NCBI RefSeq assembly: GCF_030930995.1
Contig: NZ_CP133217.1
Location: 3,648,001 to 3,712,000, forward strand
Direction: 5' to 3'
From: Thiothrix subterranea
Lineage (GTDB): Bacteria; Pseudomonadota; Gammaproteobacteria; Thiotrichales; Thiotrichaceae
Length of the DNA: 64,000 bases
The notes under the pieces were generated by a model, which worked only from the letters and a program-made list of their open reading frames with translations, had not been told where the DNA came from and made no database searches. This document shows positions 1 through 64,000 of the stretch, piece after piece (within the stretch, counting starts at the first letter, position 1; every line of letters starts with the position of its first letter). A program made the translations under genes and the position numbers.

Positions 1-1
1 C

Positions 2-118
2 TTGGCCGATAACAGCCAAATTCTCGCACTAGCACCGAGTCATCAGGAGTATGCACTTGGCGAAACGGTGTGTTTCGAGTTGGATATGCAGCACCTTATT
101 ATCTTAAGGAGGCGTTGA
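2..118 (+). CDS. C-terminal fragment, possible ABC transporter ATP-binding protein
   Basis: The reading frame is open from the window edge and ends with TGA at 116-118, giving the last 38 residues of a protein. The tail has an ALGETVCFELDMQHLIIL pattern, which resembles the TOBE-type beta strands that close many ABC importer ATPases of the sulfate, iron or spermidine kind. Only a short piece is visible, without Walker motifs, so the family is a guess. The gene enters from the left and its stop lies 24 bases before the stop of the convergent unknown gene on the minus strand. Confidence 0.35.
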   Translation: MADNSQILALAPSHQEYALGETVCFELDMQHLIILRRR

Positions 119-141
119 TTTAATGCACATTATTGCGCGTA

Positions 142-582
142 TTATAACTTACTAAAAGCAGCGGCTATATCAGCCACGCTTAAAGCACGCACTGGCGGAA
201 TCTCTGGAATAATTTGCGAGACCTGATAGTCATCTGGAATATGCAGTGTTAACGTCCAAGTATTGGCATTAAATGAGGCTTTCTCTTTGGATAATTCCAC
301 TGCTTTCGGAAAGGTATATAACGGTGAATAAAAGCAGATTTTATAAAAGCCCGATTGAAGCTTTATTTTTCGCAAATTGAACGCGGTTTCAGAAGGTTCA
401 GCGACTTGCTTAAAAGAAATCTTGCCGGTTTCACTGGTATCAAACGCCAGCCAGTCGCCCGATGCCCACCCTAACTTTCTGAACAGCCCAGCCCCAAACG
501 ACAAACACAGATTATCTCGACCACCCACATGCTCCATATCCAGGATAATATCGAAACTTCCTGAAGCAGGTTTCTTACTCAT
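142..582 (-). CDS. Hypothetical protein, 146 aa
   Basis: I do not recognise this protein. It starts MSKKPASGSFDIILDM and has no signal peptide or membrane segment. The first half is rich in alternating hydrophobic residues (DIILDMEHV, LCLSFGAGLF, WLAFDTSETGKISFKQV), suggesting a small beta-rich fold. The tail RALSVADIAAAFSKL is helical. An AbrB-like or similar beta-barrel DNA-binding fold is conceivable but no diagnostic motif supports it. It is convergent with the gene ending at 118 and is followed upstream by about 280 bases without a recognisable gene, so it probably has its own promoter there. Confidence 0.6.
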   Translation of the reverse strand: MSKKPASGSFDIILDMEHVGGRDNLCLSFGAGLFRKLGWASGDWLAFDTSETGKISFKQVAEPSETAFNLRKIKLQSGFYKICFYSPLYTFPKAVELSKEKASFNANTWTLTLHIPDDYQVSQIIPEIPPVRALSVADIAAAFSKL

Positions 583-866
583 TCATTGCCTCAACTGACA
601 TCATTAAACAGACACTGTATTGCGATTTATTCACGCTTACGATTAGCCGCATTCAGCTTTTGATATTATTGGATGCACTTAACCCAAGTGTCGTCTAGGA
701 CAATACGGATTAATAGACGTAGCCGAATCAGCAGGATATGCGTAGAGAGTAACAGGCATAACGAGAAAATAAAAGTCTTAACCGAAAATTCATTTAACAA
801 GCCGTTTGCCGCAGTCCTCAGAAATGCCTATGATGTTGGTGATGATTCACTTAATGATTAATAACC
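583..866. other. Intergenic stretch without recognised gene
   Basis: This stretch separates the minus-strand unknown gene from topB. A 62-codon open frame (673-861, plus) is present, but it is rich in Arg, Ser and Ile, lacks a convincing ribosome binding site and resembles nothing I know. It could be a decayed gene remnant. Promoters for both flanking divergent genes are expected here, but I could not assign clear -35/-10 boxes. Confidence 0.4.
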
Positions 867-2933
867 ATGCTGTACTTGTGTGAGAAACCTAGCCAAGCAC
901 GCGATATTGCCCGCGTGTTAGGTGCAAGCGGGCGTGGTGATGGCTTTTTACAAGGCCAAGGAATTGTCGTCACTTGGTGCTTTGGGCATTTGTTGGAACA
1001 AGCCGAACCGGATGCGTATGGTGAGCAATACAAGCGCTGGAATTTTGCCTCCCTGCCGATTTTACCGCAACAATGGAAACTGGATGTAAAAAAATCCGGG
1101 GCAAAACAATTCAAAGTTATCAAAGCATTACTCGTAAACGCCCAACACGTCGTCATTGCCACGGATGCGGATCGCGAAGGCGAAATGATTGCGCGGGAAG
1201 TGCTGGACATGTGCCGTTATCACGGGCAAATCTCACGCCTGTGGTTATCTGCCTTGGACGATGCCAGCATTCGCAAAGCCTTAGCGCAACTCAAACCCGG
1301 TGCGGCAACCGAATCCCTGTATCAGGCAGGCTTGGCGCGTAGCCGTGCCGACTGGTTAGTGGGCATGAATTTGAGCCGTGCCTATACGTTAGCCGCGCAA
1401 TACAACGGGCAATTAACGGCGAACAGTGGGGCATTAAGTGTGGGGCGCGTCCAAACTCCCACGCTACGGCTGGTGGTAGACCGCGATGAACAAATTGAAC
1501 ATTTCGTGCCGCTGGATTATTGGGATGTGACTGCCGCGTGCTTGCCAGAGGCTGCCGAACAAACGTTCAAAGCCAACTGGATTCCACAAAAAGGTCAGCA
1601 AGGCATTGACGTAGAAGGCCGTTGCCTAGACAGCCAGTTAGCCGAACACGTCGCGGCAAGCTGCAAAGGGCAAGATGCCAAGGTGCTGCGCTGCGACACT
1701 GAACGCAAACGCCAGAATGCACCGTTACCCTACGAGCTTTCCGGTTTGCAAGTAGAAGCCTCGCGGCGCTGGGGCATGAGTGCTAAACAAGTGCTGGATG
1801 TGGCGCAAGCCTTGTACGAAACCCACAAACTGACCACCTACCCACGTACCGATTGCGGCTATTTACCCGTGTCGCAACACGCGGATGCAGCGGCAGTCTT
1901 TCAAGCGCTCACCCAAACGGATCGCAATTTATCCGCACTGGTGGCACAAGCCAACCCCAGCCGCAAAAGCAAAGCGTGGGATGACAGCAAAATTACCGCC
2001 CACCACGGCATAATTCCCACCGCCGCCAAAGGCAGTATTGAACGCTTATCAGAAGCCGAATTCTTTATCTACGACCTGATTCGCAAACGTTATTTGGCGC
2101 AGTTTTTCCCCGCTTACGAATACGATCAAAGCGTGATCGAACTGGAATGCCAGCAGTACAAATTCCGCGCATCAGGACGCGTTGATCGTGTCGCAGGTTG
2201 GAAAATTGCCTACCAAGAACCCGGTGACACCAGCAGCGTTCCCGCTAACGCCGACACGCAAGCCTTACCGCAATTGAACGTGGGGGATAGCGTATTGATT
2301 CAAGACACCGAATGCCTCAAACGCCAAACCAAACCGCCCGCGCCTTACACCGAAGGCACATTGATCCAAGCCATGAAAGGTATCGCCAAACACGTTGAGA
2401 ACCCCAAACTCAAAGCAATTCTGAAAGAAAACGCCGGAATCGGCACCGAAGCCACCCGTGCGGCGATTATCGAAACACTCTTACTCCGCAAATTGTTGGA
2501 GCGCGAAGGCAAAAAGAAACAGCTTCGCGCCACCCCCAAAGGCGTTGCCCTGATCGGCATGTTACCCAACGCGGTGAAAGATCCCGCGCTGACGGCGGCA
2601 TGGGAACAAGCACTCGAAGCCGTTGCCAGTGGTGAGATGTTGCTCGAACAGTTCATGGAAAAGCAGCAAAACTGGCTGCACAAAGTGCTGGCACGCGCCA
2701 AAGCCAGCGTGGGAACATTACCCCCCGAAACCACCACTGACGTAAAACCACCACCGGTTGATGTTACGGACATTACGGCTGTTACCGCACCCACCCCCGT
2801 AAACCCCGCTTGCCCTGCCTGTGGTAAATCGCTGGTAAAACGCGAAGGCAAATACGGCGTCTTTTGGGGGTGCAGTGGTTTTCCGCTCTGCAAAACCATC
2901 GTAAACATTCGCAAAGGAAATTCCGCATGTTGA
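867..2933 (+). CDS. topB: DNA topoisomerase III
   Basis: This is a type IA topoisomerase of 688 residues that relaxes and decatenates DNA through a transient 5'-phosphotyrosine bond. The N-terminal Toprim domain shows CEKPSQARDIA (residue 5 on) and DADREGEMIA (about 100-109). The active-site tyrosine lies in TTYPRTDCGYLP (Tyr325). SVGRVQTPT near residue 191 and GIGTEATRAAI further on are other type IA signatures. The C-terminus carries one four-cysteine zinc finger (CPACGKSL ... GCSGFPLCK), as in many TopB proteins. Length is close to E. coli TopB. The start is the first ATG in the conserved MLYLCEKPSQ context. The end overlaps the gabD start by 7 bases, so the two are probably co-transcribed. 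Confidence 0.96.
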   Translation: MLYLCEKPSQARDIARVLGASGRGDGFLQGQGIVVTWCFGHLLEQAEPDAYGEQYKRWNFASLPILPQQWKLDVKKSGAKQFKVIKALLVNAQHVVIATDADREGEMIAREVLDMCRYHGQISRLWLSALDDASIRKALAQLKPGAATESLYQAGLARSRADWLVGMNLSRAYTLAAQYNGQLTANSGALSVGRVQTPTLRLVVDRDEQIEHFVPLDYWDVTAACLPEAAEQTFKANWIPQKGQQGIDVEGRCLDSQLAEHVAASCKGQDAKVLRCDTERKRQNAPLPYELSGLQVEASRRWGMSAKQVLDVAQALYETHKLTTYPRTDCGYLPVSQHADAAAVFQALTQTDRNLSALVAQANPSRKSKAWDDSKITAHHGIIPTAAKGSIERLSEAEFFIYDLIRKRYLAQFFPAYEYDQSVIELECQQYKFRASGRVDRVAGWKIAYQEPGDTSSVPANADTQALPQLNVGDSVLIQDTECLKRQTKPPAPYTEGTLIQAMKGIAKHVENPKLKAILKENAGIGTEATRAAIIETLLLRKLLEREGKKKQLRATPKGVALIGMLPNAVKDPALTAAWEQALEAVASGEMLLEQFMEKQQNWLHKVLARAKASVGTLPPETTTDVKPPPVDVTDITAVTAPTPVNPACPACGKSLVKREGKYGVFWGCSGFPLCKTIVNIRKGNSAC

Positions 2934-4378
2934 CACTCCGCAACCCCGCTTTATTACGTTCCGAATGCTACCTCAACGGCGCATGGGTGCACGCTGATAC
3001 CCAACGCACTTTGAATGTCACCAACCCCGCCACTGGCGACATTATCACCACTGTACCCGCTTGCAGTGCCGCGCAAACCCGCGCAGCGATTGAAGGCACA
3101 ACCCTAGCACAACGTAACTGGCGCAAACGCACTGCCGCCGAGCGTGCCAAAATTTTGCAGTCTTGGTATCAGCTCATTCTCGATAATCAAGACGATTTGG
3201 CCCAGATCATGACTGCCGAACAAGGCAAACCCTTGGCAGAAGCGCGCGGCGAAATCGCGTATGCAGCGGCTTTCATCCAATGGTTTGCGGAAGAAGGCAA
3301 GCGCACTTACGGTGATGTAATTCCCTCGCCATTCCCGAATAGCCGCATTGTGGTCATTAAAGAACCCGTCGGCGTGTGTGCCGCGATTACCCCTTGGAAT
3401 TTTCCAGCCGCGATGATTACCCGCAAAGCCGCGCCTGCCCTTGCCGCTGGCTGTGCCATGCTGGTCAAACCTGCCGAACAAACGCCCTTATCCGCCTTGG
3501 CGTTAGCGGTGCTGGCGGAACAAGCAGGCATACCGGCGGGTATTTTCAGCGTCATTACCGGCGATCCCGTTGAAATTGGTGGCGAACTTACTGCCAATGA
3601 CAAGGTGCGCAAACTCAGTTTCACCGGCTCAACCGCCGTGGGGCGTTTACTCATGCAGCAATGCGCCCCTACTTTGAAAAAATTATCGTTGGAACTCGGC
3701 GGCAATGCCCCGTTTATCGTATTTGACGATGCCGATCTGGATGCTGCCGTCACGGGTGCGATAGCATCAAAATACCGCAATTCGGGGCAAACCTGTGTGT
3801 GTGCCAACCGCTTTTTGGTGCAAGCCAGCGTCTATGACGCTTTTGCCGAAAAATTAGCACAAGCTGTTACCGCGCTCAAAGTCGGACACGGCACTGACCC
3901 TACTGTCACCCAAGGCCCGTTGATTGACGAGGCAGCTTTATGCAAAGTCGAAAGCTTGATTGCCGATGCAATCGCTGGTGGTGCAACGGTTATTGGCGGC
4001 GGGCGACGCCACGAATTGGGCGGTACTTTTTATGTGCCTACGGTCTTGACCGATGTGGCAGCGTCCATGCGGGTAGCGAAAGAAGAAATCTTTGGCCCGG
4101 TCGCGCCATTGTTTAAGTTTGATACCGAAGCAGAAGCGATTCAAATGGCAAATGATACCGAATTCGGGCTGGCAGCTTATCTATATGCGCGTGATATTGG
4201 GCGCGTCTGGCGGGTTTCCGAAGCCTTGGAATACGGCATGGTTGGCATTAACAGCGGCGTTATTTCCACCGAAGTTGCGCCATTCGGTGGGCAAAAAAGC
4301 TCCGGCTTAGGGCGTGAAGGCTCTAAATACGGCATAGACGAATACTTGGAAATCAAGTACCTGCACATGGGGCTGTGA
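2927..4378 (+). CDS. gabD: Succinate-semialdehyde dehydrogenase (NAD(P)+)
   Basis: This 483-residue aldehyde dehydrogenase probably oxidises succinate semialdehyde to succinate. The NAD-binding region shows ITPWNFPAAMI, LVKPAEQTP and FTGSTAVGR. The general base glutamate is in LELGGNAPFIV and the catalytic cysteine in NSGQTCVCANRF. The overall pattern matches GabD better than betaine-aldehyde or glyceraldehyde relatives, but substrate specificity cannot be proven by eye. An in-frame extension to 2864 exists. I chose ATG 2927 because MLTLRNPALL aligns with GabD starts and AAAGGA lies just upstream. It overlaps the topB stop. The last 26 bases overlap convergent truB. No GABA transaminase gene is nearby. 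Confidence 0.88.
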   Translation: MLTLRNPALLRSECYLNGAWVHADTQRTLNVTNPATGDIITTVPACSAAQTRAAIEGTTLAQRNWRKRTAAERAKILQSWYQLILDNQDDLAQIMTAEQGKPLAEARGEIAYAAAFIQWFAEEGKRTYGDVIPSPFPNSRIVVIKEPVGVCAAITPWNFPAAMITRKAAPALAAGCAMLVKPAEQTPLSALALAVLAEQAGIPAGIFSVITGDPVEIGGELTANDKVRKLSFTGSTAVGRLLMQQCAPTLKKLSLELGGNAPFIVFDDADLDAAVTGAIASKYRNSGQTCVCANRFLVQASVYDAFAEKLAQAVTALKVGHGTDPTVTQGPLIDEAALCKVESLIADAIAGGATVIGGGRRHELGGTFYVPTVLTDVAASMRVAKEEIFGPVAPLFKFDTEAEAIQMANDTEFGLAAYLYARDIGRVWRVSEALEYGMVGINSGVISTEVAPFGGQKSSGLGREGSKYGIDEYLEIKYLHMGL

Positions 4379-5291
4379 GATCATCCGCCATTGAATACGC
4401 CAATAAGCGCCGGGGAATAATTACCCCGTTAATGGCTGCACACAAGCCGATGAATTCGCCGAATTCGCTGTATAAACGCAGCAATTCGGCGTCAGCATCG
4501 TCGGTACGCACTTTTTGCCCCTGACGCAAGCGCACAATCACCGCTTCAGCCACGGTAATCGCGGGTAGGTGCGGTAAGGCGACATCCAACGGCAACAACA
4601 ATGCATCCAAAGCCTCAGGATATTTTTCCAGCGCCCGTAATTCTTCCAAGGTGTACATGCGGGATGCGCCAAACGGTTCAACCGATTCACGCCGCAGCAT
4701 CGAAACATACGCGCCACAACCCAGCTTTTCGCCAATGTCTTCCACCAACGTGCGAATGTACGTGCCTTTACTGCATACCACATCCAACGTTAGCGTATCG
4801 GCGGTGCGTGACAACATTTGCAGGGAATGAATCGTCACCGCACGCGCCGCACGTTCCACTTCCACGCCTTGCCGCGCCAGCTTGTAAAGCGGTTGCCCGT
4901 CTTTTTTCAGCGCGGAATACATCGGGGGAATTTGGCTAATTTCGCCACGGAATTGCGCCAACACCGCTTCCAGCAGCGCATCGCTAATCTCAGGAATGGG
5001 GCGCGGATTGAGCTTTTCACCTTCCGCATCACCCGTGGTACTCACATACCCCAATGTTGCGGTGGTCAGATAACGCTTATCGGAATCGAGTAGATAGGCA
5101 GAAACCTTGGTGGCTTCGCCAAAACAGACCGGCAACATGCCAGAAGCCAGCGGATCGAGACTGCCGGTATGCCCGGCTTTTTCCGCCTGAAACAGGAAAC
5201 GCGCATCTTGTAACGCTTTATTGCTGGATACGCCTAAGCCTTTATCCAGCAATAAAATGCCATTCAGTTTGCGAAAACGCCGCTTACTCAA
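4353..5291 (-). CDS. truB: tRNA pseudouridine(55) synthase
   Basis: TruB isomerises U55 in the T loop of tRNAs. The 312-residue protein begins with the family pattern LNGILLLDKGLGVSSN, followed by HTGSLDPLASGMLP containing the catalytic aspartate (Asp46). CSKGTYIRTLVEDIG further on is also typical. It is the last gene of the rimP-nusA-infB-rbfA-truB operon. Its start overlaps the rbfA stop by 4 bases, and its 3' end overlaps convergent gabD by 26 bases. The usual downstream neighbours rpsO and pnp are absent here, so the operon has been broken at this point. Confidence 0.96.
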   Translation of the reverse strand: MSKRRFRKLNGILLLDKGLGVSSNKALQDARFLFQAEKAGHTGSLDPLASGMLPVCFGEATKVSAYLLDSDKRYLTTATLGYVSTTGDAEGEKLNPRPIPEISDALLEAVLAQFRGEISQIPPMYSALKKDGQPLYKLARQGVEVERAARAVTIHSLQMLSRTADTLTLDVVCSKGTYIRTLVEDIGEKLGCGAYVSMLRRESVEPFGASRMYTLEELRALEKYPEALDALLLPLDVALPHLPAITVAEAVIVRLRQGQKVRTDDADAELLRLYSEFGEFIGLCAAINGVIIPRRLLAYSMADDLTAPCAGT

Positions 5292-5731
5292 GGGGCAGCC
5301 GTGCCGTTATTAGCATCCGCCACATCAGCAGCATCCGATTCATCTGCATCGTCATCTTCATGCCGATCAGAAGCCACGGCTTTAGCAATCAGTGCTGACA
5401 ACGCATTGCCCTTGGTTTGGGTGTCGTCGTAGAAGAAGTGCAATGCCGGTGTCATGCGCAATTTCAGCAAATGTCCCAGTTCACGCCGTAAGAAACCGGC
5501 GGCATGGTTTAAGGCTTCCTGCGCTTCCAAACCTTGATCGGCTTGCAAAGCGTCGAACCAGATTTTGGCATGAGCGAAGTCTTTGGACACTTCCACATCC
5601 AGCAATGTGATCATCCCGACGCGCGGGTCTTTCACCCGATCGCGAATCAGGATAGCCAAATCGCGGCGGATTTGTTCGCCGACCCGATCCGCACGGGCAA
5701 AACCTTGAGGGCGTGAATGATGACTGGGCAT
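5288..5731 (-). CDS. rbfA: 30S ribosome-binding factor A
   Basis: RbfA binds the 30S subunit and helps mature the 5' end of 16S rRNA, notably in the cold. The 147-residue protein has the KH-like core with RADRVGEQIRRDLAILI, DPRVGMITLLDVEVSKD and RRELGHLLKLRMTPALHFFYDD. After this comes an acidic tail rich in Asp, Glu and Ala (DRHEDDDADESD), which is longer than in E. coli and probably disordered. It lies 3 bases after the infB stop and overlaps the truB start, so it is translated as part of the same mRNA. Confidence 0.95.
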   Translation of the reverse strand: MPSHHSRPQGFARADRVGEQIRRDLAILIRDRVKDPRVGMITLLDVEVSKDFAHAKIWFDALQADQGLEAQEALNHAAGFLRRELGHLLKLRMTPALHFFYDDTQTKGNALSALIAKAVASDRHEDDDADESDAADVADANNGTAAP

Positions 5732-5734
5732 AGT

Positions 5735-8704
5735 TTAAATCTTCCGCGCCACTTCAATGCGTTCGTAACATTCGATGTTATCGCCTTTACGCACATCGTT
5801 GTAATCTTTGACCGCGATACCGCACTCCGTCCCCATGTGAACTTCTTTCACGTCATCACGGTGACGGCGCAAGGATTCCAACTCCCCGTTGAAAATCACC
5901 ACGTTATCACGCAACACGCGAATCGGCAGACTACGGCGCATCGCACCATCGACCACCAAACAACCCGCCACTTGACCCAATGCCGACGAACGGAATACGT
6001 CGCGTACTTCCGCCAAACCGACAAAGACTTCGCGCACTTCTGGCGACAACAAGCCGCTCATCACCGCTTTAATGTCGTCAATGACTTCGTAGATGATGCT
6101 GTAGTAGCGAATCGTGACACCGTTATCCGCTGCGGTTTTACGCGCAGTAGCGTCGGTACGCACATTGAACGCAATCATCGTGGCTTTGGATGCCATGGCT
6201 AAATCGACGTCACTGGCGCTAATGCCGCCAACGCCGGATGCCACCACCCGCACTTCGACTTCATCCGTTGAAAGATTAAGCAATTCGGTGCGCAAAGCTT
6301 CCACGCTGCCTTGTACGTCAGCCTTGATCAACACATTCACTTGCGCCCGTTCACTGGCTTTCACTTGCGTAAAGAAGTCTTCCGACTTGCTCACGAATTG
6401 TGCTGCAAAACGGGTGTCGCGTTGTTTTTCACGGCGCAATTCAGCAATTTCACGCGCTTTGCGTTCGTCGTTCAATACCACGACTTCATCGCCCGCTTCC
6501 GGTGCGGCGGAAAGACCCAATACCGCGACAGGAATGGAAGGGCCTGCTTCTTTCACGGGACGACCCGTCTCGTCGAACATCGCCCGCACTCTACCGTATT
6601 CAGAGCCGCACAGCAGCAAATCACCGCGCCGCAAAGTACCACTACGTACCAAAACCGTGGCAACCGCGCCGCGACCTTTTTCGATACTGGCTTCGATCAC
6701 GTGACCGGTAGCAGGCGCGTCAACCGGCGCAGTCAACTCCTGCACCTCCGCTACTAACAGCAAGGTTTCCAGCAAGGCATCAATGCCTTGTCCGGTTTTT
6801 GCAGAAATCTGTACAACTGGCACATCACCGCCCCACGCTTCAGTATTCACCTCATGCTGGGACAGTTCGCTCAGTACCCGGTCAATGTCCGCACCTTGCT
6901 TGTCAATTTTGTTGATTGCCACCACCATTGGCACACCCGCCGCTTTCGCGTGCTTAATGGCTTCTTTGGTTTGTGGCATCACGCCGTCATCGGCTGCAAC
7001 AATCAGAATAATAATGTCGGTAACTTTTGCACCACGTTCACGCATTTGGGTAAACGCTTGGTGTCCGGGGGTATCAAGGAAAGTGACCGTGCCGTGATCC
7101 GTGTCGACGTGATAAGCGCCAATATGCTGGGTAATACCACCTGCTTCACCGGCTGCTACCCGTGTTTTACGGATATAGTCGAGCAAAGATGTTTTACCGT
7201 GGTCAACGTGTCCCATAATCGTCACGACTGGCGGGCGCGGTTTGGATTCGTAATCGGTAACATCTTGTCCGATCATCGCCGCCAACAATGCGGCATCATC
7301 CATTTCCTGCATTGGCTTAGCTTTGTGACCCAATTCTTCCGTCACCAAAATCGCCGTATCTTGGTCGATGGCTTGGTTGATGGTCATCATCATGCCCATT
7401 TTCATCATCGCTTTGATAATGTCAGTCGCACGAATAGCTAATTTTTGCGCCAAATCAGACACCACAATCGTGGTAGGAATCTCGATTTCCTTAACAACCG
7501 GTGCGGTTGGCTTCTCAAAACCGTGCTTGGCATTGTTCTGCTGCTGACGCGAATCAGGCTTGAAAGCATCACGACGTCCGCCGCCGCCTTTCTTTTTACC
7601 GGGGCGACCACCGCCGCCACCGCCGCCTGTTGAGGGAACATGCAATTCTTCACGTCCGCCACGCCCAGTCACTTTCGCCTTGGATGATTTTTTGTCAACA
7701 CGCTTATCATCAGATGCAACGGCAGCTTCGGGATACTTCTCAACCACAACCTCCGCAACAACCGGCTTTTCTGGCTCAGGTTCGCTAACATCCACCACTT
7801 CAACCGGCGCTAACGCTGGCTTGGGTTTCAATTTGGAAGGACGACGTTTCAAGGCAGTTGCCGCTTCTTCACGAGCAGCCGCAACAACAACTTCACGTTG
7901 TTCTCTGGCGCTCAAGTTTTCAGTTAATTCGGCACTGGAAGTACTGGTAGTAACGGTAACAGGCATTGGGGGAGCGGGTTCTGCTGCTTTAATCGGGGGT
8001 ACGGCGACGGGTTTGACGCTTTCTTGAGGTTTGCTGACGGCAACAGTGACTTCAGGTACTGGAGTAGTGACTGCCACCACCGGTGCTGGAGCGCTTGCTG
8101 GCATTACCGGTGTAACCGCCACTTCATTAACCACTGCTGTTACCGCAGGCGTTGGCGCTGGCTGAGGCGTGGCAACAGCAGCCGTTGCTGCGGCTGCTTG
8201 ACGCTCCATGCGCTTATTTTCCTGTTGACGCCGATCTTGCCCGGATTTTTGCACCGCAGACTCACGTGCTTGACGCTCAGCGGATAACTGACGCGCTAAT
8301 TCTTCCGTGCGGCTGAGACGCGCTCCTGCAACAGGTGCAGATGCAGATGCAACAGGTGCAGGGCTAGACGGCGCTTCCGCAGCGACCGACTGCTCCGCAG
8401 GTTTGACACCAGGCGTGAACGTTTTTTTGTGTCTTACTTCAACGCTCACGGTTTTACTGCGTGCGCCGCCTGCACCAACGGTCATTTCACTGGTTGAACG
8501 CCGTTTAATGGTAATTTTGTTGCCACCCGTGCTGACAGGGGCTGCGCCTTGGCGAATGTGCGCCAACAATTTGAATTTCTGCGCATCAGTAATCCAAGCG
8601 TCAGGGCCATCAACATGAATACCTGCGTCCTGTAACTGCTTGAGCAGAACTTCAACGGGAGCATTGATTATCTCGGCAAGTTTTTTGACTGCTATGTCCG
8701 ACAT
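5735..8704 (-). CDS. infB: Translation initiation factor IF-2
   Basis: IF-2 is the GTPase that places initiator fMet-tRNA on the 30S subunit and promotes subunit joining. The protein has 989 residues. The N-terminal IF2_N motif ([19 protein letters not shown]) is followed by a long low-complexity linker rich in Pro, Ala and Val, with a glycine-rich stretch near residue 355. The G domain follows: GHVDHGKTS (P loop, about residue 500), DTPGHQAF and NKIDK. Domains II, III and C2 complete the protein. It sits between nusA (21-base gap) and rbfA (3-base gap). The initiator tRNA gene lies at the head of the same operon. Confidence 0.97.
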
Positions 8705-8725
8705 TTATTTCTTCCTCCCGCAGAA

Positions 8726-10222
8726 TTAAGCTTCTGCTTTATCGTCCGCGAACCACGGTTCACGAGCTTTCATAATCAAACTGGCTGCACGAGCCTCATC
8801 AATGCCAGCCAATTCCGTGAGTTCATCCACGGATTGTTCTGCTAAATCTTCCATCGTGCAAATGCCTTGGGTTGCCAACTTGAAGGCTAGGGTATCATCC
8901 ATGCCTTCCATGTGCAGGAGGTCTGCCGCTGGCAAGTGGCTATCCTGAGAAATGGCTTGCGACAGCAGCGCGGTTTGAGCGCGGTCACGCAATTCATTAA
9001 CAATCGTTTCGTCAAAGCTTTCAATCGCTAAGAACTCTTCAAGCGGCACGTAAGCGACTTCTTCGAGTGTTGAGAAGCCTTCTTCCACCAAAATCACCGC
9101 CACTTCCTCATCAACGTCCAGTTTTTCCATGAACAGGTTAATGATGGATTGTTGCTCGGCCTGAGTCTTGGCTTCGGCTTCTTCCACACTCATGACATTC
9201 AATGTCCAGCCGGTCAGCTCGCTGGCAAGGCGTACATTTTGCCCGCCACGACCAATGGCTTGTGACAGCTTTTCGCCATCGACACCAATATCCATGCTTT
9301 TGCTTTCTTCATCGACCACGATGGAAAGCACTTCAGCCGGGGCCATCGCGTTCATGACATACGTCGCAATGTCTTCGTTCCACAGCACGATGTCGACGCG
9401 CTCTTTGCCACCGAGTTCGTTGGTAACGGTTTGAATACGTGAACCACGCATCCCCACGCAAGCGCCAATCGGGTCAATGTTCGGCAAATTAGCACGAACG
9501 GCAACTTTAGCGCGTGAACCTGCATCACGAGCGGCTCCCATTATATCAATCATTTCCTGACTGACTTCGGGAACTTCGAGTTTCATTAGCTCAATCAGGA
9601 AATTCACATCCGAGCGGCTGACAATAATCTGCGGGCCGCGCATGTCTTGATGAATTTCTTTCAGATAACCTCTGACCCGTGCCCCAACGTGTAACATTTC
9701 ACCGGGAATGGTTTCTTCACGGGGAATAAATGCTTCTGCATTTTCGCCCATGTCCAGCACAATGCCTTTGCGATCGGCACGCTTGACCACACCCATAACC
9801 AAATGCCCGACTTTATCGCGGTAAGCGGAAACGACTTTCTCGCGCTCGGCTTCACGCACCTTGGCAACGATCACTTGTTTGGCGGTTTGTGCCGCGATAC
9901 GCCCGAATTCCACCGAAGGAATTGCTTCTTCAAGGTAATCGCCAATAGCAATGCTGAAACCGCGATCTTTGGCGTAGCTTTCTAAAATTTGGCGTTCTGG
10001 GCTTTCAAAATCGGGATCTTCATCATCCACGACTTTCCAGCGGCGGTAGGTTTCATAATCACCCGTTTGGCGATTAACCGATACCCGCGCATCAATGCCC
10101 ATGCCGTAACGTTTACGGGTAGCCATTGCTAATGCCGTTTCTACTGCTTGGAAAATTAATTCCTTGCTAACATTTTTTTCATTGGAGACTGCATCAACAA
10201 CGTAGAGAATTTCTTTATTCAT
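8726..10222 (-). CDS. nusA: Transcription termination/antitermination factor NusA
   Basis: NusA binds RNA polymerase and nascent RNA and modulates pausing, termination and antitermination. The 498-residue protein shows the N-terminal polymerase-binding domain, an S1 domain (VVKRADRKGIVLDMGENAEAF), and two KH domains (IGACVGMRGSRIQTV and IGRGGQNVRLASEL). Two acidic C-terminal helical repeats follow (VAYVPLEEF, LTELAGIDEARAASL), as in gammaproteobacterial NusA. Its start overlaps the rimP stop by 4 bases. In related bacteria the operon is autoregulated by NusA. A terminator hairpin upstream of rimP would fit such control. Confidence 0.97.
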   Translation of the reverse strand: MNKEILYVVDAVSNEKNVSKELIFQAVETALAMATRKRYGMGIDARVSVNRQTGDYETYRRWKVVDDEDPDFESPERQILESYAKDRGFSIAIGDYLEEAIPSVEFGRIAAQTAKQVIVAKVREAEREKVVSAYRDKVGHLVMGVVKRADRKGIVLDMGENAEAFIPREETIPGEMLHVGARVRGYLKEIHQDMRGPQIIVSRSDVNFLIELMKLEVPEVSQEMIDIMGAARDAGSRAKVAVRANLPNIDPIGACVGMRGSRIQTVTNELGGKERVDIVLWNEDIATYVMNAMAPAEVLSIVVDEESKSMDIGVDGEKLSQAIGRGGQNVRLASELTGWTLNVMSVEEAEAKTQAEQQSIINLFMEKLDVDEEVAVILVEEGFSTLEEVAYVPLEEFLAIESFDETIVNELRDRAQTALLSQAISQDSHLPAADLLHMEGMDDTLAFKLATQGICTMEDLAEQSVDELTELAGIDEARAASLIMKAREPWFADDKAEA

Positions 10223-10695
10223 GCGTGTTTACCGCCCTTGCGCTGAGGTCGAATATCCAAAACAACTCGCCCACGATCAATAATCTCGTAAGGAATCTCA
10301 AAGACTGTGCTGTCCACTTCCATGAAAATATGGGTGTCGTTCGCGTCCTGCAACTTGCCAACGAAGTTGCGGCGTTTCTCCACCGGCAGGCGAGTGCGCA
10401 CTTTGATTTGCTGACCGACATACAGAGCATAGTGTGCGGGGATGAATAACACCCGATCAATTCCGGGCGAAGATACTTCAAGAATATAAGCAACGGGAAT
10501 CAAGTCTTCCACGTCCAGTGAGGCACTTAACTGGTGACTGACACGTCCGCAATCCTCTACCGTAATGCCTTGTTCAGCGTCGATGAAGATACGTAGCAAC
10601 GCACTTTCCGTTTGTGGACGGTACTCATAACCCCACAAATCATAACCGAGGCCGGTGACAGTGGTATGAATCAGCGTGTCTAATCTTTCTTGCAT
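10219..10695 (-). CDS. rimP: Ribosome maturation factor RimP
   Basis: RimP (formerly YhbC) assists assembly of the 30S subunit. The 158-residue protein shows the family pattern LGYDLWGYEYRP, LRIFIDAEQGITVEDCGRVSHQLSA (N-terminal domain) and YILEVSSPGIDRVL, then a C-terminal SH3-like domain. Open frame continues upstream through the tRNA gene, so the ATG at 10695 was chosen because MQERLDTLIHTT matches RimP N-termini. It is the first protein gene of the rimP-nusA-infB-rbfA-truB operon. A terminator hairpin and tRNA-fMet lie directly upstream, as in E. coli metY-rimP. Confidence 0.95.
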   Translation of the reverse strand: MQERLDTLIHTTVTGLGYDLWGYEYRPQTESALLRIFIDAEQGITVEDCGRVSHQLSASLDVEDLIPVAYILEVSSPGIDRVLFIPAHYALYVGQQIKVRTRLPVEKRRNFVGKLQDANDTHIFMEVDSTVFEIPYEIIDRGRVVLDIRPQRKGGKHA

Positions 10696-10724
10696 TACGT
10701 CTTGGGTACCTTCTTGGGTAGCAC

Positions 10725-10755
10725 ATAATAAAAAAGGCCCTGATAGGGGCCTTCT
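10725..10755 (-). terminator. Rho-independent terminator between tRNA-fMet and rimP
   Basis: On the minus strand, AAGGCCC (10753-10747) and GGGCCTT (10740-10734) form a 7-bp stem with a 6-base loop, followed by a T-rich run. It would end tRNA-fMet transcripts or act as an attenuator for rimP-nusA-infB, the same arrangement as E. coli metY. Confidence 0.85.
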
Positions 10756-10761
10756 TATAAT

Positions 10762-10838
10762 TGGTAGCGGGGGCAGGATTTGAACCTGCGACCTTCGGGT
10801 TATGAGCCCGACGAGCTGCCAGACTGCTCCACCCCGCA
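10762..10838 (-). tRNA. Initiator tRNA-fMet (CAT)
   Basis: A 77-nt tRNA with encoded CCA. It has the D-loop GAGCAGTCTGGCAGCTC, the anticodon arm CGGGCTCATAACCCG with three G-C pairs next to the loop (the initiator hallmark), and the T arm CAGGTTCAAATCCTG. The first base is T and its partner at position 72 is T, so position 1-72 is unpaired, another initiator trait (E. coli uses C-A). It lies upstream of rimP, the metY position in E. coli. Confidence 0.95.
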
Positions 10839-10904
10839 TCAGAGGAGCGAACTATAAAGCAAAGGGTTTCCCCTTGCAAGCCTTAATCGAAACAAAACGT
10901 GAAA

Positions 10905-11195
10905 TTAACGCACATGACGGTAAATAAACCCCGGAAATGCGAATACCAAGAACAAGGCCAAGGTAACGGCGTAAAATTCCCAGTCCTGAGGGTGTATGAT
11001 TCCCATCGCACGCTGCTCCAGCAACAATGCCAAGCCACCCACGATGAAGTACAGCACAAACCATTCCAGCAAACGTAGCCATGCTGATTTGTGTTCACAT
11101 TGCAAAATAAGAAAACAACGTTGGCTTAACCAAGGCAGATTAGCCAATACCAAGGCGAGGCCAAGAAAGCCCCACTGTAACACCAATAAACTCAT
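10905..11195 (-). CDS. DUF2818 family membrane protein
   Basis: This 96-residue protein is nearly all membrane: helices at about residues 2-20 (LLVLQWGFLGLALVLANL), 45-62 (FVLYFIVGGLALLL) and 74-90 (FYAVTLALFLVFAFPGF). It resembles the DUF2818 proteins that often follow nuoN in beta- and gammaproteobacteria. Its function is unknown; a role in Complex I assembly or stability is inference from position. Its start overlaps the nuoN stop by 4 bases, so it is the last gene of the nuo operon. Downstream are only the tRNA-fMet gene and its leader. Confidence 0.82.
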   Translation of the reverse strand: MSLLVLQWGFLGLALVLANLPWLSQRCFLILQCEHKSAWLRLLEWFVLYFIVGGLALLLEQRAMGIIHPQDWEFYAVTLALFLVFAFPGFIYRHVR

Positions 11196-12628
11196 AAACG
11201 ACTAGCGACCATTGCTGCTGAACAAATACCCATTAAAGCGCTAGGGAACAACCCCAACAACACCATGAGCACGCCATTTACACTGATCAGCACACTAAAA
11301 TCAAGTTCAGCCTGAATCGGCGCGGTTTGTTCCGGCTTATCAAAGTACATCATTTTGATGGCTCGCAAGTAGTAATACGCCCCAATCACCGACATCACCA
11401 CCATGAATACCGCAGGCCACAAATAACCCGCCTGCATAACCGATTGAATAATCGATAATTTCGCGTAGAATCCTACGGTTGGTGGAATACCTGCCATCGA
11501 AAACAAGAAAATCATCATAATAAAGGCATACCAAGGGTTACGCTCGTTCAAACCTTTCAAGTCATCCAGCGTTTCCGCCTCAAAACCTTCGCGCCCCAAC
11601 AGAATCAGAATCGCAAAACCACCCACCGCCATCATCGCGTAAGTGATCGTATAAAACAGCGCGGCGCTATAACCTTCCGTTGTACCCGTCAGCGCACCCA
11701 ACAGAATAAAACCCATGTGTGCAATCGTCGAATAAGCCAGCATCCGCTTCAGATTGAATTGCGCAATCGCAATCAGATTACCAAGGAAGACCGACAACAA
11801 CCCAAATACCAGCAGCAATTGCGCCCAACCGGGTTGAGCCGCCCCCATTGATTCCGCCAATACTCGCAACAACATCGCCAGCGCTGCCAATTTCGGCACG
11901 CTTCCCAAAAACATCGTTACCGCCGTTGGAGCGCCCTGATACACATCGGGAACCCACATGTGGAAAGGCACTGCACCAAACTTAAACGCAATGCCTGCCA
12001 CGATAAAGACCAAAGCAAACAACAGCGGAATATTTTCCAGCACATTTTGCGCATTGATATAAACCAAGACTTCAGTGAACTCCAGCTTGCCGCTCAAGCC
12101 GTACAGAATCGAAATTCCATACAGCAACAAACCTGACGCAATCGCGCCGAGCACAAAATACTTCATCGCCGCTTCGGAAGAACGCCCATCGTCACGATTA
12201 AATGCCACCAGTGCGTACATCGACAACGCCAGCAATTCCAACCCCAAGTAGATAACCAGCAAATGATTGGCAGAAACCATCACCAACATGCCCAGTACCG
12301 CAAACAGCGCCAGCAAGAAAAACTCACTTACCCAAATATTTCGGTCTTTCAAATACTTGCGGGCATACACAAACACTGCAAACGTTAGCAATAAAATACT
12401 GATTTTTAAAACACCGGCTAAATCATCGCGCACATACATGCCATTCAGACCAGTGACTTTATCCCCATCCATTGCGCCATAAGCCAATAATGCGGTTGCC
12501 AACAAAGCCACTTGAGTCAATAGGTATGTCACCATGCGGCAATTTTCGCGTAGGAACACGTCCAATAACAAAATCAGACAGATCGTACTCAGTAGAAAAA
12601 TTTCCGGCAGTGCAATGGTAATATTCAT
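11192..12628 (-). CDS. nuoN: NADH-quinone oxidoreductase subunit N
   Basis: NuoN is one of the three antiporter-like proton-pumping subunits of respiratory Complex I. The 478-residue protein begins MNITIALPEIFLLS and has about 14 membrane helices. The conserved Proton_antipo_M pattern includes FKFGAVPFHMWVPDVYQGAPT and YSTIAHMGFILLG. The open frame extends upstream to 12778 inside nuoM, but the ATG at 12628 fits NuoN N-termini. Only 2 bases separate it from the nuoM stop. Confidence 0.96.
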   Translation of the reverse strand: MNITIALPEIFLLSTICLILLLDVFLRENCRMVTYLLTQVALLATALLAYGAMDGDKVTGLNGMYVRDDLAGVLKISILLLTFAVFVYARKYLKDRNIWVSEFFLLALFAVLGMLVMVSANHLLVIYLGLELLALSMYALVAFNRDDGRSSEAAMKYFVLGAIASGLLLYGISILYGLSGKLEFTEVLVYINAQNVLENIPLLFALVFIVAGIAFKFGAVPFHMWVPDVYQGAPTAVTMFLGSVPKLAALAMLLRVLAESMGAAQPGWAQLLLVFGLLSVFLGNLIAIAQFNLKRMLAYSTIAHMGFILLGALTGTTEGYSAALFYTITYAMMAVGGFAILILLGREGFEAETLDDLKGLNERNPWYAFIMMIFLFSMAGIPPTVGFYAKLSIIQSVMQAGYLWPAVFMVVMSVIGAYYYLRAIKMMYFDKPEQTAPIQAELDFSVLISVNGVLMVLLGLFPSALMGICSAAMVASRL

Positions 12629-12630
12629 GA

Positions 12631-14178
12631 CTAGCACCCCCCCGCAAGCCCAGAACACAACTTGCTCTGCAACGCCTGAGACAACAGATTTTCGATTGAC
12701 ACTTCCATCACATCCGTCAAAGGTTGAGGCCACAAGCCCAGTAACAATACCGCACCCGCCAATACTGCCAACATCCAAAACTCCCGCCGCCCAATATCCT
12801 GCAAAGCAGCGACTTCCGCATTTTTCACTTCACCAAACAGCACCCGTTTCACCAGCCACAGCGTATACGCAGCGCCCACAATCAATGTCGTTGCCGCCGC
12901 AAACGCAATCCACGGATTCGCGCGAAAACTTGCCAAAATCACCATGAATTCACCCACGAATCCCGACGTACCCGGCAAGCCCGTATTTGCCATCGCAAAC
13001 AGCACATACAAAGCCGCAAACGTCGGCATTTGATTGGCAACCCCGCCGTAAGCATTAATGTCACGGGTATGCATCCGGTCATACAACACCCCGATACACA
13101 AGAACATTGCGCCAGAAATAAAGCCGTGCGACACCATTTGCACCATGCCGCCTTGGATCGCCAAGACTGCACTGCTCATCGCACCCTCAACATTCTGCGT
13201 ACTCTCGGTAATGCCGTAAATCACAAAAAAGCCCAAGGTCACAAAACCCATGTGCGCGATAGAGGAATAAGCCACCAGCTTTTTCATATCCTGCTGCACC
13301 AACGCCACAAAACCAATGTACACCACCGCCGTCAGCGACATAAAAATCACCAACCAGTCCAATTGCGCAGCAGCATCCGGCACAATCGGCAAAGCAAACC
13401 GCAGAAAGGCATAGCCACCGACTTTCAATGTAATCGCCGCCAAAATCACCGAACCACCCGTAGGCGCTTCAACGTGCGCATCCGGCAACCAGGTATGCAC
13501 CGGCCACATCGGCACTTTCACCCCGAAAGCCAGCAAAAATGACAAGAAGATCAGCGTTTGCGGCACACTATCAATCCGCAGTGTATGCAAATCTGCCACC
13601 GCGAAACTGCCACCCAATTGATACATGTAAATCAAACTGATCAGCAAAAACACTGAACCGAAAAAGGTATACAAGAAAAACTTGATGGTGGCATACACCC
13701 GCCGTGCGCCACCCCAAATGCCAATGATCAAAAACAGCGGAATCAACATTGCCTCAAACAGGATATAAAACAGCATGGCATCCAGCGCCGCGAATACCCC
13801 GTTGACGATCCCCGCCATAATCAAAAAAGCCGCCATGTATTGGGAAATCCGATACGTAATCACTTCCCAACCCGCGATCACCACCATCACCGTAATAAAG
13901 GTATTCAGCAGAATCAATGGCATAGAAATGCCATCCACCCCCAGATGGTAATTAATCTTAAACGCCTCAACCCAAGGGATAAATTCCACAAACTGCATCT
14001 CAGCAGTACTAGGTACAAAGTACGTATACAACGGCAAACTGATCACAAACGTCAGTAACGCAATTCCCAGTGCAAACTGTTTAGCGCCAGAACGATCGCC
14101 CACAATTAATACACCTAAGCCACCGATAATCGGCAACCAGATCAACAAACTCAGTATTGGCAAATCAAGCATGTGCAA
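12631..14178 (-). CDS. nuoM: NADH-quinone oxidoreductase subunit M
   Basis: NuoM is an antiporter-like membrane subunit of Complex I. The 515-residue protein has about 14 helices. Diagnostic segments are YHLGVDGISMPLILLNTFI (with the conserved glutamate in the nearby helix FEAMLIPLFLIIG), VKVPMWPVHTWLPDAHVEAPT, and AYSSIAHMGFVTLG. The C-terminus carries a short LSQALQSKLCSGLAGGC tail that looks lineage-specific. An alternative ATG two codons in (MLDLPIL) is possible. It lies between nuoL and nuoN. Confidence 0.96.
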   Translation of the reverse strand: MHMLDLPILSLLIWLPIIGGLGVLIVGDRSGAKQFALGIALLTFVISLPLYTYFVPSTAEMQFVEFIPWVEAFKINYHLGVDGISMPLILLNTFITVMVVIAGWEVITYRISQYMAAFLIMAGIVNGVFAALDAMLFYILFEAMLIPLFLIIGIWGGARRVYATIKFFLYTFFGSVFLLISLIYMYQLGGSFAVADLHTLRIDSVPQTLIFLSFLLAFGVKVPMWPVHTWLPDAHVEAPTGGSVILAAITLKVGGYAFLRFALPIVPDAAAQLDWLVIFMSLTAVVYIGFVALVQQDMKKLVAYSSIAHMGFVTLGFFVIYGITESTQNVEGAMSSAVLAIQGGMVQMVSHGFISGAMFLCIGVLYDRMHTRDINAYGGVANQMPTFAALYVLFAMANTGLPGTSGFVGEFMVILASFRANPWIAFAAATTLIVGAAYTLWLVKRVLFGEVKNAEVAALQDIGRREFWMLAVLAGAVLLLGLWPQPLTDVMEVSIENLLSQALQSKLCSGLAGGC

Positions 14179-14204
14179 TTCCAGTTAAAGCCAACAGAAC
14201 GGGT

Positions 14205-16232
14205 TTAGAAAAACAAAAACCAAGTAAGCATCAACAGGATGCCTGCCACCATCGAAAAAGCGTAATGATACAAATACCCGGTCTGAAGATGACGCGCCAG
14301 CCCAGAAAACCATCCGACTGCTTTTGCTGCGCCATTCACCACAAAACCATCAATCATCATGCGCTCACCGAAAGACCACAACCCGTTACCCAAATTAATA
14401 GAGCCTTTCGCAAACACATTCTGATTAAAATCATCCAAATAATACTTACGATCCAGCAAGGTATGCAGCCAGCGAAACTTGTCATACGCCCAACGCGCCA
14501 GTGAATCATCTTTCAAATAAATAAACCAAGCCGTCGCCAAACCTGCCATTGCTAACCAGAAAGGCGGAGCCATCAAGCCGTGCACAATAAAACCGATCAC
14601 GCCATGATACCCGGCGCTAATATGTTCGATCGACAAATGCGCCGACAGCAAACTTTTCAAACCCGGATCAAAATTATGCGCGGCATCATTCACAAAAATG
14701 GCATCTTTAAAAAATGCGCCAACCACCATTGGATCCAACAAATACCCAGCGAAGACCGACGGAATCGCCAATGCAATCAAAGGAATCGTCACAACCCACG
14801 GTGACTCATGCGGTTTCCCACCGTGTCCATGATGCCCGTGATCATCATGACCGTGCCCATGACCGTGCGAATCAAAACGCTCGTTACCGTGAAACACTAA
14901 AAAGAACATACGGAAACTGTAAAAAGCGGTGACAAACACCCCTAACAACACCAGCGTATAAGCATAACCAGCCGCCCACAAATGGGATTCATGTACCGCT
15001 TCAATAATCAAATCTTTGGAAAAGAAACCAGAGAAACCGGGGAAACCAATCAATGCCAACGAGCCAATCAGAGAAGTCCAATAAGTAATCGGCATATACT
15101 TTTTCAGCCCACCCATTTTGCGAATATCCTGCTCATGGTGCATCGCTATAATCACTGAACCCGCCGCCAAGAATAACAATGCCTTAAAAAAAGCATGAGT
15201 CATTAAGTGAAATACCCCGGCAGAATAAGCGGAAGCACCTAACGCCACCGTCATATAACCAAGCTGCGACAATGTTGAATACGCGACTACCCGCTTAATA
15301 TCATTCTGCACAATCCCAATCAGTCCCATAAAGAATGCGGTGGTTGCACCAATAATTAGAATCATGTTCAGCGCAGTATCCGACATTTCAAAAATTGGCG
15401 ACATGCGTGCCACCATGAAAATACCTGCCGTCACCATTGTCGCCGCGTGAATCAAAGCTGAAATCGGTGTAGGGCCTTCCATCGAATCGGGCAACCACAC
15501 ATGCAACGGGACTTGCGCTGACTTACCCATTGCGCCAATAAATAATAAGATAGCGATTAACGTCAATACACTCCATTTAGTGCCGTCGATAATCTCTATA
15601 TCCGCCCCAACTAAACCGGGCAGACGCGCAAAGGTTTCAACATAATCCAAAGTGCCGCAATACATCAGCACCACTGCAATTCCCAGCAAAAATCCAAAGT
15701 CACCGACGCGATTCACCAAAAATGCCTTCATATTGGCATAAATCGCCGTGTCTTTTTTGTACCAGAAACCAATCAATAAATAAGAAACTAAGCCGACCGC
15801 TTCCCAGCCGAAGAACAACTGCATAAAGTTGTTACTCATGACCAGCATCAGCATCGAAAAGGTAAACAACGAAATATAACTGAAGAAACGCTGATAACCG
15901 GGGTCTTCGTGCATATAACCAATGGTGTAAATATGTACCATCAACGACACGAACGTTACCACCAGCATCATCATGGTACTGAGATTATCCAGCATAAACC
16001 CCACTTCAAAGCGGATTTTGCCAATTTCAGCCCAGGTATACACCGTACCGTTATAGCTATTACCATTGCCCATCACATCATAGGCAACGTAAACCGACAG
16101 CAAAAACGCCACCGCCACGCCCAAAATCGTGACCCAATGCGCTCCTGCACGTCCAATCTTTTTCCCAAACAGCCCCGCTGCAATCGCCCCGAACAATGGT
16201 GCAAGCGGAATAGCCAGATAAATTGCTTCCAT
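14205..16232 (-). CDS. nuoL: NADH-quinone oxidoreductase subunit L
   Basis: NuoL is the distal antiporter-like subunit of Complex I, with a long lateral helix. The 675-residue protein starts MEAIYLAIPLAPLFGA and includes GWEAVGLVSYLLIGFW, KSAQVPLHVWLPDSMEGPTPISALIHAATMV split over adjacent helices, and YSTLSQLGYM. A loop at about residues 454-476 is very rich in His and Gly (HGHGHGHDDHGHHGHGG), which could bind metal but may be only a flexible loop. It lies 3 bases from nuoK. Confidence 0.96.
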   Translation of the reverse strand: MEAIYLAIPLAPLFGAIAAGLFGKKIGRAGAHWVTILGVAVAFLLSVYVAYDVMGNGNSYNGTVYTWAEIGKIRFEVGFMLDNLSTMMMLVVTFVSLMVHIYTIGYMHEDPGYQRFFSYISLFTFSMLMLVMSNNFMQLFFGWEAVGLVSYLLIGFWYKKDTAIYANMKAFLVNRVGDFGFLLGIAVVLMYCGTLDYVETFARLPGLVGADIEIIDGTKWSVLTLIAILLFIGAMGKSAQVPLHVWLPDSMEGPTPISALIHAATMVTAGIFMVARMSPIFEMSDTALNMILIIGATTAFFMGLIGIVQNDIKRVVAYSTLSQLGYMTVALGASAYSAGVFHLMTHAFFKALLFLAAGSVIIAMHHEQDIRKMGGLKKYMPITYWTSLIGSLALIGFPGFSGFFSKDLIIEAVHESHLWAAGYAYTLVLLGVFVTAFYSFRMFFLVFHGNERFDSHGHGHGHDDHGHHGHGGKPHESPWVVTIPLIALAIPSVFAGYLLDPMVVGAFFKDAIFVNDAAHNFDPGLKSLLSAHLSIEHISAGYHGVIGFIVHGLMAPPFWLAMAGLATAWFIYLKDDSLARWAYDKFRWLHTLLDRKYYLDDFNQNVFAKGSINLGNGLWSFGERMMIDGFVVNGAAKAVGWFSGLARHLQTGYLYHYAFSMVAGILLMLTWFLFF

Positions 16233-16235
16233 CGC

Positions 16236-16541
16236 TTACCCCTTCATCGCATCAAGTTGTTCAACATTGATCGTGCGCCGGTTACGGAACAAAACCACCA
16301 AAATCGCCAAGCCAATCGCCGCTTCCGCTGCCGCCACCGTGAGGATAAAGAACACGAACACCTGCCCTGCCATATCCCCCAAATAATGGGAAAACGCGAT
16401 AAAATTCAGGTTCACCGCCAGCAACATCATCTCGATGCACATCAACAAGATCAGCACGTTCTTACGGTTAAGGATCATGCCTGCGATACTGATCGCAAAC
16501 AGCAAGGCCGCCACGATCAGGAAATGCGACAAAGGGATCAT
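16236..16541 (-). CDS. nuoK: NADH-quinone oxidoreductase subunit K
   Basis: NuoK is a 101-residue Complex I membrane subunit with three helices that form part of the proton path near the quinone chamber. [42 protein letters not shown] (with the conserved helix-2 glutamate in CIEMMLLA) and [20 protein letters not shown] are as expected. Length is typical. Its start overlaps the nuoJ stop by 4 bases. Confidence 0.96.
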
Positions 16542-17137
16542 GCTTGCTCCTTGGTTTCGGCTTTCATCTTCACCAGACGTACACGGTCTTCCCGCTTCAC
16601 CTGCACCTGTTGGCTAATATCTTGTTTACGCGAATCCGGGCGACGACGTAGCGTCAAGGTAATCGCGGCAATAATCGCCACTACCAGAATCACCGCCGCA
16701 ATTTCAAACGGATACACATAATCCGTATACAAAATCGCGCCCAACGCTTCGGTATTATTCACCGGAGCCGGATTCAACGGTGTCGCAATCTGAAACGGTG
16801 CACTTTGCAGCACCATGATCATTTCCACCGCAATGACTAATGCCACCCCAAAGCCGACAGGTGCATGTTTCACTAGCCCCTCTTTCAACGGATCTGTGTT
16901 CAAGTCCAGCATCATAATCACGAACAGGAACAGCACCATCACCGCCCCGACGTACACCAACACCAGCACCAAACCGAGGAATTCCGCTTCCAACAGCAAC
17001 CACAACGCGGCACTGGTGAAAAAGCTCAAAATCAGGCACAACGCTGCATACACCGGGCTGCGTACCGTCACCATCCCCACTGCCGCTGCCAGTAATACAG
17101 CGGAAAACAGGTAAAAGATAATCTGCTCAAATGTCAT
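16538..17137 (-). CDS. nuoJ: NADH-quinone oxidoreductase subunit J
   Basis: NuoJ is a 199-residue membrane subunit of Complex I with five helices, including the segment [20 protein letters not shown] that holds the pi-bulge linking quinone reduction to proton movement. The C-terminal tail ([21 protein letters not shown]) is charged and cytoplasmic. It lies between nuoI (9-base gap) and nuoK (4-base overlap). Confidence 0.95.
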
Positions 17138-17146
17138 GTCATCCCC

Positions 17147-17638
17147 TTAACGGTACGGCGCATCAGCGGCTTTCATCTTGGCAATCTCAGCTTCGTGCTT
17201 GTCACCGATTGCCAGCAATTTCTCTTTGGTTTGAATATTTTCACCACGATTTTCAAAGTGATACTCGAAAATATTGGTTTCCACAATCGCATCCACCGGG
17301 CAAGCTTCCTCACAGAAACCGCAGTAAATGCACTTAAACATATCTATGTCATAGCGCGTGGTACGGCGTGTACCATCCGGGCGTTCTTCCAAATCAATTG
17401 TGATTGCCAATGCCGGGCAAACCGCTTCGCACAATTTGCAGGCAATGCAACGCTCCTCACCGTTCGGATAACGCCGCAGCGCGTGATGCCCGCGAAAACG
17501 GTTGGAAATCGGCGTTTTCTCTTCCGGGTACTGAATCGTGATTTTACGCTCGAAGAAATACTTCCCCGTCACGCCCATGCCCTGCATCAATTCTTTCAGG
17601 CTGAACGTCTTGAAATAATGTTTCCAGTTGAAACTCAT
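17147..17638 (-). CDS. nuoI: NADH-quinone oxidoreductase subunit I
   Basis: NuoI carries clusters N6a and N6b in the peripheral arm of Complex I, handing electrons to NuoB. The 163-residue protein holds two complete 4Fe-4S motifs, [12 protein letters not shown] and [12 protein letters not shown]. The start [14 protein letters not shown] at 17638 is chosen over a longer open frame (to 17695) because it matches NuoI starts and GGAGAC lies just upstream. It follows nuoH by 10 bases. Confidence 0.96.
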
Positions 17639-17648
17639 ATCAGTCTCC

Positions 17649-18719
17649 TTACAGCCACGGTTTCCAGCCCAGCGCGATCGCCAGCCCTTCCGCAAAAATC
17701 CACACCAAGGTTATCGGGATCAGAATCTTCCACCCCAAGCGCATGATTTGGTCATAACGGTAACGCGGGAACGTGGCGCGAAACCAAAAGAACAGCAGCA
17801 TAAAGAACGAGGCTTTCAACAGTAACCAATGGATACCATCACCAAACACCCAGCCCAATACCGGCATATCCGTCAAGAATGTCAGCCCTTGGAACGGCGA
17901 CAACCACCCACCCAAGAACATCAACGAAGTCAGTGCGGCAATCAGCCACATATTGGCGTATTCCGCGAGGAAGAAAATCGAGAACGCCATGCCGGAATAT
18001 TCCACATGGAAACCCGCCACGATCTCGGACTCACCTTCCGCCACGTCAAACGGCGCACGGTTGGTTTCTGCCACACCCGAAATGAAATACACCAAGAACA
18101 AGCCAAACAAAGGCCACACAAACCAGCTAAAAATACTACCGGATTGCGCCCGTACAATATCGCCGAGATTCAAGCTGCCGGATGCCATCAACACCCCAAC
18201 AAGCGCAAACCCCATTGCAATTTCATACGACACCATTTGTGCCCCAAGACGCATCGCACTTAGTTGCGCATACTTAGAATTCGATGCCCAACCCGCAATA
18301 ATGACCCCGTAAATTCCCAAGGAAGTCAGTGCCAACAGGAACAACAACCCCGCATTCACATCCGCCAACACCATGCCGTCACTGAACGGAATCACCGCCC
18401 ACGCCGCAAACGCAGGTCCCATTGCCAGCAACGGTGCGATCAAAAACAGGAAACGGTTGGATTTCTCAGGAATAACAATTTCTTTAAAAATCAGCTTGAA
18501 CATATCCGCAAACGGCTGCAACAAGCCTTTGAACCCAACCCGGTTCGGCCCCACGCGCACCTGCATGAAACCGATGATTTTGCGTTCTGCGTAAGTCGCG
18601 TAAGCCACTAATAGGATCAGCGGCAGCACAATCGCCACGACTTTGATCAAAATGATTAGCAGCGTCACCATCCACTCAGGGAGGAAGGCACCGAAGAAGT
18701 TTGCGAGTATTTCCATCAT
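17649..18719 (-). CDS. nuoH: NADH-quinone oxidoreductase subunit H
   Basis: NuoH forms the quinone-binding chamber at the junction of the two arms of Complex I. The 356-residue protein has about eight helices and the conserved [19 protein letters not shown] loop, the acidic loop [19 protein letters not shown], and [10 protein letters not shown]. There are two adjacent ATG codons (18719 and 18716); either could be used. It lies 4 bases from nuoG. Confidence 0.96.
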
Positions 18720-18723
18720 TCCC

Positions 18724-21027
18724 CTAACCTGCCTTTGCTATCTGGAGCGTACCGAAAGCCGTGCCCAACACGTTGGATACTTCAATGCCCGACTGCAACC
18801 CGGCGCAACCCGCAGGAATACCCGCGTCCAGTTGTACTGGCAACGTGATCGTCACCGCACCTTGCGAGACTTTAAGCGTATCGCCAGCCGCGACACCCAT
18901 ATTCGCCGCATCTTGCGGATTCAACTGCACTGCTGCCGGGGGAATCATGGCTTGTAAGGCTTTCGCACGGCGCACTAGCGAATCAACGCGGTACATTTCC
19001 ACATCGCCGATACGCTGAAACGCCCCATCCGTCGTAGAGACGCAAGATTTTGCGTCTCTACCCACAGTGCCAGCATAACGGTTGTTGCAAACCTCTACGC
19101 CGTCGAGTTCAAGGTGCAACTCGGCAACAATTTCTTCGGTGGCAACCCAGTCAAATTCAGGCACACCCGCCGTATTACCCAACACCCGCAGCACTTTCCA
19201 AGTAGGTCGCGCTTCACCCGGTGGCATAGTCGCGCCCTTAAAGCTTTGCCACTGCCCCGCTGCATTAATGAACGTACCGGAAGTTTCCGCAAACGTTGAG
19301 CCGGGCAGTAACACTGTCGCGTATTTGCGTGTCGTATCATCCGCAAACGGCGCGATCACAATCACGTTTTCCGCTGCACTCAAGGCTTTCATTGCTTGTT
19401 GCGGATTAGCGAAATCTGCCAACTCGGTATTCAGCAATACAAACGTGCGGGTATTTTCACTGAGGAATTCACCTACCGGCACACCCGTTTGTTTGAGTTC
19501 ACGCCCCGCCGATAAACGGTGCGGCACAACACCTGCTACCCATGCGCCCACGCTATTAGCACTTTCCGCCAAATAGCCAAAGGTTGCGCCCGTTTGTTCA
19601 GCAATCGTGTAAGCCAAACCACGTAATGCCGCAAAATCGGGATGCTGAACGGCGACATTGCCCAGCAATACCGTCGCGTGTTCCGCATTTTTAAGCGTTG
19701 CCATCACCTCATTATCAGGATCATTCGCAATCGCTTGCAGGGCTTGCAACATATCTGCCGGAGCAACCGCTTGTTGCGCCACGTCGTAGTTGAAATCGAA
19801 TGCACGCGGATTCAATGCCATCACCGCCGCGCCTTTGAGTGCCGCTTTACGGATGCGGTGATTCAGCAACGGCTGCTCTTGGCGCACATTAGAACCAATC
19901 AAAAATACCGCGTTTTGCTGTTCCAGTTGCGCAATAGGCATTCCCAATGATGGGCAAAGCGGTGCAGCACTTTGGTCGCTGAAATCAGTCTGGCGTACAC
20001 GGTGATCAATATTGCGAATATTCAAACCGCGCATTAAACGCTGGAACAAATACAACTCTTCCACGGTAGAAGTTGCGCTTGCCAATGCACCGGTGCGTGC
20101 TGGATCAGCCGCTCGTAAAATTTCTGCGGTCGCATCTAACGCCTGTTGCCAACTCACTTCATACCAATTCCCGTCACGCTTGAGCATTGGCTTGGTAATA
20201 CGGTCAGCACTGGCAATGCCTTGGTAGCTGAAACGGTCACGGTCAGAAATCCAGCATTCGTTTATCGCGTCATTTTCACGCGGCACTGCCCGCACCACTT
20301 CTTTGCGGAAGGTGTGCACCTGAAGGTGTGAGCCAACCGAATCGTGCGGAGCAATCGCATCATGCGCCACCATTTCCCACGCCCGTGCTTTGTAGCGTGA
20401 CGGTTTCGCGGTCAACGCACCCACGGGACAGAGGTCAATCACGTTGCCGGAGAGTTCGGATTTGAGCGATTTCTCAATATACGTGCCGATTTCGAGCCGA
20501 TCACCGCGCCCTACCCCGCCCATTTCGCGCATTCCGGCAATTTCATCACCGAAACGCACACAGCGGGTACATTGAATGCAGCGGGTCATTTCGGTTTCGA
20601 TCAACGGCCCAATGTCTTTGTCTTGCACCACGCGCTTGATTTCGGCGTATTGCGATTTATTGCTACCGTAACCGACTGAGACATCCTGCAATTCGCATTC
20701 GCCACCTTGGTCGCAAATCGGGCAATCCAGCGGATGATTAATCAGCAGGAATTCCATAATGCCTTTCTGCGCATTCTTGGCTTTGTCTGAGCGCGTCCAG
20801 AATTTCATGCCTGCATTCACAGGCGTGGCGCAAGCGGGAACCGGTTTCCACGACTTTTCCATTTCCACCAAGCACATACGGCAATTGGCGGCAATCGAGA
20901 GCTTTTTGTGGTAGCAAAAACGCGGAATGCTAATGCCATTATTATCAGCCACTTCAATCAGCATCGCACCTTTGCGAGCCTGAACCGGCTGGTCGTTAAT
21001 TTCGATGGTGACGAATTCTTCTGCCAT
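18724..21027 (-). CDS. nuoG: NADH-quinone oxidoreductase subunit G
   Basis: NuoG is the largest peripheral subunit of Complex I, with a 2Fe-2S and several 4Fe-4S clusters. The 767-residue protein shows the ferredoxin start ([16 protein letters not shown]), [14 protein letters not shown], and [10 protein letters not shown], followed by a molybdopterin-oxidoreductase-like domain that is inactive in this family. Near residue 660, 28 bases of its coding sequence form a perfect palindrome (19034-19061) that reads VGRDAKSCV. It may be an inserted repeat element tolerated in frame. It lies 3 bases from nuoF. Confidence 0.95.
19034..19061. repeat. Perfect 12-bp inverted repeat inside nuoG
   Basis: GTAGAGACGCAA (19034-19045) and TTGCGTCTCTAC (19050-19061) are exact reverse complements separated by GATT. 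The core GTAGAGACGC...GCGTCTCTAC resembles dispersed palindromic repeats of cyanobacterial and some other genomes. It sits in the coding region of nuoG and keeps the frame. Confidence 0.85.
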
Positions 21028-21030
21028 GTG

Positions 21031-22311
21031 TTACCCCTGTCCCACCATGCTACGTCCGTGCTTGACGTAGTATTCAAATTCCTCACGGAAGTGCTTGACG
21101 AAACTCCACACCGGCATCGCTGCCGCTTCACCCAAGGCACAAATGGAACGGCCTTCGATATTGTGGGAAATTTCTTCGAGCCGCGTAACGTCTTCCATCT
21201 TGCCCTTGCCTTCCACAATGCGGGTCAACATGCGGTACAACCAGCCAGTGCCTTCACGACACGGTGTACATTGCCCGCAAGATTCGGAGAAGTAGAAACG
21301 TGAAATGCGTTGCAACACCTTAACCATATCGGTGGTGTCGTCCATCACAATGACCGCGCCCGAGCCGAGGTAAGAGCCAGCCTTAGCGATGGTATCGTAA
21401 TCCATCGTCAAGCCCATCATCACTTCACCCGGCAATACGGGAACGGACGAACCACCCGGAATCACCGCTTTCAACTTGCGTCCGTTGCGCACCCCGCCAG
21501 CTAACGCCAGCAGTTCAGGGAACGGCATTCCCATTGGAATCTCGAAATTGCCGGGATTGTTCAAATGCCCGGACATCGAAAACAGCTTTTCGCCGCCGGA
21601 ATTCTTCACACCCAAATCGGCAAACCACTTGCCGCCGTTGCGCATAATCACCGGAATGGAGGACAGCGTTTCGGTGTTATTAATCGTAGTCGGGCGACCA
21701 TACAGACCGAAGCTCGCGGGAAATGGCGGTTTGAAACGCGGCTGACCTTTTTTGCCTTCCAGCGATTCCAGCAGTGCAGTCTCTTCGCCGCACACATACG
21801 CACCCGCACCCAGTGTGCCGTACAGATCAAAATCAACGCCGCTGCCTTGAATATTTTTGCCCAGCAAACCGAGTTCGTAGGCTTCTTTCACCGCTTGCTC
21901 GAAATGGATGAACGGTTCATCCATAAACTCGCCGCGCATGTAGTTGTAACCCACCGTCGCGCCAATGCTGTAACCCGCAATCGCCATGCCTTCCACCAGC
22001 GCGTGCGGGTTGAAACGCAAGATGTCGCGATCTTTGCACGTACCCGGTTCGGATTCATCCGAGTTGCACACGATGTATTTTTGCCCCGGCATAGTGCGCG
22101 GCATAAAGCTCCACTTCATGCCGGTGGGGAAACCCGCACCGCCGCGCCCGCGTAGCCCGGAGTCTTTGATCGTATCAATAATTTCTTCAGCAGGTGTCTT
22201 TTCAGCCAGAATTTTTCGCCATGCCTGATAGCCGCCAACTTTGAGGTAGCTTTCCAAGGTATTGGCTTGGTCGCCAAATTGGGTCGTGATGAAACAGACT
22301 TGATTTGCCAT
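21031..22311 (-). CDS. nuoF: NADH-quinone oxidoreductase subunit F
   Basis: NuoF binds NADH and FMN and carries cluster N3, the entry point of electrons into Complex I. The 426-residue protein shows the FMN/NADH motifs [32 protein letters not shown] and the cluster motif [15 protein letters not shown]. The start [10 protein letters not shown] at 22311 is preferred over a longer open frame to 22341, as it fits the family and leaves a 4-base gap to nuoE. Confidence 0.96.
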
Positions 22312-22315
22312 GTGC

Positions 22316-22840
22316 TTACTCCAGTCCGTCCAAAATCTCATCCACTTTTTCAGGGGTGAGATGGGTGTGGTATACGTGGTTGACCTGCATCATCGGCGCA
22401 CTGCTGCAAGCGGCAAGGCACTCTTCTTCAACTTTGAGGAAAAATTTACCGTCTGGCGTGGATTCGCCCAGCTTAATGCCCAGCTTTTTCTCAACATGAT
22501 CGAGAATCACATCCGAACCGCACAACATACAGGACACATTGGTACAAACCGAAATGCTGTACTTCGCCGCCGCTTTCGCATCCATTTCGTACATGGAATA
22601 AAAGCTGGCAACTTCATACACCGCAATTTCGGGCAAGCCTAAATAATCTGCCACCGCATCCATTTTTTCGCGGGATAAATAATGGTCTTCGTGCATCACC
22701 GCACGTAACGCTGCCAGCAGTGCCGATTGCTTTTTATCCGCCGGATAACGTGCCAACCAGCTATCAATGTCTTCACGCTCGTGATGGCTGAGCAAGTCGC
22801 TTTTGCGCTTGAGCATCGTAATAGGATGTTCAGTCATCAA
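22316..22840 (-). CDS. nuoE: NADH-quinone oxidoreductase subunit E
   Basis: NuoE is a thioredoxin-like 2Fe-2S protein (cluster N1a) next to NuoF. The 174-residue protein has the helical N-terminal part and the four cluster cysteines in [12 protein letters not shown] and [14 protein letters not shown] (the pattern C-x4-C ... C-x3-C; CMLC adds a further cysteine). Its ATG overlaps the nuoD stop by 4 bases; a second ATG one codon in is also possible. Confidence 0.95.
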
Positions 22841-24090
22841 CGGTCAACCTCCCCGAAAACAATATCTTGGGTGCCGATAATCGCCACCACGTCAGCCAGC
22901 ATGTGGCCTTTCACCATTTCATCCAAGCCAGATAAATGTGCAAATCCCGGCGCACGTACTTTTAAGCGGTACGGTTTATTCGCGCCATCCGATACGATGT
23001 AGCAACCAAATTCACCTTTAGGGTGTTCCACCGCTGCATAGGATTCGCCTTCCGGCAAGCAATAGCCTTCGGTCATCAGCTTGAAGTGCTGAATCAAGGC
23101 TTCCATATCCTGTTTCATCTCAGCACGTTTCGGCGGGGCAATTTTGCTGTCTTCCAGCATTACTTCGCCGGGATTCACACGCAGCCAGTCAATGCATTGC
23201 TTGATAATGCGATTGGATTGGCGCATCTCTTCGATCCGCACTAAATAGCGATCATAACTATCGCCATGCGTTCCCACCGGAATATCGAAATCCATCTTGT
23301 CATAGGCGGCATACGGTTGCTTCTTGCGTAAATCCCACTCCACGCCCGAACCGCGTAGCATCGGCCCACTGAAACCCAGTTGCAATGCACGTTCGGGTGA
23401 CACCACGCCAATCCCAACCAGACGCTGTTTCCAAATACGGTTATCGGTCAACAGGGTTTCGTACTCATCCACATAACCGGGGAAACGGTTGGTGAAATCT
23501 TCCAAGAAATCCAGCAACGAACCACCGCGATTGGCATTCAAACGCTTGGCTTCGGCTTCAGTGCGGAAACGGTTTGGCAAAAATTGCGGCATGGAATCCG
23601 GCAAATCGCGGTAAACACCGCCCGGACGGTAATAAGTGGCGTGCAAACGTGCACCGGATACCGCTTCATACGCATCCATCAAATCTTCACGTTCGCGGAA
23701 GGCGTACAGGAACATGGTCATTGCACCCACGTCCAGCGCGTGTGCGCCAATCCACAGCAAGTGATTGAGAATACGGGTAATTTCATCGAACATGGTACGA
23801 ATGTAGAGCGCACGTTCCGGCGGGGTAATTCCCAGCAGCTTTTCAATTGCCAGCACGTAACCGTGTTCATTGCACATCATCGACACATAATCGAGGCGAT
23901 CCATATAACCGATGCTTTGATTATACGGTTTGCTTTCTGCCAACTTTTCAGTACCACGGTGCAGCAAGCCAATATGCGGGTCAGCACGGACGATGGTTTC
24001 ACCGTCCATTTCCAGCACCAGACGCAACACACCGTGCGCGGCGGGGTGAGCTGGGCCAAAGTTCAGCGTAAAATTGCGGATTTCAGGCAT
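22837..24090 (-). CDS. nuoD: NADH-quinone oxidoreductase subunit D
   Basis: NuoD is the 49-kDa subunit that forms the quinone site of Complex I, related to the large subunit of NiFe hydrogenases. The 417-residue protein begins with [15 protein letters not shown], containing the His pair near the quinone headgroup, and includes LHRGTEKL and [11 protein letters not shown]. NuoC and NuoD are separate genes here, unlike the fused NuoCD of E. coli. It overlaps nuoC by 1 base and nuoE by 4. Confidence 0.97.
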
Positions 24091-24803
24091 TAGTCATCAC
24101 GCTCCACGGCTGGGGAAAAACGCTGGTCAGCGCGGATAGTGCGCGGAACCAACACCCGCGCTTCAATGGATACAGGTTCGTAAATGACGCGCTTTTGCTC
24201 AGCGTCGTAACGCATTTCAACCTGCCCGATGAGCGGGAAATCTTTGCGGAAGGGGTGTCCGACAAAACCGTAGTCGGTGAGGATTCGGCGTAAATCCGGG
24301 TGTCCACTGAACATAATGCCAAACAGATCAAACGCTTCACGCTCGTACCAGTTCACCGAACTCCAGATGTCCACCAACGACGCCACTACCGGAAAATTGT
24401 TGTCATCGCAGCGTGTGCGCACCCGGATACGCAGATTACGGCTCACCGATAACAAGTGGATTACCACTGCGAAACGTTTACCCGCGAACTGAGCACCCTC
24501 TTCCTGCGCATCAAAATCAAACGGATCAGCCTCGGTAGCTTGTGCCGCACGGCTAAAACCGCTGCGCGATGCGGTGGTCACATCCCATTCCGCATCGCCA
24601 TACGTGAGGTAATCAACCCCGCACAAGTCGGTCAGTTGCGCAAAATCCAACATGGAATCGTGTCGCAGGAAACGCGCCACTTCCAGCCAATGTTCAGCGG
24701 CTACTTCCAAGGTCAACTCGCCGTGCGCCAGAACGCTGCTTGACAGCTTATCGCCGAGTCCTTCCTGAACGTAATCCTTAACAAATTCGAGTGATACAGC
24801 CAT
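24090..24803 (-). CDS. nuoC: NADH-quinone oxidoreductase subunit C
   Basis: NuoC is the 30-kDa structural subunit of the Complex I peripheral arm. The 237-residue protein shows [13 protein letters not shown] and the signature [29 protein letters not shown] (given here as two adjoining parts, [18 protein letters not shown] and [10 protein letters not shown]), then [12 protein letters not shown]. It is separate from nuoD and lies 3 bases after nuoB. Confidence 0.96.
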
Positions 24804-24806
24804 GAA

Positions 24807-25283
24807 TTACCGCGCTATCGTGTTGGTTCGACGAATTTTATTCTGCAACTGGATAATGCCATACAGCAGGGCTTCAGCGGTTGGCGGGCAACCGGGTACG
24901 TAAATATCCACCGGCACAATCCGGTCACACCCGCGTACCACCGCATAGGAGTAATGGTAGTAACCGCCACCATTGGCGCAAGACCCCATCGAAATTACCC
25001 AACGCGGCTCCGCCATCTGATCATAGACCTTGCGCAACGCCGGAGCCATTTTATTGGTCAGCGTTCCTGCCACGATCATCACATCTGATTGGCGCGGACT
25101 GGGGCGAAACACAATACCGAAACGGTCTAAATCGTAACGTGAAGCCCCCGCGTGCATCATTTCGACCGCGCAGCACGCCAGACCAAAGGTCATCGGCCAC
25201 AACGAGCCAGTACGCGCCCAGTTGATCAGGGCATCGGCTGTCGTGGTAACGAAGCCTTTCTCCAGAATCCCTTCTACTCCCAT
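24807..25283 (-). CDS. nuoB: NADH-quinone oxidoreductase subunit B
   Basis: NuoB holds cluster N2, the last iron-sulfur cluster before quinone. The 158-residue protein shows the tandem cysteines in [11 protein letters not shown], then [10 protein letters not shown] and [11 protein letters not shown]. The ATG at 25283 ([11 protein letters not shown]) is chosen over a longer frame to 25394 because upstream residues overlap nuoA and do not resemble the family. It overlaps the nuoA 3' end by 10 bases. Confidence 0.96.
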
Positions 25284-25630
25284 TCCAATGCCCCTTTTTT
25301 CCACTCGTAGATGAAACCAACAATCAGGATAGTCAGGAAAATACCCATCGCCACGATACCGAACACACCAATGGTGTCGAGCACAATGGCCCACGGAAAC
25401 AGAAAGGCGATTTCAAGGTCGAAGATGATGAAGAGGATGGCGACGAGGTAGTAGCGCACATCAAATTTGATGCGAGAGTCTTCAAACGCGGGGAAGCCGC
25501 ACTCGAACGGTGAATCTTTTTCTGCGTCTGGTCGGCGCGGGCCTGCGAGCAACCCCAAACCTAGCAATACCACTGCTAAGCCAAAACCGACTGCCAGAAA
25601 AATGAGAATGGGAAGGTATTCTCCTAGCAT
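25274..25630 (-). CDS. nuoA: NADH-quinone oxidoreductase subunit A
   Basis: NuoA is a 118-residue Complex I membrane subunit with three helices. The loop [33 protein letters not shown] is typical (key parts PFECG and [18 protein letters not shown]). The ATG at 25630 ([12 protein letters not shown]) has GGAG upstream and fits the family better than the open frame reaching 25702. It is the first gene of nuoA-N; the promoter should lie in 25631-25815. Confidence 0.95.
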
Positions 25631-25815
25631 ACTAACTCCTGGTGCAAACCGTAGCGTTCTCTCCAAACCACTCGGTTGTCTGTGATGCATGATTCCAAAC
25701 ACACACTGTTTGTATCACTATTTCGTTATACAGTCGAATATAACGGTGCATGAACCACAGATTAATTCCCCAAAGTGGGTATTGTCAGGTTTTAGCAAGA
25801 ATTAGGCATAAAAGC

Positions 25816-25849
25816 AAAAAGCCCATCATCTTACGATGACAGGCTTTTT
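25816..25849 (-). terminator. Terminator after tRNA-Leu
   Basis: AAAAAGCC and GGCTTTTT (25816-25823 and 25842-25849), plus an inner TCATC/GATGA stem, form a long hairpin with A and T tracts on both sides, so it can act in both directions. It separates the tpiA-secG-tRNA-Leu unit from the nuo operon. Confidence 0.85.
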
Positions 25850-25854
25850 ATGTA

Positions 25855-25939
25855 TGGTACCGACGACCGGACTCGAACCGGTACAGCTTGCGCCACTACC
25901 CCCTCAAGATAGCGTGTCTACCAATTCCACCACGTCGGC
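25855..25939 (-). tRNA. tRNA-Leu (GAG)
   Basis: An 85-nt class II tRNA with encoded CCA. It starts GCCGACGTGGTGGAATTGG, has the anticodon arm CTATC-TTGAGGG-GGTAG (anticodon GAG), a variable arm, and the T arm CCGGTTCGAGTCCGG. The position after secG matches E. coli leuU. Confidence 0.96.
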
Positions 25940-25963
25940 AAAGCAGGCGCACATTCTATGCTA

Positions 25964-26413
25964 TTACTTTGTATCTTGCACAGGTTTTTCAGCGTCAGCC
26001 GCCGAATTTGCCGGTTTTTCTTCAGTCTGCACTGCCGGAGCAGGCGGAACATCGCTAGATGCAGCTTCTTTCGCGGCAGGTGCAGGCGGAACATCACTGC
26101 TTGACACTGGCGGTGCGGCTGTTTCCACCGTTTTTTCCGCAGGTGCAATGGCATCCATAATACTACTCGATTCGATAGTACGCCCTGAAGCAAGGAAAGC
26201 TAATGCCAATGCCACCAAAAAGAAAATCGTTGCCAGAATACCGGTAGTGCGACTCAGAAAATTCGCCGAACCTTGCGAGCCAAATACCGTACCCGACGCA
26301 CCGCTACCAAATGCAGCACCTGCATCAGCACCTTTGCCCTGTTGCATTAGGATTAACACAATCATAGCCACAGAAACAACGATCAAAATGATCAACAAGA
26401 CATTGTATAACAT
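25964..26413 (-). CDS. secG: Protein-export membrane protein SecG
   Basis: SecG is a small subunit of the SecYEG translocon. Two membrane helices are visible at about residues 2-21 ([20 protein letters not shown]) and 54-74, linked by [21 protein letters not shown] and FLSRTT, both typical. The protein is 149 residues, longer than the usual 75-120, because of an acidic Pro/Ala-rich tail containing two copies of SSDVPPAPA. The tail probably hangs free. The gene lies between tpiA and tRNA-Leu. Confidence 0.94.
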
Positions 26414-26427
26414 AGTTTTTTTGAACC

Positions 26428-27180
26428 TTAGTTACCGACATTGCAAATAGCCAAGAATTCGTTGGCATCCAGTGATGCACCACCAATTAGGCCACCGTCA
26501 ATATCCGGCATTGCAAACAATTCAGCAGCATTCGCACCTTTGACGCTGCCACCGTATAAAATTTGTACTTTCGCTGCAACCGCTGCATTCAGCGTCGCCA
26601 ATTTGCCCCGAATAAACGCATGAACATCCTGCGCTTGCTGCGGACTAGCGGTTTTACCCGTGCCAATCGCCCACACCGGTTCGTAAGCAATCACACCGTC
26701 AGTCAGTGCTTCCACACCTTCCAGCGCAATCACCGCATCCAATTGACGCGCCACGACCGCTTCTGTAATGCCTGCTTCACGCTCCTCCAGCGTTTCGCCC
26801 ACACACAGAATCGGTTTGAGGCCATGCTTACGTGCAGCAGCAAACTTACGTGCAGTATCAGCGTCTTGTTCGCCGTAAATCGCACGGCGTTCAGAGTGAC
26901 CCACAATCGCGTAGTCACAGCCAAATTCCTTGAGCATCGCCCCGGAAACTTCGCCAGTGAAAGCACCTGCGTCTTGATCAGCAATATCCTGAGAACCCAG
27001 ACCGATACGACTTCCAGCCACCAGCGTTTGAGTCATGGGAATGTAGACATAAGGTGGGCAAACTGCCACCGCTACATTATCCATGCCTTCCAATCCAGCT
27101 AGAATGCCACCCATCAAAGACTCGATACTCGCCTTTGACCCGTTTAGTTTCCAGTTACCTGCAACCAATTTCTGACGCAT
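26428..27180 (-). CDS. tpiA: Triosephosphate isomerase
   Basis: TpiA interconverts dihydroxyacetone phosphate and glyceraldehyde 3-phosphate. The 250-residue barrel shows GNWKLNGSK (catalytic lysine), GHSERR (catalytic histidine), [12 protein letters not shown] (catalytic glutamate and loop 6) and [11 protein letters not shown] (phosphate binding). It lies 14 bases from secG and about 76 bases from glmM, so it may be read from the glmM mRNA or from its own promoter. Confidence 0.97.
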
Positions 27181-27256
27181 AACTCCACCTCTCTTTCAAG
27201 CAAGGGCGAAAGATTACCTGTATAATCTGTGGAAATCAATCTTCATTCCGGGCAGG

Positions 27257-28591
27257 TCAAGCCGCAGCCCGCACTGCACTGGCGATTTGCGCTGCCAGTT
27301 CAGCGGTTTCGCCGGGGTCTTCGCCTTCAACCATGACCCGAATCAATGGCTCAGTGCCGGATGCACGCAATAATACCCTGCCACGACTACCCAATTGTTG
27401 CTCAACTTGACGAACTGCATCCTGAATCGCGACGGATTCATTCAAATTAATCTTGTGTTTGGTCGGAACATTAATCAGCGTTTGCGGGTACTTGGTCATC
27501 ACGCTTTTCAAGTCACGTAACGATTTGCCCGTCATGCGCATGGCACGTAACACTTGCAGCGCGGCAATAATGCCATCACCGGTAGTGATGAAATTGCGCA
27601 CAATGATATGCCCGGAGGATTCACCACCCAAATCACAATCGTGTTGCGTCATTTGCTCAATAACGTAGCGGTCGCCGACTTTCGCACGGTAAAACGGTAC
27701 GCCCAACGCTTGAATCGACTTTTCCAAGCCGAGATTACTCATCAGTGTGCCAACCACGCCACCTTGCAACTTGCCTTCAGCATGACGGTGGTGCGCAATA
27801 ATGGCGAGAATCTCATCACCATCAACTGTATCACCGTGCTGATCCACCATAATCAAACGATCACCATCACCGTCCAAGGCAATACCAAGATCAGCACGAT
27901 AACGTAAAACGGCATCGCACAAACCATCCACATGAGTTGCGCCGCACGCTTCATTAATATTGATACCATCAGGCGTGTTGCCAATCGCAATGACTTCCGC
28001 GCCCAGCTCTTTGAAAACATCCGGTGCAACGTGGTAAGTCGCACCGTTAGCGCAATCCACCACCATCCGCAAGCCTTTCAAGGAAACGGTATTGGGCAAC
28101 GCACGCTTGCAAAATTCGATGTAACGCCCCGCCGCGTCTTTAGCACGTTCGACTTTACCCAGCTCGTCGGAAGACACGGTTTTAAAGTCCATATCCAACC
28201 AACGTTCAATTTCTTCTTCTACTTCGTCGGGTAATTTTGTGCCATCACCAGAGAAAAACTTTACGCCGTTATCATCGTAAGGATTGTGTGACGCACTGAT
28301 TACAATTCCGGCAGAAGCACGGAACGCACGAGTCAAATAAGCCACCGCAGGCGTAGGCATCGGCCCCAACAAACGAATATTGACTCCTGCTGCCACCAAA
28401 CCCGCTTGCAACGCGGATTCAAGCATATAGCCAGAAATACGGGTGTCTTTACCAATCAACACCAAAGGATGCCCGTTACTTGCCAGCACTTTTCCTGCTG
28501 CCCAACCCAATTTTAATACAAAGTCAGGTGTCATCGGGTAGCGCCCGATTTTGCCGCGAATCCCGTCCGTGCCGAAATATTTTCTTGCCAT
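27257..28591 (-). CDS. glmM: Phosphoglucosamine mutase
   Basis: GlmM converts glucosamine 6-phosphate to the 1-phosphate for UDP-GlcNAc, peptidoglycan and LPS synthesis. The 444-residue protein begins [10 protein letters not shown], has the phosphoserine loop [12 protein letters not shown] (about residue 100), the Mg-binding DGDGDR loop, GGESSGHI (sugar binding) and [12 protein letters not shown] (phosphate binding). It follows folP by about 20 bases, the order seen in E. coli. Confidence 0.97.
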
Positions 28592-28611
28592 TAGCCCATC
28601 TACCTTACTGA

Positions 28612-29427
28612 TTATCTATTCATGACTGCGTTAACGATTTTGAGTGCATCGACCGTTGCGCCCACGTCGTGTACCCGTACAATATTTGCGCCTTGCATGG
28701 CAGCGATTACCGCGCCAGCCACACTGCCATGCAAACGTCTCTCTATCGGACGATTATCCAACAAAGTGCCGATCATGGATTTACGTGAAAGCCCCACGAG
28801 TATAGGCAAGCCCAAATCAGAAAACGCCGTCAATCTGCGCAATAAGTCCACATTATGCGACAAAGTTTTCCCAAATCCAAACCCTGGATCAAGAATTAAG
28901 CGCTGCCGTGCTATTCCAGCCGTTTCACAAGCTGCAATGCGCTCTTGGAAGAATTGTGAAACATCCTGCACCACATCATCATAGTGAGGTGATTGCTGCA
29001 TGGTGCGCGGTTGCCCCTGCATGTGCATCAGACAAATTGGCACGGTAAGCGGCGCACAGGCTATCAATGCACCGGGTTGCTGTAAGGCACACACATCATT
29101 GATTAAATCAGCGCCTGCACCAACTGCCGCCAGCATCACCTCAGGTTTGCTGGTATCCACCGACAACGGCACGTCAAAACGTTCACGAATTGCGGCAATC
29201 ACCGGAATAACCCGCTCCAGTTCCTCTACAACTGATACAGAAGCCGCACCAGGGCGCGTGGATTCCCCACCCACATCAATAATATCCACACCCTCAGACA
29301 ACATTTGCTCAACGTGTTGTAAGGCGCGGTCACGCGCATGAAATCGACCACCGTCAGAAAACGAATCCGGCGTGACATTCAGGATGCCCATTACCTGTAC
29401 AGAAGATTGCGTGATTTGCCATGCCAT
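28612..29427 (-). CDS. folP: Dihydropteroate synthase
   Basis: FolP joins p-aminobenzoate to dihydropterin pyrophosphate in folate synthesis and is the sulfonamide target. The 271-residue barrel shows [39 protein letters not shown] and [12 protein letters not shown] chose ATG 29427 (MAWQITQSS); a TTG five codons upstream is in frame but less likely. A strong terminator lies directly upstream after ftsH, so folP-glmM needs read-through or its own promoter. Confidence 0.95.
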
Positions 29428-29439
29428 TGCGTGATTCCA

Positions 29440-29473
29440 CAAACAAAAGGCGCGAGTGCAATACTCGCGCCTT
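29440..29473 (-). terminator. Rho-independent terminator after ftsH
   Basis: An 11-bp perfect stem AAGGCGCGAGT/ACTCGCGCCTT (29447-29457 with 29463-29473), a 5-base loop, and a TTTTGTTTG run on the minus strand. It lies 30 bases after the ftsH stop and reaches almost to the folP start. Confidence 0.9.
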
Positions 29474-29502
29474 GATTCAATGAAGTGTGATACTAACGAA
29501 AC

Positions 29503-31434
<1,932 letters not shown>

Positions 31435-31490
31435 GTGACTTCTCCACTATCGACTGGTGTTATCCACGTGTAACACCTATTACGGTGATA

Positions 31491-32111
31491 TTACAACACA
31501 AAACCTTGCGCTAATATATAAACCTCCCGACTGCGTGGTCTTGATGCCGCCGGTTTCCTTACTTTTACTGTTTTAAAGCTGCTGCGCACTTCGCGAAGGA
31601 AGCCTTCTGAGCCATCGCCCTGAAACAGTTTCACCAGAAAAGTGCCACCTGGCTTTAATACCTGACGCGCCATATCGAATGCAAGTTCACACAGATGAAT
31701 GGAACGCGGCTGATCAACTGCATCGACTCCACTCATATTGGGTGCCATATCCGAAATAACAAGATCCGCTTTATCGCCACCGAGTAAATTCAGCATTTCC
31801 ATCAGGACAGATTCTTCACGAAAATCCCCTAACACAAATTCCACAAAAGGTAACGGATCCAGCGGCAAGATGTCACTCGCCACAATCCGCCCTTTTTGCC
31901 CGACAAACTTGGTGGCGTACTGGCTCCATCCGCCGGGAGCTGCACCCAAATCCACTACTTTCATGCCGGGCTGTAGAATGCGATCTTTCTCCTGAATTTC
32001 CTGCAACTTGTATACTGCACGCGAACGGTACCCTTCTTGCTGTGCTTTTTTGACGTATTCATCACTAAAATGTTCGCCCAGCCACCTTTGACTGCTTTTG
32101 CTTCTTGCCAT
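31491..32111 (-). CDS. rlmE: 23S rRNA (uridine(2552)-2'-O)-methyltransferase
   Basis: RlmE (RrmJ/FtsJ) uses S-adenosylmethionine to 2'-O-methylate U2552 of 23S rRNA. The 206-residue Rossmann protein has [11 protein letters not shown] (catalytic lysine), [13 protein letters not shown] (SAM binding), DMAPNMSGV (catalytic aspartate) and [11 protein letters not shown] (second lysine). Length matches the family. It is divergent from yhbY with a 46-base gap that must hold both promoters. Confidence 0.97.
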
Positions 32112-32157
32112 GCCGTGTTATCACTCATTACACTTCATCAATTTAGAGAAGCGTATC

Positions 32158-32472
32158 ATGGAAATGACCGGAACATTGACAGAAACTCAGAAAAAGCGCC
32201 TGCGGAGTCGCGCTCATACCCTAAACCCCGTCGTCTTAATCGGTCAGCACGGGCTAAAACCTACTGTACTGGAAGAAATCACCGGTGCACTTGATTATCA
32301 TCAACTGGTCAAAATTAAATTAAGCGTCGGTGATCGCGACTTACGCGATGAAATGATTGAACAAATTATCCAATATAGCCAGTCTCAACTGATTCAACGG
32401 GTAGGAAATGTCGCTGTGCTGTATCGCCGCAACCCTGATCGCCCCGATGTTCTGAAAGAACAGGCTTTTTAA
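32158..32472 (+). CDS. yhbY: Ribosome assembly RNA-binding protein YhbY
   Basis: YhbY is a CRM-domain protein that binds pre-50S particles. The 104-residue protein shows LNPVVLIGQHGLKPTVLEEI and the GxxG-like turn, then LYRRNPDRPDV. I chose ATG 32158 rather than the open frame to 32098, because MEMTGTLTETQKKRLR fits the family. Its stop directly abuts the GTG start of the next gene. Confidence 0.93.
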   Translation: MEMTGTLTETQKKRLRSRAHTLNPVVLIGQHGLKPTVLEEITGALDYHQLVKIKLSVGDRDLRDEMIEQIIQYSQSQLIQRVGNVAVLYRRNPDRPDVLKEQAF

Positions 32473-33165
32473 GTGAAGCCGACGACACGGATTGGACAAA
32501 TTGACTACATCCTCCAGCGGCTCTCCCCCCAAGAACTGCAAACGTTTGTTCGGGAAAAAGCCTTGCAGGATGCTGACTTTCGCGACACTCTACTGATCTG
32601 TTTTGCAGACTTGTTGGGCAGCGACACGCCAAGTGAACCCAAATACCAGCAAATGCTGGCCGATATGACCCAACGCCATGCCAATGCGGAGGGTTATATT
32701 CACGCCAGCAGCGCCTTGCACTTAACCGAAGCCATTCGCAAAATGCTGGCAGTTGCGCGTAAAGCGACCACACCCACCCGTGAAACCACTGACTTGTGCC
32801 TTGCCGTCATCAGCGATTTACCCACCTTAGCAGGTAAGATGGAAGACCCTGAAGAACACATCTATTCACTGATGCGCACGTCTTGCACCACATTATGGGA
32901 GTGTTACAGCGTTCTACCCGCAGAGCGCCAACAAGCCTTGTTTGAACGGATTTTGCAAGAATACGCCAAGCCCGTTTATCTCGATCTCGATTTGGACAAT
33001 GCCCTACTTTCACTGCTAAAGGATTGGGCGCAACGCGATACCAAACGGCAACGTGCCTGCCTACACCAACTGGAACAACTCCTCAAAACGGTCGAGCAAG
33101 ATCATTGGCGCAAAAACTACTTGCTGGAACAAACCAATAGCTTATTGAGCTTCTGGAAAGCGTAA
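32473..33165 (+). CDS. Hypothetical protein, 230 aa
   Basis: I do not recognise this protein. It begins with a GTG codon immediately after the yhbY stop and is probably translated by coupling. It is all helical in appearance, soluble, without signal peptide, and has a cluster of cysteines in no known metal pattern. Repeating helix pairs of about 35-40 residues suggest an alpha-solenoid. The end overlaps the convergent L,D-transpeptidase by 24 bases. Co-transcription with yhbY could hint at an RNA or ribosome link, but this is only inferred. Confidence 0.7.
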   Translation: MKPTTRIGQIDYILQRLSPQELQTFVREKALQDADFRDTLLICFADLLGSDTPSEPKYQQMLADMTQRHANAEGYIHASSALHLTEAIRKMLAVARKATTPTRETTDLCLAVISDLPTLAGKMEDPEEHIYSLMRTSCTTLWECYSVLPAERQQALFERILQEYAKPVYLDLDLDNALLSLLKDWAQRDTKRQRACLHQLEQLLKTVEQDHWRKNYLLEQTNSLLSFWKA

Positions 33166-33921
33166 ATCTGCCACCTGATCCGCTGGCGCTTGTAGCAACA
33201 GCGGATTGGCAGCAGGTTTTAACCAAGTCAAAACGCTCAATAAATCTGCTTTTGCCATTGCCGTACAGCCCGATGTCGCCGTGTCAGGATTCAACCAAAC
33301 ATGCAGAAAAATAGCACTACCACGCCCCGCTGTGGTGGGAAATAAATTGTGCCCGACAATCATACCCAGTTCGTACTGGTGATCATCACGGCGCATTCGC
33401 TCAAACGAACGCCAATATTGTTTGGGTTCATTCGCTTGCTCCAACGGAATATGGCGCCAACGGTTGTAATCGGGGGAATCCACTGCATCAATAAAATAAT
33501 CGCGCTCGCTGGCAATGCGGTAGGGCATTTGCAAACCAACCGGCGCTTGCTCCTCATAACCAAACGCCATCCCCAAGGGGAACACGCCTGCGGGTGCTTT
33601 ACCGTCGCCCTCCAGTTTTTGCACACCGTCACCATCCTGATGCAAGCCGACACCCCAGCCAAGCCCATTGCGCCCTACCCTAACCGGAATGCGCTCGCCA
33701 ACCGCGTGCCACTGATCAGCAGACTTTTCCATGCGTTGTAGCGTAGCGGTCGAAGTCTCCCAATCAGTCGTCGTCACCAGCAAAAGCTGCGTGGTAGCGG
33801 CAGGCAGTTTCAGATGATCAAGCGGCGGCTCTAACAAGGATGAACAGGCCGTCAAATAAAATAGCCATAACAAGAAAACCGGCACGAGGCCGGTTTTCTT
33901 AAAATTCAAACACGCAACCAT
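33142..33921 (-). CDS. L,D-transpeptidase (YkuD-like) lipoprotein
   Basis: The 259-residue protein has a signal sequence with lipobox LTAC (Cys26), so it is probably anchored in the outer membrane. The C-terminal half has the catalytic pattern of YkuD proteins, GHNLFP ... FLHVWLN ... TSGCTAMAKADL, with the nucleophile cysteine in SGCTAM. It would cross-link peptidoglycan or attach lipoproteins. Its ATG overlaps the dsrP stop (TAATG), so it may be translated with the dsr operon. However a 12-bp terminator-like stem lies inside its signal-peptide codons, so full-length message may be limited. Confidence 0.85.
   Translation of the reverse strand: MVACLNFKKTGLVPVFLLWLFYLTACSSLLEPPLDHLKLPAATTQLLLVTTTDWETSTATLQRMEKSADQWHAVGERIPVRVGRNGLGWGVGLHQDGDGVQKLEGDGKAPAGVFPLGMAFGYEEQAPVGLQMPYRIASERDYFIDAVDSPDYNRWRHIPLEQANEPKQYWRSFERMRRDDHQYELGMIVGHNLFPTTAGRGSAIFLHVWLNPDTATSGCTAMAKADLLSVLTWLKPAANPLLLQAPADQVADLRFPEAQ
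33872..33900 (-). terminator. Terminator-like hairpin at the end of the dsr operon
   Basis: AAGAAAACCGGC and GCCGGTTTTCTT (33872-33883 with 33889-33900) form a perfect 12-bp stem with a 5-base loop. U-rich stem ends suit intrinsic termination in either direction. It lies 21-49 bases past the dsrP stop, inside the first codons of the L,D-transpeptidase gene. Confidence 0.7.
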
Positions 33922-35129
33922 TACTTGCTGTGCGGATCAGCCACCGCATCCGACAAAGAATCCGGCAGGAAACGCAATACTTTCACGCCAATCGTCACCA
34001 TGACCAACGCAAGTGCAACACCACCCAGACCAAGCATCAACTCCCAGATACTTGGCGCATACGCATTAATCGCACCGTCAAAGTAATCACTGGAAACCTC
34101 AGCACCGGGGAATAAAACCAATGGGTATGCTTGCCCACCAATCAAAATCACATACAGTTGCGCAAAGCCGCCAAGGATAGTGAACAACGCAGCCAATAAC
34201 AAAGCGATACGATTATTTCCCAACTTGCGGCAGAAAATCAGCGACAACGGCAGCAAACTACCCAACATGATCTGACCGACCCAGAACAACTGCGTGTAGA
34301 TACCACCGTCAAACAAGATGAAGTTTTCCACACCCGCTTTCTGCGCAATGTACAAACCGGTGAAATGACGCGCACCTTCCAGCAACAATACGCCACCGAT
34401 GAATGTCGCCAACAGGTAACGCAAGCGATTCATCACTACATCACCCAATGGACGACCTGTCCAGCTATACGCAAAGTGCAGCACCAAAATGAAAACTGCC
34501 AAACCCATTGCAAAGGACATCACGATAAACAACGGCGCCATGACCGCAGAGTTATAGAAATCACGCGCCACCAAGAAACCGAAGATTGAACCCGTACCAG
34601 TGGTCAGGATCAAACGCCATGTGAACGCTGCAACCCCCGCCAACTTGTAAAAGCTCTTGACCTTACGATCCATCATTGTCCAGATATACACCGCTGATAA
34701 CGCTAAGAAACCGTTATACAGAATAATGTTCCACGCAAAGATCGACTTGAAGTTGTAGGTAGTCATGGCAATGATCAAACGATCAGGATGACCCAAATCC
34801 AACACCAGCACGATCAAACCCCCAACCAGTAAGGAAATTGCCAGCAATGCCGACAAACGCCCCATCGGTTGATAGATTTTCTTACCGAATACTGTACCGA
34901 TTGAACCCACGTTCAACGCGCCCGATGCTGCAACGATTAAACCAATCGCAAAAACGTGTGGCAGCCCCCAAACAACTTGGTTGTTCATGCCAGTAACATG
35001 ATGCCCGTGATGTTCAGCGTGGAAAAACGCCAGCGCACCCAGCGCGAGGAATGCACCCAAAACCGCCAGCAGGAGATAAAAACCCTTACCGTCTTTGGTT
35101 TCGCGGAAAATGATTGCTTGACTAGCCAT
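33921..35129 (-). CDS. dsrP: Sulfite reduction-associated membrane protein DsrP
   Basis: DsrP is the NrfD/PsrC-type integral membrane subunit of the DsrMKJOP complex that exchanges electrons with the quinone pool. The 402-residue protein shows about ten helices, for example FYLLLAVLGAFLALGALAFF, ALLAISLLVGGLIVLVLDLG and LILTTGTGSIFGFLVA. There is no heme-binding cysteine motif. It is the last dsr gene, 20 bases after dsrO. Confidence 0.93.
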   Translation of the reverse strand: MASQAIIFRETKDGKGFYLLLAVLGAFLALGALAFFHAEHHGHHVTGMNNQVVWGLPHVFAIGLIVAASGALNVGSIGTVFGKKIYQPMGRLSALLAISLLVGGLIVLVLDLGHPDRLIIAMTTYNFKSIFAWNIILYNGFLALSAVYIWTMMDRKVKSFYKLAGVAAFTWRLILTTGTGSIFGFLVARDFYNSAVMAPLFIVMSFAMGLAVFILVLHFAYSWTGRPLGDVVMNRLRYLLATFIGGVLLLEGARHFTGLYIAQKAGVENFILFDGGIYTQLFWVGQIMLGSLLPLSLIFCRKLGNNRIALLLAALFTILGGFAQLYVILIGGQAYPLVLFPGAEVSSDYFDGAINAYAPSIWELMLGLGGVALALVMVTIGVKVLRFLPDSLSDAVADPHSK

Positions 35130-35149
35130 TGCTGTTTACGTCCTTTCCG

Positions 35150-35902
35150 TTAGATGCCGTGGTAACGCACGCCAGTGTTCAAACCGAGATCAGCACGGAT
35201 TTGCTTGCCACCGATAGTTTTCATCGCTTGGCTGACCGCGCTGTTCGGGTCATTCAAATCGCCGAAGATCACAGCATCCGGTGCGGCTTCCACACACGCA
35301 GGTAACTTGCCTTCGTCAATGCGGTGAACGCACATATTGCAGGATTCCACCGTACCCATGCCCCGTGGGGAATGCGGCTTTTGATCTTGCAAGGCTTCAT
35401 GCACAAAGCTACGCGCTTTGTACGGGCAAGCCATCATGCAATAACGGCAACCGATACAGATGTGCTTGTTGACTTGCACAATGCCATCCGCGCGTTTCAT
35501 GGATGCACCTGTCGGGCAAACATCGACGCACGGCGGATTTTCGCAATGCTGGCACATGACCGGCAAGCTGAAACTGTTTTGGGTCAGTTTATCCGTAACT
35601 TTCACCACCCGCGCCCAATGCGCTTTTTGGGTGTCAGCGGAATGGGCTTCGTCGCCCCAACCGTGTTCTTTTTTGCACGCTGCCACCATGCCTGCACCGC
35701 CATCGGTGAGTTTGGTCACGTCAATCAACATGCCCCAACGCTTGGCATTGGTAACAGCTTGATCAACGGGTTTCGCGGCGACTTCGCCAGCGGCGTGTGC
35801 GGTTTGCAACACAAAACTGGGAGCAACCGCAGCCACTGCCGCAACACCACCCAAGGTTGTCATAAAATTGCGACGGTATTCATCAACACGGTTCTGATTC
35901 AT
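35150..35902 (-). CDS. dsrO: Periplasmic iron-sulfur protein DsrO
   Basis: DsrO is the periplasmic ferredoxin-like subunit of DsrMKJOP. The 250-residue protein begins with a twin-arginine signal (YRRNFMTTLGG) and an alanine-rich hydrophobic stretch. Cluster motifs are CQHCENPPCVDVCP, CIGCRYCMMACPYKA and CNMCVHRIDEGKLPACVEAAP, giving several 4Fe-4S centres. It overlaps the dsrJ stop by 4 bases, indicating coupling. Confidence 0.95.
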   Translation of the reverse strand: MNQNRVDEYRRNFMTTLGGVAAVAAVAPSFVLQTAHAAGEVAAKPVDQAVTNAKRWGMLIDVTKLTDGGAGMVAACKKEHGWGDEAHSADTQKAHWARVVKVTDKLTQNSFSLPVMCQHCENPPCVDVCPTGASMKRADGIVQVNKHICIGCRYCMMACPYKARSFVHEALQDQKPHSPRGMGTVESCNMCVHRIDEGKLPACVEAAPDAVIFGDLNDPNSAVSQAMKTIGGKQIRADLGLNTGVRYHGI

Positions 35903-36417
35903 TGCGCAGCTCCTTGTTGTGGTTGCGTCACCATCTGAATTTCAGCCGCTGTCGGTGCTGCCGCTGCCGTCACACCTTGCGTAAAGTGATGGCCTGCTGC
36001 ACTACCGACGGTATGCTGATAATTAGGGTCATCCGTTTGCGGACGGTCAGCATGACATTGGAAGCAGTCAATTTTCTGCCCGACTGCCGCGTGGCAGGTG
36101 GTGCAAAAATGTTCCTTGTCACCGTAGTGCAGGGGCGTACCGTCTTGCTTAGTCGTGGAAACGTGGCAATTAATGCACTCTTTCAGACTGTGCTGTTGGG
36201 TACGGATACCTTCAATCACGGTCGCGTCACGCTGATGCATGAGCAGATCCATGTGTTTGGTACGGATAACACTTTCTGGTTCAACACACTGATCAGCCTT
36301 TGCTTTTGCTGTGGCAAGGTTGAGGTCAGCCTCCATAGGGGCTTTACTACAACCTGCCAACAGCGTGGCAAAAGCCAACGTTGCTGCCAGAAATACGCTT
36401 GAAAACTTGCTAGTCAT
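35899..36417 (-). CDS. dsrJ: Triheme cytochrome c DsrJ
   Basis: DsrJ is the periplasmic triheme cytochrome c of DsrMKJOP. The 172-residue protein has three CxxCH motifs (CINCH, CTTCH, CFQCH) and an N-terminal hydrophobic segment SVFLAATLAFATLLAGCSK. That segment ends in LLAGC, which looks like a lipobox, so the protein may be lipid-anchored here. The ATG at 36417 has AGGAA upstream; a longer frame to 36525 overlaps dsrL and is unlikely. Confidence 0.93.
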   Translation of the reverse strand: MTSKFSSVFLAATLAFATLLAGCSKAPMEADLNLATAKAKADQCVEPESVIRTKHMDLLMHQRDATVIEGIRTQQHSLKECINCHVSTTKQDGTPLHYGDKEHFCTTCHAAVGQKIDCFQCHADRPQTDDPNYQHTVGSAAGHHFTQGVTAAAAPTAAEIQMVTQPQQGAAQ

Positions 36418-36455
36418 GCTGATTCCTGTCGAGCCTGCACTCATGGAAAGGGCGA

Positions 36456-38417
36456 TTATTCGCCCAGACCCATTTCGATGTACCCAGTTGGGCAAACGTC
36501 TGCGCAGATATGGCAGCCGATACATTTGGAGTAATCGGTTGCAACATAACGACCCAGTGTCGCCTGTTTCTTAGGCACGCGGTAAACGGCAGTTTGTGGG
36601 CAGTAAATAACGCAGTTGTCGCACTCGAAGCACATACCGCAGCTCATGCAACGCTTGGCTTCGTTAACCGCATCGGCTTCTGCCAGTGGGTTCATACGTT
36701 CTGCAAAGTGACCCAATACTTCTTCAGCCGTGGGTACGTCTTCAGTACGCAGGTTACGTGCTACGGTATTGAAATGCCCTAAGAACAAATCTTTGGAAGG
36801 CACGATCACGTTCTTGGAACGGTCGTCGTAGTTGTGGACGGCATATTTCGCACCGTCAGTACCGCGCATATCTTCCGCACGGCTGTCTTCATAACCTGCT
36901 GGATCTAAACCGGCTTCGTGCAGTTTTTCCATCAGGTCGAAGTGGTGCTTGTCGACTTTAGGACGCTTTTTCAGCTCTTCCGCACGCAAGTACTGATTGA
37001 TGGTTTCAGACGCAATCGACGCTTGACCAATCGCCGTTGTCAGCAAGTGCGGACGTACCGCATCACCCGCAGCGAAGTGACCAGGCTTACCTGGTACTTG
37101 ATACAGCGCATCGGCATTAATCTGGTTACGGCCGTTGTTCAGGGCTTCGATACCGTCCAACTTACCGAACTGACCGATCGCAGAAACAATGATGTCGGCT
37201 TCAATGATGGTTTCTTTGCCGCCTTCTTTTGCGACAGGCATATTGCCTTTCATCACGCACTCGACCACTTTCAGACCAATCGCACGACCATTTTCATCCA
37301 ATACCAAGGCTGTTGGCATTACTTCAGTTAGGATAGTTACGCCTTCTTTCAGCGCGTCCTGAACTTCGTGTTCCGCAGCAGTCATTTGATCCAGCGGGAA
37401 CAAGGTGGTCAGGGTAACGGCAGGAGCAGCTTTTTCACCGACTTCACCGTGAACCAATTTGCCAGTCGCAGCATCTTCCGCATTTTCAGCGTAGTTAGCC
37501 AGTGTGCCGATACGACGTGACACAGAAACCACGTCAATGGAGGTATCACCACCACCCACGCACACCACGCGAGGTGCAGTGTATTTCATCGTGCCTTTGT
37601 TATAGGCTTCGAGGAAGTCAACCGCAGACACACAGTTTGGCGTTTCCGCAAATTTGTCTACGAACAGGCCACGACCGTTCCAGCAACCAACCGTCCACAG
37701 GATTGCGTCGAAATCGCTTTCCAATGTTTCAATGGTTACATCTTTGCCGACCGTGGTGTTGCACTTGATAGTGATATCACCCATGTCGATGATGCGTTGC
37801 ATTTCTGCACCCAGCTTGTCGCGTGGTACGCGATAGCCCGGAATACCGTAACGCATCATGCCGCCCAATTCAGGGTGCTGTTCAAATACGGTAGACGCAT
37901 GACCCATGCGACGCAACTGATACGCAGCCGCCATACCCGCAGGGCCACCACCAACAATCGCGACTTTCTTGCCGCTCAATTCAGCCGGTGCTTCAAATTT
38001 GAAGCCCGCCGCAATCGCGCTGTCACCGATGTACTGTTCAACCGCGTTGATACCAACGAAATCGTCAACGTCGTTACGGTTACAACCAGTCTGGCAAGGT
38101 GCTGGGCAAACACGACCCATCATGGACGGGAACGGGTTGGCATTGGTGGAACGGCGGAAAGCGTATTCCTGCATGGTCATGCCAACGGGTGGCTTTTCAA
38201 TGCCGCGCACGATTTGCAACCAACCACGGATGTCTTCACCCGATGGGCAGCTACCTTGGCAAGGCGGCGTTTTGTGAATGTAGGTAGGACACTTGTGGCT
38301 AGTATCTTGCACGAAAATGCTGTCGTGCATATTACCCCATTCATGATCCCCGTCTTTATAACGGCGGTATGTGTGACCTTGACCTGAAAGTTTGCTGTCG
38401 TGAGCTGCGGTTGCCAT
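36456..38417 (-). CDS. dsrL: NAD(P)H:acceptor oxidoreductase DsrL
   Basis: DsrL is the iron-sulfur flavoprotein that links DsrAB to NAD(P)+ in sulfur oxidisers. The 653-residue protein resembles GltD: N-terminal cysteines (CPAPCQTGCNR), FAD site VAIVGGGPAGMAAAYQLR, NAD(P) site VVCVGGGDTSIDVV and AAGDAVRPHLL. The C-terminal ferredoxin domain has CMSCGMCFECDNCVIYCP and CIGCHICADVCP. The presence of DsrL supports the oxidative direction of the pathway. Confidence 0.95.
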   Translation of the reverse strand: MATAAHDSKLSGQGHTYRRYKDGDHEWGNMHDSIFVQDTSHKCPTYIHKTPPCQGSCPSGEDIRGWLQIVRGIEKPPVGMTMQEYAFRRSTNANPFPSMMGRVCPAPCQTGCNRNDVDDFVGINAVEQYIGDSAIAAGFKFEAPAELSGKKVAIVGGGPAGMAAAYQLRRMGHASTVFEQHPELGGMMRYGIPGYRVPRDKLGAEMQRIIDMGDITIKCNTTVGKDVTIETLESDFDAILWTVGCWNGRGLFVDKFAETPNCVSAVDFLEAYNKGTMKYTAPRVVCVGGGDTSIDVVSVSRRIGTLANYAENAEDAATGKLVHGEVGEKAAPAVTLTTLFPLDQMTAAEHEVQDALKEGVTILTEVMPTALVLDENGRAIGLKVVECVMKGNMPVAKEGGKETIIEADIIVSAIGQFGKLDGIEALNNGRNQINADALYQVPGKPGHFAAGDAVRPHLLTTAIGQASIASETINQYLRAEELKKRPKVDKHHFDLMEKLHEAGLDPAGYEDSRAEDMRGTDGAKYAVHNYDDRSKNVIVPSKDLFLGHFNTVARNLRTEDVPTAEEVLGHFAERMNPLAEADAVNEAKRCMSCGMCFECDNCVIYCPQTAVYRVPKKQATLGRYVATDYSKCIGCHICADVCPTGYIEMGLGE

Positions 38418-38443
38418 GCCTATCTCCTCAATAAATGTCGTAA

Positions 38444-39997
38444 TTAGTCTTCGTCGCCGTCTTCGTCGGGACGTGCCTGCACGGACACTTGCCGTTGCAG
38501 GACAAGCGCGTTACTCACCAACTGGTGAACACTAACAATTTGATCCATCGTGAAACCGTAATACGGCAGCACTTTCGTAAACTGTGATTTGCAAATCGCA
38601 CAAATCGCTGCCATGTGCGTCACACCGTTGTGGGTAGTGACGTGCTTGAGGGCTTCCGCACGCGGCTGAATGCCTTTCACGCGAATTTCCATCAAGTCGT
38701 CTGTCAACAAACCACCGCCACCACCGCAACAGAAGGTCGCGTCATGAATGGTATCGGCTGGCATGTCCACAAAGTTGTTACACACCGCACGGATAACGTG
38801 ACGTGGAATGTCGAACTGACCACCGGGGTAATCACCCATCCGGCTACCACGCGCCACGTTGCACGAGTCGTGGAAGGTCAATACTTTGTCGTCATTCTCG
38901 GTCTTGTCGATTTGCAAGTTACCGGCTTGGATATGACTCCACGTGAATTCCAGAATGTGCTGTGGAATCGGGTAACGCTGATCCAAGAAATCAAACGGTC
39001 CTGCCAAGGTATTCAGGAAGCTGTACGCCACACGCCATGCGTGACCACATTCGCCAAATACAATGCGCTTAACCTTGTGCTTGATGGCTGCCTCGCGAAC
39101 CCGCAAGGAAACCCGGCGCATGGTCTCATAAGAGCCGATGAACATGCCGAAGTTACCCGCTTCTGACGCGATAGTACTCATCGTCCAGGTCACACCAGTT
39201 TCGTGGAACACTTTCGCGTAGCCAATCAAGCCGTCGATATGCGGTTCTGCAAAGAAGTCCGCTGATGGTGTGACCAACAACACTTCCGCGCCGTCTTCAT
39301 CCAGCGGGAAGCGGACTTTAATGCCAGTATCTGCTTCAACGTCTTCTTCCAAACCTTCCACTGTGTCGAACAGTGCCGGGCCTGGCAAACCGAGGTTATT
39401 ACCGATCTTAAAGACCTTACCGATAATCTCGTTGCAATACTTTTGACCGTAACCAACGTGGTCAAGAATTTCACGTGCTGCCATTGAAATTTCAGCCGTA
39501 TCAATGCCATAAGGGCAGAACACGGAACAACGACGGCACTGTGAACACTGGTGATAATAGTTATACCAGTCAGCCAATACTTCTTCGGTCAGGTCGGTTG
39601 CCCCGACCAGTTTGGGGAAATATTTACCCGCAAACGTGAAGTAACGGCGATAAACTTTGCGCAACAAATCCTGGCGTGCCACAGGCATGTTTTTCGCGTC
39701 AGACGTGCCAATGAAGTAATGGCACTTGTCAGTACACGCGCCACATTTGACGCAAATATCCAAGAACACTTGCAGCGAACGGTAACGGCCTTTCAAATCC
39801 GCCATTTTGTCGAGTGCGCGTTCTTTCCAGTTAGGAACTAACGAGCCTGCTGCGTCGAAATCTGCCGGAAAATGCAATGCTGTCTGAAAGTCGGGTTTCG
39901 CAATGTAGGGGCCTTTGCCCTTCATTACATCATCACGTACTGCCGGAACCTCGCAATACCCTTCACCCGTCAACTTTGGAACTTCGTAATCAGCCAC
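38444..39997 (-). CDS. dsrK: Sulfite reduction-associated protein DsrK
   Basis: DsrK is the cytoplasmic HdrD-like catalytic subunit of DsrMKJOP and is thought to act on the DsrC trisulfide/disulfide. The 517-residue protein has two 4Fe-4S motifs (CVKCGACTDKCHYF and CSQCRRCSVFCPYG) and CCG-type cysteine motifs (FGECGHAWR, FCCGGGGG) that bind the special cluster. It lies 12 bases after dsrM and 26 before dsrL. Confidence 0.95.
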   Translation of the reverse strand: MADYEVPKLTGEGYCEVPAVRDDVMKGKGPYIAKPDFQTALHFPADFDAAGSLVPNWKERALDKMADLKGRYRSLQVFLDICVKCGACTDKCHYFIGTSDAKNMPVARQDLLRKVYRRYFTFAGKYFPKLVGATDLTEEVLADWYNYYHQCSQCRRCSVFCPYGIDTAEISMAAREILDHVGYGQKYCNEIIGKVFKIGNNLGLPGPALFDTVEGLEEDVEADTGIKVRFPLDEDGAEVLLVTPSADFFAEPHIDGLIGYAKVFHETGVTWTMSTIASEAGNFGMFIGSYETMRRVSLRVREAAIKHKVKRIVFGECGHAWRVAYSFLNTLAGPFDFLDQRYPIPQHILEFTWSHIQAGNLQIDKTENDDKVLTFHDSCNVARGSRMGDYPGGQFDIPRHVIRAVCNNFVDMPADTIHDATFCCGGGGGLLTDDLMEIRVKGIQPRAEALKHVTTHNGVTHMAAICAICKSQFTKVLPYYGFTMDQIVSVHQLVSNALVLQRQVSVQARPDEDGDED

Positions 39998-40009
39998 GGT
40001 GCTTACCTC

Positions 40010-40777
40010 TTATTTCTTCAGTTCGTCGAGGTAAGTTTTACCTTGACGTTCCAGTTCCAATGCCCAGCCGGATACATGGCGTTTTTCACGCGGGTTATCC
40101 ACTTGGTTACGAGTCGGGCTGAAAAAGATACCCGGAGCGTGCATTAACTTACTGATCGGGAAAATAATCATCAGCAATGCCACCAAAAACAAATGTAACA
40201 ATACAATCGGATCGGCTGGCAAACCAGCATCACCAAAGAAACCAAAGGTCAACATACCACCAAAAAATGCTTTTACTTGAGTGACATCCGCATGAGCAAC
40301 AAAGCTCATCATCAAACCACTCACGCCAATCGCAACCAACAATGCCAACATCAGATGATCAGACGGCGCAGAAATGTAACGCACGCGATCCACGAGGAAA
40401 CGACGCGCCCACAAGCCAACCAAACCCAATACCATCGTGAAACCTGCATAACGACCAAATGGCTGTAAGAACACCAATAGTTCGTTCATATCCACAAAGT
40501 AACGGCTATGGCGGATCAAGACCAACCATAAAGAAATGTGAAACAAGAACGCAAACAACCACAAGGTTTTGTTTGAACGAAACAAGCTCTGGAAAAACAC
40601 CACTTCACGGAACATACGCCATACAACACCGCCCTGCGTAACCGGTGCGGGTGTGGTCGGAATCTTCAATGGGGCTGGGGTGTTCCAGTATTGACGGACT
40701 TTTACAGCCACACCGCCAATCAAAATCAACGTTGCCGCCCAAAACAACAGTCCGTAAAGGATACTTACGAATGTCAC
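40010..40777 (-). CDS. dsrM: Membrane cytochrome b subunit DsrM
   Basis: DsrM is the NarI-like diheme cytochrome b of DsrMKJOP that carries electrons to or from quinone. The 255-residue protein has about five or six helices (LLFWAATLILIGGVAVKV, WLFAFLFHISLWLVLIRH, LMLALLVAIGVSGLMMSF) with several histidines for heme b. It begins 94 bases after dsrC, with a hairpin between them, and is followed by dsrK. Confidence 0.93.
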   Translation of the reverse strand: MTFVSILYGLLFWAATLILIGGVAVKVRQYWNTPAPLKIPTTPAPVTQGGVVWRMFREVVFFQSLFRSNKTLWLFAFLFHISLWLVLIRHSRYFVDMNELLVFLQPFGRYAGFTMVLGLVGLWARRFLVDRVRYISAPSDHLMLALLVAIGVSGLMMSFVAHADVTQVKAFFGGMLTFGFFGDAGLPADPIVLLHLFLVALLMIIFPISKLMHAPGIFFSPTRNQVDNPREKRHVSGWALELERQGKTYLDELKK

Positions 40778-40841
40778 TGCGTACTCCTGAAGTCATTAGT
40801 CTCTCTTCTGAAAACCTGTCAACAACAGGGCTTAAGAAGAG

Positions 40842-40859
40842 GCTCCGGCGAACCGGAGC
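40842..40859 (-). promoter_or_regulatory. Intercistronic hairpin between dsrC and dsrM
   Basis: GCTCCGG and CCGGAGC (40842-40848 with 40853-40859) form a perfect 7-bp stem; on the mRNA the loop is UUCG, an exceptionally stable tetraloop. No T tract follows, so it more likely stabilises the upstream dsrC message or partly reduces read-through than acts as a full terminator. Confidence 0.65.
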
Positions 40860-40871
40860 AACTCTATATAA

Positions 40872-41207
40872 TCACACGCAACCAGTTGGCTTAGGCAGAC
40901 CGCCGTATTTACATGCTTGCTTGCCAGGGCCGTATGGGAACAAGCTGTACAGGTACTTAGAGTTACCTTTGTCAGCACCCAAACGCTTACCAACTGCTTT
41001 AGTCAGAACGCGAACCGCTGGAGCGATTTGATACTCTTCGTAGTATTCACGCAGGAAATTCAGGATTTCCCAGTGTTCAGAAGTCAGGGTTACGTCTTCG
41101 CCTTTAGCCAGAACTTCTGCAACTTCTGGAGTCCAGTCGTTCAGGTTTTCCAGATAGCCTTCTTCGTCCAGCGCGATGTCTTTGCCGCCAACGTTAATTG
41201 ATGCCAT
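40872..41207 (-). CDS. dsrC: Sulfur carrier protein DsrC
   Basis: DsrC carries sulfur as persulfide or trisulfide between DsrEFH, DsrAB and DsrK. The 111-residue protein has the family core LDEEGYLENLNDW, LTSEHWEILNFLREYY and LYSLFPYGPGKQACKYGGLPKP, and the flexible arm ends in Gly-Cys-Val. Both functional cysteines are present, at positions 99 and 110, spaced 11 residues as in true DsrC. The ATG at 41207 (MASINVGGKD) follows AGGAGG. Confidence 0.97.
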   Translation of the reverse strand: MASINVGGKDIALDEEGYLENLNDWTPEVAEVLAKGEDVTLTSEHWEILNFLREYYEEYQIAPAVRVLTKAVGKRLGADKGNSKYLYSLFPYGPGKQACKYGGLPKPTGCV

Positions 41208-41238
41208 TGTGTGGCCTCCTGTCAAAAAATGTTAAAAC

Positions 41239-41544
41239 TTACAGCCAGCTTTGGGTGGTGTCGTTATTTGCCGTCAGGTCTACAAAACCTGCGTAATCCA
41301 CGCTCACAATCCCATCCATTGCTTTGCCTTCTAAACCGCGTGCCGCTAGGTCTGCACCTAACACATACACAGTCTTATCAGACATCGCAGCCTTTATCTT
41401 ACCAGAAAAGCTTGATCCATCGACTGCACCAACCACGGCATCTTCAATCATCAGGATCGAATCACCTGCATTGGCATGTGCCAAGCAGCTTTCAAAAGCC
41501 ACACGTTCAAACGGGGACTTGTTGACAATATGTAACATAGACAT
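41239..41544 (-). CDS. dsrH: Sulfur relay protein DsrH
   Basis: DsrH is a TusB-like subunit of the DsrE2F2H2 sulfurtransferase. The 101-residue protein (MSMLHIVNKSPFERVAFESC) has its conserved cysteine at position 20, as in Allochromatium. The C-terminus DYAGFVDLTANNDTTQSWL is typical. I chose the ATG at 41544, preceded by GGAGGA; a TTG two codons upstream is also in frame. Confidence 0.94.
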   Translation of the reverse strand: MSMLHIVNKSPFERVAFESCLAHANAGDSILMIEDAVVGAVDGSSFSGKIKAAMSDKTVYVLGADLAARGLEGKAMDGIVSVDYAGFVDLTANNDTTQSWL

Positions 41545-41558
41545 GTTCAAATCCTCCG

Positions 41559-41963
41559 TTAGAAGCTCAAAATCACTTCTTGCTCTGCCATCATTGCAGC
41601 CATTTCCTCGCGGTTGACCAGAATAATGGAAGGCTTTTCAGCGTAATCGTCGTCAGCGTCTTCGTAGGTGAGTTCCATCAGGTCATCAACCGTCAGGCCA
41701 CGCTCTGCCAAAGACTCGGTGGAAACATACAACTTGGTAATGTCGTAGTCACCCAGTGCACGGAAAGTCGGCGAGAAATTCTTCATGCCGGTTGCTTTGC
41801 TGTTTTGGCCTTTGGTAATTTGGTAAACACCGTCGTCGATGAATGCCAAACTGACATTTTGCTCAAACGCAGCGGAAATCAATACGACTTCCAAGGCTTC
41901 CAGTGCGTAGACCGTGCCGTAAGGAGCTTTGCGGTTTACAAACAGAAAATTCTTTGTAGACAT
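41559..41963 (-). CDS. dsrF: Sulfur relay protein DsrF
   Basis: DsrF is the TusC-like subunit of DsrEFH. The 134-residue protein begins MSTKNFLFVNRKAPYGTVYALEALEVVLISAAF (start chosen at MSTKNF, 41963, after GGAGC) and has the DsrE/F-like fold with FIDDGVYQITKGQ. No cysteine is found in the protein, in line with DsrF being structural while DsrE and DsrH carry the active cysteines. It is 14 bases from dsrH. Confidence 0.93.
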   Translation of the reverse strand: MSTKNFLFVNRKAPYGTVYALEALEVVLISAAFEQNVSLAFIDDGVYQITKGQNSKATGMKNFSPTFRALGDYDITKLYVSTESLAERGLTVDDLMELTYEDADDDYAEKPSIILVNREEMAAMMAEQEVILSF

Positions 41964-41976
41964 CTTTATCAGCTCC

Positions 41977-42369
41977 TTAATCGCCAAACACGACTAAACG
42001 ATCAGACTGGATACCGCCTTCAACCAACTGACCCAAGCCCGAAATACGGAAACCGGGGGCAATGTTGTTAGCATCCAAACCTTGACGTTTCGCTTCATCG
42101 GCATCCATCAAGCCGCGACGTTGTGCCGCTGCAATACAGATAACCAAGTCCAAACCGTGCTTTTCAGCCAACTCTGACCAAGATTTCTGGATCAGGCGGT
42201 CGTCAGCCGGTGGAACGCTCAGACGTGTGCCGTTATTTACGCCGTCATGGTAGAAGAAAACACGGAAAATCTCGTGTCCCTTCTCCAGCGCGGCACGGGT
42301 GAACTGCAAGGCAGTATCAGCAGACTGGTGCTGATACGGGCCTTCGTTAACCATAATTGTGTATTTCAT
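41977..42369 (-). CDS. dsrE: Sulfurtransferase DsrE
   Basis: DsrE is the TusD-like catalytic subunit of DsrEFH and hands sulfur to DsrC. The 130-residue protein begins MKYTIMVNEGPYQHQSADTA and has the active cysteine at position 78 in LDLVICIAAAQRRG, the same position as in Allochromatium DsrE. It follows dsrB by 28 bases. Confidence 0.95.
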   Translation of the reverse strand: MKYTIMVNEGPYQHQSADTALQFTRAALEKGHEIFRVFFYHDGVNNGTRLSVPPADDRLIQKSWSELAEKHGLDLVICIAAAQRRGLMDADEAKRQGLDANNIAPGFRISGLGQLVEGGIQSDRLVVFGD

Positions 42370-42397
42370 TCCGTGCTATTCCTCGTATCGTTGTCGA

Positions 42398-43474
42398 TCA
42401 GAAGCGGATGTGCGTTGAAGAGTTCAGGTTCGCACGCGCACCACGCCAGTTGTCGATGTGATACTTGGTGAATGGCAAACCAGTCACTTCAAAGAAACGC
42501 GGCCAGCCGATACGCTCAACCCACTCGTTGATACGTTCCCAATCTTTCGCGCCAGCTTTGTAGCATTCCAGAATCTTCTTAACAATCGCAGTCGCTTCAG
42601 GCCAACGTGGTGGGTTGTTCGGGATACCCGCTGCAACCAAACGTTGGAAAGTAGGCTTACCACGTGCGTTGGAGTGATTACCACCGATCCAAACAGCCAA
42701 CTGAGTCGCTTCGTGGTCGTTGATTTGCATTGGAGGGCATGGCGGGTAGCAAGCACCACAGCAAATGCACTTCTTCTCATCAACTTCCAAGGAAGGCTTG
42801 CCGTCAACCATTGCAGGGCGAATCGCCGCTACCGGGCAACGTGCTACCACTGTTGGACGCTCGCACACATTACCAACCAGCGCGTGGTTGATTTTGGGTG
42901 GCTTGGTATGTTGTACGTTGATCGCGATGTCACCTTGACCGCCGCAGTTGATCTGGCAGCAAGAAGTGGTGATATGTACGCGGTTAGGCATGTTCCATGC
43001 TTTAAACTCAGGCAGCAACTCATCCATCATCGCTTTCACAACGCCGGATGCGTCAGTACCCGGAATGTCGCAGTGCAACCAACCTTGAGTATGAGACAGT
43101 GAAGTAACCGAGTTACGTGTACCACCGACTGGGAAACCAGCATCTTCCAATGCTTTTACCAGTGGTTCGACTTTCGCGCCATCCGCTACTTGGAATTCGA
43201 TGTTAGAACGAATGGTGAAGTGAACATAACCTTCGCCATAAGTATCGCCGATGTCCATCAGCTTGCGCAGGGTGAACACGTCGAGGATACGTTGAGTACC
43301 GGCACGAACTGTCCAAACTTTTTCGCCAGTTTTGGAAACGTGAACCAAAACGCCTGGGCGTGGGTCTTCGTGATATGCCCACAGGCCGAAGTTACGGCGC
43401 ATAACTGGGTGCATGTACTGGAAACCATCCGGGCATCCAGATTCAATAGGATCGCGCATTTCTGGTGCGGCCAT
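42398..43474 (-). CDS. dsrB: Reverse dissimilatory sulfite reductase beta subunit
   Basis: DsrB and DsrA form the alpha2beta2 siroheme enzyme that, in sulfur oxidisers, converts DsrC-bound sulfur to sulfite. The 358-residue protein has the siroheme/4Fe-4S cysteines in TTSCCQINCGGQGD and CERPTVVARCPVAAIRP, and the ferredoxin motif KKCICCGACYPPCPPM. It follows dsrA by 83 bases with a hairpin between. A clear GGAGG lies before its ATG. Confidence 0.96.
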   Translation of the reverse strand: MAAPEMRDPIESGCPDGFQYMHPVMRRNFGLWAYHEDPRPGVLVHVSKTGEKVWTVRAGTQRILDVFTLRKLMDIGDTYGEGYVHFTIRSNIEFQVADGAKVEPLVKALEDAGFPVGGTRNSVTSLSHTQGWLHCDIPGTDASGVVKAMMDELLPEFKAWNMPNRVHITTSCCQINCGGQGDIAINVQHTKPPKINHALVGNVCERPTVVARCPVAAIRPAMVDGKPSLEVDEKKCICCGACYPPCPPMQINDHEATQLAVWIGGNHSNARGKPTFQRLVAAGIPNNPPRWPEATAIVKKILECYKAGAKDWERINEWVERIGWPRFFEVTGLPFTKYHIDNWRGARANLNSSTHIRF

Positions 43475-43513
43475 GTGAAGCCTCCGTCAAACTCAAATTT
43501 ATCAATAATCTGG

Positions 43514-43546
43514 GCAACAAGGCAGGGTTAAACACTGCCCTGTTGC
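43514..43546 (-). promoter_or_regulatory. Intercistronic hairpin between dsrA and dsrB
   Basis: GCAACAAGGCAG (43514-43525) and CTGCCCTGTTGC (43535-43546) form a 12-bp stem with one G-U type position on the transcript. There is no T run, so it is probably an mRNA-stabilising or processing element rather than a terminator. Confidence 0.6.
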
Positions 43547-43557
43547 GAAGTGCCGTC

Positions 43558-44859
43558 TTAGGCAGCAGCAGCCATTTTCTCTTCGCGCTTGCGGTTGAAC
43601 CAAGCTTCAGCAGCTTCGTCCCAACCATCAGTACGCACGTAAGAAACGTTACGTGGTTGCTTGATCATGTTTGGATCTGGGTCGATACCGATACCTTCGA
43701 GGAAGTTCACCAGACCGATACGCTCAATCATTTCGCCGCAACGTTCGTGTTCCAGACCGTTTTCAGCCCAGAAGTCGATGATGGAAGCAGCCAATTCAAC
43801 GATGCGCTCGTAATCTTCTTCAGTATCCAGCTTCATGAATGGGATCGTAACGATACCCATCAAGTCGCCGATTTTCAGAGTACGCTTACCACCGATCAGT
43901 ACGGTTACGCCTTTGTCATCACCGACTTGCAGTGCTTTTGGCATAACGTTCAGGCAGTGCATACAACGTACACAGTTGCTGTTATCAACCGTAATGGTGT
44001 CGTCATCGTTCAGCTTGATCGCTTGCGTTGGGCAGCGGCTGATTACGTTGTCGAACATGTATTGACGACCCGCAGAACGATCACCTTCTTTGCCAATTTC
44101 TTTGGCTTTCTTCATGATCATTTCTTTAACGGCTTCTTGGTTGACTTTCATGTCATCACGCCAAGTACCGATAACGGCGAAGTCCGCACGTTCAATCGCG
44201 TTCTGGCAGTCATTCGGGCAGCCAGAAATTTTGAATTTGAACTTGTAAGGCAGAGCCGGGCGATGCACGTCATCCGTGAAGTTATTCATCAGACGGCGAT
44301 GGATCGCGTGTTCGTTACAGTTGGACATTTCGCAACGTGCTGCACCGACGCAAGACATACCAGTACGCACGCAAGGACCTGCACCACCCAAGTCCCAACC
44401 GTATTCGTTGATTTCATCAAAGAAGTGTTGGAAGTTAACGCTGTTTGCACCGATGAACATGATATTGCCGGTTTGACCGTGGAAGGTCTGCAAACCAGAA
44501 CCCCACTTCTCCCAGCTATCAGCTAATTGGCGCAGCATGTCAGTGGTGTAGTAGTTGCCAGCAGGTGGCTGTACACGCAGGGTGTGGAATTCTTTGGATT
44601 CCGGGAACATGTGACCGACTTCAGAGAAGCGCGGAATAATGCCGCCGCCATAACCGAAGACAGAAATAGTACCACCTTTCCAGTAGCCCATTTTGGTTTC
44701 GTAAGAATGCTCCAACTGACCCATCAGGCCGTTGATGGTGTTGCGGATGCGCTCATCTGGATGCTCATCACGCAGTTTCTTGAAACCGCTGATGAAGCTA
44801 GGCCATGGGCCTTCTTCCAGTACATCCAGCATCGGCGTTGGATAATTGTTCGTTGCCAT
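43558..44859 (-). CDS. dsrA: Reverse dissimilatory sulfite reductase alpha subunit
   Basis: DsrA is the catalytic alpha subunit of the siroheme sulfite reductase. The 433-residue protein has siroheme/4Fe-4S cysteines in RTGMSCVGAARCEMSNC and FKISGCPNDCQNA, and a ferredoxin insert with CPTQAIKL and NCVRCMHCLNVMP. The ATG at 44859 (MATNNYPTPML) follows GGAGG; a longer frame to 44886 is less likely. It is the first gene of the dsr operon, with a leader of about 250 bases upstream. Confidence 0.96.
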   Translation of the reverse strand: MATNNYPTPMLDVLEEGPWPSFISGFKKLRDEHPDERIRNTINGLMGQLEHSYETKMGYWKGGTISVFGYGGGIIPRFSEVGHMFPESKEFHTLRVQPPAGNYYTTDMLRQLADSWEKWGSGLQTFHGQTGNIMFIGANSVNFQHFFDEINEYGWDLGGAGPCVRTGMSCVGAARCEMSNCNEHAIHRRLMNNFTDDVHRPALPYKFKFKISGCPNDCQNAIERADFAVIGTWRDDMKVNQEAVKEMIMKKAKEIGKEGDRSAGRQYMFDNVISRCPTQAIKLNDDDTITVDNSNCVRCMHCLNVMPKALQVGDDKGVTVLIGGKRTLKIGDLMGIVTIPFMKLDTEEDYERIVELAASIIDFWAENGLEHERCGEMIERIGLVNFLEGIGIDPDPNMIKQPRNVSYVRTDGWDEAAEAWFNRKREEKMAAAA

Positions 44860-45180
44860 ACCTGCCTCCTCAGTAAACGATTGCAATGGCGCTTCCTCTT
44901 GACTAGCTCTACAAACTTCACAGCCAAGGGAAAGATCAAGTCAAAAACGGGTCACGTAACGTGGTTTCGCTCTATTTGCGAGTGGGCTAAGTGTATGCGT
45001 CATGCCTGCATCATAGAATCTCACCCATGGGGTGTTAGCTGAATCCATGCTGTATCCCTAAGGGGATAGGCGCTTAACATAATCAAAAATAGTCCACTAG
45101 CAGCGGTACAATAGCATATTCGGATTTTTTAATATTGCAAATAGCTACAGTGATTATCGGTCTTTGTCGAGGTCTATAAG
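44860..45180. promoter_or_regulatory. Divergent regulatory region between dsrA and the dioxygenase gene
   Basis: This 321-bp stretch has no gene. It contains a candidate dsr promoter (listed separately), the palindrome TATCCC-TAAG-GGGATA (45053-45068) and the inverted repeat CACCC-ATG-GGGTG with one extra G (45022-45034). Both lie in the presumed dsrA leader and could be regulator sites or RNA hairpins. A promoter for the plus-strand genes should also be here but is not obvious. Confidence 0.5.
45113..45140 (-). promoter_or_regulatory. Candidate sigma-70 promoter for the dsr operon
   Basis: On the minus strand TTGCAA (45140-45135) and TATGCT (45118-45113) are spaced by 16 bases. Transcription would start near 45106, giving a dsrA leader of about 250 bases. 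Assignment is by pattern only. Confidence 0.45.
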
Positions 45181-46086
45181 ATGCATAATTCTCCTTTTAA
45201 TCTCAATGAGTTAACCACCTATCAAACATGGCGTAACAAAAAATTATCAGCCTACCCGTTACGACCCGAAGCGTTGATGACGACAATTGCAGACCCTGAA
45301 AACCCCACTGACACCGAAATAGCGCAACTTCAACAGATTTGCCGCGAACACAATTTCGCGCTGTACCATTTTGCGCAAGGCGACGTGTGCAGCAAGCGGC
45401 ACGTCCACCGTTTAGGGCAGAAAGTGGGCTTGTTGCGGCTGGATAGCAATCTGTGCGCGGATGAAGATAGCCTCACTTCCTTACACGTTACCTCGCATGC
45501 GGGGCAGCATGATTACATTCCCTACACCAATAAACCGCTGAGTTGGCATACCGACGGTTACTACAACCTGCCCGAAGAGCAAATTCACGGCATGTTGTTG
45601 CATTGCGCCCAACCCGCACTCGAAGGCGGTGAAAGCTGGTTGATGGATCATGAAATTGCTTACATTTTATTGCGTGATGCTAACCCCGATTACATCCACG
45701 CTTTGATGCACCCGAATGCGTTCACGATTCCTGCCAATGTATTGAACGGGGAAATCATTCGCCCTGAACAGTCCGGCCCCGTGTTTAGCGTCACCGCTGC
45801 GGGGCATTTGCACATGCGCTATTCCGCCCGCCAGCGCAATGTGATCTGGCGCGATGACCCGATGACAAGGGAAGCCGCCGATTTCCTATTGAATTTATGG
45901 CAACAGGACTCACCTTACAAAATAAGGTACACATTGCAGGCAGGCGAAGGCTTGCTGTGCAACAACGTGCTGCACAACCGCACCGCATTTAAAGACAGCG
46001 ACGACCCGACACAAACCCGCTTACTGTATCGCGGACGCTATTTTGATCGGGTGGAAGAACCTAAGGAGACAATATGCTCAGTTTAA
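45181..46086 (+). CDS. TauD/TfdA-family Fe(II)/2-oxoglutarate dioxygenase
   Basis: The 301-residue protein has the TauD-like jelly-roll pattern: LSWHTDGYYN with the first His and Asp iron ligands, NNVLHNRTAF with the second His, and TRLLYRGRYF with the arginine that binds 2-oxoglutarate. TauD enzymes release sulfite from sulfonates, but many relatives act on other substrates, so the substrate is unknown. It is divergent from dsrA. Its end overlaps the next small gene by 13 bases, and the two are probably coupled. Confidence 0.85.
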   Translation: MHNSPFNLNELTTYQTWRNKKLSAYPLRPEALMTTIADPENPTDTEIAQLQQICREHNFALYHFAQGDVCSKRHVHRLGQKVGLLRLDSNLCADEDSLTSLHVTSHAGQHDYIPYTNKPLSWHTDGYYNLPEEQIHGMLLHCAQPALEGGESWLMDHEIAYILLRDANPDYIHALMHPNAFTIPANVLNGEIIRPEQSGPVFSVTAAGHLHMRYSARQRNVIWRDDPMTREAADFLLNLWQQDSPYKIRYTLQAGEGLLCNNVLHNRTAFKDSDDPTQTRLLYRGRYFDRVEEPKETICSV

Positions 46087-46271
46087 GCCAAATTTTGATG
46101 GTAGATGGCGATAAAATCAGCAATTTCGAGGAGCTAAAACAGCTCGTGCAACAACGCGCTCTCGAAACCGGCTCGATCTTTTTCCAGATTGATATTGAAC
46201 CACCCGGCTACAAAGACCGCCCCGAAGACTGGTACGACCAGTTAGAAATTACTTTTTCGTCGGCGAGGTAA
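46074..46271 (+). CDS. Small hypothetical protein, 65 aa
   Basis: I do not recognise this protein. It is soluble and acidic, starting MLSLSQILMVDGDKISNFEEL and ending LEITFSSAR. The start overlaps the dioxygenase end by 13 bases and the stop lies 5 bases before the Cas6-like gene, so it is part of a three-gene unit. The gene is supported by this tight packing and good coding character. Confidence 0.7.
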   Translation: MLSLSQILMVDGDKISNFEELKQLVQQRALETGSIFFQIDIEPPGYKDRPEDWYDQLEITFSSAR

Positions 46272-46276
46272 GCGCA

Positions 46277-46966
46277 ATGTTTTGGCAGGAAGACGAGGAT
46301 AAAACCCTCCCCTATCAAGCACCCGATGACGTGCTGGACGTGAGTTTCGCTATTTCGTGTAAGCAATTGCCGCTGGATCATGCGTGGGATTTGGCACAAG
46401 CCGTCCAGCAAGCCCTGCCTTGGTTTGCCGATGAAATCGTCGCGGGTGTACACCCGATTCACGTTGCTGAAAGTGGCAACGGCTGGGAACGCCCCGATGA
46501 TGCCAGCAACCAATTCCTGCTACCGTCACGGCGCACGCGAATGTTTTTACGCATTCCCAAATCACGCATCCCCGAAACACAAGCACTGTCTGGCACAACG
46601 CTGGATGTGAACGGCTACGCGGTCGGCTTGCGGGACATGAAGGAAAAGCCTTTCGTACACACCTCAGTAATTTTTGCACGTTACGTATTATCAGATGAGA
46701 CGGAAGACGAAAACAGCTTCCTGCAACGCATGGCAGCAGAAGTAAAACGGGTAGCAGATTTCAAGGTAAAAAAGATGCTGTGCGGCAAAAGTCACGCACT
46801 GCGTACCCCGCAAGGCGTGTTACACACCCGTCACTTAATGTTGGCGGATTTGGACAGTGACCCGTCTATTCGCTTGCAGCAATACGGGCTGGGTGAAGGG
46901 CGCAAGCTCGGTTGCGGGCTATTTATGCCGCACAAAGGCATTAAAACCCTGAAACCAACGGAATAG
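46277..46966 (+). CDS. Cas6/Cmx6-like RAMP protein (orphan)
   Basis: The 229-residue protein resembles the Cmx6 type of Cas6, the endoribonuclease that cuts CRISPR RNA in type I-MYXAN systems. The C-terminal glycine-rich loop GLGEGRKLGCGLFMPHKGI is the clearest signature, and VSFAISCKQLPLDHAWDLA near the start fits the first RAMP strand and helix. No repeat array and no other cas gene is visible within the window. It sits instead behind a TauD-like gene and beside dsr genes. It may cut a non-CRISPR RNA, or have another role. The family match is by eye. Confidence 0.7.
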   Translation: MFWQEDEDKTLPYQAPDDVLDVSFAISCKQLPLDHAWDLAQAVQQALPWFADEIVAGVHPIHVAESGNGWERPDDASNQFLLPSRRTRMFLRIPKSRIPETQALSGTTLDVNGYAVGLRDMKEKPFVHTSVIFARYVLSDETEDENSFLQRMAAEVKRVADFKVKKMLCGKSHALRTPQGVLHTRHLMLADLDSDPSIRLQQYGLGEGRKLGCGLFMPHKGIKTLKPTE

Positions 46967-47083
46967 TCACGCACCTTTCCCCTATCCCTTTTGAGGAATG
47001 GGAGGCGCACTGCTTTTTCGTATAATTTTGCGGTCAAGAATTTCATCGAATGGCAACATTCATATTTGCATGAGGAATTAAAC

Positions 47084-47428
47084 ATGGCTTACGAAGTAAA
47101 CGGTACAACCATCGAAACCACCGAAGCAGGTTATCTGGTAGACCTCAACGATTGGAACGAAGAAGTTGCTAAAGTTATTGCTGCTGAAGAAGGTATTGGC
47201 GAATTGAGCGAGCGTCATTGGGATGTGATCAACTATTTGCGTGATCAATACATCAACAACGGTGGCACGCAACCAATGGAACGCATTATCCAGAAAGCCA
47301 TGGCTGATCAGTGGGGCGACAAAAAGCTGACCAGTAAAGACATGTACACCCTGTTCCCACGCGCACCAAGCAAGCAAGGTCTGAAAGTCGCTGGCCTGCC
47401 AGCCACTAACCGCAAAGGCGGCTATTGA
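47084..47428 (+). CDS. DsrC/TusE-family protein lacking cysteines (RspA-like)
   Basis: This 114-residue protein has the DsrC fold pattern (TTEAGYLVDLNDWNEEVAKVIA, LSERHWDVINYLRDQY, DMYTLFPRAPSKQGLKVAGLP) but ends in ATNRKGGY. Neither of the two functional cysteines is present and there is no cysteine at all. It therefore cannot carry sulfur. It fits the RspA branch of the TusE-DsrC-RspA superfamily, proposed to be regulatory. I chose ATG 47084 after GAGGAA. A terminator follows. Confidence 0.88.
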   Translation: MAYEVNGTTIETTEAGYLVDLNDWNEEVAKVIAAEEGIGELSERHWDVINYLRDQYINNGGTQPMERIIQKAMADQWGDKKLTSKDMYTLFPRAPSKQGLKVAGLPATNRKGGY

Positions 47429-47438
47429 TTTCTACCCG

Positions 47439-47459
47439 AAAGGGGGTATTCCCCCTTTT
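47439..47459 (+). terminator. Terminator after the DsrC-like gene
   Basis: AAAGGGGG/CCCCCTTT (47439-47446 with 47451-47458) with TATT loop, followed by a short T run. It lies 10 bases after the stop codon. Confidence 0.85.
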
Positions 47460-47516
47460 ACGTGAATCCGTTTATCCTGTTATTAGGATTTGGTTAATTT
47501 TAGAGAGGCATCGGAC

Positions 47517-47708
47517 ATGAGCACTAAGCAAGAGCTGATCAGCGAAATGATTGAAATGCAGCGCAAATTTACTGCATATGAGCAATCAGGTAATTTCAGT
47601 GCTGAAGAGTATTACGTTGGTGAGTGGAAAGCTTACCGCGAACGTTATCAGGAACTGACTAACGAAGTCCGCGAAATGGCTTCTAAAGAAGCGAATTTCT
47701 GGAAATAA
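47517..47708 (+). CDS. Small helical protein, 63 aa
   Basis: I do not recognise this protein. It begins MSTKQELISEMIEMQRKFTA, is highly charged and helical (probable coiled-coil), and ends EANFWK. It has GAGAGG upstream of the ATG at 47517. It lies between two strong terminators, so it is expressed as a single gene, and its codon use suggests it is real and well expressed. Its position between RspA-like and other sulfur genes is suggestive only. Confidence 0.72.
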   Translation: MSTKQELISEMIEMQRKFTAYEQSGNFSAEEYYVGEWKAYRERYQELTNEVREMASKEANFWK

Positions 47709-47732
47709 GCTGTCACAGCTTCAGATACGCAT

Positions 47733-47757
47733 AAAGCCGCTCATTAGCGGCTTTTTT
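47733..47757 (+). terminator. Rho-independent terminator
   Basis: AAAGCCGCT/AGCGGCTTT (47733-47741 with 47746-47754), CATT loop, and a run of T to 47757. It ends the 63-aa gene and may serve the convergent gene also. Confidence 0.9.
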
Positions 47758-47781
47758 AATGCCAATAACGGATGAAGCAAC

Positions 47782-48672
47782 CTACTGAGTACACGTTACA
47801 CAGCCCGGCTTGCCGACCGAACGCACTTTACGCACTTCAGCCCAAACACCAAAATTCGCCTCATGGCGCACATCTAAAATCTCAACGAGATCACCCTTTT
47901 GGAAACCACCCATGGTGCGAGTACCATAAGGCTGGTCGTAAATGCCGTGAATTTTTTGCGTGCGGTATTGCTCACCAATCACGGGTAAACCACTGTGTGA
48001 AGCAATATGCAAACGCTGCCCATGCCAGCCTTGCTCACGCAATTCCCCCAAATATACCCAAGTGATAATGCCTACCGGTAACGGCTGACCGCGCGGCACG
48101 TCATCGGGAATCACCACAGCATTGGCCGCCACCACATTTTCTTGAAAGCTTGGCGCAAGCTGAAAACTCGCATCACTCGACTCCTGCTTTCTGAGAATTT
48201 CAGAACGATTGGCTTGTGCCACGCGCTCATCGTCATTGGCTTTAATCGCTTTAACGGCTTTGACTTTTTTAACCGCCGTTTTTGATGTCAGCAGCGTTTT
48301 TTGCGTGACCACGGCGGGACGTTTTACTGCTACTGCCGAAAAATCTTGCCCCACGCGCGTAAAGTCAATGACGGCAGTATTATTATTTAATGCCACAGGA
48401 ACACGCGCCACTGGAGCGGGCGCAGGCGGTGGTGGCAGCGGAATACGGCTGGTACGCACCACACGCAGCGGCTTCACGTCTTGTAAGCTACTGCTTAAAA
48501 CAGACGGAGCGGGCGGCAACACGTCATTGGCTTCCAATACATTAAGACGCTGATAGAAATAACCTAAACCTGCCAACGTACTCGCTTGCACGGCGGCGAT
48601 CGGCCCCCAAATCACAAGCTGTTTGGCGTGACTTTCCCACCACGACACTTTTTTGATTACCAATTGCCCCAT
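47782..48672 (-). CDS. Membrane-anchored hypothetical protein with Pro-rich linker and SH3-like end
   Basis: I do not recognise this 296-residue protein. A membrane segment at about residues 18-40 (LVIWGPIAAVQASTLAGLGYF) is followed by a linker with PLPPPPAPAPVARVPVA and a Lys-rich stretch, then a folded C-terminal part. That part (YRTQKIHGIYDQPYGTRTMG, KGDLVEILDVRHE, VWAEVRKVRS) looks like an SH3-type beta barrel, as in cell-envelope proteins. The end has a CVTC motif (GCVTCTQ), which could bind metal or form a disulfide. It likely faces the periplasm. Confidence 0.75.
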   Translation of the reverse strand: MGQLVIKKVSWWESHAKQLVIWGPIAAVQASTLAGLGYFYQRLNVLEANDVLPPAPSVLSSSLQDVKPLRVVRTSRIPLPPPPAPAPVARVPVALNNNTAVIDFTRVGQDFSAVAVKRPAVVTQKTLLTSKTAVKKVKAVKAIKANDDERVAQANRSEILRKQESSDASFQLAPSFQENVVAANAVVIPDDVPRGQPLPVGIITWVYLGELREQGWHGQRLHIASHSGLPVIGEQYRTQKIHGIYDQPYGTRTMGGFQKGDLVEILDVRHEANFGVWAEVRKVRSVGKPGCVTCTQ

Positions 48673-48796
48673 GCAAAACTCCTTGTAGCTGCATCTACGT
48701 TATTTCCTTTTTCTACCTAAAATAGCGTGAGATGCAAACTGCATTCCAGATAAAGAATAGGAATTTTCAGCTTAGTGGTGGGTTTACGTTAGGTAA

Positions 48797-49465
48797 TTAC
48801 ACTTCACTCCACATCCGTAGCAAATTAATGTGCACGGTGCTGATACTGGCAGCCTCATCTGACTGGGGTAACTTTGCTATCACGCCTTCGCGGGCTTTGG
48901 CCAATTGGTAGAGCAACTCACGCTGCTGCGGGTCTTTCACCAAGCTTTGCGCCCACGTCACCGCCACTAAACGGATACCTTTGGTCACTTCCGCGACTTT
49001 GTGCCAACTGCCGGAATCATACACCACCGCATCACCGGCTTCCCCGCGTATTTTTTCTTCCCCATAAGCGGTACGGATGACGATTTCGCCACCTTCATAA
49101 TCGTCGTTAAGAAAAACGGTGGTGGACACATCGGTACGGTAACGCCCCGACATTGGCCCCATGACCGGATCGTCTACGTGGAAACCATACGTCATCCCCG
49201 GCAAATAACGTGCATAGAACGCCGTCGCCACCCGTAACGGCATCACCGCCGCCTGATATTCCGAGTGTTGCACCAGCGGCGACATCACCAGCGCATTCAA
49301 ACGCCGATGCAAGGGACTATTCGGGGAAAGCTCTTGGTTATACTTCACCTTTGCCGCCTCCATACCTGCCGAAAAGCGCCCATCCACGAATTCACCCGTG
49401 GCAAGCAATTCCTGCACTTCTTTCACACGTTGCGCATCAAGGACATTTTTAATCAGTAATAGCAT
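48797..49465 (-). CDS. PKHD-type Fe2+-dependent hydroxylase (PiuC/YbiX-like)
   Basis: The 222-residue protein is a 2-oxoglutarate/Fe(II) dioxygenase of the PiuC/YbiX family. The iron ligands are in TYGFHVDDPVMGP (HxD) and GSWHKVAEVTKG (second His), and GIRLVAVTW provides the 2-oxoglutarate arginine. Related genes often associate with iron uptake; none is visible here. The ATG at 49465 (MLLLIKNVLDAQ) follows GGAAA; a longer frame to 49537 is not supported. Confidence 0.9.
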   Translation of the reverse strand: MLLLIKNVLDAQRVKEVQELLATGEFVDGRFSAGMEAAKVKYNQELSPNSPLHRRLNALVMSPLVQHSEYQAAVMPLRVATAFYARYLPGMTYGFHVDDPVMGPMSGRYRTDVSTTVFLNDDYEGGEIVIRTAYGEEKIRGEAGDAVVYDSGSWHKVAEVTKGIRLVAVTWAQSLVKDPQQRELLYQLAKAREGVIAKLPQSDEAASISTVHINLLRMWSEV

Positions 49466-49531
49466 GGCATTTCCTTTCAAAGCCGGAATCGGGTAATCTG
49501 CCCACCAGACAGAAGCATAGGTTAAAGAGTG

Positions 49532-49849
49532 ATGCAATTACGGATACAAATCAACGACACCACACGCGATATTGACGTGCCGGATTTTATGTTGGCAGAA
49601 GGCGAAGACTTTTTCGCGCAGATGGATCAGGACATGAATAAAGGCTACCAAATGAGCCGCAAGTGGGTCGACAAGCCGGATCAAGAACAACGGTGCCAAA
49701 TTGTGGCGGATAAAATTCTGACGGCACTTTCCAATGGCAATCAAAAAAGCGGGACGCTAATGGCAGCCTACATCCTCAAGCGGATGCCGCAAGTACGCGA
49801 AATCCACATGAATACCGAAGGCGATATGCTAGGGCATGAACTGGTCTGA
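49532..49849 (+). CDS. Hypothetical protein, 105 aa
   Basis: I do not recognise this protein. It starts MQLRIQINDTTRDIDVPDFM and reads as a small alpha/beta protein with charged helices; no signal peptide. A GTG one codon upstream is an alternative start. It is convergent with soxA (6-base gap between stops) and divergent from the PiuC-like gene. Coding appearance is good. No function is assigned. Confidence 0.7.
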   Translation: MQLRIQINDTTRDIDVPDFMLAEGEDFFAQMDQDMNKGYQMSRKWVDKPDQEQRCQIVADKILTALSNGNQKSGTLMAAYILKRMPQVREIHMNTEGDMLGHELV

Positions 49850-49855
49850 ACTGTC

Positions 49856-50609
49856 TCAATACCTAATGGCAGGCGTTTCAATCTTCAACCCATTGGAACG
49901 CGCCATAATATACGCCCCCAACAACTTACTTTCTTCCGCATCCGGCGCAAACGGCTCGGCACGCATCAACACCAAACATTGCTTAATCCGCAAGTCGAGG
50001 TTGGCCATTTCGCCAGTATCCAAACGGTAAGCAGGAAAACCGTTGCCCTGCCCCTGACTAATCTTTTGCCCGCGAATAAATTGCCCAGGATAACTGTCAT
50101 GGCAATGAGCGCACGACATATCAATCAAACCAAAGCGTATGTGGTAAAGTTCCTCGCCTTTTTTCAGCAAATCCGCCATTTCGCCATCGGTTTGCACATT
50201 CACCGGCTCACCAACCGCCAGATGACGCACCAACGTTTCCAAGGCAATCAATTCAGCAGAATAGGCTGGCAATGGCGTTTCGCCCGACTGCTTTTCACGG
50301 CAAATATTGATGCGATCATCCAACCGCACAATGCCGCCCAAAGCTTTATCGTAAATCGGGTAACGGGCAAGGTTTTTCACATCCAGCTTTTCACCCGTTT
50401 CACCGTGGCAACTGGCGCACGATTTGCCTGAAGCGGGTGACTGATTAAACAGCTCACGCCCTTGCTCGACCGCAATAAAGCCGGTGTTTTCGACCTCATC
50501 ATCTTGCATGGCACGGGTTTCTTCCTTAACGAACTCATACCCCGACTTAGCGGGCTTAGGCGCTTCTGCTAAGGCATTGCCAACGCTTGCCAGCAGCAAA
50601 CCACTCACC
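49856..50609 (-). CDS. soxA: Sulfur oxidation diheme cytochrome SoxA, exon 2
   Basis: SoxA with SoxX forms the cytochrome that attaches thiosulfate to SoxY. This part covers all of the mature protein: two CxxCH heme motifs (KSCASCHGETGE and MSCAHCHDSYPG), a conserved RINICREKQ, and the active-site cysteine in LDLRIKQCLVLMRAEPF. The first nine codons lie 1.9 kb upstream at 52539-52564, before a group II intron. Joined, they give 259 residues with a normal signal peptide (MITRTLSRLVSGLLLASVGN...). Without splicing, only a TTG at 50611 could start translation, giving a signal peptide without its basic N-terminus. Confidence 0.9.
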
Positions 50610-50645
50610 AATCGGGTAGCCGGAGGTTTCTAACCCCCAGCCCCC

Positions 50646-50681
50646 ACACCACCCTGCGTGCGGCTCCGCACAGGGCGGTTC
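50646..50681 (-). ncRNA. Group II intron domain V
   Basis: The hairpin ACCGCCCTG ... CAGGGTGGT with inner stem TGCG-GAGC-CGCA and a CG bulge fits the catalytic domain V. It lies directly after the maturase stop and before domain VI. Confidence 0.75.
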
Positions 50682-50682
50682 A

Positions 50683-51947
50683 TCAGCCGTTGGGATAACG
50701 GCACTTGACCCATTGATCCTTGAGCGACACTAACCCTTGTTCCTTCAGCCAGCGATTCGACAGCCCCATTTGCATGGCCTTGGTCTTTGCCAGCCGGTAG
50801 TAGCCTTTGGAACTCAACCCGATGCTGACCGCCAACCGTTCCGGGACGCCCAGCTTGATCAGGTTGCGGATGCGGGTGCGCGGTTTCCGCCATTGCTTGA
50901 GGTAGCACATGCGGATTCTGCGCCGTATCCAGTAGTCCAGCCGTTCCACCGGGTCAAAGATGACCAGAGCAAAGTAGTTCATCCAGCCGGTGAGGTATTC
51001 CTTCAGCTTCCGGTAGCGGTATTCCCAACTGACGCCCCACGAGCGGTTGGTCAGTTGGCGAATACGGTGCTTGAAGGCTGCCAGACTCGCAGGACTCCAG
51101 ATAAGGTGGAGTCCCCGGAACTGGTAGCCGAGGAAGCAGAGTTCGTTCATCGGCAGGACGCTGCTTTTGTCGGCGTTGACCGGCAACTTGAGGGTTTGCA
51201 GAAAGGTTTCGACTTCAGTTTTGATGCGCTGCCCTTCTGCAAGGGTTTTTGCGCCAATCACGAAGTCGTCGGCGTAACGGGCGAACCGGTAGCCTTTACG
51301 TTCCAGAAACCGGTCAAGGTCGTCGAGCAGGATGTTTGCCAACAGTGGCGACAGTGGACCACCTTGGGGGACACCCCGTGGGGTGGCTTCGATGTTGCCG
51401 TGGTGGCTGACACCTGCCCGCAGGTATTTGCCGATCAGGGTAAGAACATGCGGGTCGTTGACCCGTTTGCCCAGCCGGTGCATCAGCAGGTCGTGGTCTA
51501 CGTTGTCGAAGAATTTCGACAGGTCGATGTCCACGGCGTAACGGTCGCCGCGCCGGATGAAGCCTTGTACCGCCCTGATGGCGTGGTGGGCTGAACGGTG
51601 CGGACGGAAGCCGTAGCTGTGTTCCGAGAAGCTGGGGTCAACCAACGGTTGCAGGCGTTGTACGATGGCTTGCTGGATCAGCCGGTCGTTGACGGTGGGA
51701 ATACCCAGCAAACGGACACCGCCGTTCGGTTTGGAATCTCTACCCGTCTGACTGGCTGCGGGCAATAATAACCCGCCAGCAACCCGCGCCGGATGTTTGC
51801 CCAGTGGGCTTTCGCCCAGTCCGGGTAGGCGTCCAGCGTGATGCCGTCGATGCCTGCGCTGCCCTTGTTCTGCCGCACATGTTTCCATGCCGGGTGCAGG
51901 TTGGTGGGCAACAAAATGTCATTCAGTAAGGTTTGTTCCATGTTCAT
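50683..51947 (-). pseudogene. ltrA: Group II intron reverse transcriptase/maturase, frameshifted
   Basis: The intron-encoded protein is about 420 residues in two frames. The first runs from 51947 (MNMEQTLLNDILL) through KHVRQNKGSAGIDGITLD to VRRVEIP. The second continues with PNGGVRLLGIPTVNDRLIQQA, GFRPHRSAHHAI, DIDLSKFFDNVDH, GVPQGGPLSPLL and FARYADDFVI (the YADD catalytic site), then a maturase domain. A single base is missing near 51730-51734 (expected CCAAAACCG or CCCAAACCG). No HNH endonuclease domain is present. Either the gene is broken or the read has an error in a short homopolymer. A broken maturase would need help in trans. Confidence 0.9.
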
Positions 51948-52538
51948 GGTTGCTCAATGGATGTTGTGGGAGGCTCGCTGCCACGTTGACCGCCTTTGGC
52001 ATCGCTGCCGCCAAGGTCAGGTGGGCTGCTCCTCCCCTGATGTTCCGGCCTTCACCGTGTCCCCGCCATTACGCCGGGCGTTGGGCTACTATGCCGTCTG
52101 CTGACTTCTGCTTAATCACGGTGAAGATTGCTCCCGCCGCGCTGCCGTTTGTCATCCGGTTCGCTCGCTGCTGGCGGATGACATGCCAGAACGCCCAGAC
52201 CTTTTCTATACCCGCGCCTGTACGGGTTCACGACGACCGCTGGTTAAGCAGATCTCCCCGAATAAGAACATGAACTGTCACTGCACAACCCCGTCATTTA
52301 CTGTATCTCGCGAACCACTGGATTTCGTGACCTTGTGCCCACTCATCCCTGAGACTCAGCCTTGTATGACGTTTCTGTCCGTAGGCTCGCAGTTTTGCGC
52401 TTCGGCTTCCTTCCCACCAGCCCTCGCGGGGTGGCAGTTGCCGTCGGCTAGTAGTTATGCCGCTCTGAAAGCCAGAACGGTGGGTTCTCCTACAGGGGAC
52501 TTGCACCCCATGAGTTCATGCCCATGTCGGGCGTACAC

Positions 52539-52564
52539 AAGCGTGATAACGTGCGTGTAATCAT
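52539..52564 (-). CDS. soxA: SoxA exon 1 (start codon and signal-peptide n-region)
   Basis: ATG at 52564-52562 overlaps the soxX TGA by 4 bases type ATGA. It reads MITRTLSR plus TT, which joins G at 50609 to make Leu. This gives the basic n-region (two Arg) of the SoxA signal peptide. Without it, exon 2 lacks a normal start. The reconstruction is mine from the sequence. Confidence 0.8.
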
Positions 52565-53031
52565 TTGAGTGTTACCAAGTAAGCGATGACATCTTCCACA
52601 TCCTGAGCAGCGAGGAAGGTTCTGCCCTCGTACCCCTTGCCGGGGCGATTAATCAGGCTGGGGTCACGGTAAAAACCCGGCATAATCGAATTCGGATTCA
52701 AATGGCGCGAATCCACCACCCGCAAGCGCAATTGCGGCTCTGCCAAGCGCTTGGCAATGCCGGATAAGGGCGGAGCAATCGTGCCGTAAGCTTCCACGCC
52801 CTTAATCGGCAATTCGTGACAGGCTAAACAATTCCCGCGAGCCGCATCCGCAACGACTTTCTCGCCACGTAGCGCCTCGCCTTTTAAACCGCACAACGGC
52901 GCTGGAATTGAATAATTGACCATCTCCCATTTGCAATACGCTTCGGGCGGGGGCGGAACACCCTCAGCTTCCGCCGCCAAACCGGGTGTCGTTGCAAATA
53001 GCAGGAAAATTAAGGTGTTTACAGTTTTCAT
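52561..53031 (-). CDS. soxX: Sulfur oxidation cytochrome SoxX
   Basis: SoxX is the monoheme partner of SoxA. The 156-residue protein starts with a signal peptide (MKTVNTLIFLLFATTPGLAA), has the heme motif RGNCLACHELP, and the likely axial Met in NPNSIMPGFYRDP. An extra N-terminal part with two cysteines (YCKWEM, PLCGLKG) probably forms a disulfide. Its stop overlaps the soxA start. No soxYZ or soxB are in the window. Confidence 0.93.
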   Translation of the reverse strand: MKTVNTLIFLLFATTPGLAAEAEGVPPPPEAYCKWEMVNYSIPAPLCGLKGEALRGEKVVADAARGNCLACHELPIKGVEAYGTIAPPLSGIAKRLAEPQLRLRVVDSRHLNPNSIMPGFYRDPSLINRPGKGYEGRTFLAAQDVEDVIAYLVTLK

Positions 53032-53085
53032 TGCGCTATTCTATGCCTCTGCGCCCAAACAAACTTGATTTAAATCAAAATAAGT

Positions 53086-53664
53086 TTAGGAGAAAATAAT
53101 CCATGTGGTGGCAATGTATTTCACCCCCGACTGCATCAATCCGGCACGGTGTTCATGCGTCCAAAACGGGGGAAATAATACCAACTTGCCTTTCTCTGGC
53201 TGCACACTGAGTTGCTGGAATAGGAAATCGGTCGACCCGCCAGCCTCTACTGGCACATCATTCAAATACCACAACGCCACCAATTGGCGCATCGCAAACT
53301 GATGGCTGCCGCCGTCAATGTGCCAGTGGTAATACTCGCCCGGCTGATAACGTTGCAAGTTATAGCCCATGTCTTTAAACGGGCCTTTGAAATACGGAAA
53401 CATTTCGCGGAATTCCCGCAACGCCAACGCCAGCGAACGGTGCAAATTATTATCCACATCTTTCCAATGCGGCTTATCATCGCCGCTCACGAAAATATCG
53501 GTGGTTTTCTTCACGCTTTGGTTGCTGCCCATATCCTGACCGATACGCCCCGCGTATTGATCCGCCAGATTCTGCTCGAAACGTGCCACCATGTTGTCAC
53601 ACAAAAATCCCGGCAACGCATCGCGCTGTTCAAAAATAAACGAATTCGGCGCTAATTCACGCAT
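53086..53664 (-). CDS. 2-oxoglutarate/Fe(II) oxygenase family protein
   Basis: The 192-residue protein has the P4H-like double-stranded helix pattern: EYYHWHIDGGSHQ gives the HxD iron ligands, PPFWTHEHRAGL the distal His, and the YIATTW end a strand. It starts MRELAPNSFIFEQRDALPG. The substrate is unknown; prolyl or ribosomal oxygenase-like function is possible. It is 54 bases upstream of soxX and may share its promoter region. Confidence 0.85.
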   Translation of the reverse strand: MRELAPNSFIFEQRDALPGFLCDNMVARFEQNLADQYAGRIGQDMGSNQSVKKTTDIFVSGDDKPHWKDVDNNLHRSLALALREFREMFPYFKGPFKDMGYNLQRYQPGEYYHWHIDGGSHQFAMRQLVALWYLNDVPVEAGGSTDFLFQQLSVQPEKGKLVLFPPFWTHEHRAGLMQSGVKYIATTWIIFS

Positions 53665-53691
53665 AACACAACCTATTCATACACTTGGGAA

Positions 53692-54894
53692 TCATCCCCA
53701 AACTTTACGCGACTCTGCCCGCCCCTGCCACCGATATAACCACACACTGCACCCCAACGTCAGGCTATAAACCAACAACGACCCCACCACAATGCCCAAC
53801 CAGCCTTCCCATGCCCAAAAGGGCGCAAGCACAAACCCGCCCACACTCGCCCCCATGTAATAAAACACCAAATACAACGACGACGCACTCGCCCGCGCCT
53901 GCAACGCATGGTGACTAACCCAACTACTTGCCAGCGAATGTGTCAAGAAAAAGCCCAAACTGCTCACCATAAACCCCCACACAATCGCATACAGGTGCGG
54001 AATCAACGTCAACAACGTGCCGCCCATCAACAACACAATCCCCAAACCCATCCCCACAGGCGCGGAAAAATACTGCGTCACCCGCCCCGACAACGCCGCC
54101 GCCAACGTGCCGCTCAAATACGTCAAAAACAGCAAACCCAGCGCGTGCGGCGACAAATGATACGGCGCAGCCGCCAATACAAACGTAATGTAACTGTACT
54201 GATTCAGGAAAATCATAAAGTTACCGCCCGCAATCAAAAACGCCACCAGCAATACCGGATTACGCAAATGCCCGCCCATATCCCGCGCAATGTGTAGCGG
54301 GTGCAACGGCTTCGGGTGAAAATTCTGTGACTTCGGCAATAGCCACACAAACACCGCTAACAACACCGCACTCAACACCCCCATTGCGCCAAATGCCGCC
54401 GCCCAGCCGAAATGTTCCCCCACAAAACCACCCACCATGCGCCCCGTCACTCCGCCGAGACTGTTCGCACTGATGTACACCCCCACCGCCAATACCACCG
54501 CTTTGCGGGTAAATTCATCGCCCATGTACGCAATGGCAATCGCAGGCAACCCGCCCAAAAACAAACCCTGCAACCCACGCAACACCAGCAAACTCGTGTA
54601 ACTTTCCACCTGCGACAACGCCAACGTCGTCAACACTGCACCCGCCATCGTCACCACCATAATCGGTTTACGCCCAATCGCATCCGACAACGGCCCATAC
54701 ACCAGCAACGACAAACCCAGCGTCAAAATGGTAATCGTCAAACTCCAACTTGCCTCCAATTCCGTCAATTGAAATTGCTGCGCAAACGTCGGCAACAACG
54801 ACTGCACCACATGCAAGTTGGCAAAAATCATCGCCGAACCCAGGCACAACGCCAACGTCGCAGCACGAAAAGCACGGGTATTCGCTTCAATCAT
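53692..54894 (-). CDS. MFS transporter
   Basis: The 400-residue protein has 12 predicted helices and MFS loops, such as LVYGPLSDAIGRKPIMV (motif A) after helix 2. It resembles the drug/metabolite antiporter families (YnfM-like), with MSSL... type second half. Substrate is unknown. GC-rich coding and frequent CCC/GCC codons differ little from neighbours. It is divergent from the J-domain-like gene. Confidence 0.85.
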   Translation of the reverse strand: MIEANTRAFRAATLALCLGSAMIFANLHVVQSLLPTFAQQFQLTELEASWSLTITILTLGLSLLVYGPLSDAIGRKPIMVVTMAGAVLTTLALSQVESYTSLLVLRGLQGLFLGGLPAIAIAYMGDEFTRKAVVLAVGVYISANSLGGVTGRMVGGFVGEHFGWAAAFGAMGVLSAVLLAVFVWLLPKSQNFHPKPLHPLHIARDMGGHLRNPVLLVAFLIAGGNFMIFLNQYSYITFVLAAAPYHLSPHALGLLFLTYLSGTLAAALSGRVTQYFSAPVGMGLGIVLLMGGTLLTLIPHLYAIVWGFMVSSLGFFLTHSLASSWVSHHALQARASASSLYLVFYYMGASVGGFVLAPFWAWEGWLGIVVGSLLVYSLTLGCSVWLYRWQGRAESRKVWG

Positions 54895-54981
54895 CGCAAT
54901 CTCCTGAATTTCTCCACAGCATACTGGAACAAAGCCGCACCTAATGCCACACTAACCGCAAAACCCTGTCAGGAAGACCCC

Positions 54982-56124
54982 ATGCCTACGACAAAAGTTG
55001 TCCATATCAAAACCGCGCCCGCACAAGCCGTATTGTCACCTGCGCAAAAGAAATTCAACACCCTGATTAAAAAAATCGACGCGCAAAAACAACTGCTTGC
55101 AGAATGGCAGGAAACCTTCGAGCGTTGCCGCACCGATGCCGTCGACAAATTAGAACCGTTAAAGCAAAGCATGAAGGAACAGCAAACGGCAATGGCGCAC
55201 CTGCTGGATCAGCAATTCACCGCCAATAAATTCACCAAAAACCAACAAGAAAAACTCACGCATCTTATCGTGGAACTCTGTGAAGAATTGCTACGCAGCG
55301 GTGACAACGACGAGTTAAAAGCCATGTATAACAAATACACCGCCAGCGACTACGATACCGAAGCGGAAGAAGAACAAATGATGGCAAACGAGTTCATGAA
55401 ATCCATGCTCGAAAACGAATTCGGTGTAACCTTAGACGATGATGACTTCGACCTGACAAACCCGCAGGCAACCGCCGAACGCCTCGCCGAAAAGGTCAAA
55501 CAGCGCGAAGCCGAGGCAGAAGCCGCTGCTGCTGCCCGCCCCCAACGCAAAAAATCCGCCAAACAACTGGCAAAAGAAGCCAAGGATGCGGAAGAAGCCG
55601 CCAATGTCAGCAAATCCATCCAAGCCGTTTACCGCCAACTCACCAGTGCCTTGCACCCCGACCGCGAGCAAGACCCGGTAGAACGCGAACGCAAAACCGA
55701 ACTGATGCAGCAAGTGACCGTCGCTTACGGCAATAAAGATTTGCTGAAACTGCTGGAATTACAACTCGCGGTTGAGCAAATCGACCAAAGCAAACTCGGC
55801 AGCCTGAGTGCCGAACGTCTCAAGCATTACAACAAAATCCTCAGTGACCAACTGGCTGAATTACAAGAAGAAGTCATGTTCAAAGAAGACCAAATCCGCA
55901 TGATGGTGCAGATTCCACCGTTTGAACCGCTTTCCCCCAAACGCCTAGCGATGTTACTCAAGCAAGACATTCAAACGATGCAGGCAGAAATTAAACGTAT
56001 CCAGCAAGATCTGCGGCTGTTTAAGGATGTGAAAAATCTTAAAGCATGGTTGAAAAACGTGCGCTTACCAGAACCAGAATTTGAGTTTGATCCGTTTTTT
56101 GATGGATTTCCGCCGTTTCGTTAA
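54982..56124 (+). CDS. J-domain-like coiled-coil protein, 380 aa
   Basis: The protein is acidic and helical, with long coiled-coil parts before and after a J-domain-like centre. That centre holds IQAVYRQLTSALHPDREQD with the HPD motif at about residue 230, suggesting binding to an Hsp70 (DnaK). N-terminal coiled-coil is at about 30-120. The C-terminal end FDPFFDGFPPFR is repeated in a gene remnant at 58290-58391. I chose ATG 54982 (MPTTKVVHIKTAP) with GGAAG upstream. The open frame extending to 54412 overlaps the MFS gene and is not real. Function unknown. Confidence 0.8.
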   Translation: MPTTKVVHIKTAPAQAVLSPAQKKFNTLIKKIDAQKQLLAEWQETFERCRTDAVDKLEPLKQSMKEQQTAMAHLLDQQFTANKFTKNQQEKLTHLIVELCEELLRSGDNDELKAMYNKYTASDYDTEAEEEQMMANEFMKSMLENEFGVTLDDDDFDLTNPQATAERLAEKVKQREAEAEAAAAARPQRKKSAKQLAKEAKDAEEAANVSKSIQAVYRQLTSALHPDREQDPVERERKTELMQQVTVAYGNKDLLKLLELQLAVEQIDQSKLGSLSAERLKHYNKILSDQLAELQEEVMFKEDQIRMMVQIPPFEPLSPKRLAMLLKQDIQTMQAEIKRIQQDLRLFKDVKNLKAWLKNVRLPEPEFEFDPFFDGFPPFR

Positions 56125-56140
56125 TCATGAGTCACCCGCA

Positions 56141-56464
56141 ATGATCCGCGCCCTCTTCATCTGTACCCAAAACCGCTTGCGCAGCCCGACCGCTGAACAG
56201 GTTTTTTCTACGTGGGCGAATGTGGAAACGGATTCTGCGGGGCTGGGCAATGATGCCGACGTGCGCCTATCTGTTGAGCAAATCGAGTGGGCAACGCTGA
56301 TTTTCGTGATGGAAAAAACCCACCGCAACAAGCTGTCAAAGCAGTTTAAGGCTCACCTGAATGGCAAGCGGGTTATTTGTTTGGATATTCCTGATGATTA
56401 CGACTATATGCAGCCGGAATTGATTCGGCTCCTGGAAGCGAAGGTTCGGGCGTTTCTCAGTTAA
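56141..56464 (+). CDS. Low-molecular-weight protein tyrosine phosphatase family protein
   Basis: The 107-residue protein begins MIRALFICTQNRLRSPTAEQVF, with a P loop of C8-x5-R14-S. This matches the LMW phosphatase fold, though it is shorter than classical members (about 150). A DxP acid site is represented by CLDIPDDYDYM. It may dephosphorylate tyrosine or arginine, or have lost activity. It starts 16 bases after the J-domain-like gene. Confidence 0.8.
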   Translation: MIRALFICTQNRLRSPTAEQVFSTWANVETDSAGLGNDADVRLSVEQIEWATLIFVMEKTHRNKLSKQFKAHLNGKRVICLDIPDDYDYMQPELIRLLEAKVRAFLS

Positions 56465-56640
56465 AAGTCGGAAGGATCAGCGATTACGGCAAAGCGACGA
56501 GAGATGCGGTTGTCGGTCTCGAATACGGTGTCCGCGTCACTGTCTGGGGTGGCGGTATTGTGGGCGTAAGAGCCGAAATAGCCTAAAGCGCGTAGGCTGT
56601 ATTCCGCGCCGTGCTGTTGTTTGAAGGCAGACAGCAAAGC
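56465..56640 (-). pseudogene. Remnant of an mntA-hepT pair (internal deletion)
   Basis: Read on the minus strand, this fuses the first half of MntA (LLSAFKQQHGAEYSLRALGY and GSYAHNTATPDSD) directly to a piece of HepT (RISRRFAVIADPSDF) and then a stop. The same sequences, intact, are at 59533-59844 and 59426-59540. The second catalytic Asp is changed (DADTVFE instead of DVDIVFE). It has no start codon and adjoins the rpn stop. Confidence 0.8.
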
Positions 56641-57492
56641 CTAGTGCTGAACCCGCAGCTTCTGGAGTTCTTCCACAGACAAACCAGCAATGCGGGCAAT
56701 ATCTGCCTCAGCGATAACCCCCAACTGCAACAGACCACGGGCAACCTCTTGGGCTTTCTTTAACTCCCCCTCCAATCTGCCTTTCTCGATACCTTTCTCG
56801 ATACCCTTTTCGATACCATCCCTCATGCCCCAGCTATAGGAGGCAAATTTGGTTACGTCTACTTGTGTCAACATTTGTTCAGCCTCTTTGATGTTGGGTT
56901 GCAAGTCGCGGTTTTCAGCAAGGGTTTCGAGCATCTCGAAGTAGTTGCGGAAGCCGCTTTCGTCGTCGCCCATGAGTTCGCGCAGGCGCAGCACGATGTG
57001 GTTAACCACTTCCTGCACAGGTTTACCACGGAAATCACATAAAATCGCCAATACCAGCGCGTCGGGCGTATCTTGTGCCAGCAGGATGCTGCAATCGACA
57101 GTATGCATGTCGAGCAGGGCATAGTGGTAGGTGAACGCTGGGGCGGCAAAATAGTCCGGCATGGTCAGGCGTTCTTTACCGATGTAGATTAAGTGCTGAT
57201 GCACCGCTTCTTTCGGGTAAGCAAGCTGGATGTCGGTGAAATAACGCAACATCCGCAACGGCATGGTGCTGTCGTTCTGATTTTGGATTTCGATGTGCAG
57301 GATGAAGTTTTCACCGTCGGCTTGGCGGCACATCCGTGCCACTAGGTCGGCGCGACGTTGCTCTACCCGTTGCTGTTCGGTGTCGAGCAGTTCCACGGCA
57401 TCCATATCCACGCCTAAGCCTAACAGCAGATTGGCGATGTCTGCTGCCAAATGACCTAGCACTGATTTACTGATGATGTCTTTGTTTCCCAT
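56641..57492 (-). CDS. Rpn family recombination-promoting nuclease (PD-(D/E)XK)
   Basis: The 283-residue protein resembles the Rpn/YhgA-like transposase family. The nuclease core has DLVARMCRQ (Asp) and FILHIEIQNQND with an E-x-Q motif, then MPLRMLRYFTDIQLAYP. The C-terminal part has three IEKG repeats, probably a coiled coil. I chose ATG 57492 (MGNKDIISKSV); upstream codons look non-coding. A broken copy is at 59989-60339. Confidence 0.85.
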   Translation of the reverse strand: MGNKDIISKSVLGHLAADIANLLLGLGVDMDAVELLDTEQQRVEQRRADLVARMCRQADGENFILHIEIQNQNDSTMPLRMLRYFTDIQLAYPKEAVHQHLIYIGKERLTMPDYFAAPAFTYHYALLDMHTVDCSILLAQDTPDALVLAILCDFRGKPVQEVVNHIVLRLRELMGDDESGFRNYFEMLETLAENRDLQPNIKEAEQMLTQVDVTKFASYSWGMRDGIEKGIEKGIEKGRLEGELKKAQEVARGLLQLGVIAEADIARIAGLSVEELQKLRVQH

Positions 57493-57588
57493 GCAGGAAG
57501 TATAGCATTCTGCGCGGCGCGGGTGCAGCACATCACCGCTAAACAAAAATCACCGACAGGTGCGGGGTTAATAACAGGTAATTGGTTA

Positions 57589-57963
57589 TTACGCCGCCGC
57601 TGCCATCAAGGTGAAGTCGGCATGAATTTCATCGAAGGGAACGCAAATGCCCTCTGCATCTTGTTCGACAATACCGTGGTCGATCAGAATTTTAATGTCA
57701 TCGTGTACCCGCCGGACATCGCGCCCTAGCTGTCGCGCCAATTCGCGGATGCTGGTTTTGCCGAGCGTTTGGAGTTTGATGACTAAATCCCAACGGCGAG
57801 CGTTAATCACCTCAAAAAACATGCCGGGTGAGGTAAACGTCAGGTATTCGCCTGCGTATTCGCTTTTGTTCCAGGCATTTAGAAAACGTGCAGCCGAGGC
57901 TTGCATCGCCTGTTTTTCAGACTGGATTTTGATTTCGAGCGTGCGTTTAGTGTTGTTCTGCAT
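57589..57963 (-). CDS. HTH antitoxin-like regulator
   Basis: The 124-residue protein has a winged-helix segment, KTSIRELARQLGRDVRRVHDDI, as in HVO_A0114-type regulators. It begins MQNNTKRTLEIKI. It overlaps the small DUF6516-like gene by 17 bases, the layout of a toxin-antitoxin pair, so it is probably the antitoxin and autorepressor. Confidence 0.75.
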   Translation of the reverse strand: MQNNTKRTLEIKIQSEKQAMQASAARFLNAWNKSEYAGEYLTFTSPGMFFEVINARRWDLVIKLQTLGKTSIRELARQLGRDVRRVHDDIKILIDHGIVEQDAEGICVPFDEIHADFTLMAAAA

Positions 57964-58249
57964 AATATTGCCTCCGTTGTTCTTCTACATCCGCCAAAAA
58001 ATCCCCCACAAGTTGCTGGATGGTAAGGAAAGGATAAGCTTCCTCCCGCTCACCGTAATGCCTGTGATCACCTTTGGGGCGTTCATTGTCATAACCGACA
58101 ATCCGTTGATTTGGCAGACCGAAAAATAGGCGATATTTATAGAGATGCTGACTGCCTGCCACGGGTTGCGGCACTTCCCAGATCACCATTTCTTGTATGT
58201 ACCCGCCGTCGTACACGATTCTGTCTTTCAGGATGAGCTTTGCTTTCAT
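57947..58249 (-). CDS. DUF6516-like putative toxin
   Basis: This 100-residue protein (MKAKLILKDRIVYDGGYIQE) resembles DUF6516 proteins, which pair with HTH antitoxins. It has a beta-rich core with YRLFFGLPNQRIVGYDNER and a helical tail, FLTIQQLVGDFLADVEEQRR. The ATG at 58249 fits better than a start at 58285. It precedes and overlaps the HTH gene. A fragment of a second copy is at 59926-59988. Confidence 0.75.
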   Translation of the reverse strand: MKAKLILKDRIVYDGGYIQEMVIWEVPQPVAGSQHLYKYRLFFGLPNQRIVGYDNERPKGDHRHYGEREEAYPFLTIQQLVGDFLADVEEQRRQYYAEQH

Positions 58250-58289
58250 GTTGACATTATGACAACAGATAAACGAGGAATTCAAGGTG

Positions 58290-58391
58290 AAGGATGTGAA
58301 AAACCTTAAAGCATGGCTGAAAAGCTTCCGACTACCTGAACCAGACTTTGGATTTGCCCCGTTTTTTGATGGATTTCCGCCGTTTCGTTGA
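58290..58391 (+). pseudogene. Remnant copy of the 3' end of the J-domain-like gene
   Basis: This 102-bp stretch encodes KDVKNLKAWLKSFRLPEPDF and ends FFDGFPPFR-stop. The end of the gene at 54982-56124 reads almost the same. Differences are mostly conservative, so a second full gene may once have existed. It has no start codon. Confidence 0.8.
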
Positions 58392-58449
58392 TGAACCGCC
58401 AGTCATGTCACGCTATACTCACTAATAGTATTACTCAGGAGTAAGCACT

Positions 58450-58710
58450 ATGCAGCGTATTAGTATTACCATAGACAACACACTAAAAGATCAACTGGAC
58501 AACACCATCCCCAAGGGAGAACGCGCCCGCTTTGTTGCCGAAGCCATCCAGCAAGCTCTGGAGAACTGGCATCGTCAACAAGCACTCGCCATGTTACAGA
58601 ACCTCACCCGCTTTAAAGTCGATCACGACTCGGTTGAAACCTTGCGTCATATTCGTCAAGAACGGGGAGAATATTTGGCAGCAAGGCATCAACCGGAGCC
58701 GCAACCGTGA
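58450..58710 (+). CDS. RHH-type antitoxin
   Basis: The 86-residue protein starts MQRISITIDNTLKDQLDN, a ribbon-helix-helix strand followed by ERARFVAEAIQQALENW. It overlaps the PIN toxin start by 4 bases. It should bind the toxin and repress the operon. Confidence 0.82.
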   Translation: MQRISITIDNTLKDQLDNTIPKGERARFVAEAIQQALENWHRQQALAMLQNLTRFKVDHDSVETLRHIRQERGEYLAARHQPEPQP

Positions 58711-59144
58711 AATCCTTGATCATTGACACCTCTGTTTTCAACAAGCTGTATTTGGAAGAAGCCGATAGCGAACAGGCGTTAGTGCTATTTGCTCGCGCCA
58801 CTAATCGTGAGTTTAATCTGCAAGCACCGGATTTATTGTATTTGGAAGTGATCAGCACGGCTAACCATTATCACGTACCGATTGATTTTGTTAGCCAATT
58901 GCTGGATTTTCAAACCCGTCACTTATTGCCATTGCGGACACTCACACGGGCGGAAATGAAAAAAGCCATCGAAATCACCCAACAAGGTCATCCACAAAGC
59001 GGCTATCCTTCCATTTACGATAGTGTCTTCCATGCAATGGCAATGTGTAACGATGCCATACTTGTTACGGCAGATAAGCGACATTACGAGAAGACCAAGC
59101 ACTTGGGAAATATTATTCAGTTGAAGGATTGTGGGGCGTTATAG
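58707..59144 (+). CDS. PIN-domain toxin (VapC family)
   Basis: The 145-residue protein has the PIN acidic residues in LIIDTSVFNKL (Asp), LLYLEVISTA (Glu), YPSIYDSVFHAMA (Asp) and LVTADKRHYEK (Asp). It is a probable ribonuclease toxin paired with the RHH antitoxin upstream by a 4-base overlap. Confidence 0.87.
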   Translation: MKSLIIDTSVFNKLYLEEADSEQALVLFARATNREFNLQAPDLLYLEVISTANHYHVPIDFVSQLLDFQTRHLLPLRTLTRAEMKKAIEITQQGHPQSGYPSIYDSVFHAMAMCNDAILVTADKRHYEKTKHLGNIIQLKDCGAL

Positions 59145-59155
59145 TTTCACCGTCT

Positions 59156-59540
59156 TCAATTGCGCTCAGCCTGCTGAAGATCACTGAGCATCGTTTCCAA
59201 TGTGGCAATCATGGTGGGAATGTCATTTTTACAGATATTGAACAACTGTTCTGCGTCAACATGAAAATAGGTGTGTGCCAGCACATCCCGCATTCCCATT
59301 GCGCCGCGCCATCTTACCGCTGGGTATTGCTGGAAAAGTTTGCCTTCGGTTTTACGGTCGATATTTTTCAGCTCTTCACCTGCTGCAATTAAAATCATGC
59401 AAATGGCATCCAGCTTATCCTCGCCCTTCCGTCAGATAGAAATCGGAAGGTTCAGTGATTGAAGCAAAACGGCGAGGGATGCGGCGCAGTGCTGCCAGCA
59501 AGGTTTGCAGCTTTTCAATCAGCAGTTCACGGTCATACAT
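59156..59540 (-). pseudogene. hepT: HEPN toxin HepT, frameshifted
   Basis: HepT is the HEPN ribonuclease toxin of the MntA-HepT module. The gene starts at ATG 59540 (MYDRELLIEKLQTLL), and continues to DFYLTEG. One extra G at 59424-59426 shifts the frame (GGGC for GGC). After it, EDKLDAICMILIAAGEELKN and the active motif RDVLAHTY (R-x4-H) follow. Corrected, it would be about 128 residues. It overlaps mntA by 8 bases. It is broken unless the extra base is an error. Confidence 0.8.
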
Positions 59541-59844
59541 AAACGGCTTCCTGTTCGATACGGGCTTTCAGGCGTGAGTTGGTGAGTCCGCGCAGGTGCA
59601 ATACATCCACGGGCTTTTCCAACACGGCTTCCAAGTCTTGTTTCATCATGGCGGTCAGGAACAAGTTGGGGTTATCGGTCTCGAATACGATGTCCACGTC
59701 ACTGTCTGGGGTGGCGGTATTGTGGGCGTAAGAGCCGAAATAGCCTAAAGCGCGTAGGCTGTATTCCGCGCCGTGCTGTTGTTTGAAAGCCGACAGCAGA
59801 GCGTGGAGTTCAGGGATGCTTAACGTGCGTTGGTTAGCGGGCAT
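59533..59844 (-). CDS. mntA: Nucleotidyltransferase antitoxin MntA
   Basis: MntA neutralises HepT by adding AMP to it. The 103-residue protein has the minimal nucleotidyltransferase motif GYFGSYAHNTATPDSDVDIVFE (its core GSYAHNTATPDSDVD). I chose ATG 59844 (MPANQRTLSIPEL). The start lies inside remnant sequence of another antitoxin, and its stop overlaps hepT. Confidence 0.85.
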   Translation of the reverse strand: MPANQRTLSIPELHALLSAFKQQHGAEYSLRALGYFGSYAHNTATPDSDVDIVFETDNPNLFLTAMMKQDLEAVLEKPVDVLHLRGLTNSRLKARIEQEAVYV

Positions 59845-59988
59845 TGGCTTCCTCCCGATCAAAGCGGTAATTCCTTAAGTCTAGGCAAAAATCGATGCTG
59901 GTTTTGCCGATTGCCGCCGTTGTTCTTCTACATCCGTCAAAAAATCCCCCACAAGTTGCTGGATGGTAAGAAAAGAATAAGCCTAATG
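59845..59988 (-). pseudogene. Mosaic of antitoxin and toxin fragments
   Basis: Minus-strand reading gives the tail of a DUF6516-like protein (FLTIQQLVGDFLTDVEEQRR), then a short piece matching the HTH antitoxin (GKTSI region), then an end similar to the antitoxin at 60745 (YRFDREEANAR). Each matches an intact gene nearby. None is open for long. Confidence 0.65.
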
Positions 59989-60339
59989 CTAAACCCGCAG
60001 CTTCTGGACTTCTTCAACAGACAAACCAGCAATGCGGGCAATATCTGCCTCAGCGATAACCCCCAACTGCAACAGACCACGGGCAACCTCTTGGGCTTTC
60101 TTTAACTCACCCTCCAATCTGCCTTTCTCGATACCCTTTTCGATACCATCCCTCATGCCCCAGCTATAGGAGGCAAATTTGGTTACGTCTACTTGTGTCA
60201 ACATTTGTTCAGCCTCTTTGATGTTGGGTTGCAAGTCGCGGTTTTCAGCAAGGGTTTCGAGCATCTCGAAGTAGTTGCGTTCTGTGCGGCTCTGGTGCAA
60301 CACATCACCGATGGGCGAAGCGCCGCGATTGCAATTCAT
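59989..60339 (-). pseudogene. Internally deleted copy of the rpn nuclease gene
   Basis: The last 100 codons (from NYFEMLETLAENRDLQPN) are nearly the same as in the gene at 56641-57492, with one IEKG repeat fewer. The front part up to NYFEML is deleted, and what precedes it matches the leader of the intact gene (GATGTGTTGCACC). The nuclease core is lost. An open frame of 116 codons remains, but it is unlikely to be functional. Confidence 0.8.
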
Positions 60340-60755
60340 TCCGTTTCTAACACAAACGGATTCAGGATTCGCACCCCTCTATCCAGCACCATGCCATGCT
60401 GCATATCTTCGCTAAGAACAATTTTACAACCCTGCCGTTCAGCCGCAGCCACTATCAGTGAATCGTAAAAACTGAAACCGTAGCGGCGGGAAATACCAAG
60501 TGCGTTCCTCGTGTCCGTTTCATCTAACGATGCCACAGGCAACAATCCCAAAATCTCAGCGATGGTTGCGTCAATATTGGCATAAGTTTCGGGAAATTTA
60601 CGCCGTGTGACATTGCAAAACTCGTTCAAAACTTGTGCGCTAACCATTGCCCGCCCGCTTTCCAGCAAATTGGCAGCTATCGGGCGTTTCTGTTCATCCT
60701 GCTTGGAATAGCGATAAAGCAGAATGTTTGTGTCGAGGAAGTAATCAACGCTCAT
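60336..60755 (-). CDS. PIN-domain toxin (VapC family)
   Basis: The 139-residue protein has PIN residues in YFLDTNILLYRYS (Asp), VLNEFCNVTRRKF (Glu), FYDSLIVAAAE (Asp) and VLSEDMQHGM (Glu/Asp). I chose ATG 60755 (MSVDYFLDTN), which overlaps the antitoxin end. An ATG-like start at 60773 is also open. Confidence 0.87.
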   Translation of the reverse strand: MSVDYFLDTNILLYRYSKQDEQKRPIAANLLESGRAMVSAQVLNEFCNVTRRKFPETYANIDATIAEILGLLPVASLDETDTRNALGISRRYGFSFYDSLIVAAAERQGCKIVLSEDMQHGMVLDRGVRILNPFVLETE

Positions 60756-61026
60756 TCGCTTCCTCACGGTCAAAGTGGTAGCCGCTCAAGTCCAGACTGA
60801 AATTACCCAAGGGGGCAGGATTGGGCTTGTGGATACAACGTTTCAAGTCTTCCAGCAAATCATCGGGCGGTGCTGCTTGTGTTGGCTGCTGGTTGGTAAG
60901 CCGCTGGGATACCTGCAATCCAAGCCGAAAGTAATGGATGAAATCCAGCACTTCCGCGAGTTTGGTATCGGGAATCTGGTGAATTTCTTCTACTAGGCGT
61001 TCCCTTAAAGGGTTTACTGCTAACAT
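60745..61026 (-). CDS. Antitoxin of the second PIN module
   Basis: This 93-residue protein begins MLAVNPLRERLVEEIHQIPD, then LAEVLDFIHYFRLGL, which resembles DUF2281-type antitoxins. The C-terminal part, LDLSGYHFDREEANER, probably wraps the toxin. It overlaps the PIN gene by 11 bases. Confidence 0.78.
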   Translation of the reverse strand: MLAVNPLRERLVEEIHQIPDTKLAEVLDFIHYFRLGLQVSQRLTNQQPTQAAPPDDLLEDLKRCIHKPNPAPLGNFSLDLSGYHFDREEANER

Positions 61027-61107
61027 TTTAATCCTCCGGTAGAGAACAATTATCTGAACACATCATGCCTTTCGACTAGGTGCAATGCAAATCTCTGGTG
61101 GATATGT

Positions 61108-64000
61108 CTACCCTCTCTCCACCTGCAAAACCTCGTCCCGCGTCAACCCATACAACCCATAAACCAACGCATTCATTTCCCGCTCTTTCGCCTCAATCCC
61201 CGCCTGTAATTCATCCAACTTTTTATCCAGCGCGATAATCTGCTTACGCAAGCTGTCATTGTCAGTGGTTTTGAGTTTGAGCAATTCGCCCAGCAGTTTT
61301 TCAGCGGTGACGCTCGGTGTGATGTTGGTGGAACGAACCACGTATTTCCACTGCACCGCAATCAGTTCAGCATCGTCGATGAACAGGCTATCGAAAGCAG
61401 GCGTGCCGTTGGCAAGCAGGCTTAATTCGCCATCTTCATAACGTACCGTCAGTTTGAGACTGGGATTGAGGTTGACGGTGAGCTTTTCGAGTTTTTGCGC
61501 CAAGGCGGTTTGGTATTGTGCTTTTGCCCAATCGGTGAGGGCTTTGCCTTTGAGTCCGGTGGCTTTGGCGGCATCGGAGGCTTTCAGTTGTTTGTCGTCG
61601 GGGAGTGTTGCCCAAATCCATTGCGGGGTTTTGGTATCGTCTGTCATTTGTGCGGCAGACAAACGCTTTGCCAGTTTTTGCAGTTCATCGCGGTAAGCGG
61701 TATGCAATTCCTGCAACGTCTCCGCCAATTCCGCCACCTGTTTTTTCTGTTCGTCATTCGCATTCGGAATCGGCAACGGCGCAATAAACTGCTTATTCGC
61801 GGTACGGTAATCGTTTTGGAACGGCTTGGAAATACGTCGCCAAATAAAATTAGCCACCGGCGCATTCAATATTCCTGCCAAAAACGGCAAGTCGCTCTTA
61901 TCAGCGACGAGAATACTGCCAACATCCACATTATCGAGATAAAAATCCCCATCGGCATCAATGGTACAAAATAATTGCTTGACGAGACGGGGAACCAGTA
62001 ACTTGGAAAACTCTTGTTTATCAATATTCTGATTTCGCCCGAATTGATACCAACCTTCAATATCAAATTTCCCGCCTTCACGTTTACGTAGGCTTGCTTC
62101 ATGGGAGCGCAAATATTTCCAACCGTTTGGAAAACATTCCTGCATCGCTTTTGCTGAAAATAAACGGGGACGTTCGCCAGCCAAATCATAAGGAAACAGT
62201 AAATACGTGTCTGTTTGAGGTATCTGGTAACGTTTGGCTTCCACACCGGAAACCAACGGATGCATCAAATCGTCTTCAATTTCGACCTCAACGGCATTTT
62301 GCTTATCCGCGTGAGATACGTATTTTCCAGCACTGATCTTAGTCAAATGATAAATATTGTCAGCACTGGTTTGAATGCCTACCGCAATTCCAGCACAGCT
62401 TTGTTCCAGTGTTTTGCAGGTGGTGTTGAGTTTTTCGATTAGGCGACGTTCGGGTTCGGGCATGAATTGCCATGCGTCGGCGGTGGGCAGATTGTCGTAA
62501 GGCAGGGCGTTGACCTGCGACCAGTCGAGGCTGCTGAGGTCGTCGCCACCATTCGGCGCAAAATGCAGTTTGATGCCATCCACCGCTTTGCCGGTGAAGA
62601 ATTGCAGCGCGGTATAAGTAATCGCTTCGTCAAAAATCTGGTAGCTTTTGAAATCAATCCAACGATCCATGCGCCGCGTCTCATGCAACACTTCGCGCAA
62701 ACCCTGCCCGTAATCGTTCACCGCCCACACATTCGGTGCGATCAACCCCATGCGCCCTTCTGGATGCAACAAACCCACCGATTGTTCAATAAACGGCAAG
62801 TAAATATCGTAATTGCCCGTCTGCACACTGCGGAATTTCACCGAACCATCGGCATTTTTCGCACTCACCCAATAATCGGTGGCTTCCGGCTGAATCCGCC
62901 GCATATTCTGCAATTTAATGTACGGCGGATTGCCAATAATCACATCAAACCCACCCGCCGCGAACACCTCCGCAAACGCCTCGCGGTAACTGAACGGATT
63001 AATCCGCTCAAGCTGCTCATCGCTTAACGGCTTTTCATCGCGGTTAATATCCCAATCCACCAAACTGTTACCGCACAAAATATTACCATCCAACGATGAC
63101 AACGGTTGCCCCGGCATGACCGTATGCAGCCACAACGCCAGCTTGGTGATTTCCACCGACTCCGCGTTAACATCCACCCCATACAAGTTTTTCGCTAAAA
63201 TCTCGCGGTAAGCCTTCGCCTTGTCAAACGCCGCCACCTGCCGGAACTCGTAATTGACGCGGCTTTTCTCGCTCACAAGCCACTCGTGTTCCTGCAACAA
63301 ACGCTTGAGTGCCTGAATCAAAAACGCCCCGCTACCGCACGCCGGATCAAGCACTTTCAAGCCACTCAAACGCTGTTGGTAACTATCCAACCAATCACAA
63401 TACCGCGCACTCAAGGTATTCTTTTTCAGCTTGCCATTCTTGAAATGGTCAGCATCCACCGCCGCCGCATCCAACCCCGCAAACTCGCCCTGCCCATTTT
63501 CCGCTCGCAACTCCCGCAAGCGCAAACCCAAGGTTTCCTCAACGATATACGCCGTCACCCATTCCGGGGTGTAATACACGCCATCGGTTTTGCGCTTACT
63601 CAGCTTCATCAAGGAATCTTGGTTAGCGGCTTCCGCCTCCATGATTTCCAAATCGGTAATCGACTGCTCAAAGATGCGCCCCAAGGTATACAAGCCAATC
63701 GCCCGCTCGCCCCCTTCCTCAATCCCAAAATTGTAATTCGCGGAAAAGTACAGCAACGTGTCTTTGTGTTTCAGCAAGGTCGCATCATCCGCCCCCTGAA
63801 ACGGCACAAAAAACACCCGATTCGGCACATGCAAATCATCCAAATCACTATCGGCAGCAAACAAGCCCCCGTTGAAACGGCTGATCGGGTGCGAACGGAA
63901 AATCCCCCCATTGCGCATTGACTTAAACAACGGCAACACGCTGCTATTCCACACATCCGCCGCGTCCGGCAAGTAATCGGGTTTCTGGCTGTCCTCACTC
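61108..64000 (-). CDS. Eco57I-like class II DNA methyltransferase/restriction enzyme (5' end outside window)
   Basis: The frame is open to the window edge and covers more than 960 residues. The SAM motif is VLDPACGSGAFLIQALKRLL and the catalytic motif IV GGFDVIIGNPPYIKLQNM, typical of N6-adenine methyltransferases of type IIG or BREX PglX-like proteins. After it comes a TaqI-like target recognition part. KRKTDGVYYTPEWVTAYIV is also typical. The N-terminal part, which may hold a nuclease, is missing. The gene ends near the toxin-antitoxin genes, forming a defence-like island. Confidence 0.85.
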   Translation of the reverse strand, partial: SEDSQKPDYLPDAADVWNSSVLPLFKSMRNGGIFRSHPISRFNGGLFAADSDLDDLHVPNRVFFVPFQGADDATLLKHKDTLLYFSANYNFGIEEGGERAIGLYTLGRIFEQSITDLEIMEAEAANQDSLMKLSKRKTDGVYYTPEWVTAYIVEETLGLRLRELRAENGQGEFAGLDAAAVDADHFKNGKLKKNTLSARYCDWLDSYQQRLSGLKVLDPACGSGAFLIQALKRLLQEHEWLVSEKSRVNYEFRQVAAFDKAKAYREILAKNLYGVDVNAESVEITKLALWLHTVMPGQPLSSLDGNILCGNSLVDWDINRDEKPLSDEQLERINPFSYREAFAEVFAAGGFDVIIGNPPYIKLQNMRRIQPEATDYWVSAKNADGSVKFRSVQTGNYDIYLPFIEQSVGLLHPEGRMGLIAPNVWAVNDYGQGLREVLHETRRMDRWIDFKSYQIFDEAITYTALQFFTGKAVDGIKLHFAPNGGDDLSSLDWSQVNALPYDNLPTADAWQFMPEPERRLIEKLNTTCKTLEQSCAGIAVGIQTSADNIYHLTKISAGKYVSHADKQNAVEVEIEDDLMHPLVSGVEAKRYQIPQTDTYLLFPYDLAGERPRLFSAKAMQECFPNGWKYLRSHEASLRKREGGKFDIEGWYQFGRNQNIDKQEFSKLLVPRLVKQLFCTIDADGDFYLDNVDVGSILVADKSDLPFLAGILNAPVANFIWRRISKPFQNDYRTANKQFIAPLPIPNANDEQKKQVAELAETLQELHTAYRDELQKLAKRLSAAQMTDDTKTPQWIWATLPDDKQLKASDAAKATGLKGKALTDWAKAQYQTALAQKLEKLTVNLNPSLKLTVRYEDGELSLLANGTPAFDSLFIDDAELIAVQWKYVVRSTNITPSVTAEKLLGELLKLKTTDNDSLRKQIIALDKKLDELQAGIEAKEREMNALVYGLYGLTRDEVLQVERG

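Follow-up and report, generated by a model that had tools for sequence, protein, structure and literature searches.

Group II introns of class C lie after terminators or at attC sites, as an earlier note on the DNA studied here had stated; a passage of PMC4424553 describes the attC position as the less frequent one, and the part of PMC8919778 that cites Robart 2007 holds that introns of this type do not break coding sequences. Within the class, the group IIC-attC introns (S.ma.I2 of Serratia, UHB.F1 and their relatives) have the consensus target TTGT/T (PMC7923331; here and below the slash marks the point of insertion) and in some cases enter attC-like hairpins, according to passages of that paper and of PMC8876359. 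Class C introns are further described, in section 10 of PMC8919778, as preferring the template of lagging-strand synthesis, a preference that a portion of PMC8914252 also reports for the endonuclease-less intron RmInt1 of Sinorhizobium meliloti, whose natural target is borne on an insertion sequence. In a large sulfur bacterium, Thiomargarita nelsonii, genes for sulfur oxidation contain or adjoin catalytic introns; according to the relevant part of PMC4853749, dsrA carries a group I intron, and the group II introns are of IIB2 type. In the open-licence literature, Thiothrix and group II introns appear together only in papers on other subjects, and a group II intron was found together with soxA only for Thiomargarita.

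Here, we describe a group II intron within soxA of Thiothrix subterranea, in a stretch of 64,000 nucleotides (referred to below as the window), together with its copies in the rest of the genome. The soxA insertion is one event in a recent burst of this intron.

The intron in soxA and its exact ends

The genes soxX and soxA form a pair on the minus strand of the window, in which the sequence ATGA both ends soxX and starts soxA, so that the overlap of soxA start and soxX stop claimed in the earlier note is indeed seen; the intron begins after 28 nt of soxA (Table 1). Two relatives from the genus, G001 and G012, possess an uninterrupted soxA site that reads CACGCTTGTTGGTGAG (...CACGCTTGT/TGGTGAG...); G004 differs there. 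Because of these empty sites, the intron can be assigned the ends given in Table 1, where it reads GTACG...CCCGAT on the minus strand and sits in TTGT/T, and the uninterrupted sites of other copies agree with the same ends. The boundary GTG...GATT drawn earlier is ruled out both by the empty sites and by intron relatives: it was wrong by 2 nt at the 5′ end and 1 nt at the 3′ end, and the insert measures 1,926 nt, not 1,929 bp. Joining the exons at the corrected ends yields a single open frame of 261 codons including the stop, which corresponds to a SoxA of 260 aa. The join proposed earlier was likewise open, but missed one Leu codon (260 codons with the stop as against 261). In the unspliced reading frame, a stop follows after 24 aa.

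Table 1 Features of the soxX-soxA locus and its intron, in window coordinates.
Feature	Position	Strand	Evidence
soxX, upstream gene of the soxX-soxA pair	52561..53031	-	TIGR04485 75.6 bits
soxA exon 1, 9 codons and 1 base (MITRTLSRL), start overlapping the soxX stop	52537..52564	-	sequence, empty sites, join
IBS1 TTGT, target site (IBS3 is T at 50610)	52537..52540	-	T[TC]GT/T in 18 of 18 copies
Group IIC-attC type intron, 1,926 nt, GTACGCCC...CTACCCGAT	50611..52536	-	empty sites, intron relatives, Rfam
Intron domain I region, RF02001	52267..52433	-	118.8 bits, E 8.9e-24
Proposed EBS1, ACAA in hairpin loop GCACAAGG of the D1 region	52333..52336	-	complementary to TTGT
Intron RF01998 region, D1-D4 piece	52047..52141	-	54.5 bits
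Reverse transcriptase/maturase, N-terminal part	51678..51947	-	TIGR04416 positions 2-60
Reverse transcriptase/maturase, remainder in other frame	50683..51888	-	RVT_1 142.8 bits, GIIM 59.7 bits, TIGR04416 314.9 bits
Intron domains V and VI, RF00029	50611..50680	-	48.8 bits
soxA exon 2, remaining signal peptide and mature SoxA	49856..50610	-	TIGR04484 181.5 bits, PF21342

We searched 57 genomes, including that of T. subterranea itself and 15 others of the genus, for this soxA. Close homologues (75-98% identity) were found in 12 of the 15, all with stop-free frames, and no close match was seen in the other three. Exon 2 is 98% identical to the uninterrupted soxA of G001, and the split gene shares 96% identity with soxA of T. 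caldifontis. The state of soxA in relatives had been named beforehand as something that could overturn the claim of an interrupted gene; in all 11 genes read out (the motif used missed the twelfth, L027) soxA is uninterrupted. Ten of these 11 begin with MI, and exon 1 of G001 and G012 is identical to that of the window. Together with the Rfam domains, these uninterrupted genes bear out the proposal that a group II intron interrupts soxA inside its signal peptide, in an orientation compatible with splicing. Among the 13 genus genomes that have this soxA, its own included, the intron lies in the gene in one.

Ribozyme and reverse transcriptase

A covariance-model search, which the earlier note had put forward as a check, recovered the domain I region, a D1-D4 piece and domains V-VI, all above the Rfam gathering score. 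The CGC triad read in domain V likewise fits, the 5′ strand being ACCGCCC; this triad is the class C form of the domain. The insert does encode a reverse transcriptase as claimed, recognised by RVT_1, GIIM and TIGR04416, but in the soxA copy a one-base indel breaks the frame into two overlapping ones. Ribozyme domains including V and VI, combined with an intron-encoded reverse transcriptase/maturase, place the element among group II introns. The best solved-structure match of the reverse transcriptase is the GsI-IIC enzyme (E 6.4e-103, C-terminal frame), and a Pfam scan of the encoded protein found no HNH endonuclease family, the combination expected of a class C reverse transcriptase without an endonuclease domain.

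The pattern of insertion sites points to a short EBS1-IBS1 pairing with no IBS2, as in class C, where 3-4 bp of such pairing are joined by EBS3-IBS3; EBS1 is here a candidate, and EBS3 was not located. The candidate EBS1 loop is GCACAAG in L083, L084, L090 and L092 and GCACATG in L088, also at TTGT, among the rows readable with the pattern used. Our initial choice for EBS1, an ACAA in CATACAAGGC (52365-52362), was rejected: relatives at TTGT have CATATGAGGC, CATCTGAGGC, CATAGAAGGC or CATATAAGGC there. Over its first ~500 nt, the intron has counterparts at 73-76% on plasmids, mainly enterobacterial ones, among the matches listed (rows H4-H20 of 175 records). By target, reverse transcriptase and ribozyme, the intron is probably of the IIC-attC kind, while attC motifs fit only partly.

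A recent burst of near-identical copies

The genome (G000; two contigs, 4.41 Mb) carries 18 full, near-identical copies of the intron and one relic. Only 12 columns vary among the 18 copies, nine of them by indels alone, one by both kinds of change and two by substitution. Since the copies are nearly identical, the spread is recent. An unbroken, stop-free reverse transcriptase frame of 423 codons is present in four copies and broken in the other 14; these frameshifts look more like unpolished repeats than mutation. Reverse transcriptase pseudogene calls in the assembly therefore need care, since the one-base indels (window 50683-51947 and in other copies) may be of this origin. The same feature is what favours the suspicion that the soxA insert is itself a misassembled repeat, a reading made scarcely credible by 18 distinct flank pairs, all T[TC]GT/T, and by the finding that, for 11 of the 14 copies outside attC-like hairpins, relatives have the site uninterrupted.

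Leaving soxA aside, ten of the 13 remaining copies of that kind have an uninterrupted site in at least one genus genome, the empty site of L012 matching at 140 of 140 bases in both G001 and G007; no empty site was seen among the genus genomes for L005, L009 and L011. Within the 15 other genus genomes, matches to the intron itself occur in G007 alone, as a 3′ piece of 545 nt (97%) and a piece of 46 nt (87%). The relic (L019, L020; G000:C2 1263220-1263328) consists of two short pieces of 95-96% identity, ends in CCCGAT/TAGATTC and perhaps stems from an older round of the same intron family.

We extended the search to 369 genomes of the class, its own included, scoring two candidates per genome, and found matches in at least 54. 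At the 18 fetched loci with a readable 5′ end, GTAC stands at the same base in every case, preceded by TTGT at 15, by TGGT in L089 and L094 and by TTTG in L098. All 14 readable 3′ ends, among them the relic and the two pieces in G007, read CCCGAT and have T as the next base. The usual 5′ end of group II introns is GTGYG.

The 18 copies lie at attC-like hairpins (four), after a terminator (one), and in reading frames (11), with two (L008 and L009) unassigned. Genes were assigned by frame analysis of the joined flanks and Pfam scans of the separate pieces. Six copies in reading frames, one of them uncertain, are in the sense orientation: one lies in soxA, another 26 nt before the end of an SGNH-domain gene, and the others in an MbnB/TglH-type gene (L010), a SMEK/STAND gene and ORFs without a Pfam match at L014 and, less surely, L018. 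Five are antisense, in genes for a DUF349 protein, a DUF3144 protein, an IS91-type transposase (75 nt from the end), an autoinducer-binding regulator and phaC, and this orientation means that splicing cannot repair them. With six sense and five antisense copies, no sense bias was seen within genes, and the counts give no sign of selection for splicing. The idea that soxA is a special address for the intron finds no footing here, since it holds one copy of 18. The antisense copy L017 (G000:C2 3378794-3380720) lies near the start of phaC, which encodes a PHA synthase and is probably lost. On the second contig, an uninterrupted stretch of 140 nt (G000:C1 46475-46614) matches the L010 site at 93% and is a possible intact paralogue of the MbnB/TglH-type gene.

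Target sites and replication strand

TTGT/T is the target in 16 copies and TCGT/T in two, so that positions -4, -2, -1 and +1 are invariant across the 18 sites and -3 is T or C. Upstream stem-loops are more stable at the 18 sites than at 309 controls (p 0.019), and at the 14 sites outside attC-like hairpins the difference is not clear (p 0.09). No stable stem-loop was found upstream of the soxA site, which ranks second weakest of the 18. L005 directly follows a terminator-like hairpin. Four copies (L002, L003, L004 and L015) follow related hairpin-forming stretches of -34 to -38 kcal/mol per 95 nt, which we call attC-like on account of their shared palindrome. The motif GTTRRRY fits two of these four junctions as against two of the 14 others, and RYYYAAC is found upstream of one of the four as against three of the 14; strict attC core motifs are therefore weak, and their excess at attC-like sites is not beyond chance with certainty.

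Five integron integrase matches lie above the cut-off in the genome, two of them 4-12 kb from L003 and L004; the matches are distant from L002 and L015. All five (G000:C2 2266577, 2271059, 3154819, 3159301 and 3163783) have an equal score of 399.1 bits, and within each group they are spaced by exactly 4,482 bp, which suggests tandem duplication or an assembly repeat. In an ungapped side-by-side comparison of the stretches around two of them (L111 and L112), 1,468 of 3,933 bases differ.

The dnaA gene lies at 0.732 Mb, and in the stretches sampled GC skew shows a weak change of sign at ~0.64-0.74 Mb and a clear one near 2.79 Mb, with the stretch at 1.70 Mb at zero. On this axis, the sense strand runs with the fork, that is, on the lagging-strand template, in 16 of the 17 chromosomal copies, the exception being L005, and 15 of 17 are co-oriented if the terminus is placed opposite dnaA (2.86 Mb). 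This test of orientation is weakened by the target motif itself being 57% co-directional, which leaves an upper tail of 0.001 (0.008 once the attC-like copies are set aside); these values are also to be read in the light of the idea having come from the positions of the copies before the dnaA/skew axis was measured, and of copies in one array not being independent.

Consequences for SoxA and thiosulfate oxidation

A second soxA, uninterrupted and with a higher TIGR04484 score than the split gene (210 as against 181.5 bits), is found at 483,024, with genes for SoxY-family and SoxZ-family proteins and for a SoxX-like cytochrome c next to it. The only soxB above the cut-off in the genome lies a few kb away, at 488,478. 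A soxY and a soxZ lie on each side of this soxA (L054 3015-3796 and 4725-5603), with protein sequences identical between the two sides. One branched SoxAXBYZ system is core to the genus according to a part of PMC8570282.

We consider it likely that a recent burst of a IIC-attC intron, involving reverse splicing into DNA, partial splicing at soxA and tolerance through the second sox set, accounts for these observations. Such a mobile intron would have reached 18 places after a recent entry into the Thiothrix lineage, its RNA and reverse transcriptase reverse-splicing into single-stranded DNA of the lagging-strand template, where nascent strands may prime copying. Its home sites would be integron attC-like hairpins, and soxA an off-site insertion at a bare TTGT/T, one of many. 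Maturase supplied in trans from intact copies may then aid excision of the ribozyme from some soxX-soxA transcripts, so that spliced RNA would give the 260-aa SoxA and unspliced RNA the 24-aa peptide. The parts needed for splicing are present (domains V and VI, IBS1, a candidate EBS1 loop and, in other copies, a whole reverse transcriptase frame). Useful splicing at soxA has about an even chance, and the output of split SoxA is probably reduced, not zero. The insertion would be tolerated by the cell because an uninterrupted soxXYZA with soxB exists elsewhere.

That same second cluster would do all the work if the insertion were a plain knock-out, with no useful splicing at soxA and SoxA lost, a reading that we rate as a serious contender, somewhat short of an even chance. 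The lack of a stable stem-loop upstream of the soxA site, the three genus genomes of 15 in which the split gene has no close match and the five antisense insertions, through which the burst also hit genes beyond repair by splicing, are all in keeping with it; the exons, IBS1, a plausible EBS1, domains V and VI and the reverse transcriptase/maturase frame unbroken in four of 18 copies argue against it. The absence of decay in exon 2 decides nothing on this point, since it fits recency as well as function. A different outcome, which we think unlikely, is that a IIC-attC lineage with a loosened need for hairpins is now colonising coding sequences at bare TTGT/T on the lagging-strand template and splices well enough in sense sites, such as soxA, to keep their function, so that a class C intron would be becoming resident in genes.

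Exon 2 might instead be driven by an outward promoter of the intron, as a passage of PMC8876359 reports for the IIC-attC intron S.ma.I2, to give a shortened SoxA from an in-frame TTG or GTG at 50611/50608. The frame is open from 50611, but this product (MVSGLLL...) would be unlikely to be exported because its signal peptide would lack the basic start, and we regard the reading as very improbable. Very improbable, too, is control of thiosulfate oxidation by splicing, on which the earlier note had suggested that this oxidation may depend. A sense intron within the signal peptide of the second gene of a soxX-soxA pair, with read-through ending after 24 aa, is what such control would look like, but the second, uninterrupted SoxA lies near the only soxB above the cut-off, the insertion occurs in one of 13 genus genomes with this soxA, and the near-identity of the 18 copies marks it as recent. 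Given an uninterrupted soxA, SoxY, SoxZ, a SoxX-like cytochrome and soxB elsewhere, and genus genomes in which nothing closely matches the split gene, sulfur oxidation is unlikely to depend on soxA splicing.

Discussion

The single insertion in soxA serves as a warning against reading regulation of sulfur metabolism into an intron of this kind; the surprise is the number of class C copies in coding sequences, less soxA itself. With one element in 18 near-identical copies, 11 of them with empty sister sites and with both orientations inside genes, the genome offers a natural experiment, which allows tests of how a class C intron chooses targets where terminators are absent, of bias towards one replication strand and of the extent to which splicing rescues genes at hairpin-free sites.

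Set beside the systems described above, the Thiothrix intron likewise joins a catalytic intron to a sulfur-oxidation gene of a sulfur bacterium, as in Thiomargarita nelsonii, although it is of IIC type and lies in soxA. It shares the lagging-strand preference of RmInt1 but enters many unrelated sites. With the terminator-targeting group IIC introns, represented by GsI-IIC for the reverse transcriptase, it has in common a class C enzyme and, at L005, a position directly after a terminator-like hairpin; it differs from them in its fixed TTGT/T target, mostly with no terminator. Its 5′ end, GTACG, departs from the usual GTGYG, and the GTAC is common to all 18 relatives read. Its closest counterparts are the group IIC-attC introns, with which it shares the TTGT/T target, some insertions at attC-like hairpins, a class C-like reverse transcriptase without an endonuclease match and the group II ribozyme domains, and from which it differs in that only four of its 18 copies are attC-like and 11 lie in reading frames.
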